Virus record (IMG/VR): IMGVR_UViG_3300035681_000076
Coordinates: 1 to 35,124 of that record
Strand: one strand, 5' to 3'
DNA from: a virus
Length of the DNA: 35,124 nucleotides
The notes beneath the pieces were generated by a model, which saw only the letters and a program-made list of their open reading frames with translations, was not told the DNA's origin and ran no database searches. The position numbers and the translations under genes were made by a program. Below, one piece after another: positions 1-35,124 of this stretch. Each line of letters opens with the position of its first letter. The stretch's first letter is position 1.

Positions 1-154
1 ATCACCAACGAACTTCTTGAAGCGACAAAAGATAATGCTGGCGCTTTCATTGACCAAGCTAAACTCAACTTGGACACAGGTTTTAGAAACATTTCTAACA
101 ACTTGGCTCAAAACTTGTTTGCTTCTGGAACTGGATCACGCGGTCAAATCGGAA
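1..154. repeat. Terminal overlap, left copy (circular junction)
   Basis: These 154 bases recur at 34971-35124 with a single difference: A at 28 here, T at 34998 there. Reading frame continues across the join, so this is best read as an assembly overlap of a circular or circularly permuted molecule of about 34,970 bp. It lies inside the capsid gene, which argues against a functional direct terminal repeat. Phages with P22-like packaging usually have permuted, terminally redundant ends that assemble this way. Confidence 0.9.
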
Positions 155-1002
155 GCATCGTTAAGTCTGGAGCTTCTTCAGCTACAACCATCACTTTGAT
201 TAACTCTGCGCAAGTAGTGCAATTCGAAGTTGGAATGTTGCTTGTTGTTTCTGCGACTGACGGAAGCTCACCATCTACTGATACAGTTCAATTGACTGCG
301 GTTAACCGCTCAACTGGCGTATTGACTGGTGTTTCTTCTACAGCTCTCGCAAGTTCACTTTCTGCTAACTGGGCAGCTAACGGCTACCTCTATGTTAACG
401 GAGATATCGGGGCTTCTGGAGCTTCTGGAACAGGCAGCTATTTGGCTGTTTCTGGTCTTGCAGCTTGGCTCCCGTTGACTGCTCCTTCTTCTGGAGATTC
501 TTTCTGGAACGTTGACCGTTCAGTAGACCCAACTCGTTTGGCTGGTGTTCGTTTCGACGGATCATCTGAAACAATAGAAGAAGCCCTCATCGACGCCGCT
601 GCTCTCGTGGCGCGCGAAGGCGGCCAACCCGATATGTGTTTCACAAACTTTGCTTCTTATGCGGCACTTGTAAAAGCCTTAGGCTCCAAGGTGCAATACG
701 TACAAGTGAAGCACGATGAGTGTGAAATTGGCTGGGCCGGGATTACGATCCATGCGGCATACGGACCAATCACTGTTGTTCCTGATCGCAACTGTCCTGC
801 TCAAACAGCATACTTGCTTTCTATGGACACATGGAAATTCCGTTCATTAGGCAAGGCACCTCACATTCTCACATACGGCCTCGAAGGGCTTGAGGGAATT
901 CGTGTCGGCAATGCAGACGCTTTGGAAATTCGTATCGGTTACTACGGGAACCTTATATGTAATGCCCCGGGCTGGAATTGTGTCGTTAGTTTAAGTCAAT
1001 GA
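1..1002 (+). CDS. Major capsid protein, C-terminal 333 residues (exon 2, continued across the circular junction)
   Basis: This is the larger part of the coat protein that forms the head shell. Frame 1 is open from base 1, and joined to 34746-34970 and exon 1 (33911-33970) it gives about 428 aa, close to the 430 aa of P22 coat protein. The C-terminal stretch with LEGLEGIRVGNADALEIRIG and the ending NAPGWNCVVSL is typical of phage coat proteins; the Ser/Thr/Gly-rich middle (about residues 140-230 of the full protein) may be an inserted surface domain. Synthesis probably starts at 33911, not at the ATG at 70. Asn codons here are 15 AAC to 4 AAT by hand count. The part after about 560 is richer in GC. 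A strong terminator follows. The exact fold family is inferred. Confidence 0.88.
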   Translation: MTNELLEATKDNAGAFIDQAKLNLDTGFRNISNNLAQNLFASGTGSRGQIGSIVKSGASSATTITLINSAQVVQFEVGMLLVVSATDGSSPSTDTVQLTAVNRSTGVLTGVSSTALASSLSANWAANGYLYVNGDIGASGASGTGSYLAVSGLAAWLPLTAPSSGDSFWNVDRSVDPTRLAGVRFDGSSETIEEALIDAAALVAREGGQPDMCFTNFASYAALVKALGSKVQYVQVKHDECEIGWAGITIHAAYGPITVVPDRNCPAQTAYLLSMDTWKFRSLGKAPHILTYGLEGLEGIRVGNADALEIRIGYYGNLICNAPGWNCVVSLSQ

Positions 1003-1037
1003 TTTCAACTAGTTACGGCTAGTTAGATATTGTTAAT

Positions 1038-1073
1038 AATGGGTTAAATCCTTCGGGGTTTAGCCCATTTTTT
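1038..1073 (+). terminator. Rho-independent terminator after the capsid gene
   Basis: A 14-nt left arm (1038-1051) pairs with 1056-1069, allowing a few G-U pairs, around a C(TTCG)G tetraloop, followed by a run of six T. It ends the capsid transcript before the downstream HNH gene. A smaller hairpin, AACTAG/CTAGTT (1007-1012 with 1019-1024), lies between the stop codon and this terminator. Confidence 0.88.
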
Positions 1074-1100
1074 ATACTGCGTAGTATAATTAAAATAATA

Positions 1101-1628
1101 ATGAAGAAATGCAAAGTTAAAGACTGTAATAACAAATCAATTTGTAAAGATTTATGTAACAAGCATTATCAGCGTTTTAGAGTTTATGGAGATGTTAATT
1201 ATGTAAATTTACGTACAAGACCTAAATGTTCAGTTAAAAATTGCAACAAACCACATAAATGTCATTCATATTGTTCAACTCATTACGCTAGATATAAACG
1301 ACACGGCGACGCGTTATTTATAAATCCTAAATGCAATAGAGACGGCAAATACAAAGAACGTCACAAAAAATATCAAAAAATATGGCGTAAAAAAAATTGG
1401 CCTAAATTTTTAGCTTATTTAAAAGCAACCAAAAGGCATTTAAAACAAGCCACGCCTGTTTGGTCAGAAATTGAATTAATTAAAGAATTCTATTTAAAGT
1501 GTCCTAAGGGGTATCACGTAGATCATATAATTCCTATTAATGGTAAAAACGTTAGCGGTTTGCACGTTTTAAACAATCTTCAGTATTTACCAGCAAAAGA
1601 AAACTTAAAGAAAAGTAATAAATTCTAA
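1101..1628 (+). CDS. HNH homing-type endonuclease with two N-terminal zinc-binding repeats
   Basis: 175 aa. The protein begins with two similar Cys/His units: C4, C9, C15, C19, H22 and C43, C48, C54, C58, H61, each followed by an HY-x-R/K-rich segment and a GD. The C-terminal HNH nuclease has HVDHIIP (H139, D141, H142) and the downstream Asn-containing [13 protein letters not shown]. Such enzymes nick or cut DNA at intron or insertion sites and spread their own gene. The last 45 or so residues closely resemble those of the intron-borne HNH protein at 34198-34701, while the N-terminal halves are unrelated. The gene sits between two terminators (1038-1073 and 1676-1710), as a free-standing insertion behind the capsid gene. 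A TATAAT-like box lies just upstream, but no convincing -35 was found. Very A-rich codon use sets it apart from the capsid gene. Confidence 0.85.
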
Positions 1629-1675
1629 TTGAAAAAGACCAAGCTTATTTATTAAAAGCAAAACATTCATGAGGT

Positions 1676-1710
1676 AAAGGTCGGGAATCGAAAGGTTCTC
1701 GGCCTTTTTT
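1676..1710 (+). terminator. Rho-independent terminator after the HNH gene
   Basis: The left arm AAAGGTCGGGAATC pairs with GGTTCTCGGCCTTT through a GAAA loop (1690-1693), with a few G-U pairs, and runs into a T tract ending near 1710. It isolates the HNH gene from the downstream virion operon. Confidence 0.85.
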
Positions 1711-1762
1711 ATTTGTTTTTGCTAATTTTTGTTGTTAAATCGATCACTGCGAATCAAGCACC

Positions 1763-1860
1763 GTCACTAGAAACAGATATGTCCCCTAGTGACACTGCAG
1801 GCTTAACACCGAGCTTGTAGAATCATAACCGTGGCTAGAAGTACAAGAGCTTCTAGTCAC
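1763..1860. other. Pair of strong hairpins in a 360-nt gene-free stretch
   Basis: Between the HNH stop (1628) and the next start (1989) there is no supportable gene. Besides the terminator, two perfect or near-perfect stems stand out: GTCACTAG/CTAGTGAC (1763-1770 with 1786-1793) and GTGGCTAGAAG/CTTCTAGTCAC (1831-1841 with 1850-1860, one G-U pair). Neither is followed by a T tract, so they are not ordinary terminators. They lie upstream of the putative promoter at 1875, so they could be operator-like DNA sites, or an RNA if transcription reads in from upstream. Function unknown. Confidence 0.55.
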
Positions 1861-1874
1861 ACTCCTTTCGCTAA

Positions 1875-1887
1875 GACACTTATACAT
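1875..1887 (+). promoter_or_regulatory. Putative phage late promoter motif, site 1
   Basis: GACA-CTT-ATACAT, the intergenic motif shared by seven sites in this genome. Here it lies 101 nt before the start at 1989. A small stem, GCTTC/GAAGC (1896-1900 with 1906-1910), follows it, as a comparable small stem follows site 3 at 14381. It is inferred to drive the virion operon starting at 1989. Confidence 0.5.
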
Positions 1888-1988
1888 ATTTGAAAGCTTC
1901 TAATTGAAGCGTCTAGGTCGAACTATTAGTCCCGTCCGATATTTCGACGACAATTATGGTGACGGTGAACGAAAGGAACTTATTAACA

Positions 1989-2645
1989 ATGGCAAATAAA
2001 TTTTATAGCAACGTGGGCAAATTCTTTGCTCCTCACGTATATCCAGTGCTTTTAGATTGTAATTTTTCAATCGACAGCACTACTTCAAGCGGAATTAGCG
2101 GTCTAGTTGGACCTGGAATTGCGTCTGTTCAAGCTTATGGAACAGCAACAAACACTCCAGACGCTGGATATTTGAAAGTTGTACTTGGAGATCCATACTA
2201 CAAGCTTTATGGCTTCAACGTAAATCTTAACTCTCCAAGCTCTGGCAGCACTGCAATTAACGCTTTAACTGCAAATGCTACATATGTAATTGCAAGTCTT
2301 GGAACTTCAACTACTGCTAACTGGGTAACTGCGGGACTTCCTGTAGGTGTAACTCCTGCAGTAGGTGTAGCTTTCCAAGCTAGCGGTTCCGTTGCATCTT
2401 TAGGAACTGGCACTTGCTCAGCTCCTACTGTATCAACTGTTAGCGGATGCGAACTTGTTGGAAGTGGAAACTTAAGCTTGGCACCTATTGGTGTTGGCGC
2501 TGCTAGTCCTTATTTATATTTCAAATTTGTAGGCGCTACTTCTAGCTCTGTTACAACAATGATTGCAAAACAACCAGCTAACGGTACTAAAGTTTATTTA
2601 CAACTTTACCTCAGCAATAGCTCTGTCGTTGTACAAGGCGAATAA
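1989..2645 (+). CDS. Conserved virion protein encoded next to the capsid gene, possibly a decoration or head protein
   Basis: 218 aa starting MANKFYSNVGKFFAPHVYPV. I chose ATG 1989 over ATG 1956 because the purine-rich AAAGGA ribosome site lies in front of 1989 and the extra 11 residues look like translated leader. The protein is rich in Ser, Thr, Gly and Ala and appears all-beta, with no signal peptide or membrane segment. The family is familiar from uncultured short-tailed phages, in which it follows the coat gene; that position suggests a head decoration or cement role, but no function is established. It is the first gene after the putative promoter at 1875 and is followed by a terminator-like hairpin. 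Confidence 0.75.
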   Translation: MANKFYSNVGKFFAPHVYPVLLDCNFSIDSTTSSGISGLVGPGIASVQAYGTATNTPDAGYLKVVLGDPYYKLYGFNVNLNSPSSGSTAINALTANATYVIASLGTSTTANWVTAGLPVGVTPAVGVAFQASGSVASLGTGTCSAPTVSTVSGCELVGSGNLSLAPIGVGAASPYLYFKFVGATSSSVTTMIAKQPANGTKVYLQLYLSNSSVVVQGE

Positions 2646-2656
2646 TTAGACACAAT

Positions 2657-2699
2657 TTGGGGGGTGGTTTTTTTCTTCATTTCCACCTCCCAATCTTTT
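2657..2699 (+). terminator. Terminator-like hairpin just before the adaptor gene
   Basis: TTGGGGGGTGG (2657-2667) pairs with CCACCTCCCAA (2683-2693) in an 11-bp stem with one G-T pair, around a T-rich 15-nt loop, then TCTTTT. Its end abuts the AAGGAG ribosome site of the next gene at 2711. It probably attenuates rather than fully stops transcription, since no promoter motif separates it from that gene. Confidence 0.6.
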
Positions 2700-2710
2700 A
2701 AGGAGAATAA

Positions 2711-3718
2711 ATGGCTGCACCCGCACAACCAACGGGCTTTTGGGCTCAACAAGGCGATGGTAAATGCTACTTAAGTTGGGACCTAACAACAGGTGCTACA
2801 AGTTATAGTGTTTATCGCTCAACTGACGGAGTGAATTTTTCTAGCGTCGGAACACCTACCGTAAACGAATACACTGACACGTCTGTCACTGTAGACACAC
2901 TTTACTATTATAAAGTTGCGGCTGTTAACAGTAGCGGTACTGGACCTTATACAAGTCCACAAAACGTAATACCTACTCTTAACGGTCGATTGTCACTTGG
3001 TGAGATTCGACAACGTGCTCAACAAGCAGCCGATCTTGAAAATTCTTTATTTGTTTCAAAGCCTGAGTGGAATTTCTACATTAACCAGTCGGCCAAAGAG
3101 TTTTATGATTTACTAATTACAGCCTACGAAGATTATTTCGTAGCTCCTGTGCTAAGGTTTGCAACAAATGGTTCTTCTCAGTTTTATGATCTCCCTAATG
3201 GACAAAATTATAACGGCGTTAAGCCATTTTATAAGCTTTATGGTGTCGATTGCGGGTTGGACAATTCTAACAACGCTTGGGTGAGTTTAAAGAAGTTTGA
3301 TTTTATTCAACGCAATCGCTACGTGTTTCCGCAAATCAACTCTACATTTCTTGGCGTGTTTAATCTTCAGTATCGACTACTTGGAGATCAAATTGAATTT
3401 ATTCCGACACCTGCCGCAAATCAGTACATTGGTTTGTGGTACTTTCCACGTTTGCCAGCATTGTTAAAAGACACAGATTCACTGGATGGCTTTAACGGTT
3501 GGACTGAGTACGTGATTGTTGACGCTGCAATTAAAGCAGTTCGTAAACAAGAAGGTGATACTACTTTGTTAAATGCTCAAAAAATGATGCTTAAACAAAG
3601 AATCGAGCAAACTGCACAAAATAGAGATGCAGGACAACCTGATAATATTAGTGATACTCGAAGCTGGGGTAACCGTTATGGTACAGCCAACGGAGATGGC
3701 CCTTACGGTGGCTACTAA
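2711..3718 (+). CDS. Head-to-tail adaptor (P22 gp4-like) with an N-terminal fibronectin III domain
   Basis: 335 aa. Residues about 1-88 form a fibronectin type III domain, shown by TGFWAQQGDGKCYLSWD, then SYSVYRSTDG and LYYYKVAAVNSSGTG. From about residue 95 the sequence is helical, with LGEIRQRAQQAADLENS and WNFYINQSAKEFYDLL, and then has the beta-rich body typical of portal-attached adaptors of short-tailed phages. These proteins bind the bottom of the portal and build the site for the tail hub. The extra domain would sit on the outside of the neck and might bind host surface sugars. A good AAGGAG ribosome site precedes the ATG. The adaptor assignment rests on sequence style and gene order. 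Confidence 0.72.
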   Translation: MAAPAQPTGFWAQQGDGKCYLSWDLTTGATSYSVYRSTDGVNFSSVGTPTVNEYTDTSVTVDTLYYYKVAAVNSSGTGPYTSPQNVIPTLNGRLSLGEIRQRAQQAADLENSLFVSKPEWNFYINQSAKEFYDLLITAYEDYFVAPVLRFATNGSSQFYDLPNGQNYNGVKPFYKLYGVDCGLDNSNNAWVSLKKFDFIQRNRYVFPQINSTFLGVFNLQYRLLGDQIEFIPTPAANQYIGLWYFPRLPALLKDTDSLDGFNGWTEYVIVDAAIKAVRKQEGDTTLLNAQKMMLKQRIEQTAQNRDAGQPDNISDTRSWGNRYGTANGDGPYGGY

Positions 3719-4015
3719 ATGAGTTTACCTATCTTTCAAGATCCAAACAGGAACTTTATGCTTATGCAGACTGGTTGGAGCGCACAGTTAACTCCTTGGT
3801 TACAAAACCCAATGAGCCAAGGCGTGTATTTGGAAGGTGTAGCTCTTGCTAATGGAACAACACAAATAAACACAAAGCTTGGCAGATTAATGCAAGGCTG
3901 GATAATCACAGACATAAATGGAGCGGCTACGATTTATAGAAGTCAGCCGTTAAATAGTAAAACTTTAACGCTCACAAGCAATGCGGCTGTGACTGTAAAC
4001 TTATATGTATTTTGA
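3719..4015 (+). CDS. Small conserved virion protein, function unknown
   Basis: 98 aa, starting immediately after the adaptor stop with no spacer, so probably translationally coupled. It looks like a small beta-sandwich: NGTTQINTKLGRLMQGWIIT followed by short strands and a final TVNLYVF. Similar small proteins lie between adaptor and fibre genes in uncultured podoviruses. Its position implies a role in the neck or tail, but I cannot assign one. No signal peptide or membrane segment is seen. Confidence 0.7.
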   Translation: MSLPIFQDPNRNFMLMQTGWSAQLTPWLQNPMSQGVYLEGVALANGTTQINTKLGRLMQGWIITDINGAATIYRSQPLNSKTLTLTSNAAVTVNLYVF

Positions 4016-4026
4016 GGAGTAATTAA

Positions 4027-5406
4027 ATGCCTACAACAACAATCAGTCCAAATATGCAATTACCAGTGCCAGTGGTTGGGGTTGATCCAGGACCCGATTG
4101 GGCAACACAGATAAATAACTGCTTAGCGCTTATTGATTCTCACACACACGTCACAGGACAAGGCGTGCAAATTACACCTTCTGGCTTAGATATAAATGCT
4201 GATTTATCAATTGGTGGTAATAACTTAACTCTTGTTCGAAGCACGCGGTTTCAAAATCAAGCGACAACTTTGTCAGGAGTTACAGATTTAAATTGCGTAT
4301 ATTCTTCAGGAACAGCGGGTGATTTATATTACAACGATGGTAGTGGTAACATAATTCGACTCACACAAAGTGGATCAATTGTTGGAACTACTGGATCAAT
4401 CGGTGGTCTTGTTAGTCCTGCAAGTGCAACCTATGTTCCTGCTACTCAAACTTTTGTATGGCAATCCGCTGCAAATACTGCGGCAAATATGGATTGCGGT
4501 TCTGTAATTTTAAGAAACATAACTGCAAGCTCGTATGGATTAACTCTTGCTCCACCAAGTTCACTTGCACTTAATTACACAGTCACATTACCTGCTATTC
4601 CTGCAGCAAGTGGTAACTTTTTAACTATTGATACTTCTGGAAATATTAGTTCCAACGTCAAAATTGACGGTGTCACATTACTTAACACCTCAAACACAAT
4701 TGCTGTTCAAGCAAGTCAGCTTGTTGATAACTCAACAACTGAAGCAAGTAGCAATCAAATTATAGTAAAAGATGGTGGTATTACATCAGCAAAACTTGCT
4801 GCTAACTCAGTGACTACAACTGCAATTACAAACGCAAACGTCACAACAGCTAAATTAGATGCGACAGTGCAAGGAAACATTGCAAAAGCTTGGATTAATT
4901 TTAACGGCGATCCGTTATCTGGTACTTATACGCAATCAGGAACGACTGTAACTGTATCAGCAACATCTCACGGTATGGTTGCAGGTCAAAAATTTTACAT
5001 TGATATTACATCAGGAACAGCTGTAGATGGTGCTTATGTCGTTGCAACAGCTGCGACAAATTCTTTCACTTATACTGCTGGAACATCATTATCAACATCG
5101 GGAAATATGACTATTCAAGCTAGAGTGAATAGTTCATATAACATTTCATCTGTTACTTATTCTCCAACCTCACTTTTTACAATAAATTTTTCAACAGCTT
5201 TTTCAAATGTGTTTTATACATGGTCTGGAAGCGCTACTCGGTCAGTAAGTCCAACTTTTTTTGGAATAGTTAGCGAAAGTGTAATTACAGCAAGAACAAC
5301 CAGCGCAATGCAAGTCCAAATCTTAGGTTATACAGGCGGAAGTGGTGCTGCTTGGAGTGGTGCTTTAAGTGCAAATATAATAAACATTATTTATTTTGGA
5401 ACTTAA
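4027..5406 (+). CDS. Tail fibre or tail needle-like protein
   Basis: 459 aa, preceded by an AGGAG ribosome site. The N-terminus (MPTTTISPNMQLPVPVVGVD, then WATQINNCLALIDSHTH) is the attachment segment commonly seen in fibres of uncultured short-tailed phages. The middle holds many short Ser/Thr/Asn/Gly-rich repeats and the segment ITSAKLAANSVTTTAITNAN, typical of trimeric fibre shafts. The C-terminal 130 residues look like a compact beta domain. It lies between adaptor and tail-hub genes, so it is probably bound at the tail rather than being a free adhesin. Confidence 0.7.
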   Translation: MPTTTISPNMQLPVPVVGVDPGPDWATQINNCLALIDSHTHVTGQGVQITPSGLDINADLSIGGNNLTLVRSTRFQNQATTLSGVTDLNCVYSSGTAGDLYYNDGSGNIIRLTQSGSIVGTTGSIGGLVSPASATYVPATQTFVWQSAANTAANMDCGSVILRNITASSYGLTLAPPSSLALNYTVTLPAIPAASGNFLTIDTSGNISSNVKIDGVTLLNTSNTIAVQASQLVDNSTTEASSNQIIVKDGGITSAKLAANSVTTTAITNANVTTAKLDATVQGNIAKAWINFNGDPLSGTYTQSGTTVTVSATSHGMVAGQKFYIDITSGTAVDGAYVVATAATNSFTYTAGTSLSTSGNMTIQARVNSSYNISSVTYSPTSLFTINFSTAFSNVFYTWSGSATRSVSPTFFGIVSESVITARTTSAMQVQILGYTGGSGAAWSGALSANIINIIYFGT

Positions 5407-5409
5407 TAT

Positions 5410-8400
5410 ATGCCATTACAAAAGCAATCTTTACCAATTAACTTTGTACAAGGACTGGATTTAAAAACAGATCCATTACAAGTTCCATTTGGTAGATTTA
5501 TTCGATTAAAAAACACAATTTTTCAAAAAGTGGGTAGATTGCAAAAACGAAATGGTTTTGCAGCACTGCCAACATTACCAGATGCTACAACAACATTTTT
5601 GACCACCTTTAACGGCAATTTGACCGCTATTGGTAACACAATCAACATTTTAGCAGACGGTTCTCAAACATGGATTAACAAGTCACTTCTTTATCCTATT
5701 GAACTTGAAACAATGCCGCTTGTTCGTGTGAACACCAATCAAACTCAATGCGATTCAGCCGTGTCTGTTAACAATCTTGTTTGTACTGCTTTTACAGACG
5801 TACACAACGCTACAACGTCTTATAAGTACGCAATAGCTGATAGTATTACAGGTCAAAATATTGTCACTCCTACAACAATAGCAAACGCTAGTGGCTCACC
5901 TCGCGTGTTTGTTCTTGGTAATTATTTTGTAATTGTTTTTACGGCAACTGTAGCTGGCAATCCTAGATTGCAATACATAGCTGTTAACTATTATTCGCTT
6001 GTAGCAACGGCTGCGACAGATATCTCAACGCAATATACACCTGTTTCAACAGTGGCTTTTGACGGTTTTGTTGCTAATAATAACTTATATGTTGCTTGGA
6101 ATGGGTCTGATGGTGGGGGTGCTATTCGTGTTAGTCGTCTGGATAGCATACTTAACCAATATAGTACTGTAGTCTTTTCTGGGTTTGCAGCTACGCTTAT
6201 GAGCGTATGCGCTGATTTAACAACAAACACTCCAAACGTTTATGTGACTTTTAGTAATGGAAGCACATTAAGAACATTAATTGTCAGCGACATTCTTGTA
6301 ACTGTTTTAAGTCCTACGTCGCTTTCTCCAACAGGAACAATTCTTAACGTTACATCAACTGCAAACAATGGTTCTGTGACTGTGTTTTATGAAGTTGATA
6401 ACAGCTACACCTACGATACAAGTTTAAAGACAAACTTCATTCGTAAAGTCAGCATGACTCAAGCGGGTGTTGTTGGATCAACTACAATTATTCAACGCTC
6501 AGTAGGGCTAGCCTCAAAAAGCTTTCTTGTAGATCAAACAATTTACATGCTTCAATGTTATGTATCTAATTATCAGCCTACTTATTTTTTAAGTGATTCA
6601 AGTGGTAACATTTTAGCAAAATTAGCTTATTCAAATGGCGATGGGTATTTTGTACTTGGACTGCCAAACGCATCTATTTTTTCTAATGTGATTTATTTGC
6701 CGTATTTAATTCGCACGCTGATTCAGCCAGTAAATAGATCTCAAGGTGCAAGTAACGCTGGACAAGGAATTTACGCACAAACTGGCGTTAACCTTGTTAA
6801 GTTTACTCTTGGAGTTTCAAACATTGCATCTAGTGAAATTGCGAACACGCTTAATTTAACAGGCGGATTTATGTGGCAATACGACGGATTGCAGTCTGTT
6901 GAGAACAATTTTTTCTTATGGCCTGACAACATTGAAGTTAAAGGCAACAGCTCAACAGGAAACATGACGCCTCAGCAATACTATTACATTGCTCTTTATG
7001 AATGGGCAGATGCTAATGGAAATATACAGCGCTCAGCTCCTAGCATTCCAATTCCTTATACAATTACGACACCTGTCGCCTTTACTGGTGATACAACTTT
7101 AAACTCACCAATTATTACTGACATTTCATCAACTGCGCTTTTACAGCCCGGGCAATCAATTACAGCAACGTCACACATACCTGCGGGTAGTTACATTGTA
7201 TCTGTTGATAGCGCTAATCAAATTACGATAAGTCAAAACGCAACGTCTACGCAAAACAACTTAGCTTTAACAGCAACGGCACTTAAGTCGTTAAACATTT
7301 ACGTACCGACATTGCGATTAACTTATAAAACTCTGACAGCTCCAAAAATTATTGTTTATCGATGGAGTACAGCTCAACAAATTTATTACCAAGTTACTTC
7401 AATTACATCTCCAACAAGCAGCTCAAAAGCTGTGGATTCTGTAACTGTTGCAGATAACCAGTCAGATGCGCAGATTCTTGGTAACTCGATTTTGTACACA
7501 ACGGGCGGGGTGGTTGAAAACATATCTGCACCTGCACCGTACACAATGACACTTTATCGACAAAGATTGTTTATTGTAGACGCTGAAAATCCAAATACGC
7601 TTTATTATTCAAAACAAGTTATAGAAAACACTCCTGTTGAAATGAGTGATTTGTTTACTATTTATGTGGCACCTACTCAGGGTTCGCAAGGTTCAACTGG
7701 AACTATTCGAGTGCTTGCTGCAATGGATGATAAGCTTATTATTTTTAAAAATAATGCGATTTATTACATAATTGGTAACGGTCCTGACAACACAGGCACA
7801 AACGATGATTTTTCAGAACCTATTTTTATTACCTCAACTGTAGGATGCGACAATCAACAATCTGTTGTGTTTATTCCTGAGGGAATCATGTTTCAATCAG
7901 ATAAAGGAATCTGGTTGTTAAGTCGCGACATGCAAACGCTTTATATTGGAGCGCCTGTTGAGGATTTTAACTCACAAACAGTTTTAAGCTCAGTTAACGT
8001 ACCTGGCACTAATCAAGTTCGCTTCACTTTAGATAATGGCATCGTGCTTATGTACGATTACTTTTTTAAACAATGGGGAACTTTTGAAGGTGTGCCTGCA
8101 ATATCAAGCACGCTTTATCAAGGACTGCACACTTTTGTGAATCAATTTGGTCAAGTGTTTCAAGAAAGTCCTAATACTTATCTTGATGGTAACACGCCTG
8201 TCACGATGGGTTTTACAACTGGTCAGTTAAACATGGCAGGTCTACAGGGGTTTGAGCGAGCTTATTTCTTTAACTTTATTGGGCGTTATATAAGCCCTCA
8301 TAAGTTACAAGTTCGTGTGGCTTATAATTATGGGTCTGATGATCAACAAAGTATAATTAATCCGACAAATTATAACGGTACATATGGCGATGATCCGCTA

Positions 8401-8622
8401 TATGGCTCTACATTTGTTTATGGAGGAAATCCGACCCTTGAACAATGGCGTATATTCTTTCAACGACAAACAACAGCAAGTTTTCAAATATCAGTAGATG
8501 AGATTTTTGATCCTCAGTTTGGCACTGTTGCTGGCGAGGGTTTAACAATAAGTGGAATTAACGTAATTTACGGAATTCGCGGAAACTACGCAAGGCTTCC
8601 AGCAAGTCACAGTGTGGGTTAA
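5410..8622 (+). CDS. Tail hub or nozzle protein, P22 gp10 / T7 gp12-like
   Basis: 1070 aa. The N-terminus, with NFVQGLDLKTDPLQVP and FGRFIRLKNTIFQKVGRLQK, is the signature of the family that plugs the tail end and stabilises packaged DNA (P22 gp10, nozzle proteins). The rest reads as a long beta-propeller-like body, with DDKLIIFKNNAIYYIIGNGP and GIMFQSDKGIWLLSRD, consistent with that fold. Six copies would bind the adaptor encoded at 2711 and hold the fibres. Start ATG 5410 lies 3 nt after the fibre stop; the ribosome site is weak, so coupling to the previous gene is likely. Family assignment is from sequence style; stoichiometry is by analogy. Confidence 0.75.
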   Translation: MPLQKQSLPINFVQGLDLKTDPLQVPFGRFIRLKNTIFQKVGRLQKRNGFAALPTLPDATTTFLTTFNGNLTAIGNTINILADGSQTWINKSLLYPIELETMPLVRVNTNQTQCDSAVSVNNLVCTAFTDVHNATTSYKYAIADSITGQNIVTPTTIANASGSPRVFVLGNYFVIVFTATVAGNPRLQYIAVNYYSLVATAATDISTQYTPVSTVAFDGFVANNNLYVAWNGSDGGGAIRVSRLDSILNQYSTVVFSGFAATLMSVCADLTTNTPNVYVTFSNGSTLRTLIVSDILVTVLSPTSLSPTGTILNVTSTANNGSVTVFYEVDNSYTYDTSLKTNFIRKVSMTQAGVVGSTTIIQRSVGLASKSFLVDQTIYMLQCYVSNYQPTYFLSDSSGNILAKLAYSNGDGYFVLGLPNASIFSNVIYLPYLIRTLIQPVNRSQGASNAGQGIYAQTGVNLVKFTLGVSNIASSEIANTLNLTGGFMWQYDGLQSVENNFFLWPDNIEVKGNSSTGNMTPQQYYYIALYEWADANGNIQRSAPSIPIPYTITTPVAFTGDTTLNSPIITDISSTALLQPGQSITATSHIPAGSYIVSVDSANQITISQNATSTQNNLALTATALKSLNIYVPTLRLTYKTLTAPKIIVYRWSTAQQIYYQVTSITSPTSSSKAVDSVTVADNQSDAQILGNSILYTTGGVVENISAPAPYTMTLYRQRLFIVDAENPNTLYYSKQVIENTPVEMSDLFTIYVAPTQGSQGSTGTIRVLAAMDDKLIIFKNNAIYYIIGNGPDNTGTNDDFSEPIFITSTVGCDNQQSVVFIPEGIMFQSDKGIWLLSRDMQTLYIGAPVEDFNSQTVLSSVNVPGTNQVRFTLDNGIVLMYDYFFKQWGTFEGVPAISSTLYQGLHTFVNQFGQVFQESPNTYLDGNTPVTMGFTTGQLNMAGLQGFERAYFFNFIGRYISPHKLQVRVAYNYGSDDQQSIINPTNYNGTYGDDPLYGSTFVYGGNPTLEQWRIFFQRQTTASFQISVDEIFDPQFGTVAGEGLTISGINVIYGIRGNYARLPASHSVG

Positions 8623-8631
8623 TAGTATGCG

Positions 8632-8644
8632 GACATTGATACAT
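8632..8644 (+). promoter_or_regulatory. Putative phage late promoter motif, site 2
   Basis: GACA-TTG-ATACAT followed by TTAAAA, 24 nt before ATG 8669, in the short gap between tail-hub and ejection genes. It would allow separate transcription of the ejection proteins. Confidence 0.5.
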
Positions 8645-8668
8645 TTAAAAGAATTGAGAGGTAAATAA

Positions 8669-11230
8669 ATGAGTTGGTTTAGTAAAGCACTAGGAGTGGT
8701 AGCGCCAATTCCCACTTTGGCTACAAGTTTAGCTTCAGGAAACCTTTTTGGTAAAAAAGGTGGTTATAAGCCAACTGGAGCAACTTTAATTAATCCTTTT
8801 GAGCAAGAACAAGCTAAAAGACTATACGAACAAACTCAAAGCGGTTTGGCTCAGCAACAAGCTTTTGTTAATGCTCTTGCAGGTCAAAATGCTCTCGCAA
8901 ATCAAGCCAACGTATTTAGACAACTTCAAGATGTAGTTAGTGGCACAGGACCAAATCCAGCACTTGCAGCACTACAACAAGCAACAGGTCAAAACATTGC
9001 CGCACAAAATGCTCTTATGGCTGGTCAACGTGGAGGAAGTAGAAACGTAGGATTGCTAGCAAGGCAAGCAGGATTGCAAGGTGGAGCACTTCAACAACAA
9101 GCCGCAGGACAAGGCGCTACATTACAAGCTCAACAACAACTGAATGCTTTAGGACAACTTGGCGGTCTTGCAAATCAACAAGTAGCTCAACAACAAGCAG
9201 GTCTAGGAGCACTTCAACAATATGGATTGCAAGGACAACAAAATATCCTAGACGCTATAGCAAGACAAAACGCTGTTGCCGCTCAACAACAATCTTCTCT
9301 TAATCAAATTAATGCACAAATTGAAGCTGATAAAGCAAAACAACAAGCTGGTATGTTTGGAAGTGTATTAGGTGCGCTTGGAACTATTGGAGGGTTAGCA
9401 TTAGCTCCTGCAACAGGTGGTACATCTTTAGCATTACCTGCAATTGCAAATGCAGCTTCGCCTAGTTTTGGTTCTTATAATTTTGGACAATATACTGATG
9501 TAAACAAATTTGCTCATGGTGGAAAAGTTAATAAATACGCAATGGGTGGAATGGCAGCTAATCAACCACAAAGCTACATTGGTCAATACTTTCAAAACCC
9601 TAATCAAATGCTCGGAGCAATTAATCAATCCGACAACATTAAAGATGCTAATTTAGATTACTCAACATTAAATGACGGCGGAGCTGTTAATCGCGACGGA
9701 ATGTATGCTCAAGGCGGCATGGCACCTATGTCACTTATGAAACAAGGTGGCAAAGTACCGGGCAAAGCTGTTGTAAAAGGCGATAGTTATCAAAACGACA
9801 TCGTAGATGCAAAGTTGTCTCCTGGAGAAATTGTAATACCTCGTAGCATTGTAAATCATCCAAACGCGCCTGAGATGGCTGCTAAGTTTGTACGAGATAC
9901 TTTAGCTAAAGGAAATTTTAAAAACAAAAAAGGTTATCAACAAGGTGGAGGAGTAGAAAGAAATTATGATGAACCTGAAGCTATTGCGTATGATAACCCT
10001 GAAAATTTAGAACCTGAAATTAAAACTTTACAAGATCCTGAAGAAACAAAACCAATTGAAAGCAACGTACCTTTTGACGTTAGTTATAATAATGAAAAAA
10101 GCATGCAAATTACTCCTGAAATGCTTAAAGAAAGAAATGTTGCTAATGTAACACCTGAAACACCTATAGTTCAAACAGAAGAACCTTCTTTGTTTCAAAA
10201 AGGTTTTAATGCTCAAAGAAAAGCATATTTAGAAACTGGTCGTTTAGCTGAAAAACAAGCAGAGCTAGAAGAAGCTGAATATAAAAAAAATGTTTTAGAT
10301 TTAGAAGCAAAACAAAAAAGTTATTTATCAGAACTTAGTGAAGTAAATAATGAAATGAACAATTTACGATCTGACATTATGCAGACAAAAATAGATCCTC
10401 AAAGATTTTATGCAAATATGTCTACGGGAAATAAAATTGGTACTGCTATTGGCTTAATTCTTGGTGGAATAGGAGCTGGTTTAACAGGCGGCGAAAACAT
10501 AGTTCTTAAGCAATTAAATAATTACATAGAGCAAGATTTGTATGCTCAAAAAGCTAATTTAGGGAAAAAAGAAAGTTTGCTTAGTGGTTTGATGCAAAAG
10601 TACGGAAACGTAAATCAAGCAATGCAAATGTCACGCATTATGATGACAGATGCTCTTTCTTTAAAAATGAAACAAATTGCTTCACAATATGCAGGTAAAG
10701 TAGAAGCTCAAAGATTAAATGCTGAAATAGCTAAATTAGATCAAAGCATAGCTCAACAAGTTGATACTTTTGCAAAAGCAAGAATGTACGCGTCTGCAGA
10801 TGGTGTTCCTGCGGAAATGGATCCATACAGAGAGCAAAGAGTTTTAATCGGAAACGTGCCTTATTATGCAGGGTCAGCACAAGATGCTCAAAAGAAAATG
10901 GATCAAATAAATAACATTGATGCGTCTTTAGCTACTATTAGACAAATGAGTGATTTAAGAAATCAATACGGTGCTGAGTTCTATCCAGGTGTTGCAAAAG
11001 AAGAAATGAAAGGTTTAAAAGAATCTTTGCTTTTACAAGCAGGACCAATTCTTTTAGGCGCTCCAATTACTGAAAGAAATAGAAAATTAGTTGAAAATCA
11101 AATTCCTGATCCAACAAGATTCAGTGATGTTAAATTTGCAAATTCTTTGCGTGAAATAGAAGGTAAATTAATACGCAAAAAAGAAGACATTAAAAAAAGT
11201 GTATTTAAAACGCCTATGATGAAAAGGTAG
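8669..11230 (+). CDS. Ejection (internal virion) protein 1, Gln/Ala-rich
   Basis: 853 aa with a GAGAGG ribosome site. Residues about 40-225 are an Ala/Gln-rich helical region (for example LNALGQLGGLANQQVAQQQ). A hydrophobic stretch near 228-262 (FGSVLGALGTIGGLALAPAT) could insert in a membrane. Then come repeated GG units (AHGGKV, YAMGGM, YAQGGM, MKQGGKV) and a conserved LSPGEIVIPRSI segment seen in ejection-type proteins of many uncultured podoviruses. A second hydrophobic glycine-rich patch (IGLILGGIGAGLTGG) is near residue 595, with helical coiled-coil sequence around it. Such proteins are packed in the head and pass into the cell to extend the tail channel. No lytic domain is recognised. 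Confidence 0.7.
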   Translation: MSWFSKALGVVAPIPTLATSLASGNLFGKKGGYKPTGATLINPFEQEQAKRLYEQTQSGLAQQQAFVNALAGQNALANQANVFRQLQDVVSGTGPNPALAALQQATGQNIAAQNALMAGQRGGSRNVGLLARQAGLQGGALQQQAAGQGATLQAQQQLNALGQLGGLANQQVAQQQAGLGALQQYGLQGQQNILDAIARQNAVAAQQQSSLNQINAQIEADKAKQQAGMFGSVLGALGTIGGLALAPATGGTSLALPAIANAASPSFGSYNFGQYTDVNKFAHGGKVNKYAMGGMAANQPQSYIGQYFQNPNQMLGAINQSDNIKDANLDYSTLNDGGAVNRDGMYAQGGMAPMSLMKQGGKVPGKAVVKGDSYQNDIVDAKLSPGEIVIPRSIVNHPNAPEMAAKFVRDTLAKGNFKNKKGYQQGGGVERNYDEPEAIAYDNPENLEPEIKTLQDPEETKPIESNVPFDVSYNNEKSMQITPEMLKERNVANVTPETPIVQTEEPSLFQKGFNAQRKAYLETGRLAEKQAELEEAEYKKNVLDLEAKQKSYLSELSEVNNEMNNLRSDIMQTKIDPQRFYANMSTGNKIGTAIGLILGGIGAGLTGGENIVLKQLNNYIEQDLYAQKANLGKKESLLSGLMQKYGNVNQAMQMSRIMMTDALSLKMKQIASQYAGKVEAQRLNAEIAKLDQSIAQQVDTFAKARMYASADGVPAEMDPYREQRVLIGNVPYYAGSAQDAQKKMDQINNIDASLATIRQMSDLRNQYGAEFYPGVAKEEMKGLKESLLLQAGPILLGAPITERNRKLVENQIPDPTRFSDVKFANSLREIEGKLIRKKEDIKKSVFKTPMMKR

Positions 11231-11235
11231 ACTTA

Positions 11236-14200
11236 ATGGCTAAAGATTTTTTTGTTAAGCCTAGTTTTTACGATGTTTATCATCCTGAAGAAAAAGAAAA
11301 AGTTGTTTCTGAAACAGAACCAGAAGTTAAGCCAGGGTTTGTTAAATTACAAAACACTTATGGCGAAGTGGTAGATGTTGAAAAAGATCGTGAACAAAAT
11401 TTACTAGATGTTGGATATACTCCAATAACGCCAGAACAAAAAAAACGTTTAGTTTTAGAAAAGAAATATGGCGGAACAGGTCAGGAATTTTTAGCAGGTA
11501 TAGAGGGTGCATCTGATGCAGCTTCTTTTGGTCTTTTAAATCGTGCTGAAAACGCTATTGGTGAAGCTTTAGATTTACCTGAGTTAACTTTTGAAGCACA
11601 AGAAGCTCGAAAACTAATAAACCCAAAAGCAGCTTTAACAGGACAAGTTTTAGGAACTGCGGGAATTATTTTTGGTACTGGAGGATTTGGAGCTGCAGGA
11701 GCAAAAACAGCTGCTCGTATAGGTCTTGGTTCTGAAGCAGCTGCTTTAAGAACAAGTCAAAAAGTTGCCGAAAGTGCTTTAAAAGCTGGCATAAGCGGAG
11801 CAAAAGCCGCTGAATTAGCAAGTGCTGCAAGAGCAGCAAAACTTGCTGAATATTCTATGACTGCTCGTATTGGTTCTAGGGCAGTAGCTAATGCTGTTGA
11901 AGGTGCAATATACGCATCTGGACAAGAAGCTGTTAAAACTATTTTTCAAGACCCAAATCAATCTTTAGGGTCAGCTGCTACAAACATCGGTCTTTATGGT
12001 TTGTTAGGTGGTGGTGCTACTGGAGCTGCATTTGCAGGAGCAGGTGAGCTTTGGAATGCTGCTTTTGGAAATCAAACTAAATACACAATTGGTGAAATTA
12101 ATAAATTTATTCGTGAGCACGGTGAAAAGAGTCAATTAAATGACCCTTTAATTAATCCAGTACAACAAGGACAAATACTGCCTGAAACAGAAATACCTAT
12201 TTCAATAGAAAGCGGCACGCCTATTCAAACACCTACAATTGGTGATCGTGTAGGAGCTTTTGGTCGCAAAGCTAATGCTGATGAAATTGAAGCGGCATCA
12301 AAGCGTTTAGATTTAAAACCTGTGACGGGAATGTTGGATGCAGATGATCGTGTAGCTAATGAAGCTGACGTTTTGTCTGAAACTTTTTCAGCTGTAGGTA
12401 ATAAACTTAAAAATGAAAAGCTTGAGTTTAATAATAGACTACAAAAAATTGTAGACGATGATTTATTAGCGGACAGGTCTCCTCCTTCTGTTGGTTCTTA
12501 TGAAGTAGGAAAACTAGCAAAAGAAGATATAGAAAGTTTTTACGAAAAAGCTAAAAATGAGCTTAGTAAAAGATACAACGCAGAAAAGCCACATTTAGAT
12601 GCGGCAAATTTAACTGACGAAATAAAAGGTAAAGCTTTAGCAACGATTAAAGCTAGTCAGTTTTATAAGCGTTCTAATAAAAAATTACAGCGTGATGTTA
12701 ACGAAGTTTTAAATCAAATTGGAAATCTTAAAAACTTAACTGATTTAAAAGAACTAAATACAATAAATAATAACAACATTACTAAGGCATATGGAGCTCA
12801 AGATAAAAACTTGGCTCTTATGTTAACAGACGTAAAAAGAGCATTTAAACAAATGCGTAATGAAGGAATTTTAAATTCCGCACAAGAAATAGCAGGTAAA
12901 GAAGGCGATCAAATTGCTAATAAGTTTATAGAAAATTTATCAAAATTAGACGCTGATTATGCTGCTTATAAAAGGTCTATAGAAGAATTTACAGAAGAAA
13001 CAGGAACTAAATCAGGTAGATACGCAGGAAACTTAGATATTTTGTTAGATAACTTTAATAAAATGTCTAATGAAAGTTTTGCTAAAAAACTAATCAATAC
13101 AAAAGACAGAGATCAATTGTTGTATCTACAAAGAAATTTTCCAAAAGTTTTTGATAACTTAAGAAGATTTAAAATAAAAGAAATATACAATAACGCTAAA
13201 AGCTCAGCTCAAGGAAGCGGAAACAAGTTAATAATTAGCAGCGTAATGGATCAAATTGATGAACTTGATCCAGTTATGAAGGAAATGTTTTTTGCTAACA
13301 AAGGTCAATTATTGCAAGACCTCGATACTGTATACAAAGCACTACCGCCAAAATTTAATACTTCTAATACTGGTCCTGCGACATCTTATTTAAAAGAATT
13401 TGCGACTAAACTAATAACTCAACCAACTAAAGTTTATGAATCTGTTTTAAATGATGCAGGATATTTTACAAAATACTTGCTTATGCAAAAAGGAAGCTTG
13501 TTAAATAATTTAACCAAAAATGCAGGTAACGATAAAGCTGCAGAAGTTGGAATAGCTAAGTTATTAACAGCAACAGATAGAGACCCCAATGCATCTAGTT
13601 TTAAAATTATGGTTGATTACATTCGCCAAGTTTTAAAAGGCCAAACTAATACTAATAGAGCTATTGATAATTTAATGAAAGGCGCGCCTATTATTATTCC
13701 TCAGCATTTAAAGCCTGATGAAAAAGTAAAAGAAAAACTTGATAAACGAGTTAAGCAAGTTGGTGAAAACCCAAATGCAATGCTTGATATGCATCAAGAT
13801 TTTAACCATTACATGAGCGATCACGGAATGGCTATTGCGGCTGCGTCTGCGAATGCGGTTAATTATTTAAATACAATTAGACCAGTAGAACGTAGAGAAA
13901 GTCCTTTAGATGATCCTACACAACCTAGTTTAATTGAAAAACAAAACTACGATATTGCTTTATCTATAGCGCAACAGCCTTTAATGATACTTGAAGACAT
14001 TAAAGATGGAACGCTTAACAGCCAAAAGTTAGGACATTTGCAAAACTTGTATCCTGATTTTTATGCAAATATGCGCTACCGAATAATGAACGAATTGGTA
14101 AACATCACAGAAAAGAAAGAAAAAATTCCTTATAAAACTCGCATGGGATTATCTTTGTTTTTAGGAACTCCGCTGGATAGCACGATGAAGCCTGAGGGTA

Positions 14201-14379
14201 TTATGGCTTTGCAACCTAAGATGGCTCAAGCGCAGCAACAAGCAATGATGCCTATGCAACAAGCTGTTCAAGGTGGCGGTCGTCAGCGTGGGACAATGAA
14301 AAACATTGGTAAGCTTGCCGATCAACAATTGACCCCAATGCAGACACGCATAATGGAGAAACAATCCGTTAAAGTTTAA
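11236..14379 (+). CDS. Ejection (internal virion) protein 2
   Basis: 1047 aa, starting 5 nt after the previous stop with an AAAGG site. The first 75 residues are charged. Residues about 80-275 are Ala/Gly-rich with amphipathic helices (ISGAKAAELASAARAAKLAE) and small hydrophobic runs such as LGTAGIIFGTGGFGAAG. The rest is a long charged helical region with Lys/Asn/Glu-rich sequence and a Gln/Met-rich tail (about residues 993-1010). The pattern matches the large ejection proteins that follow the tail-hub gene in short-tailed phages; the helices may line a channel across the cell envelope. No enzyme motif was recognised. Confidence 0.68.
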   Translation: MAKDFFVKPSFYDVYHPEEKEKVVSETEPEVKPGFVKLQNTYGEVVDVEKDREQNLLDVGYTPITPEQKKRLVLEKKYGGTGQEFLAGIEGASDAASFGLLNRAENAIGEALDLPELTFEAQEARKLINPKAALTGQVLGTAGIIFGTGGFGAAGAKTAARIGLGSEAAALRTSQKVAESALKAGISGAKAAELASAARAAKLAEYSMTARIGSRAVANAVEGAIYASGQEAVKTIFQDPNQSLGSAATNIGLYGLLGGGATGAAFAGAGELWNAAFGNQTKYTIGEINKFIREHGEKSQLNDPLINPVQQGQILPETEIPISIESGTPIQTPTIGDRVGAFGRKANADEIEAASKRLDLKPVTGMLDADDRVANEADVLSETFSAVGNKLKNEKLEFNNRLQKIVDDDLLADRSPPSVGSYEVGKLAKEDIESFYEKAKNELSKRYNAEKPHLDAANLTDEIKGKALATIKASQFYKRSNKKLQRDVNEVLNQIGNLKNLTDLKELNTINNNNITKAYGAQDKNLALMLTDVKRAFKQMRNEGILNSAQEIAGKEGDQIANKFIENLSKLDADYAAYKRSIEEFTEETGTKSGRYAGNLDILLDNFNKMSNESFAKKLINTKDRDQLLYLQRNFPKVFDNLRRFKIKEIYNNAKSSAQGSGNKLIISSVMDQIDELDPVMKEMFFANKGQLLQDLDTVYKALPPKFNTSNTGPATSYLKEFATKLITQPTKVYESVLNDAGYFTKYLLMQKGSLLNNLTKNAGNDKAAEVGIAKLLTATDRDPNASSFKIMVDYIRQVLKGQTNTNRAIDNLMKGAPIIIPQHLKPDEKVKEKLDKRVKQVGENPNAMLDMHQDFNHYMSDHGMAIAAASANAVNYLNTIRPVERRESPLDDPTQPSLIEKQNYDIALSIAQQPLMILEDIKDGTLNSQKLGHLQNLYPDFYANMRYRIMNELVNITEKKEKIPYKTRMGLSLFLGTPLDSTMKPEGIMALQPKMAQAQQQAMMPMQQAVQGGGRQRGTMKNIGKLADQQLTPMQTRIMEKQSVKV

Positions 14380-14380
14380 A

Positions 14381-14393
14381 GACACTTATACAT
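14381..14393 (+). promoter_or_regulatory. Putative phage late promoter motif, site 3
   Basis: GACA-CTT-ATACAT, identical in all 13 bases to site 1 at 1875. A small stem AAGCG/CGCTT (14406-14410 with 14416-14420) follows it, and a GAGAGG ribosome site then precedes ATG 14448. Confidence 0.55.
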
Positions 14394-14447
14394 TTATGAA
14401 GCCTTAAGCGAAACACGCTTTTAGCTCGAAAAGAGAGGTCATTTAAA

Positions 14448-14819
14448 ATGTCACGAAAGAACGTATTACCCAAATTTAAAAACATAACCGCAGGCGATAT
14501 GAGTGGAAACATCACTTCTGCAGTCACCAACATTCAATATGTCGACAATGTTGGAATCGAATTAAGTTTTACAGGCACACCAACCGGAACCTTTGCAGTA
14601 GAAGTGTCTGTGAGTTATGAGCAAGATAGCCAAGGAAACGTTATTAACGCGGGTTCTTGGAATGCTTTAACGCTTAATCCAACACCTGTCGCAAGTGGAG
14701 CTCCAGGGTCGTATTACATAAGTCTGAATCAAATTGAGGCGCCATGGATACGGATCCGCTACATTCGCACCAGCGGAAGTGGTACTCTGACAAGTTACAT
14801 CGCTACTAAGGAGATCTAG
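14448..14819 (+). CDS. Conserved small virion protein (beta-sandwich), function unknown
   Basis: 123 aa. The pattern VDNVGIELSFTGTPTGTFAV, then SWNALTLNPTPVASGAPGSY and WIRIRYIRTSGSGTLTSYI is a recurrent small beta-sandwich family in uncultured phages, usually among tail or head-fibre genes. It has its own putative promoter (14381) and a good ribosome site. The sequence suggests an extracellular structural role, perhaps carbohydrate-binding, but this is inference. It is followed 2 nt later by the 54-aa gene at 14822. Confidence 0.72.
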   Translation: MSRKNVLPKFKNITAGDMSGNITSAVTNIQYVDNVGIELSFTGTPTGTFAVEVSVSYEQDSQGNVINAGSWNALTLNPTPVASGAPGSYYISLNQIEAPWIRIRYIRTSGSGTLTSYIATKEI

Positions 14820-14821
14820 CG

Positions 14822-14986
14822 ATGGGATACACAAGATGGCCCGTAATAAACAGCGTTTTGACCGCAGTAAATGCGGCTGCTTTACCTATTGCAGGAACAG
14901 CGGATGGCACTCTTGGTGTAGCCCTTGATACGCATCAGTTATATGTATTCAATGCGACCACAAACGCATGGGTGTTGTTAGTATAA
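14822..14986 (+). CDS. Small conserved protein, 54 aa
   Basis: The ORF starts MGYTRWPVINSVLTAVNAAA and ends with TTNAWVLLV. An AAGGAG site sits before the ATG, inside the end of the previous gene, so the two are coupled. The segment GTLGVALDTHQLYVFNATT resembles a short motif found in phage fibre proteins (a sentence-like GTxxVAxDTxxLYVxxxTT). It may be a small tail accessory subunit. The strong ribosome site and tight spacing support it as real despite its size. Confidence 0.7.
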   Translation: MGYTRWPVINSVLTAVNAAALPIAGTADGTLGVALDTHQLYVFNATTNAWVLLV

Positions 14987-14992
14987 TAAGTT

Positions 14993-15280
14993 ATGGACGA
15001 TCTTAAGCTTCCATTGTTGTTTTCAGTAATTGGATATCTTGTGAAAATGTTTATCGATACCATGAGAAAAGGTGACGATAACCACGATAAAAGTATTAAA
15101 GAAAACACTGAGGCAATATGGATGCTTAAGACGCAAATTGCCGTTTTGACTGAAACGTTAAAGCCTTTATTTGAAATTAAGGCAGAAGTAGATGATTTAC
15201 AGCAAAAAGTAGGCAAGATTGAAAACATAATGAGGATAAAACAAGACCTATGTACGGCAAACGCGAGCAAATTAAGCTAA
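14993..15280 (+). CDS. Membrane-anchored coiled-coil protein, unknown
   Basis: 95 aa. Residues about 5-23 (KLPLLFSVIGYLVKMFIDT) form a possible single membrane segment, followed by a charged helical region (residues 28-85) with heptad-like spacing. The layout of one N-terminal anchor and a coiled coil resembles inner-membrane spanins and XhlA-like accessory lysis proteins, but there is no specific motif, and the lysis genes are elsewhere (18078-20061). It could equally be a virion assembly factor. The ribosome site is weak. Its end overlaps the next gene by 31 nt. Confidence 0.6.
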   Translation: MDDLKLPLLFSVIGYLVKMFIDTMRKGDDNHDKSIKENTEAIWMLKTQIAVLTETLKPLFEIKAEVDDLQQKVGKIENIMRIKQDLCTANASKLS

Positions 15281-15459
15281 GCCCACGCGATGAGTGTGAA
15301 GTAATAAAATACTTGCTCGCGACTGTTTACGAGAATCTGCGAATACGTAGTCACGGCTGCGATAGCTGTAGCGACGTGTATGAGATTTGGACAGAATTGA
15401 GAAAGCTAGCAGAAAGCTACGATATTCAGATTAATGGATTCGCGGCAAAAACTGCCTAA
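15250..15459 (+). CDS. Small hypothetical protein, 69 aa
   Basis: It reads MYGKREQIKLSPRDECEVIK followed by a helical, Cys-containing segment (CDSCSDVYEIWTEL). A GAGGA site 9 nt upstream supports ATG 15250. It overlaps the previous gene by 31 nt in another frame and its 3' end overlaps the convergent gene at 15431 by 29 nt. I do not recognise the family. The pair of Cys three residues apart is alone, so a zinc site is not evident. Confidence 0.55.
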   Translation: MYGKREQIKLSPRDECEVIKYLLATVYENLRIRSHGCDSCSDVYEIWTELRKLAESYDIQINGFAAKTA

Positions 15460-15685
15460 GCCATCTGTCGATCTCGTGCTTTTTAAAGTTCCATGCTTTG
15501 CCGACTTTGTACGCAGGTAAGCCTTTTTCTTTAATGTATTTGCTAATTGTGGTTCTAGTAACTTGAAGCATAAGACAAACGTCTGTCATGTTTAGCCATC
15601 TTGTAGCTGCATCAACGCTAGATTCAATTACTTTAGGGGTTTTTTTAGCCACAAACTTTTTTTTGTTTAATGTTTTTTTCTTCAT
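15431..15685 (-). CDS. Excisionase-like helix-turn-helix DNA-binding protein
   Basis: 84 aa. A lysine-rich N-terminus (MKKKTLNKKKFVAKK) precedes an HTH of the MerR/excisionase type: WLNMTDVCLMLQVTRTTISK, then EKGLPAYKVGKAWNFKKHEID with the usual wing and the final helix DRWLR. Proteins of this family bind short DNA sites as excision factors or small regulators. No integrase is present, so a regulatory role is more likely, perhaps at the control region 16788-17283. A good AAGGAC site precedes ATG 15685. It is the last gene of the minus-strand unit. Confidence 0.8.
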   Translation of the reverse strand: MKKKTLNKKKFVAKKTPKVIESSVDAATRWLNMTDVCLMLQVTRTTISKYIKEKGLPAYKVGKAWNFKKHEIDRWLRQFLPRIH

Positions 15686-15758
15686 ATTGTTTTGTCCTTA
15701 TTGTTGGTTATAATTATTTAAAGCTGCTTGGTTGGGCTGGTATCAGCCAAGTGGCAAT

Positions 15759-16382
15759 TTAAAACGGTATTTCATCCTGTTTAGATTCAAGAGTTACAAC
15801 ATAGTCTAAAAGAAGTTTATAATTTGCTAAATTCTTTTCTTTCCATTTACTGTCGTTTTTTGTTTTTTCATACGTAAGTAGTTTATTAATCCAAACGCCA
15901 AAACGCTCAGGACTTTTCTCAGCGGCTTCTTTGTACGTTAGTCCTTTAAACTCGGGATTATATTTTAAAAGCACGTCGTTAATTTTAACGCTAAAAATAT
16001 CATCAGGAGCACTAATAGTTTTTTTAGTTTCTACAGGGGTGTCTACAATACGCTCACCTTCATCTAAGTCGGCAGCTGCAAAAGCAGTTCCGTAGCCACA
16101 AAGCAAAAGAGCTCTACCTACTGCTCCTGTTTCAGCTTTTTCCATAAAATCACCAAAGCCTGCAGTGTTTTCTTGCTTGTGAGCAGTGGCAATAACTTTA
16201 CCTGTTTCATCTTTAATTGTGGCTTTAGCAGTAGCTGCTTTGTCACTTAAGGTCACAAATTCAGTTTCAATTGACCAATTTGGATGCTCTTCACGAAACC
16301 AAACAAGACGCTGATGAACCATCATATAGTCTTTGCCTTTAAGATTCATAACTTGTAATTGTGTTCCTGCTTTTGTCTTCAT
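15759..16382 (-). CDS. Rad52/DdrA-like single-strand annealing protein with an SSB-like C-terminal tail
   Basis: 207 aa. Residues 10-115 fit the phage annealing group related to Rad52 and DdrA: MVHQRLVWFREEHPNWSIET, then ATIKDETGKVIATAHKQEN and EKAETGAVGRALLLCGYGTA followed by LDEGERIVDTPV. Such proteins coat single strands and anneal complementary DNA in phage recombination. The last residues, QDEIPF, mimic the acidic tip of bacterial SSB (DDDIPF), the docking site for many host repair and replication proteins. An AAGGAA site precedes ATG 16382, and the start overlaps the upstream gene's stop by 4 nt (ATGA), so the two are coupled. RusA (18859) would resolve the joints it makes. Assignment to the superfamily is good; the exact subfamily is uncertain. 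Confidence 0.75.
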   Translation of the reverse strand: MKTKAGTQLQVMNLKGKDYMMVHQRLVWFREEHPNWSIETEFVTLSDKAATAKATIKDETGKVIATAHKQENTAGFGDFMEKAETGAVGRALLLCGYGTAFAAADLDEGERIVDTPVETKKTISAPDDIFSVKINDVLLKYNPEFKGLTYKEAAEKSPERFGVWINKLLTYEKTKNDSKWKEKNLANYKLLLDYVVTLESKQDEIPF

Positions 16383-16657
16383 TTTATAAATTCCTTTTCA
16401 AGATAAGTAAGAACTTTGTTTAAAGCGTATTGTCGCTCTTCCTCGTATGTTTGAAATTTTCTAGTGGGTGTTTCTGGGGGTGGGACGTATTTAAAAGGAG
16501 TCATTGGATAGTAATGATATTCACCAATGTATGCCCCTAGTTTAGCCCAACGCTTTAGACTATCTTGCCAATTCCATTCCCATTCTTGTTGATGCTTTTC
16601 TCGAAAAATATCGTCGTTTTCGCGCGCGAGTTCACGATCTTTGTCTTCGTAATACAT
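16379..16657 (-). CDS. Small hypothetical protein, acidic and aromatic-rich
   Basis: 92 aa from ATG 16657; an upstream TTG at 16687 would add 10 hydrophobic residues, but neither start has a good ribosome site. The N-terminus MYYEDKDRELARENDDIFRE is highly charged and is followed by EWEWNWQDSLKRWAKLGAYI, rich in Trp. No known motif. It is coupled by ATGA to the annealing protein and lies 50-odd nt downstream of the tRNA on the same strand, so it may be a recombination accessory. Confidence 0.6.
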   Translation of the reverse strand: MYYEDKDRELARENDDIFREKHQQEWEWNWQDSLKRWAKLGAYIGEYHYYPMTPFKYVPPPETPTRKFQTYEEERQYALNKVLTYLEKEFIK

Positions 16658-16711
16658 GAGGTGTAAACATATTAAAAGATATGGCAAGTTATGTAAAGAT
16701 AATACCCAATA

Positions 16712-16787
<76 letters not shown>

Positions 16788-16842
16788 AATGCTTGATTTT
16801 ATTGAGTATTTAAAAAAAAAGGTTAACGCGCTTTACACGGGA

Positions 16843-16856
16843 TAAAACGCGTTTTA
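16843..16856. promoter_or_regulatory. 14-bp palindrome, possible operator
   Basis: TAAAACGCGTTTTA is a perfect palindrome in the AT-rich stretch 16788-16961 between the minus-strand tRNA unit and the plus-strand gene at 17284. A related half, TTAACGCG, lies about 20 nt to its left. It could bind the HTH protein of 15431 or mark an origin. No clear sigma-70 promoter was found in either direction. Confidence 0.35.
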
Positions 16857-16961
16857 AATCAATTTTTGCAGAAAAAGATTTACGAGCCGAGAATATCTCA
16901 AATCATAAATCTTACAAGCAAAAAACGATAGATTTTTTAAAATTATCTATCTGCGCCAAGA

Positions 16962-17239
16962 CCTATCACACAACCCTATTTGGGTTAGCGTGCAGCTTAT
17001 GTGGCAATGGCTGATAGGGGCTCTCGATAGAGGCTGAGACAAGGGCTCTGGCTATTGAGAGGGTAAGTGGTGACCTAACATGGACAAAGCTCTGATAAGA
17101 CGAAAGCGTAAAGGGCATAAGATGTTATCAAACAACCACCGTGTGAAATAAACTGGCTCCGTTAGGGTAGATCGAGAGGTCTTTAAATAGTTTGTTGAGC
17201 ATGAAAGGGAAGCTGGATCGCCAGTGAACCCTTTCATGC
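16962..17239 (+). ncRNA. Highly structured, gene-free element beside the tRNA (candidate non-coding RNA)
   Basis: No supportable gene lies here, yet the sequence is dense with stems. CCTATCA pairs with TGATAGG (16962-16968 with 17012-17018) and encloses AACCC/GGGTT (16972-16976 with 16982-16986). CTCTCGATAG pairs with CTATTGAGAG (17021-17030 with 17052-17061). TAACAT/ATGTTA (17076-17081 with 17122-17127) encloses GCTCT/AGGGC (17089-17093 with 17112-17116). GCATGAAAGGG/CCCTTTCATGC (17199-17209 with 17229-17239) encloses CTGG/CCAG with an ATCG loop. The element is less AT-rich than its flanks. Strand is uncertain because stems read both ways; plus is chosen because the next gene follows on that strand. 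Alternatives are a 5' leader or a replication origin. Confidence 0.4.
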
Positions 17240-17273
17240 AAAATTCCTTCACCATTAAAGTAGATTGAAAGGT
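17162..17273. repeat. Two diverged 19-nt direct repeats before the gene at 17284
   Basis: TTAGGGTAGATCGAGAGGT (17162-17180) and TTAAAGTAGATTGAAAGGT (17255-17273) agree at 15 of 19 positions, and all four differences are transitions. Each contains a GARA (GNRA-type) tetraloop candidate, GATC-GAGA-GGTC in the first. The second copy also supplies the AAAGG ribosome site of the gene at 17284. The repeat could be a binding site (iteron-like) or an RNA regulatory element. Confidence 0.5.
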
Positions 17274-17283
17274 ACAGAGATAA

Positions 17284-17775
17284 ATGAGCAGCGAAGAGTA
17301 TAAGCAACAGTATCAAAAAAGCAACAACAACAAAGAGCTAGGAATGACTTCGTTTTTAGATATTGTGAATAAATTTAAACACTTTTTTAAAACAGCACCT
17401 GATAACAAGTATTTAGAGAACTTTTGCAGGTACGGTATAAAGTTTTCCCAGACTTCTCCAGATAAGTTTAGACGTGCTTTAGAAACTATCTTAGAACATC
17501 AAGATACATTTCCTTCTATTTCGGATTTAAGAGTAGCTATAGAGAAGCTTCCTCGCAGACCAATTGACTACATAGCTTCAAACACTAAAGACGCAAGGCA
17601 AGCAATAGGATGCGCTAGGTGCGAACATTTTGGTTGGGTCAGAGCAATTAGCGAAGACATGTACGAAACCGTCTGCAAGTGCCCACATTGCAATGGGAAA
17701 GGGTTAACTACAGAACTTCCAACAAAAGAGCAAGTCTATGCAAAAGGTTATACTAAGCTTAAAATAAAGAAATAA
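17284..17775 (+). CDS. Zinc-ribbon protein, possible replication initiator or helicase-loader-like
   Basis: 163 aa. The N-terminal half is helical (SFLDIVNKFKHFFKTAPDNK, then ENFCRYGIKFSQTSPDKFRR and TFPSISDLRVAIEKL), a layout seen in small phage replication proteins that load a host helicase. The C-terminal half has a zinc ribbon: C110-x2-C113 and C133-x2-C136, with C131 nearby. It is the first plus-strand gene after the structured control region and carries an AAAGG ribosome site. With no polymerase, helicase or primase in the genome, it is the best candidate for initiating replication by recruiting host machinery. This is inference; it might instead be a regulator. Confidence 0.5.
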   Translation: MSSEEYKQQYQKSNNNKELGMTSFLDIVNKFKHFFKTAPDNKYLENFCRYGIKFSQTSPDKFRRALETILEHQDTFPSISDLRVAIEKLPRRPIDYIASNTKDARQAIGCARCEHFGWVRAISEDMYETVCKCPHCNGKGLTTELPTKEQVYAKGYTKLKIKK

Positions 17776-17776
17776 A

Positions 17777-17872
17777 ATGAAACGCTTTATTACGTTCATT
17801 CAAAAACTGTTTGGCAAAAACACCAAAGAAAACCCATTTAAAAATTTTAAATATCCTATTCTTAAAAAATGA
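17777..17872 (+). CDS. Tiny basic peptide, 31 aa (tentative)
   Basis: The ORF reads MKRFITFIQKLFGKNTKENP and continues to KYPILKK. ATG 17777 lies 1 nt past the stop of the zinc-ribbon gene, inside AAATAAAATG, so translation could be coupled. It is amphipathic and Lys/Phe-rich. Its stop overlaps the start of the next tiny ORF in ATGA. No separate ribosome site is obvious. Support comes only from coupling. Confidence 0.35.
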   Translation: MKRFITFIQKLFGKNTKENPFKNFKYPILKK

Positions 17873-17946
17873 TTGAGCTTTATTTAACAATTTGCACGGC
17901 CAGCTTTTTAGCTTGGCTTTTAGTTTGCGAATTTGGAGATATGTAG
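17869..17946 (+). CDS. Tiny membrane peptide, 25 aa (tentative)
   Basis: The ORF reads MIELYLTICTASFLAWLLVC and ends EFGDM, a single hydrophobic helix. It begins in an ATGA overlap with the preceding tiny ORF. Together they resemble a coupled small-protein pair, upstream of the endolysin. Small single-helix peptides can act as pinholin or antiholin-like factors, but there is no direct evidence here. Confidence 0.35.
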   Translation: MIELYLTICTASFLAWLLVCEFGDM

Positions 17947-17962
17947 CTAGAAGCTCATTTAA

Positions 17963-18048
17963 GGCTACAAGAACAAACGCTTTTTCTTTAACCTGTTAGA
18001 GCGCCAAAAAACCAGATTGCACAAACTTTCATCACCGTTCTTGTAGCC
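17963..18048. repeat. 12-bp perfect inverted repeat upstream of the endolysin gene
   Basis: GGCTACAAGAAC (17963-17974) is the exact reverse complement of GTTCTTGTAGCC (18037-18048), with 62 nt between. In RNA this would form a long-looped stem 29 nt before the endolysin start at 18078. No T tract follows, so it is not a standard terminator. It could control endolysin translation or be a recombination site. Confidence 0.6.
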
Positions 18049-18077
18049 GGTTATAAAATTCAAGGTAAAATATAAAT

Positions 18078-18770
18078 ATGAACTTAAAGCTAGGTATGAA
18101 CAATAACGAAGTTTTAGAACTTCAAAACAAGTTAAAAATACTTGGCTATTATGGATCAAAGGTTGATGGCGTGTTTGGCTTAGTTACTGAGCAAGCTGTT
18201 AAGTTGTTTCAAAAAAAATACGATTTAAAAGTAGATGGCGTTGTTGGTCCTAAAACCATGCAAATGCTTTATGAAAAAACTCAAGAAAATATAATTCTTG
18301 AAGCCCCAGCTAAATTAAAACGCCCTCGTAATTACCCAGAAGTTTACAAGATATTTGGAGACCCTTTGCAAAACGCTTGGGCCTCAACAAATCTAGACTA
18401 TTGTCAAATTCCTGACAGTTTTAAAGCTTTTCCATTAGTTAAAGGTAAACGCGCTTTTACTACGCATAAGCTTATGATTCCTGTGTTTCAAAGTGTGTTT
18501 AAAGAAATTGATAAGCAAGGTTTGGCCCCTGAAATATACAGCTACGATGGGTGTTTTAATATTCGAAAAATACGAGGCTCTGTGAAAATGTTAAGTTTAC
18601 ATAGTTGGGGAATAGCTATTGATTTAAACTACCGCGGAAATGAGCTCGGAAACAGCGACTGGCGAATGCCAGCTCCAATTATACGCATCTTTGAGCACTT
18701 TGGTTTTTATCACGGTGCTAAGTTTAAACGAGTAGATGCAACGCACTTTGAGTACTTTGATCGCTCATAA
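18078..18770 (+). CDS. Endolysin: peptidoglycan-binding domain plus M15-type peptidase
   Basis: 230 aa. Residues about 9-63 are a PG_binding_1 domain (EVLELQNKLKILGYYGSKVD, GVFGLVTEQAVKLFQKKYDL, VDGVVGPKTM). Residues about 110-228 form an M15 metallopeptidase of the L-alanyl-D-glutamate or D-Ala-D-Ala endopeptidase type, with SLHSWGIAIDLN (H175, D182) and THFEYF (H223) as zinc ligands and R163 nearby. It cuts peptide links in the host cell wall at lysis. No signal peptide is present, so release should need a holin, perhaps the minus-strand gene at 19870. An AAGG ribosome site precedes ATG 18078. Confidence 0.92.
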   Translation: MNLKLGMNNNEVLELQNKLKILGYYGSKVDGVFGLVTEQAVKLFQKKYDLKVDGVVGPKTMQMLYEKTQENIILEAPAKLKRPRNYPEVYKIFGDPLQNAWASTNLDYCQIPDSFKAFPLVKGKRAFTTHKLMIPVFQSVFKEIDKQGLAPEIYSYDGCFNIRKIRGSVKMLSLHSWGIAIDLNYRGNELGNSDWRMPAPIIRIFEHFGFYHGAKFKRVDATHFEYFDRS

Positions 18771-18790
18771 AATACATGTATCCTAATTGT

Positions 18791-18854
18791 GGCGGGGGAA
18801 ATCCTTCCTCAAGGTTCACATGTTTTCTTTCTTTGTAAACTACCTTCCTCCGCC
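18791..18854. terminator. Bidirectional terminator-like hairpin between convergent genes
   Basis: GGCGGGGGAA (18791-18800) pairs with TTCCTCCGCC (18845-18854), 10 bp with one G-T pair, around a 44-nt loop holding a small CCTT/AAGG hairpin. It sits between the convergent endolysin (ends 18770) and RusA (ends 18859) genes. T-rich sequence follows on the plus strand. The long loop makes it atypical. Confidence 0.5.
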
Positions 18855-18858
18855 GTCT

Positions 18859-19269
18859 TTATTCAGATAAATCTTCAAGCTGAATAACGCGTACTATAGT
18901 TCGTTCAGGACCATCGGTGTACATTTTTATCCCTGTGATATCCACAACGCAGCTATCATCTTGCCAAATAGCACCGTTTAAAGAATCCAATACTTGTTTT
19001 AAAAGATTGTCCACGTCACCTTTGCCGCCATATACAAGTTCCTTTTTTTTATCAGCTTTGGGACGTGCAAAGTAAAACGCACATTGTACTTTAACGGGTT
19101 TAACAAATTGCAACCCATCGGCGGCTTTACGAGCTACTGTGGCTACATAACGCTGGTAAGATACTTGTTTAGCAGTATTATAATGTCGGCCGCCGCGAGC
19201 GACACGCGTGCGTTGATGAGGCATAGGGTGTGCTTCAATTGTAAAAAGTAACTCATTTCTTAATGCCAT
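18859..19269 (-). CDS. rusA: RusA-like Holliday junction resolvase
   Basis: 136 aa, the usual size for the family. The N-terminal FTIEAHPMPHQRTRVARGG and the catalytic block GKGDVDNLLKQVLDSLNGAI then WQDDSCVVDI are clear RusA hallmarks. D85, D87, K91 and the D104/D105 pair match the acidic and lysine residues of E. coli RusA. The enzyme cuts four-way junctions made by recombination or stalled forks, tidying concatemers before packaging. It starts inside the preceding lipoprotein gene (17-nt overlap), so it is part of the lysis-side minus-strand unit rather than near the annealing protein at 15759. Confidence 0.9.
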   Translation of the reverse strand: MALRNELLFTIEAHPMPHQRTRVARGGRHYNTAKQVSYQRYVATVARKAADGLQFVKPVKVQCAFYFARPKADKKKELVYGGKGDVDNLLKQVLDSLNGAIWQDDSCVVDITGIKMYTDGPERTIVRVIQLEDLSE

Positions 19270-19594
19270 TTAAATTTATTACCAAAACTTTATTTGCGTT
19301 ATCGAAATAGCAGTCATTTGTTTGACTGCATAATTGCTTGATCACTTCTTTAAGATTGGCATAATTTTCGGCTTTTGTGGTAAGCATACCCACACGCAAC
19401 TTATCCCAGTCGTCTTTTTCTATGACGCGCTTTTTCCCGCTTAAGGTTGTTGCACAATAAGCACTTCCATCGCTCATATTCGTGCACCATTCTTGGTCTT
19501 TAATAATTACGCTGTTGCAGCTACTTAGACCAATCAAGCAAATCATCCATAGCTTTTTGCACACTAGCTTGGCTTGCTTTAATCTTTTCATCAT
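19253..19594 (-). CDS. Probable lipoprotein, possible outer-membrane spanin
   Basis: 113 aa from ATG 19594, chosen because GAGG lies 6 nt upstream; an in-frame ATG at 19624 has no such site. A basic N-terminus (MMKRLKQAKLVCKKLW) leads to a hydrophobic run ending in a lipobox, LSSC, with Cys26 as the lipidation site. The mature part has four more Cys (two pairs) and a mixed alpha/beta look. It overlaps the upstream gene by 74 nt in another frame, an arrangement that recalls nested spanin genes. An outer-membrane spanin would be consistent with a Gram-negative host. A lipoprotein of other function, such as superinfection exclusion, is possible. Confidence 0.65.
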   Translation of the reverse strand: MMKRLKQAKLVCKKLWMICLIGLSSCNSVIIKDQEWCTNMSDGSAYCATTLSGKKRVIEKDDWDKLRVGMLTTKAENYANLKEVIKQLCSQTNDCYFDNANKVLVINLNGIKK

Positions 19595-19877
19595 TTTTTT
19601 CCTCAATAGCTGCTTTGTATTCATCTAATAAATTATTGTAATTGCTTAACTGCTTTTGAACGTCAGTAGATATAACAGTAAAGGTTGCAATCTTTTGCAG
19701 GTAATTAAACAGCGGATTAGTAATAGCAAAAATTAGACGATCAAAAATTTGACTAAGAACAGGGAAGTTTAAAAAAGGAAACTCAACCTTAACGCTTTTA
19801 AGTAATGCTTGAACAGCAAAATCAAAAACAAATTTGTTAACAGCGCTATTGGTTGGGTCAGGTTTAAAGTTATTCAA
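19521..19877 (-). CDS. Helical protein of the lysis cluster, unknown
   Basis: 118 aa. The first 75 residues contain aromatic and hydrophobic segments (FDRLIFAITNPLFNYLQKIA), and the last 45 form a charged coiled coil (QLSNYNNLLDEYKAAIEEKN). It overlaps the holin-like gene by 8 nt and the lipoprotein by 74 nt. Position suggests an inner-membrane spanin partner, but a clear membrane anchor is missing, so this is only a possibility. Confidence 0.6.
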   Translation of the reverse strand: MNNFKPDPTNSAVNKFVFDFAVQALLKSVKVEFPFLNFPVLSQIFDRLIFAITNPLFNYLQKIATFTVISTDVQKQLSNYNNLLDEYKAAIEEKNDEKIKASQASVQKAMDDLLDWSK

Positions 19878-20061
19878 TTTGTTTATTAGTTATGATTCTT
19901 AGAACTACGTTTACAGCGGCCCAGCCAATACCAAGCTCAGAGAAATTAACTTTAATGAATTCAGCTACGCTTTGGTTATAAGCGCCAACAATTACAGCCA
20001 CAACTCCAATAACTTGTAGAAGAATGGTTTTAGAAAGATACCAAGGTTTTGCGTTTTCCAT
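19870..20061 (-). CDS. Holin-like small membrane protein
   Basis: 63 aa. After a short polar start (MENAKPWYLSKT) comes a membrane helix (ILLQVIGVVAVIVGAY), then an amphipathic stretch and a second weaker segment (LGIGWAAVNVVLRIITNK). The WYLSKTILLQ start and a C-terminal VLRIITNK are typical of a common phage holin group. It would form membrane lesions that release the endolysin. It is the first gene of the minus-strand lysis unit; no good ribosome site is seen before ATG 20061, and a promoter should lie in 20062-20162. Confidence 0.65.
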   Translation of the reverse strand: MENAKPWYLSKTILLQVIGVVAVIVGAYNQSVAEFIKVNFSELGIGWAAVNVVLRIITNKQIE

Positions 20062-20162
20062 ACTAAGGATTTTAAATCATAAGTTTAAATATCGCATAGC
20101 GTGTAAAAACATTTTTTTGACTGTGGTGTTATTTTACAACTTTTGTGTAATATTTAACAAAA

Positions 20163-20561
20163 ATGAAGCTAATTATTGCAAAAATCAAACGATATTACGC
20201 ACTTTTACGTGCTTTCTTTCCCTCCCAGCTACCCCAAGGCATGAAAGAATTTAAAGAATTTTCAGATTCAATTATCGATTTGTACAATTTCCCAAAAGAT
20301 AACGACGGCTACGTTAATATGATAGCCACCATGATTCAGCACTTTGATCGTACAGTGCACGCCACAAGCAAATACAACTTCTCACGGCTTATGCGTAAAG
20401 CTGTGGCCAATGAAGTCGCGTATTATGTTATTCAAGATTTAAAATTAAAAAAGAAAAAAGCCGATGAAGACGCAGCTAAGTTGCCAGTTATAGACGGAGA
20501 ACTAGTAGCCGATGGCGCAAAAAAAGAACAACAATCCGTACAAGACGCAGAACTTTCTTGA
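20163..20561 (+). CDS. Conserved phage protein of unknown function upstream of the packaging genes
   Basis: 132 aa. It starts MKLIIAKIKRYYALLRAFFP and continues with a helical body (GMKEFKEFSDSIIDLYNFPK, then MIATMIQHFDRTVHATSKYN) and a charged C-terminus. ATG 20163 lacks a ribosome site; ATG 20241 has AAGG close by but would lose the first helix, so the longer form is kept with reserve. Similar proteins sit in the same place in other uncultured podoviruses. It overlaps the next gene by 50 nt. Confidence 0.65.
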   Translation: MKLIIAKIKRYYALLRAFFPSQLPQGMKEFKEFSDSIIDLYNFPKDNDGYVNMIATMIQHFDRTVHATSKYNFSRLMRKAVANEVAYYVIQDLKLKKKKADEDAAKLPVIDGELVADGAKKEQQSVQDAELS

Positions 20562-21453
20562 ATTAAAAAAAGAGTGGTACAAGCACCTTGAGAACTTGGG
20601 TTTCAAAGATATCGAAGAGGATTATAAAGATTCCTCTAAGACATGCCTCAAGCGCTGGGATTCATTTTACTTCACAGCCAAATCTCATGGTTCGCATACG
20701 ATCGACTTATTTACGAGCAAAAGAGATTATTACTATTATGCTCATCAATTCTTAAACGAAGCGGAGTTTGAAAGCGAAACGCAAAAAAAGATATGGGAAC
20801 TACACTCAACAGGTATCAGCATTCGAGACATCTCAAAGCACCTGCTCAACAACTATATGCTCAAAATGAGCAGAGACCGTGTGTGGAAAATTTTAAAACC
20901 CCTACAAGAATCATTAAAGAGTTTTGTAAAAGCTAGAAAGAGCATTATGAGTAAAGAAGACATATTACTGCTTCGTGACCCCAAAGAAGAAGACGAAGCA
21001 TTTGTCTTTGCAACATGGCTGCAACAAGTGCTCACAAACACTCGCTGGAGAAATGGCGTCGATAAACAAAACTTCTTTCGTTACAGAGAAATACTTATCG
21101 CGATACTTAAAAAACCCACTGTTAAAGTTACTGTATGCTGCTTAAAAGAAGACCCTGATATCATTGTGGGTTATTCGGTTTATGAAAAGACAGCAACAGA
21201 TACAACATTGCACTTTGTGTATGTAAGAAGTGATTGGCAAAGACAAGGCATCGCTCGTGACATTTGCCCTAAACACATAACAGTCATTACACATTTAACA
21301 AAAATTGGAGAAAGAATCTGGAGCAAAATGGTGCCAAAGCCCAGATACATCTCTATACCCTTAGTTTATGAGGTCTTGGAAAACCCACCTGACTATACCC
21401 AACAACGAACAAAAGAAAGTGAGAATACAAATGGAACAATACAAACTACCTGA
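20512..21453 (+). CDS. Helix-turn-helix plus GNAT-like acyltransferase fold protein
   Basis: 313 aa. Residues about 94-135 look like an HTH (LHSTGISIRDISKHLLNN, then SRDRVWKILKPLQ), as in DNA-recruitment domains. Residues about 153-260 resemble a GNAT fold: DPDIIVGYSVYEK, then LHFVYVRSDWQRQGIARDI with the R/Q-x-x-G-x-A acetyl-CoA loop. GNAT-like proteins of this type are common beside phage terminase genes; their substrate is unknown. The upstream overlap and the downstream overlap at 21431 place it in one operon leading to the methyltransferase and terminase. It may modify a packaging or host protein; that is inference. Confidence 0.6.
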   Translation: MAQKKNNNPYKTQNFLELKKEWYKHLENLGFKDIEEDYKDSSKTCLKRWDSFYFTAKSHGSHTIDLFTSKRDYYYYAHQFLNEAEFESETQKKIWELHSTGISIRDISKHLLNNYMLKMSRDRVWKILKPLQESLKSFVKARKSIMSKEDILLLRDPKEEDEAFVFATWLQQVLTNTRWRNGVDKQNFFRYREILIAILKKPTVKVTVCCLKEDPDIIVGYSVYEKTATDTTLHFVYVRSDWQRQGIARDICPKHITVITHLTKIGERIWSKMVPKPRYISIPLVYEVLENPPDYTQQRTKESENTNGTIQTT

Positions 21454-21661
21454 AAACATTACTTTGAAAGAACTCGAGCAAGAGCACAACAACACTGCGT
21501 TTTTGGTCGGAGTTAAGAACTATCAAATTAAATGCCTGCAAGATGAACTCGCAGTGCTTTATCCAAAGATGCTTCTTTTAAATGAAAAAGGTGCTGAACT
21601 TCAAAAGCTTGAAAAAGAAAAAGAGCCTGCAAAGGTTGTTGAAGGTGAAGTGATTGTCTAA
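21431..21661 (+). CDS. Small coiled-coil protein, 76 aa
   Basis: It begins MEQYKLPENITLKELEQEHN. ATG 21431 is preferred over in-frame codons further up because those lie deep in the previous gene and a purine-rich AAAGTGAG precedes 21431. The body is helical and charged (KGAELQKLEKEKEPAKVVEG). It overlaps genes on both sides. Family unknown; similar small helical proteins lie before terminase genes in many phages. Confidence 0.6.
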   Translation: MEQYKLPENITLKELEQEHNNTAFLVGVKNYQIKCLQDELAVLYPKMLLLNEKGAELQKLEKEKEPAKVVEGEVIV

Positions 21662-21905
21662 GTCAGCTAGTACTCCTGCGAAAAAGGAGATTCAAGTAAA
21701 ACGCATGTGGGTCAACGGTGTCGCCATCAGTTGGCCTTCAGGCGGGATCGGGGGCGCCCTTCACTTAGATGAAAAGTCTCATCCAGGGATCAAGATGAAG
21801 TTAAGTACTCTTGAAGGGTGGCTCCTGATCGAACGTAATGGCAAAAAAGCAGCAACCAATGGCCCTGTAATGGTTGAGCTAGAAGATCATGAGTCGCTTA
21901 CATAA
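21654..21905 (+). CDS. Small conserved hypothetical protein, 83 aa
   Basis: The start is the TTG at 21654 (AAGGTG site 6-7 nt upstream); the first in-frame ATG, at 21704, has its AAGGAG 15 nt away, too far. The protein reads MWVNGVAISWPSGGIGGALH in its middle, then SHPGIKMKLSTLEGWLLIER. Its small beta-rich look does not match a family I know. It overlaps the preceding gene by 8 nt and the methyltransferase by 17 nt, so it is translated with them. Confidence 0.55.
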   Translation: MSKSASTPAKKEIQVKRMWVNGVAISWPSGGIGGALHLDEKSHPGIKMKLSTLEGWLLIERNGKKAATNGPVMVELEDHESLT

Positions 21906-23091
21906 ATTAGAAAACGTGGTTTGGGTTGATATAAAAAAACTCAAGCCACATCCAAAAAACAGAAACAAACATCCAAAAGAACAGATAGATCGTTTATCTA
22001 AGATTCTTATGTATCAAGGCTTTCGAAAGCCAATTGTAGTGAGTAATAGAAGCGGATTTATTGTTGAAGGTCACGGCCGTGTAGAAGCTGCTAAAGCCAA
22101 TAAATGGACAACAGTGCCAGTTTCTTATCAAGATTTTGAAGACGAGACGCAAGAGTATGCTCATTTAACTGCGGACAACGCTATAGCTTTATGGGCTGAG
22201 CTAGATATGTCTGGCATAAACGCAGACACTTTAGAGCTTGGGCCATTTGATACTGATTTATTAGGTATTCAAAATTGGGAACCTGTTGCTGAAGATGTTT
22301 ATGAAAACAAAGATGCCGATGCTATTCCTGAAATTGCTCAAAATGAATTAGAGGTTCAGTTAGGCGACATATATCAACTTGGTGACCACCGTTTAATGTG
22401 TGGTGATTCTACCGATAAAGAATGTGTAGAAAAGCTTATGGATGGTCAAAAAGCTGACATGGTTTTTACTGATCCACCTTATAATGTGGCAAGCGATTCT
22501 AAAAACTTTGCTGCTAATGTTTCAAAAAGCATGAAAGATTTGTCAGAATCTAAATGGGACAAAGAATTTGAAATTGAACCACCAATTATTAATGCTGTTT
22601 CTTTTTCAAAAGATTCTGCTACATATTACATTTGGACAAGTCATTATTTATTTAATCGTATAATTGAAACATTAAAAAATCATTGTGATTTTATTAGTTA
22701 TCTTGTTTGGGCAAAACCAAATCCAATGCCAAGTCTCAGTAAAAGACATCCAACATGGAACACAGAACTTTGTGTTTATGGTACACGAGGAACAAAAAGA
22801 ATTGTAAATTTTCCAAATGAAGAACATTTTTTATCGTGTAGAAATGTAATAAAAAAATCAGATGGATCGCATCCAACTCAAAAACCACTAGAATTAATTG
22901 AACCTTTAATAGAATTTTCAAGTGGTAAAAAGCAATTAATTATGGATCTTTTTCTTGGATCAGGTTCAACACTAATAGCTTGCGAAAAAACAAACCGAAA
23001 ATGTTATGGAATGGAATTGAACCCTCACTATTGCTCAGTAATTATTAAAAGATGGCAAGATTTTACTGGGAAAAGCGCAATTAAGCTTTAA
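21889..23091 (+). CDS. ParB-like domain fused to a beta-class DNA adenine or N4-cytosine methyltransferase
   Basis: 400 aa. Residues about 10-110 are a ParB/Srx-like domain (VDIKKLKPHPKNRNKHPKEQ, then FIVEGHGRVEAAKAN). From about 170 a methyltransferase begins: GDIYQLGDHRLMCGDSTDKE, motif IV ADMVFTDPPYNV, then motif I DLFLGSGSTLIACEKTNRKC near the C-terminus. Motif IV before motif I is the beta-class order. The enzyme transfers a methyl group from S-adenosylmethionine to an A or C in DNA, probably protecting phage DNA from host restriction. No restriction partner is near, so it is a solitary methylase. The motifs are complete. It precedes the terminase genes, as in many phages. Confidence 0.9.
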   Translation: MSRLHKLENVVWVDIKKLKPHPKNRNKHPKEQIDRLSKILMYQGFRKPIVVSNRSGFIVEGHGRVEAAKANKWTTVPVSYQDFEDETQEYAHLTADNAIALWAELDMSGINADTLELGPFDTDLLGIQNWEPVAEDVYENKDADAIPEIAQNELEVQLGDIYQLGDHRLMCGDSTDKECVEKLMDGQKADMVFTDPPYNVASDSKNFAANVSKSMKDLSESKWDKEFEIEPPIINAVSFSKDSATYYIWTSHYLFNRIIETLKNHCDFISYLVWAKPNPMPSLSKRHPTWNTELCVYGTRGTKRIVNFPNEEHFLSCRNVIKKSDGSHPTQKPLELIEPLIEFSSGKKQLIMDLFLGSGSTLIACEKTNRKCYGMELNPHYCSVIIKRWQDFTGKSAIKL

Positions 23092-23105
23092 AATGGCGAT
23101 AAAAG

Positions 23106-23118
23106 GACGATAATGCAT
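23106..23118 (+). promoter_or_regulatory. Putative phage late promoter motif, site 4
   Basis: GACG-ATA-ATGCAT followed by TATGG. It ends 1 nt before the terminase small-subunit start at 23120, and overlaps the spacing between the AAAGGA ribosome site (23102-23107) and the ATG. This is the loosest of the seven matches, differing at two fixed positions. Confidence 0.35.
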
Positions 23119-23119
23119 T

Positions 23120-23497
23120 ATGGCAAAAGGTAAAAAGACTGGTGGAAGAGACTTTTACAAGGGACATAAGTTAACCCCTCCAGGGCCTGGACGACCTGCC
23201 GTTAGTCCTCAAATAAAAGCTATTAAACAGCTAAACGCAACCAAGCTTGCTGAAATGCTTAATGAGTTTATAAACATGGATAAAGAGGCGTTAATAGCTA
23301 AAAGCAAAGACCCTTCTACGACCGTGTTTGAGCTTATTATCTGTTCAATATTAAAGAACGCTTATGATAAAGGCGATCAACAACGTATTAATTTCATACT
23401 TGATCGTTTAGTCGGTAAAGTAAAAGACCAAGTCGAGCATACAGGTGACGGCTTTAAAATCATTTTAGAAGACTACTTAAGTAAAAAAGATGATTGA
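23120..23497 (+). CDS. Probable terminase small subunit
   Basis: 125 aa. It begins MAKGKKTGGRDFYKGHKLTP, then GPGRPAVSPQIKAIKQLNAT, a basic start followed by helices (LAEMLNEFINMDKEALIAKS) and NAYDKGDQQRINFILDRLVG. Small terminase subunits of this style recognise phage DNA and start packaging; it lies directly before and overlaps the large subunit by 8 nt. No clear winged helix is visible, so the assignment rests on position and style. Confidence 0.7.
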   Translation: MAKGKKTGGRDFYKGHKLTPPGPGRPAVSPQIKAIKQLNATKLAEMLNEFINMDKEALIAKSKDPSTTVFELIICSILKNAYDKGDQQRINFILDRLVGKVKDQVEHTGDGFKIILEDYLSKKDD

Positions 23498-24908
23498 TGT
23501 CAGAATTAGCCTACAGCCTAAGCAAAAAGAATTCTTGCATGCAGTGGAAAAGACCCCTGTGGTTTTCTTCGGTGGTGCACGTGGTGGTGGTAAAAGCGCA
23601 GGACTTAGGCGAATTATGCTTTTACGTCGGCTTGTATATCCTGGCAGCACTGGGGCTATATTTCGCAGAACTTATCCAGAACTTGAAGGAAACCATATTA
23701 GGCCTTTGTTTCAAGATTATCCATTTCTTCGAGAGTATTGGAATGAATCAAAAAAACTAATCACATTACCTAATGGGTCCACACTTCAGTTTTGTCATTG
23801 TAATGGGGAAAATGATGTTGCTCTTTATCAAGGTCGAGAGTTTCATGATCTAGCAATTGATGAAGCAGGTCAGTGGCCAGAGACTATGTTTCGCACGCTA
23901 CTTGGTTCTAATCGATCATCTAAGCCAGGTATTAAAGCCAGAGCAATACTTACAGGTAACCCAGGTGGTATTGGGCATGCTTGGCTTAAGCGCATATTTG
24001 TAGAGCGTAAGTTTAAAGAAGAAGAACGAGAAAACGACTACACATTTATACAAGCATTTGTGCAAGACAATGCAGCCTTGCTTGAGAACGACCCTGACTA
24101 TGTACACAGACTTAAAACAGAACCTAATGAAGCTTTAAGACGTGCTTTTCTTTATGGCGATTGGGATATCTTTGCAGGTCAGTTCTTTAGCGAAATAAGC
24201 AGAACAGTTCATCTTATTAAGCCATTTAACTTGCCTCATCACTGGTCACGCTTTGGCGCGTACGACTTTGGTTACAATCACCCCGCAGCGTTTGGTTGGT
24301 TTGCAACAGACGAAGACGGTAACGTGTACATGTATCGAGAGCTCATAAAGCCTCAACTTCGTGTAGACCAGTTTTGTCAGTTACTTAAAAGCTATCCTGA
24401 TACTGAGAACTTATATCCAATTGTAGCAGGTCACGATTGCTGGGCAAAAAAAGGGGTGCTTAATGAATCCTCACCCCCAACTATTGCAGAAGAGTTCGCT
24501 AAACATTCAATCATGCTTAAACGTGCGAACATTGATCGAATACAGGGCGCTGCGCAAGTTCGCTCATATTTAGCATGGCAAAATAAAGCCAATGGACATA
24601 ACAAGCCAAGGTTTTATATATTCGACACATGCCCTATTACATTTGATTGCTTAACTCGTATGCAGCACGACCCGAATAAAGTTGAAGACGTGCTTAAAGT
24701 AGACGCTAAAGAAGGTGACGTTTACTCAGGCGACGACCCTTTCGATATGGTCAGATACGCTTTGATGACTCGGCCTCCAATCACAGAACACCCGCCAATT
24801 AATTACAAGTACGGCTCTAAGGAATGGGCTGAGCAGCAAGTAACTGAAATGGAAAAAGCAGCTCAAGAGCATTTTGAGTCACTTCAAGAACAAGCAGGAT
24901 TTGTCTGA
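23490..24908 (+). CDS. terL: Terminase large subunit (packaging ATPase and nuclease)
   Basis: 472 aa, normal length. The ATPase has Walker A GGARGGGKS (28-36), Walker B with DLAIDEAGQW (120-129, D124-E125 acidic pair) and a coupling segment AILTGNPGG. The RNase H-like nuclease has AYDFGYNHPAAFGW (D259), IVAGHDCW (D316) and DDPFDMVRYALM (near 415-426). It pumps DNA through the portal and cuts it at the end of packaging. ATG 23490 overlaps the small-subunit stop by 8 nt. The TGA stop at its end shares bases with the putative promoter motif at 24907. Confidence 0.95.
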   Translation: MIDVRISLQPKQKEFLHAVEKTPVVFFGGARGGGKSAGLRRIMLLRRLVYPGSTGAIFRRTYPELEGNHIRPLFQDYPFLREYWNESKKLITLPNGSTLQFCHCNGENDVALYQGREFHDLAIDEAGQWPETMFRTLLGSNRSSKPGIKARAILTGNPGGIGHAWLKRIFVERKFKEEERENDYTFIQAFVQDNAALLENDPDYVHRLKTEPNEALRRAFLYGDWDIFAGQFFSEISRTVHLIKPFNLPHHWSRFGAYDFGYNHPAAFGWFATDEDGNVYMYRELIKPQLRVDQFCQLLKSYPDTENLYPIVAGHDCWAKKGVLNESSPPTIAEEFAKHSIMLKRANIDRIQGAAQVRSYLAWQNKANGHNKPRFYIFDTCPITFDCLTRMQHDPNKVEDVLKVDAKEGDVYSGDDPFDMVRYALMTRPPITEHPPINYKYGSKEWAEQQVTEMEKAAQEHFESLQEQAGFV

Positions 24909-24919
24909 CAGCGATGCAT
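24907..24919 (+). promoter_or_regulatory. Putative phage late promoter motif, site 5
   Basis: GACA-GCG-ATGCAT followed by TAGTAG, ending 6 nt before the first fibre's ATG (24926). The gap has no ribosome site. If the motif acts as a -10-like element, transcription would begin at about the ATG. Confidence 0.45.
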
Positions 24920-24925
24920 TAGTAG

Positions 24926-26548
24926 ATGTCGTTTTCAAGTACGAGACAAATTGGATTGCCCGCAGGCGGCTTAACAGGACAGGCATTAGTTAAACTCTCA
25001 AATAATGATTTTGACGTTGCTTGGGGTACTGGTAGTGGAACAGGCGGGTCCGTTACAAGTGTTTTTGGAAGAACAGGTGTAATTGTACCTCAAAGTGGTG
25101 ATTACGATTCTGACTTAGTTCCTGAGCAAGTTGGAGCTAGCAATTTATATTTTACAAATACTCGTGCAAGGGCTGTGTTTAGTAATACAACCCCCATAAA
25201 TTACTCTGCAGGTGTTTACTCAATTACTCTCGCAAGCACTTCTGCAAATGGTTATATAAGCTCAACTGATTGGACAACGTTTAACAGTAAAGGCACTGGC
25301 ACTGTTACAAGCGTCGGCTTAACTGTTCCAAGTTGGTTAACAGTCAGTGCTCCCGTTACAACAACAGGCACTCTTGCAATTACAGCAACAAGTGGTCAAA
25401 CAGCTAATCAAGTTATGGCAACTCCTGACGGAGCAACAGGCGCTATGTCACTTCGTGCGTTGGTTGAAAACGATATTCCAAACTTAGACGCTTCTAAAAT
25501 AACAAGTGGATATTTAAGTCCTGTATTGGGCGGCGGGGGTGTACCGTTTTACGGTGACGGATCAGACGGCAACGTTACGATAAATTCGAACATTACCTTA
25601 GTTCGCGATATGTATTACAATAATCTTACGTTCACGAGCAACTTTAGTATTCTTAGTTCTGGGTATCGTATTTTTGTTGCTGGCATTTTAGACACAACCA
25701 ATACAACTGGGAATGCAGGAATAACAAATAACGGAAACACTGGAGGTAATGCTTCTGGTGCAACAGGCGGCGGGGCCGGAGGGGGTCGTGGAGGAAATAC
25801 AGTCGGAGGTAGTCTTGTCGGGTCAGGTGGAACTACAGCCACTACAGGAATTGGCACACAGGCAACTGTTGTTGCAGGTACTGCAACATCATTTGGTGGA
25901 TCTAGTGGAAGTGCAGGCGCAGGCGGCGGATTAGGCGCTGTCGGTACTGCAGGAAGAACAGGCACCGCACGATTTGATAATAAAATGAATTTTTTTGACG
26001 TAAATCTTTTAAGAGGACAGGCTTTATATTCTGGGGGAATGTCTGGGCCAGGAGGTACTGCAGGAAATGGAAATGGTATCTTAGTAGCTGGTGGTGGCGG
26101 TGGTGGTGGATCGGGTGCTGGTGTAATAGCAATTTTTGCAAATATAATTAAACGTGACGGTACAACTGCTTCTAATTTTTTTCGCGTTAACGGTGGTGCA
26201 GGTGGCAATGGTGGAAATGCCGTAGGCGGAGGTGGCGGCGGCGGTGGCGCAGGTGGCGCAGGCGGCGCCATATACATAGTTTATAATTCACTTCAAAATT
26301 CAACAGCAACAAACATAATAAGTGCAAGCGGCGGGGCAGGTGGCAATGGTGGTATTGGCAGTGCTGGCTATTACGGAGGCACTGGAGGAACTGGATCAAA
26401 TTCAGGCAGAATCATAGTTATCAATGCATCCACAGGTGTCGTGACTGAATACGACGGAACTGCAGTCGCTGGAAATACAGCTGCAGCTCCTACAGGAACG
26501 GCAGGCACCGTGGGCGGTACGGGTGCTATTTTACAAGCTAGCTTATAA
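24926..26548 (+). CDS. Glycine-rich tail fibre or adhesin, paralogue 1
   Basis: 540 aa. Residues about 1-200 are a fibre shaft that uses widespread phage motifs: GLTGQALVKLSNNDFDVAWG, TSVFGRTGVIVPQSGDYDSD, NLYFTNTRARAVF, STDWTTFNSKG, ENDIPNLDASKITSG. The next 70 or so residues include FSILSSGYRIFVAGILDTTN. The C-terminal half is glycine-rich with long GG runs (GGAGGGRGGN, GGGGGGGSGAGVIAIFANII, GGGGGGGGAGGAGGAIYIVY). Such segments can pack as polyglycine helices in receptor-binding tips such as the adhesin of phage S16. It is probably a surface receptor-binding protein. No ribosome site is seen at its ATG. The strong glycine bias is not shared by neighbouring genes. Confidence 0.78.
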   Translation: MSFSSTRQIGLPAGGLTGQALVKLSNNDFDVAWGTGSGTGGSVTSVFGRTGVIVPQSGDYDSDLVPEQVGASNLYFTNTRARAVFSNTTPINYSAGVYSITLASTSANGYISSTDWTTFNSKGTGTVTSVGLTVPSWLTVSAPVTTTGTLAITATSGQTANQVMATPDGATGAMSLRALVENDIPNLDASKITSGYLSPVLGGGGVPFYGDGSDGNVTINSNITLVRDMYYNNLTFTSNFSILSSGYRIFVAGILDTTNTTGNAGITNNGNTGGNASGATGGGAGGGRGGNTVGGSLVGSGGTTATTGIGTQATVVAGTATSFGGSSGSAGAGGGLGAVGTAGRTGTARFDNKMNFFDVNLLRGQALYSGGMSGPGGTAGNGNGILVAGGGGGGGSGAGVIAIFANIIKRDGTTASNFFRVNGGAGGNGGNAVGGGGGGGGAGGAGGAIYIVYNSLQNSTATNIISASGGAGGNGGIGSAGYYGGTGGTGSNSGRIIVINASTGVVTEYDGTAVAGNTAAAPTGTAGTVGGTGAILQASL

Positions 26549-26560
26549 GGAATTTTTAAA

Positions 26561-28201
26561 ATGAGTTATTCATCTAATAAAGGTCAAAGAATTTCTGAAG
26601 GCGGCTTAGCTGGTCAAATTCTTATAAAAGCTTCTAACACTGATTACGACACAACATGGACAAACAATAGCGGGATAATAAACTCAGTCTTTGGTCGTAT
26701 CGGTGCAGTCGTTGCAGCTTATGGCGATTATAATTCTGCTCAAGTTACTCAAGGTGCAACAAATTTATATTTTACAAATGCGCTAACAACAGCAGCTATA
26801 ACAGCTTCATCACCTTTAAGTTTCTCAAGTGGTGTTGTGTCTATCGCTCAAGCCAACGGTTCAACTAACGGTTACTTATCCAGCACGGATTGGAATACGT
26901 TTAACTCAAAAGGCAATGCTACTGTTACAAACATAGCGATGACTGTACCTGCTTTTTTAGCTGTGACAGGAACTCCTATTACAACAGGCAGCGGAACATT
27001 TGCGATTGCATCTGCGTCTGGCTTAACTGCAAACTCAGTTCTTGCGACTCCTAATGGAACAACTGGTGCAGTGTCAGTTCGTGCGCTTGTCGCTAATGAT
27101 ATTCCAAACATAAGTGCTGCTAAAATTACGACAGGGGTTTTATCTCCTGCCGTTGGTGGTGTTCCACTTGGTTTTTTCGGAAGCGGAAGTGACGGGGACG
27201 TAACATTAACTTCTGGTGTTTTGCTTTTAGCTAGAGATATGTTCTACCGCAATCTTACGATATCGGGCACTGCAAGTATATTAGCTACTGGCTATCGTAT
27301 TTTCGTATCAGAAACTCTTGATCTAACAAACGCACCTGCAAACGCAATAAACAGAAATGCAAATAATGGTGGAAATGCTTCAGGTTCAACTGGAGGTTCT
27401 GGTGCTTCTGCTTTAGCGGCTAACACAGTAGGCGGCACGGCAGGTGGAAACGGTGGTACTGCAGGCGGCACAGGTGTAACAACTGCTGGTTTCGTAACAC
27501 AAGCAACAGCAATTACAGCTCAACAAACTTCCTTAGGTGGAAGTAACGGAGCATCAGGTGGTGGTGGCACATCTGCAGGATCAGCTAACCCTCGTACTCA
27601 AGTTCTTGCTCAAGCAAATTCATTTTATCGTGTTGACCATCAAATACTACGAGGTGCTTCAGTTTTTGGAGGAGGTTTGTCTGGCCCTGGAGGCACTTCA
27701 GGAGCAGGCGATGGCACAAATGCAGGTGCAGGCGGCGGGGGTGGCGGAAGTGGTCCTGGTATTATTTGTATATTTGCAAAAACAATAGCTCGTGATTCAA
27801 CAACAGCCGCAGGTTGTATTTCTGTAAACGGAGGTAGTGGTGGAAATGGAGCAGCCTCAACTTTTGGGACCACAGGCGGCGGGGCCGGAGGTGCCGGTGG
27901 CGGTGGCGGGGTAGTAATACTTTATTATGCAAACTTAACTGGATCTATTGCTTATAATGCCATTAGGGCTTTTGGAGGCAATGGGGGTAATGGAGGAAAC
28001 TCAGTTACCGCAACTCGATCTGCAGGTCAGGGAGGCCAAGGTGGCAGTGGCGGTAGGATTTTGTTATTTGACGTTACTCAAGGAACAATAACAGAAACTG
28101 ACGGTACAAGAACTCTTGCTGCAGCACCAGCTGTTATTGCATCTGGAGATCAAGTCGGTGGCACTGGCACTACAGGCGTGCAAACCCAATCGGATTTATA
28201 A
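26561..28201 (+). CDS. Glycine-rich tail fibre or adhesin, paralogue 2
   Basis: 546 aa, with an AAGGAA ribosome site 13 nt after the previous stop. The layout matches paralogue 1: shaft motifs GGLAGQILIKASNTDYDTTW, TNLYFTNALTTAA, STDWNTFNSKGN and NDIPNISAAKITTGVL, then FYRNLTISGTASILATGYRI and a glycine-rich tip (GGSGGNGAASTFG, GGGAGGAGGGGGVVILYYAN, FGGNGGNGGN). The shaft is conserved and the glycine-rich tip differs, as expected for adhesins that bind different receptors. A 40-bp DNA block is shared with paralogue 3 (26876-26915 and 28530-28569). Confidence 0.78.
   Translation: MSYSSNKGQRISEGGLAGQILIKASNTDYDTTWTNNSGIINSVFGRIGAVVAAYGDYNSAQVTQGATNLYFTNALTTAAITASSPLSFSSGVVSIAQANGSTNGYLSSTDWNTFNSKGNATVTNIAMTVPAFLAVTGTPITTGSGTFAIASASGLTANSVLATPNGTTGAVSVRALVANDIPNISAAKITTGVLSPAVGGVPLGFFGSGSDGDVTLTSGVLLLARDMFYRNLTISGTASILATGYRIFVSETLDLTNAPANAINRNANNGGNASGSTGGSGASALAANTVGGTAGGNGGTAGGTGVTTAGFVTQATAITAQQTSLGGSNGASGGGGTSAGSANPRTQVLAQANSFYRVDHQILRGASVFGGGLSGPGGTSGAGDGTNAGAGGGGGGSGPGIICIFAKTIARDSTTAAGCISVNGGSGGNGAASTFGTTGGGAGGAGGGGGVVILYYANLTGSIAYNAIRAFGGNGGNGGNSVTATRSAGQGGQGGSGGRILLFDVTQGTITETDGTRTLAAAPAVIASGDQVGGTGTTGVQTQSDL
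26876..26915 (+). repeat. 40-bp block shared by fibre paralogues 2 and 3
   Basis: This block begins TTATCCAGCACGGATTGGAA and recurs at 28530-28569 with one mismatch (26899 G, 28553 C). It codes for LSSTDWNTFNSKG. The corresponding DNA in paralogue 1 (about 25254-25293) is clearly more diverged, so copies 2 and 3 were probably homogenised or duplicated more recently. Confidence 0.8.
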
Positions 28202-28214
28202 GGAAAATTTTATA

Positions 28215-29840
28215 ATGAGCATATCTACAAATAGACCTTTAGGTATTCCTGCAGGCGGCACCACGGGACAAGTTTTAGCTAAGTTAACTAACAATAATTA
28301 TGATTATACTTGGATTCCTGGCACTGGCTCTCCAGTAACTTCTGTATTTGGTCAAAGTGCTGCGGTTGTTGCTGTATCAGGCGACTATCACACCGATTTA
28401 ATCATTGAGACCACAAATTTGTATTTTACAAATGCTCGAGCACTAGAAGCTTTAAGCGCATCTGCACCTTTAAGTTTTAATGCTGGAAATTTAAGTATTA
28501 CGCAAGCAAGTGCAACAACAGATGGTTATTTATCCAGCACGGATTGGAATACCTTTAACTCAAAAGGCAGTGGAAACATTACAAGCGTAGATGTCACGGC
28601 TCCAACATTTTTAGCAGTATTAAACAACCCAGTAACAAGTAGCGGAACGATTGCAATAACTGCAAGCGATGGACAATTAGCTAATCAAGTTCTTGCTACA
28701 CCAGACGGTTCTACGGGTACATTGTCGCTTCGATCACTTGTTGCAAACGATATTCCAAATTTAAGTGCTGCAAAAATAACTTCTGGAGTTTTAGCTATTG
28801 ATCGCGGGGGTGCTCCTCGTCCTCCGTACTACGGTCTTGGTCAATTAGGAGATTTAACAATTACATCGGGCACAACACTTTTAGCTGACGATTTATATGT
28901 AAACAATTTAACTATTTCTGGAACTGGTTCAATTCTTGTAGCCGGTTATCGAATATTTGTTGCTGGTACTTTAGATTTAACAAATGCCCCTCTTGGAGCA
29001 ATAACTCGAAACGGTGCAGTAGGAAACGCGGGATCGGGAGCTTCGGGCGGTGTTGCTCTTGGTGCTACAGGAGGAAATACTGTTGGTGGTAATAACGCTT
29101 CTGTGATTGGTGGCAACTCAGGAACAGGTGCAGGAACTGCGGGCGGTAACTCACAATATAGTGCAAATAGTTTGGGAGGTCAGGGTGGAGCTGGAGGTAG
29201 CGGCGGCGCGCCTGCTTTAGCTGCAGGAGCGGCAGGCGGTACAACAACTGTAAGCGCAGCTACAGTTCCTTTTCGACGTTTTGATTTTAATATGCTTCGT
29301 GGACCAAGTTTAAATCTTGGTGGAGGTTCTGGAGCGGCAGGCGGCGGGGCAAACGGAGACGGCACAAATAATGGTGGTGCAGGTGGTTCAGGCGCCACAG
29401 GCGGTAACATAATATATATCGCGTGTAACATTTTAAGACGCGACACAACTACAGCCGCAGGAGCTATTCGTGCTATTGGAGCTGTAGGAGGAGCCGGGGC
29501 AAACTCAAGTGGTGGAAATAGCGGTGGCGGGGGAGGTGCTGGCGGTGCGGGAGGCGGCTTTGTATATATCGCGTACAATCTCCTTCAAGGTAACGCTGCT
29601 ACTAACATAATAAACGTGAGCGGGGGTCAAGGGGGTCAGGGGGGCAATGGCACAGGCACAGGACGTGGAGGTGCTGGAGGACAAGGCGGAGCTGGGGGAA
29701 GAGTGATTCTTGTAAACATGTCTACTGGAGTTGTGACTGATAGTAACGCAGTTACCACTTTACCTGCGGCTGCTACAACACCCACAACAACTACAGGCAC
29801 TGCGGGTACCGCTGGAACAACTCTACAAGTGACTTTATAA
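28215..29840 (+). CDS. Glycine-rich tail fibre or adhesin, paralogue 3
   Basis: 541 aa starting MSISTNRPLGIPAGGTTGQV. An ATG at 28116 in the same frame is rejected because it would overlap paralogue 2 by 86 nt and has no ribosome site, whereas AAGGAAA precedes 28215. The shaft (QVLAKLTNNNYDYTWI, TNLYFTNARALEAL, STDWNTFNSKGSGN, NDIPNLSAAKITSGVL) is followed by SILVAGYRIFVAGTLDLTNA and a glycine-rich tip (GGQGGAGGSGGAPALAAG, GNSGGGGGAGGAGGGFVYIA, SGGQGGQGGNGTGTGRGG). The three tandem copies are of near-equal length. Confidence 0.78.
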   Translation: MSISTNRPLGIPAGGTTGQVLAKLTNNNYDYTWIPGTGSPVTSVFGQSAAVVAVSGDYHTDLIIETTNLYFTNARALEALSASAPLSFNAGNLSITQASATTDGYLSSTDWNTFNSKGSGNITSVDVTAPTFLAVLNNPVTSSGTIAITASDGQLANQVLATPDGSTGTLSLRSLVANDIPNLSAAKITSGVLAIDRGGAPRPPYYGLGQLGDLTITSGTTLLADDLYVNNLTISGTGSILVAGYRIFVAGTLDLTNAPLGAITRNGAVGNAGSGASGGVALGATGGNTVGGNNASVIGGNSGTGAGTAGGNSQYSANSLGGQGGAGGSGGAPALAAGAAGGTTTVSAATVPFRRFDFNMLRGPSLNLGGGSGAAGGGANGDGTNNGGAGGSGATGGNIIYIACNILRRDTTTAAGAIRAIGAVGGAGANSSGGNSGGGGGAGGAGGGFVYIAYNLLQGNAATNIINVSGGQGGQGGNGTGTGRGGAGGQGGAGGRVILVNMSTGVVTDSNAVTTLPAAATTPTTTTGTAGTAGTTLQVTL

Positions 29841-29845
29841 GCACA

Positions 29846-29858
29846 GACAAGGATACAT
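29846..29858 (+). promoter_or_regulatory. Putative phage late promoter motif, site 6
   Basis: GACA-AGG-ATACAT followed by AAATAT, ending 6 nt before ATG 29865. The AAGGA inside it can also serve as a ribosome site, so here the motif and translation signal overlap. Confidence 0.5.
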
Positions 29859-29864
29859 AAATAT

Positions 29865-30125
29865 ATGCTACCTTTTATTGATCAAAAGAAAATCGGCTCT
29901 GCAATGGTTAACATGCGTAAAGCTGATGGAACTCAACGCTATCAAGAAGGCGGTGAAGTTGAAGAACAAAAATCTAATGACAATCTTGAAAGTGTAGCTC
30001 AAGAACTTATTGACGCCGTAAATAGTAAAGACGCAAAAGCTGTGGCTATGGCACTTCAAGCTGCTTTTAACGTATGTGAATCCGAAGGTATGGAAGAATA
30101 CGAAGAAGAAGAAAGTGAAATCTAA
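29865..30125 (+). CDS. Small acidic protein of the portal operon
   Basis: 86 aa. It holds one GG unit (RYQEGGEVEE), a helical middle (LESVAQELIDAVNSKDAKAV, then AMALQAAFNVCESEG) and a very acidic end (EEYEEEESEI). The family occurs upstream of portal genes in many uncultured podoviruses; its role is not known. Its stop codon region overlaps the next start (TAATG), so the two are coupled. The GG unit recurs in the next protein and in ejection protein 1. Confidence 0.65.
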   Translation: MLPFIDQKKIGSAMVNMRKADGTQRYQEGGEVEEQKSNDNLESVAQELIDAVNSKDAKAVAMALQAAFNVCESEGMEEYEEEESEI

Positions 30126-30733
30126 TGCCACTTATTCAAGGTAAATCAGAAAAATCTTTTGAAAAGAATGTGAGAACAGAAATGGAATCAGGAAAGCCAC
30201 AAAAACAAGCTCTAGCAATTGCTTATTCAGTTAAAAGAAAAGCTCAAAAGAAAGCTAAAGGCGGAATGATTAAAGACGCCGTTGAGCCTGCAGGATTGGA
30301 GCATCACTCAGCTCCTGGCTATGTCATGGAAATGGCAGAAGGTGGTCAAGTAAATCCTAAACTTATGGCTTCTCACATGGGAGTTCCCAGTTCCGCTCGT
30401 AATGTTGCCGAAGCGATTATTTCACACATTGCTAAAAAGAAAGGTTATGCAAAAGGAGGCGAGGTTCTTGAAAACAGCGCTGAGCATGAAGCAATGGAAT
30501 CGCCTGAGATGGAATATGCTGAGCATGATCATGTGGGTGGCGCAGAAATAGGCAATCCAATTAAATACGGACAAGGATACGACCCAGTCGGTATGCAAGA
30601 TTGCCATGAATCCTATTTGTCAGACGAGCTAGATGGCGAGTTTGAAGGCGTTCAACCTAAGAAGAAATACGCTGAAGGCGGTATGGTTGATCGTATTATG
30701 GGCAAGATTCGCAAAAAGCACATGGGAGCTTAA
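30125..30733 (+). CDS. Conserved phage protein with repeated GG units
   Basis: 202 aa. The N-terminal block GKSEKSFEKNVRTEMESGKP followed by QKQALAIAYSVKRKAQ is a widespread phage motif of unknown function. Further on lie four GG units: AKGGMIKD, AEGGQVNP, YAKGGEVLE, YAEGGMVDRIMGKIRKK, separated by acidic and Met-rich stretches. The ends are basic and the middle acidic. It sits between the fibre cluster and the portal and probably enters the head or aids assembly; function is not established. Confidence 0.68.
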   Translation: MPLIQGKSEKSFEKNVRTEMESGKPQKQALAIAYSVKRKAQKKAKGGMIKDAVEPAGLEHHSAPGYVMEMAEGGQVNPKLMASHMGVPSSARNVAEAIISHIAKKKGYAKGGEVLENSAEHEAMESPEMEYAEHDHVGGAEIGNPIKYGQGYDPVGMQDCHESYLSDELDGEFEGVQPKKKYAEGGMVDRIMGKIRKKHMGA

Positions 30734-30743
30734 TTAGCTTTCA

Positions 30744-30756
30744 GACAAATATACAT
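30744..30756 (+). promoter_or_regulatory. Putative phage late promoter motif, site 7
   Basis: GACA-AAT-ATACAT followed by CCATATGG. It ends 4 nt before ATG 30761. No ribosome site can be found between it and the ATG, so leaderless initiation is a possibility, as at site 5. Confidence 0.5.
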
Positions 30757-30760
30757 CCAT

Positions 30761-31006
30761 ATGGATGTTAAAAATGCGCGAGATTTGGCGAAAATCATCG
30801 CTTTATGTAGAAAAAACAATGTAAAAAGCTGCAAAATCGGTGCAGAATCAATCGAATTCACACTTTCAGATGTGCAACCTGTTAAACAAAGAAAGTCTAA
30901 AGCAATTATTGATGAGGCAACAGACGACAAAGCTGTTCCTACTTATTCCCCAGAAGACATTCTCTTTTGGTCAGCTTCTATGAATAACGCTGTAGGTGGA
31001 AACTAA
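30761..31006 (+). CDS. Small conserved protein upstream of the portal gene
   Basis: 81 aa. A helical first half (NARDLAKIIALCRKNNVKSC) followed by KIGAESIEFTLSDVQP, a basic linker and a C-terminal YSPEDILFWSASMNN. The family is recurrent directly before portal genes in uncultured short-tailed phages. Its final TAA overlaps the portal ATG (TAATG), so it is translated with it. Function unknown; an assembly helper or portal cofactor is likely. Confidence 0.65.
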   Translation: MDVKNARDLAKIIALCRKNNVKSCKIGAESIEFTLSDVQPVKQRKSKAIIDEATDDKAVPTYSPEDILFWSASMNNAVGGN

Positions 31007-32928
31007 TGCCAAAAATTACTCGTAAAGAATCAAACGCAGACGTTGTATACGCTAAAACTAAACAGGAAAAACAAAAGACCCCACAAGGTTGGAAGTGGTG
31101 GAATGCCAGAACAAATGACGAGCTAAAGAATCAAGTTCTTGAGAGCGCGACATTCTTAAAGACTCAGCAACAGTATCGCTTCACGCAAGCTGGTATTTAT
31201 GCAAAGCTTTACGGCAATCAACCCCTTTATAACTTCGCTGGTAGCAACCTTGGTAAAATCATGGGTAGCACTCAAAACCTTCCTGTTGATCGTCCCACAA
31301 TGAACGTCGTGCAAAGCTGTATCGACACACTTGTTAGCCGTATTTCACAAGCTAAGCCTAGACCTTTGTTCTTAACTGACAACGGAGATTACAAACAACG
31401 CAAGCTTGCTAAGCAAATGAACGACTTTATTAGCGGCGAGCTCTATCAAACTAAAGCGTATGATTTGGGTGAGCTTATGCTTAGAGACGGCGCTGTGTTT
31501 GGTACAGGCTGTTTAAAGATTTATGAGACTGACGATCATAAGATTGCTCTTGAGCGAAAGCTACTCACAGAAGTGTTTGTTGACCCCAACGATGCCTATT
31601 ACGGCAAGCCCACGCAAATGTTTGAGCTAAAGCTTGTTGATCGGTCAATTTTGCAAGAGTTATTTCCTAAGTACAAGTCAGACATCGCACTAGCTGAGCA
31701 AGCTTTTCCTGAAAACTCAGCCGATGGTAACAGAAGTATCTCAGACCAAATCATTATTGTTGAAGCTTGGCATTTGCCTAGCAGCAAAACATCAAATGAC
31801 GGCCGTCACGTAATTATCTGCTCAGCTGGCAAAATCTTAGATGAGCCTTATACAAAAGACTATTTCCCGTTTGCGTTCTTCCATTACTCTCCACGTCCTT
31901 TAGGATTTTGGGGTCAAGGACTTGCCGAACAGCTTATGGGAACCCAATCTCAGATCAATGAAATGCTTATCACTATTTCAAGATCCATTAATTTGGTGGG
32001 TGTGCCTCGTGTGTTTGTTGAAGCTGGATCAAAAGTTGGCAAAGCGTCACTAAACAACAACATCGGAGCTATTGTTCCTTATTCTGGAACTAAGCCTATT
32101 TACGAAGTTGCTCCTTGTATTCCACAAGAAATGTACGCGCAGCTTGAGCGTCTTATTCAATTTGCTTATCAACAATCAGGTATCAGTGCTCTTGCAGCCG
32201 CTGCTCAAAAGCCTGCGGGTCTTAATTCAGGTGAAGCAATTAGAAGCTATGACGATCTACAATCTGACAGGTTTGCAGCATTACAAAAACGATACGCAAA
32301 TATTTACGAAGAACTTGCGTATAAGTTTTGTGACATGGCTAAAGACATTGCAGAGCGCACAGGTAGCTATCAAACAATCTATCCAAACAAAGACGGCACT
32401 AAAGAAATTAACTTGCCTGAGATTCACGATCTAAATGATCCTTTTGTTATTCAATGCTACGACACTTCTAGCTTGCCCAAGGAACCTGCGGGTCGATTAC
32501 AAAAGGTAACAGAAATGATGCAAGCAGGACTTGTATCACCTGAAGAAGGTCGCAGGCTTTTAGACTTCCCTGACATTGAGCAAGTTGATAAGCTTGCTAA
32601 TGCTAGTGAGGAGAGAATACTAAAAATCCTCGATGAGATTGTAGATAGTGGCAAGTACACGCCACCAGATCCTTTTATGGATTTGTTGTTAGCTGAAAAG
32701 CTTGTAGCTCAGTATTACAACTTATATGTCGCTGCTAATTTAGAGGAATCTAAAGCACAAAAGCTGCGTGATTTTTTCACACAAATTCAAACATTAAAGC
32801 AAGCAGCTATGCCGCCTCCACCTCCTATGATGTCACCTGACATGATGGCTGGAGCAGGAGCGCCAGTTCAAGGAGTACCAGAAGCACGTCCAGTTAGTGA
32901 CCTGCTAAGTAACGTGCCTATTGGTTAA
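31006..32928 (+). CDS. Portal protein
   Basis: 640 aa, in the P22-like size range. Features include a basic N-terminus with RFTQAGIYAKLYGNQ, the region MNVVQSCIDTLVSRISQAKP typical of portals, GELMLRDGAVFGTGCLKIYE (the wing), LLTEVFVDPNDAYYG, PFAFFHYSPRPLGFWGQGLA followed by QLMGTQSQINEML (the clip and stem region), and a helical crown. The C-terminus is Pro/Met-rich (MPPPPPMMSPDMMAGAGA). Twelve copies would form the DNA gate at one head corner, docking the terminase and later the adaptor of 2711. It begins on the TAATG overlap with the previous gene. Confidence 0.92.
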   Translation: MPKITRKESNADVVYAKTKQEKQKTPQGWKWWNARTNDELKNQVLESATFLKTQQQYRFTQAGIYAKLYGNQPLYNFAGSNLGKIMGSTQNLPVDRPTMNVVQSCIDTLVSRISQAKPRPLFLTDNGDYKQRKLAKQMNDFISGELYQTKAYDLGELMLRDGAVFGTGCLKIYETDDHKIALERKLLTEVFVDPNDAYYGKPTQMFELKLVDRSILQELFPKYKSDIALAEQAFPENSADGNRSISDQIIIVEAWHLPSSKTSNDGRHVIICSAGKILDEPYTKDYFPFAFFHYSPRPLGFWGQGLAEQLMGTQSQINEMLITISRSINLVGVPRVFVEAGSKVGKASLNNNIGAIVPYSGTKPIYEVAPCIPQEMYAQLERLIQFAYQQSGISALAAAAQKPAGLNSGEAIRSYDDLQSDRFAALQKRYANIYEELAYKFCDMAKDIAERTGSYQTIYPNKDGTKEINLPEIHDLNDPFVIQCYDTSSLPKEPAGRLQKVTEMMQAGLVSPEEGRRLLDFPDIEQVDKLANASEERILKILDEIVDSGKYTPPDPFMDLLLAEKLVAQYYNLYVAANLEESKAQKLRDFFTQIQTLKQAAMPPPPPMMSPDMMAGAGAPVQGVPEARPVSDLLSNVPIG

Positions 32929-32950
32929 TAAAAAAAGGAGAATTTATTGA

Positions 32951-33886
32951 ATGCCAACAGTTAGTAATTTTGACATGGGAGCTCCAAGACAGATTGGAAC
33001 TTCCGACGCAACAACAGGAACTTTTACACCAAGTGCAACTCCACCTGCAGACGGAGCACCCGTAGAAGCAGCGACTGCACCAGCACCTGAAGTTGAGAAA
33101 AAAGAACAGATGAGTCCAAAGCTCGTGGAGCTTGCTCGTCGTGCAAAAGCTCAAAGAGCTGCTCAACTTAGACTTCAACAAGAGCAACAAGCCCTTGCAA
33201 CAGCTCGTGCAGATATTGAACGTAAGCAAAGAGAATATGAAACTAATTATATTCCTAAAGATAGATTGCAGAATGATTTCTTAGGAGTCTTAGCTGATGC
33301 AGGAATTACTCCTGAGCAAATTCAGAATTATTTCATGCAACAGCCAACAGCAACTGTAGAGCTCAAGCTTCAACAAGCTATGAAGCGAATTGAAGAACTT
33401 GAGAATGGTTCAAAGACATTTGCTAAGAACCAAGAAGAACAAGCGCAACAAAATTACGAAGCAGCTATTAATCAAATAAGAAACGATGCTAAAGTTTTAG
33501 TTAATACCGATCCTAATTTTGAATTAGTTAAAGAAATGCGAGCAGAAGAAGAAGTCGTGAATCTTATTAAAAGAGTATTCGATGAGGGAATTCCAGGGGT
33601 TTATACTCCAGGAACAGTTCTCTCCGTTGACGATGCCGCAGCCCAAGTAGAGGATTATCTTTTTGAGGAAGCAACACGTGTAGCTAACCTCTCAAAGGTG
33701 AAACAAAAGTTAGGTGTTTCTGCACCAGTAGAGACATCGCCGAAGCAAACACAACAACCACTAAATAAGCAACAATCCATTAAAACCATAACGAACTCAA
33801 TGGTCGCTACTCCTACAAAACCGTTAAGCGCAGCTGAAAGGCGTGCTCGGGCGATAGCGATTGCTGAAGGTCGTTTACAAAATTAA
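32951..33886 (+). CDS. Scaffolding protein
   Basis: 311 aa, strong AAGGAG site. A disordered Pro/Ala/Thr-rich start (GTFTPSATPPADGAPVEAAT) leads to a long coiled coil (LARRAKAQRAAQLRLQQEQQ, then ARADIERKQREYETNYIPKD). Later come KLQQAMKRIEELENGSKTFA and a basic C-terminus (LSAAERRARAIAIAEGRLQN). Charge pattern, helix content and position between portal and coat are those of scaffolds that guide procapsid assembly; the basic C-terminus would bind the coat, as in P22. No protease gene is seen, so it probably exits intact. Confidence 0.82.
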   Translation: MPTVSNFDMGAPRQIGTSDATTGTFTPSATPPADGAPVEAATAPAPEVEKKEQMSPKLVELARRAKAQRAAQLRLQQEQQALATARADIERKQREYETNYIPKDRLQNDFLGVLADAGITPEQIQNYFMQQPTATVELKLQQAMKRIEELENGSKTFAKNQEEQAQQNYEAAINQIRNDAKVLVNTDPNFELVKEMRAEEEVVNLIKRVFDEGIPGVYTPGTVLSVDDAAAQVEDYLFEEATRVANLSKVKQKLGVSAPVETSPKQTQQPLNKQQSIKTITNSMVATPTKPLSAAERRARAIAIAEGRLQN

Positions 33887-33910
33887 TTCATACGAAAGTA
33901 GGTCATTCAC

Positions 33911-33970
33911 ATGGCTGTTTATGCAAACGTATCGAACCAGGTAGCAGCGTTAAAAGAGCTTTATACCGGT
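33911..33970 (+). CDS. Major capsid protein, exon 1 (20 residues)
   Basis: It reads MAVYANVSNQVAALKELYTG. ATG 33911 has a modest AGG site. Left unspliced, the frame runs into a TAA at 34001-34003. Splicing after GGT 33970 to GAC 34746 gives LKELYTG-DDYLKDLVYKKN, which restores a continuous coat protein of about 428 aa. Exon positions are inferred from the intron structure and frame, not from RNA. Confidence 0.85.
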
Positions 33971-34745
33971 AAATCATTGCCGCTTAATGGGGTAACTCAT
34001 TAATGAATAATCGGGCAAAATCGGTGAAGGCTGAGATCGCTAATACCGAGGTAAACTACAAGTGTAAAAACTTTAGTCACTGTAACGCGTACTTATTGAA
34101 ACTTAATAATCTAAACAATTATTCAGAATATAATATAAGCAAGAGTGCCCGACATCTTAACGAGATGAAAATGTACGCTGAACTAACTTGAATATATATG
34201 AAAAAGAAATGCTCTAATTGTAATAACGTATTTAAAATGGAAAGTTTTTATTTCCATAATAACCGTTATGACTGTTGGTGCAAAACTTGTAGAAAAGCAT
34301 ATATAAAAGCTTATCAAGCAAAAAATGCTGATAAAACTTTGGAAATTAAAAGACAATACGTTTTACGAAATCCTGAAAAAGTAGCTAAAACAAAAGCTGC
34401 TTATAGGAAAAAAAATAGAATAAAACTTAGAGAAAAAAATAAAGTTTACCAAAAGCAAAACAAAAAAGCAGTTCTTGCTAGAACTAGGCTTTATCAAGCA
34501 TCTAAGTTAAATGCGACTCCTGATTGGTTATCAAAAAAAGCTATAAATGAAATAAAAGCTATTTATGAAAAATGTCCAAAAGGATTTCACGTAGATCATA
34601 TTGTACCTTTGAGAGGAAAAAATATTAGCGGACTTCATGTTCCATGGAATTTGCAATATTTACCTGCTTCAAAAAATTTTAAAAAATCCAATCGCTTTTG
34701 AAAAGTTAGAAGCTAGAGATAAAAAACTTTAGCGGTAACAAATTG
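33971..34745 (+). mobile_element. Group I intron in the major capsid gene
   Basis: 775 nt with the hallmarks of a self-splicing group I intron. P1 pairs exon CGGT plus intron AA with TTGCCG and puts a U-G pair at the 5' splice site (33970). P2 is TTAATG/CATTAA. P3 is TCGGGCA/TGCCCGA (34011-34017 with 34146-34152). The P4-P6 core lies between, with the familiar CGGTGAAGGCTGAGATCGCT segment followed by AATACCG. P8 is CATCT/AGATG (34153-34157 with 34163-34167). P7 is TTCAG/CTGAA (34122-34126 with 34178-34182). P9 is CTAACTT/AAGTTAG (34183-34189 with 34703-34709). The intron ends in G (34745). The HNH gene fits in the P9 loop, leaving the core intact. Confidence 0.93.
34198..34701 (+). CDS. Intron-encoded HNH homing endonuclease
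   Basis: 167 aa, lying in the P9 loop of the intron. The N-terminus has a CxxC...CxxC zinc site (C5, C8, C28, C31) and then a long Lys/Arg-rich helical stretch (residues 33-100) likely to grip DNA. The C-terminal HNH nuclease has HVDHIVP (H131, D133, H134) and [13 protein letters not shown] with N151. It would nick intron-free coat genes so that the intron is copied in. Its C-terminal 45 residues are very like those of the HNH protein at 1101-1628, while the N-termini differ. Ribosome site is weak, as usual for intron ORFs. Confidence 0.9.
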
Positions 34746-35124
34746 GACGATTATTTAAAAGATCTTGTTTATAAAAAGAATCCGTTCCTTGCGCTAGTCC
34801 CGAAAGACGAGAGTCCGAGTGGTTTTGCCGGGAAGTACATCCCTGTTCCTATCATTTATGGCACAGGCCAAGGACGATCACACACTTTTGCAAATGCGCA
34901 AAACCAACAAACTGCACCCGCAGACGTTGCGTTCTTCGTATACCGCATTAGTGATTATCAACTCGTAACCATCACCAACGAACTTCTTGAAGCGACATAA
35001 GATAATGCTGGCGCTTTCATTGACCAAGCTAAACTCAACTTGGACACAGGTTTTAGAAACATTTCTAACAACTTGGCTCAAAACTTGTTTGCTTCTGGAA
35101 CTGGATCACGCGGTCAAATCGGAA
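34746..35124 (+). CDS. Major capsid protein, exon 2 first part (runs off the window end)
   Basis: From GAC 34746 it reads DDYLKDLVYKKNPFLALVPK, then ESPSGFAGKYIPVPIIYGTG and ADVAFFVYRISDYQLVTITN. The opening is the typical coat protein N-arm. The first 75 codons (34746-34970) join base 1 in frame to the remaining 333 codons. In this copy, a TAA at 34998-35000 stops the frame after LLEAT; the matching left copy has AAA at that codon and continues. The stop is probably an assembly error or minority variant. The TTG at 34743 is intron sequence, not a start. Confidence 0.85.
34971..35124. repeat. Terminal overlap, right copy (circular junction)
   Basis: Matches 1-154 at 153 of 154 positions. The one difference (T 34998 against A 28) creates a stop codon in the coat gene. 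This copy should be removed when closing the circle. Confidence 0.9.

Follow-up and report, generated by a model that had tools for sequence, protein, structure and literature searches.

The major capsid gene of this phage raises the question of how its coat protein can be made, as the reading frame closes after 20 codons and reopens 775 nt later. Its relatives raise a second question, since some carry inserts that are far shorter and leave no room for a ribozyme.

The interrupted capsid gene

The window, meaning the whole stretch of 35,124 nt that was analysed, is a virus record in which the opening 154 bases recur at the end with one mismatch (34971-35124 against 1-154). Exon 1 of the major capsid gene (33911-33970, plus strand) comprises codons 1-20, MAVYANVSNQVAALKELYTG, from the ATG at 33911 to a terminal GGU. 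In-frame stops follow directly after the 5' cut (KSLPLNGVTH and then two stops), so unspliced RNA cannot give coat protein. The reading frame reopens at 34746, where the first part of exon 2 (34746-34970, plus strand) starts with DDYLKDLVYKKNP. Because the two ends of the record repeat each other, exon 2 passes from 34970 over to position 1 and from there runs to its stop (1-1002, plus strand), this part matching SU10_MCP (Pfam, E 4e-9). Joined, the two exons encode 428 aa plus stop, and the protein matches the SU10 capsid family in Pfam, making this an SU10-type major capsid gene. The single mismatch of the terminal overlap (A28 against T34998) falls within exon 2, with the T of the terminal copy giving an in-frame TAA where the other copy reads AAA; the TAA is probably an end error or a minor variant. 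The portal gene lies upstream of the capsid gene (31006-32928), and a tRNA-Asn (GTT) gene is found at 16712-16787 on the minus strand.

A scan of IMG/VR yielded 80 capsid relatives, and tblastn of the capsid in cultured phages and in species genomes found no relative. The closest uninterrupted relatives read KELYTGDDYMKDLVYKK exactly across the junction, and the closest insert-free genes read through KELYTG to DDY at the same point. A spliced-protein alignment of all capsid loci that used no splice-site rule independently places a 775-nt insert at 33971-34745. The 20 N-terminal residues encoded by exon 1 are conserved in uninterrupted homologues, and in L041, whose capsid segments are 93-100% identical to those of the window, the intron site is empty. 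Terminase relatives (15 loci) matched without long inserts, in comparisons made outside the spliced-alignment census.

All elements of the intron (33971-34745, 775 nt) lie on the plus strand, and its boundaries follow from the uninterrupted homologues: the 5' cut falls after U33970, the last intron base is G34745, and splicing restores the frame. P1 (33967-33982) pairs the exon bases CGGU at 33967-33970 with the guide GCCG at 33979-33982 in four contiguous pairs, with U33970.G33979 at the cut, and P2 (33984-34003) folds as a hairpin. In P3 (34011-34152), 34011-34016 pairs with 34147-34152, with double changes in 6/6 pairs. P4 and P5 (34021-34049) pair 34021-34025 with 34045-34049 and 34029-34031 with 34039-34041, respectively, and show covariation, while P6 and its extension (34050-34081) pair 34050-34052 with 34079-34081 and 34055-34060 with 34072-34077 (double changes in 8/9 pairs). 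P7 (34087-34178; 34087-34091 with 34174-34178) forms a pseudoknot with P3 and is 100% paired, two of its five pairs having double changes. Covariation is also seen in P7.1 and P7.2 (34092-34139; 34092-34096 with 34135-34139 and 34102-34106 with 34122-34126) and in P8 (34153-34167; 34153-34157 with 34163-34167). P7.1 and P7.2 are a mark of subgroup IA. The P9 pairing (34183-34709), read from the sequence, joins CTAACTT at 34183-34189 to AAGTTAG at 34703-34709 and encloses a nuclease gene; a further 3' hairpin follows at 34712-34733 (z -5.05). P10 is imperfect, with two contiguous pairs, and both it and the P1 of four contiguous pairs are weaker than in most relatives. A U before the insert and a G at its end can be placed, with a freedom of ±2 nt, for all 58 full inserts of the capsid gene family.

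The core was aligned with those of related introns (37 introns, P7 added to the structure by hand). Across its 43 pairs, 96.3% are paired and 34 have changed on both sides; the covariation score was 0.638 against 0.181 when shuffled, and none of 500 shuffles reached the observed value on any of five measures. Compensatory changes back P3, P4, P5, P6, P7, P7.1, P7.2 and P8, the P3/P7 pseudoknot included. RNAalifold unaided recovers all of these except the pseudoknotted P7. A model built from the core alignment scores the window at 154.8 bits (a training member) and an element of a C. difficile phage, outside the training set, at 139 bits. This model does not pick up the td intron, a T4-type intron that served as positive control and whose locus was found with a short probe matching T-even td genes exactly. 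The Rfam search proposed earlier (Intron_gpI) gave no intron match for the window or its relatives at gathering or permissive thresholds, with matches under the gathering scores taken as chance, but the td control went equally unmatched, which leaves this search uninformative.

A preliminary description had placed a group I intron after codon 20 of this gene, and uninterrupted homologues, spliced alignment and core covariation all agree with it. Its helices P1, P2, P3, P7, P8 and P9 were all found, with compensatory changes in P3, P7 and P8, as were the U-G pair at the 5' splice site and the terminal G. The exact joining of frames into a 428-aa coat protein holds as well, the junction being that of uninterrupted homologues. 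Its arithmetic and coordinates stand (775 nt), although 33911, given as the start of the feature, is the start codon and the intron begins at 33971. We regard the insert as almost certainly a mobile group I (IA-like) self-splicing intron with an HNH homing endonuclease in its P9 loop, set in an SU10-type capsid gene; its splicing, nuclease activity and homing in vivo are predicted from sequence. The core would accept P1, formed by the exon end CGGU and the guide GCCG, in the transcript; cleavage after U33970 by a free guanosine would be followed by attack of the exon 1 end after G34745, giving the mRNA of the 428-aa coat protein. The dependence of coat expression on splicing, also put forward earlier, is borne out by the stops directly after the cut, insofar as splicing occurs as predicted.

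An intron-split phage capsid gene is an already known arrangement. In mycobacteriophage LittleE, RT-PCR and protein sequencing demonstrated that an intron is spliced out of the major capsid gene (PMC3706429), and with this precedent the present intron is less unusual than the preliminary description assumed. The LittleE intron is likewise group I-like, of similar size (819 bp) and equipped with a nuclease ORF, and its 5' exon ends in U and the intron in G (PMC3706429). It differs in that phage and capsid are unrelated and the nuclease is LAGLIDADG-like and on the other strand; mini-introns are not described for it in the parts of the report drawn on here (PMC3706429). In the crAss-like phage cr111_1 (L352, 1055-3131), the capsid gene is annotated in two pieces around an ORF, and the DNA at the break resembles the window's intron (71% over 126 bases of the latter), although this phage belongs to another group.

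Nuclease genes and likely intron mobility

The P9 loop holds an HNH endonuclease gene (P0001, 167 aa, 34198-34701, plus strand), which matches PHROG 1035, endonuclease VII, at E 9e-17 and phrog_2340 at E 5e-8. It has about 80 relatives in IMG/VR, and a search of Pfam gave no endonuclease match. A same-site intron in L003 (L003:2378-3003) has a core 98% identical to that of the window over 214 nt, whereas the 300 nt upstream of the capsid gene are just 82% identical between the two. This contrast between core and flank argues that the intron likely homed recently. The nuclease ORF in the P9 of the L003 intron has no meaningful blastp match to the window's nuclease, and the comparison of the two loci fits a recent transfer of the intron with exchange of its nuclease.

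Among the phages of this group, the capsid gene is a hotspot for introns. A second HNH-type nuclease gene (1101-1628, plus strand) lies directly after the window's capsid gene, outside any recognised intron, and its product is 49% identical to the intron nuclease over residues 74-167. The capsid gene at L041:2828-4573 has three compact introns, which belong to another group I type (GCGATAGTCTGAAC core), and in L226 and L300 the inserts after codon 14 are introns that, read by eye, carry a GIY-YIG-looking ORF before the core. Members of the window's intron family also occur within genes that look like those of a terminase, a helicase and another capsid protein (L163, L166 and L170).

Mini-inserts in related capsid genes

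Relatives of the window's capsid gene are interrupted by 31 distinct inserts of 30-59 nt, here called minis, one or two per gene; the window itself has none. Full introns, by comparison, measure 190-890 nt; L297, for example, combines a 33-nt mini with a 249-nt intron. Of the 142 distinct capsid genes, 97 are free of both kinds of insert, 12 contain full introns only and 33 contain both. After thinning at 90% identity, 30 genes have both, none a mini alone, 12 a full intron alone and 88 neither (Fisher p=4e-20). On the capsid tree, 23 changes of the mini state are counted, and of 15 independent pairs on that tree about 14 associate the full intron with the mini and none shows the opposite (median p 1e-4). 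The order is equally constant: a full intron lies downstream in 36/36 mini placements, at a median distance of 10 codons, and in genes with one mini and one full intron the mini is upstream in 21/21. An uninterrupted relative at ≥85% protein identity exists for 30 of the 31 mini-bearing genes compared, which indicates that minis were gained or lost recently. The loci are all metagenome contigs, some of them closely related, and the mini-bearing capsid genes are those of L036, L048, L079, L172, L174, L176-L178, L181, L186, L190, L198, L199, L204, L226, L230, L235, L238, L243, L244, L251, L256, L269, L271, L277, L296, L297 and L299-L301.

The minis have a common layout: an inner guide pairs with the 5' exon and forms a U.G pair at the cut, and the stretch immediately preceding the guide pairs with the first bases of the 3' exon. 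In L079, the exon end AAAGCCCU pairs with the guide GGGGCUUU, the preceding CCGUC pairs with the downstream exon start GACGG, and the insert ends in UUUG. The mini of L048 has AGACGAU with GUCGUCU, AUUCUUU with AAAGAAU and a terminal GUG, and that of L036 has ACUUGGU with GCCAAGU, UUGUAG with CUACAA and a terminal AUG. All 32 distinct short inserts (the 31 minis and one of 6 nt) can be placed with a U before and a G at the end, with a freedom of ±2 nt, and 25 of the 32 end in UG, as do 52 of the 58 full introns (p=2e-7 for the minis). Summed P1 and P10 scores average 10.6 against 2.5 in shuffles that had the same freedom in guide position, not in cut placement, and p≤0.01 was obtained for 24 of the 32 short inserts; since the register search picks the best guide, single scores are flattering. 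A mini's own guide reaches 6.87 of 8 in P1 and 4.77 of 5 in P10, compared with 3.76 and 2.11 for the guides of other sites. Synonymous exon changes are mirrored within the mini: L244 has AAAGUCCU with GGGACUUU where L079 has AAAGCCCU with GGGGCUUU, and for P10, L269 has GAUGG with CCAUC in place of GACGG with CCGUC. The pairings are less regular in four minis at one site (L172, L190, L198 and L181), which by eye need a bulged U in P1, and in several at the NESP site, which have one mismatch within P1.

Mini lengths are not multiples of three in 18 of 31 cases, and the remaining exons of mini-bearing genes contain no stop in any of them. As 30-59 nt leave no room for a catalytic core of their own, the minis are by definition not autonomous group I introns. 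The shortest insert, UAACUG at L003:3091-3096, contains a stop and has no room even for a guide. A fitting guide (P1 of 7 bp, P10 of 8 bp) is present at 3149, inside the downstream intron, where 0.01 are expected per shuffled region; the full intron there thus seems to carry two guides.

A proposed shared core and the alternatives

The reading that we consider probable is that the minis are natural non-autonomous group I introns, with a P1 guide and P10 of their own and usually a terminal UG, that are removed by the core of the full intron downstream in the same transcript. From co-occurrence and order we infer the neighbouring core as the splicer. This core would fold while still in the transcript and accept the P1 helices of upstream minis in addition to its own. 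Self-excision would release the full intron from its tether, a possible reason for the constant upstream position of the minis. Loss of the core from one of two full introns in a gene could give rise to a mini; as such an origin predicts, the GFAG site is occupied by full introns in some phages and by minis in others. Exon skipping, in which the 5' site of a mini would be joined to the downstream 3' site, was rejected, since the exon partner of P10 is the one that immediately follows the mini.

Several alternatives bear on whether these inserts are spliced at all. The window's insert might be the dead remnant of an intron in a defective phage, or the coat protein might start downstream of it; its short P1 and the TAA at 34998 would suit this reading, but the TAA is confined to one overlap copy, the core shows complete pairing and has a 98% identical counterpart in an independent phage, and uninterrupted homologues keep the 20 N-terminal residues, which together leave it hardly credible. 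It is somewhat less improbable, yet still very unlikely, that the minis are assembly errors or inactivating insertions in broken genes. Their exclusive origin in metagenome contigs could suggest as much, but there are 31 distinct examples, four records (L079-L082) have the same mini-bearing 1.7 kb in common, the exons are stop-free throughout, guide letters track synonymous changes in their own exons and the mini state has changed 23 times on the tree. Ribosomes might instead bypass the minis, as in T4 gene 60. The similar size, the hairpin at the 5' edge and the early stop codons recall that case, but take-off and landing codons match in 0/31 minis, a mismatch on which bypassing was rejected, and P10, the terminal UG in 25 of 32 and the strict need for a downstream full intron would go unexplained; we give this almost no weight.

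The strongest competitor, although itself unlikely, is that the minis are very small self-splicing introns and share nothing with full introns except insertion hotspots. Group I-like introns of 63-75 nt that have P1 and P10 but lack most of the core have been reported to self-splice in Phialophora SSU rDNA (PMC3160393). Those introns lie in rRNA, end in U, are reported to keep P7 and splice without a named helper (PMC3160393), whereas the minis are shorter still at 30-59 nt, can be placed to end in G rather than in the terminal U of the Phialophora type, and always lie upstream of a full intron. Independent splicing predicts neither the absence of minis without a full intron (30 against 0) nor the downstream position of that intron in 36/36 placements, and the 6-nt insert of L003 has its guide in the downstream intron. 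Removal by a neighbouring core, as in the reading preferred here, has man-made counterparts in engineered trans-excision-splicing ribozymes and spliceozymes, whose group I core cuts out a short internal segment through P1 and P10/P9.0 contacts, and introns of 64 and 100 nt have been removed in this manner (PMC6155759, PMC4094466). In these the guide is in the ribozyme (PMC6155759, PMC4094466), whereas the phage minis contain their own; only L003 has the layout of the engineered trans-excision-splicing ribozyme.

The core-less mini-introns of the relatives are the new part of these observations; open-access full texts yielded no account of mini-introns in phages or of a group I core that serves neighbours lacking one, and such an account may exist elsewhere. 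Owing to the window's intron, production of the main virion protein hinges on ribozyme splicing, an arrangement that is known but uncommon. If the shared-core reading is true, short stop-containing inserts in phage genes may be introns and not errors, a warning to annotators. That ribozyme-less introns are confined to genes in which a neighbouring intron has kept its ribozyme suggests that group I splicing can be shared. Were this so, these capsid genes would offer a natural example, open to testing, of several introns spliced by a single RNA enzyme, which models of spliceosome origin assume as a step; a core with several introns to serve would be a group I counterpart of the spliceosome and of reduced group II-derived introns.
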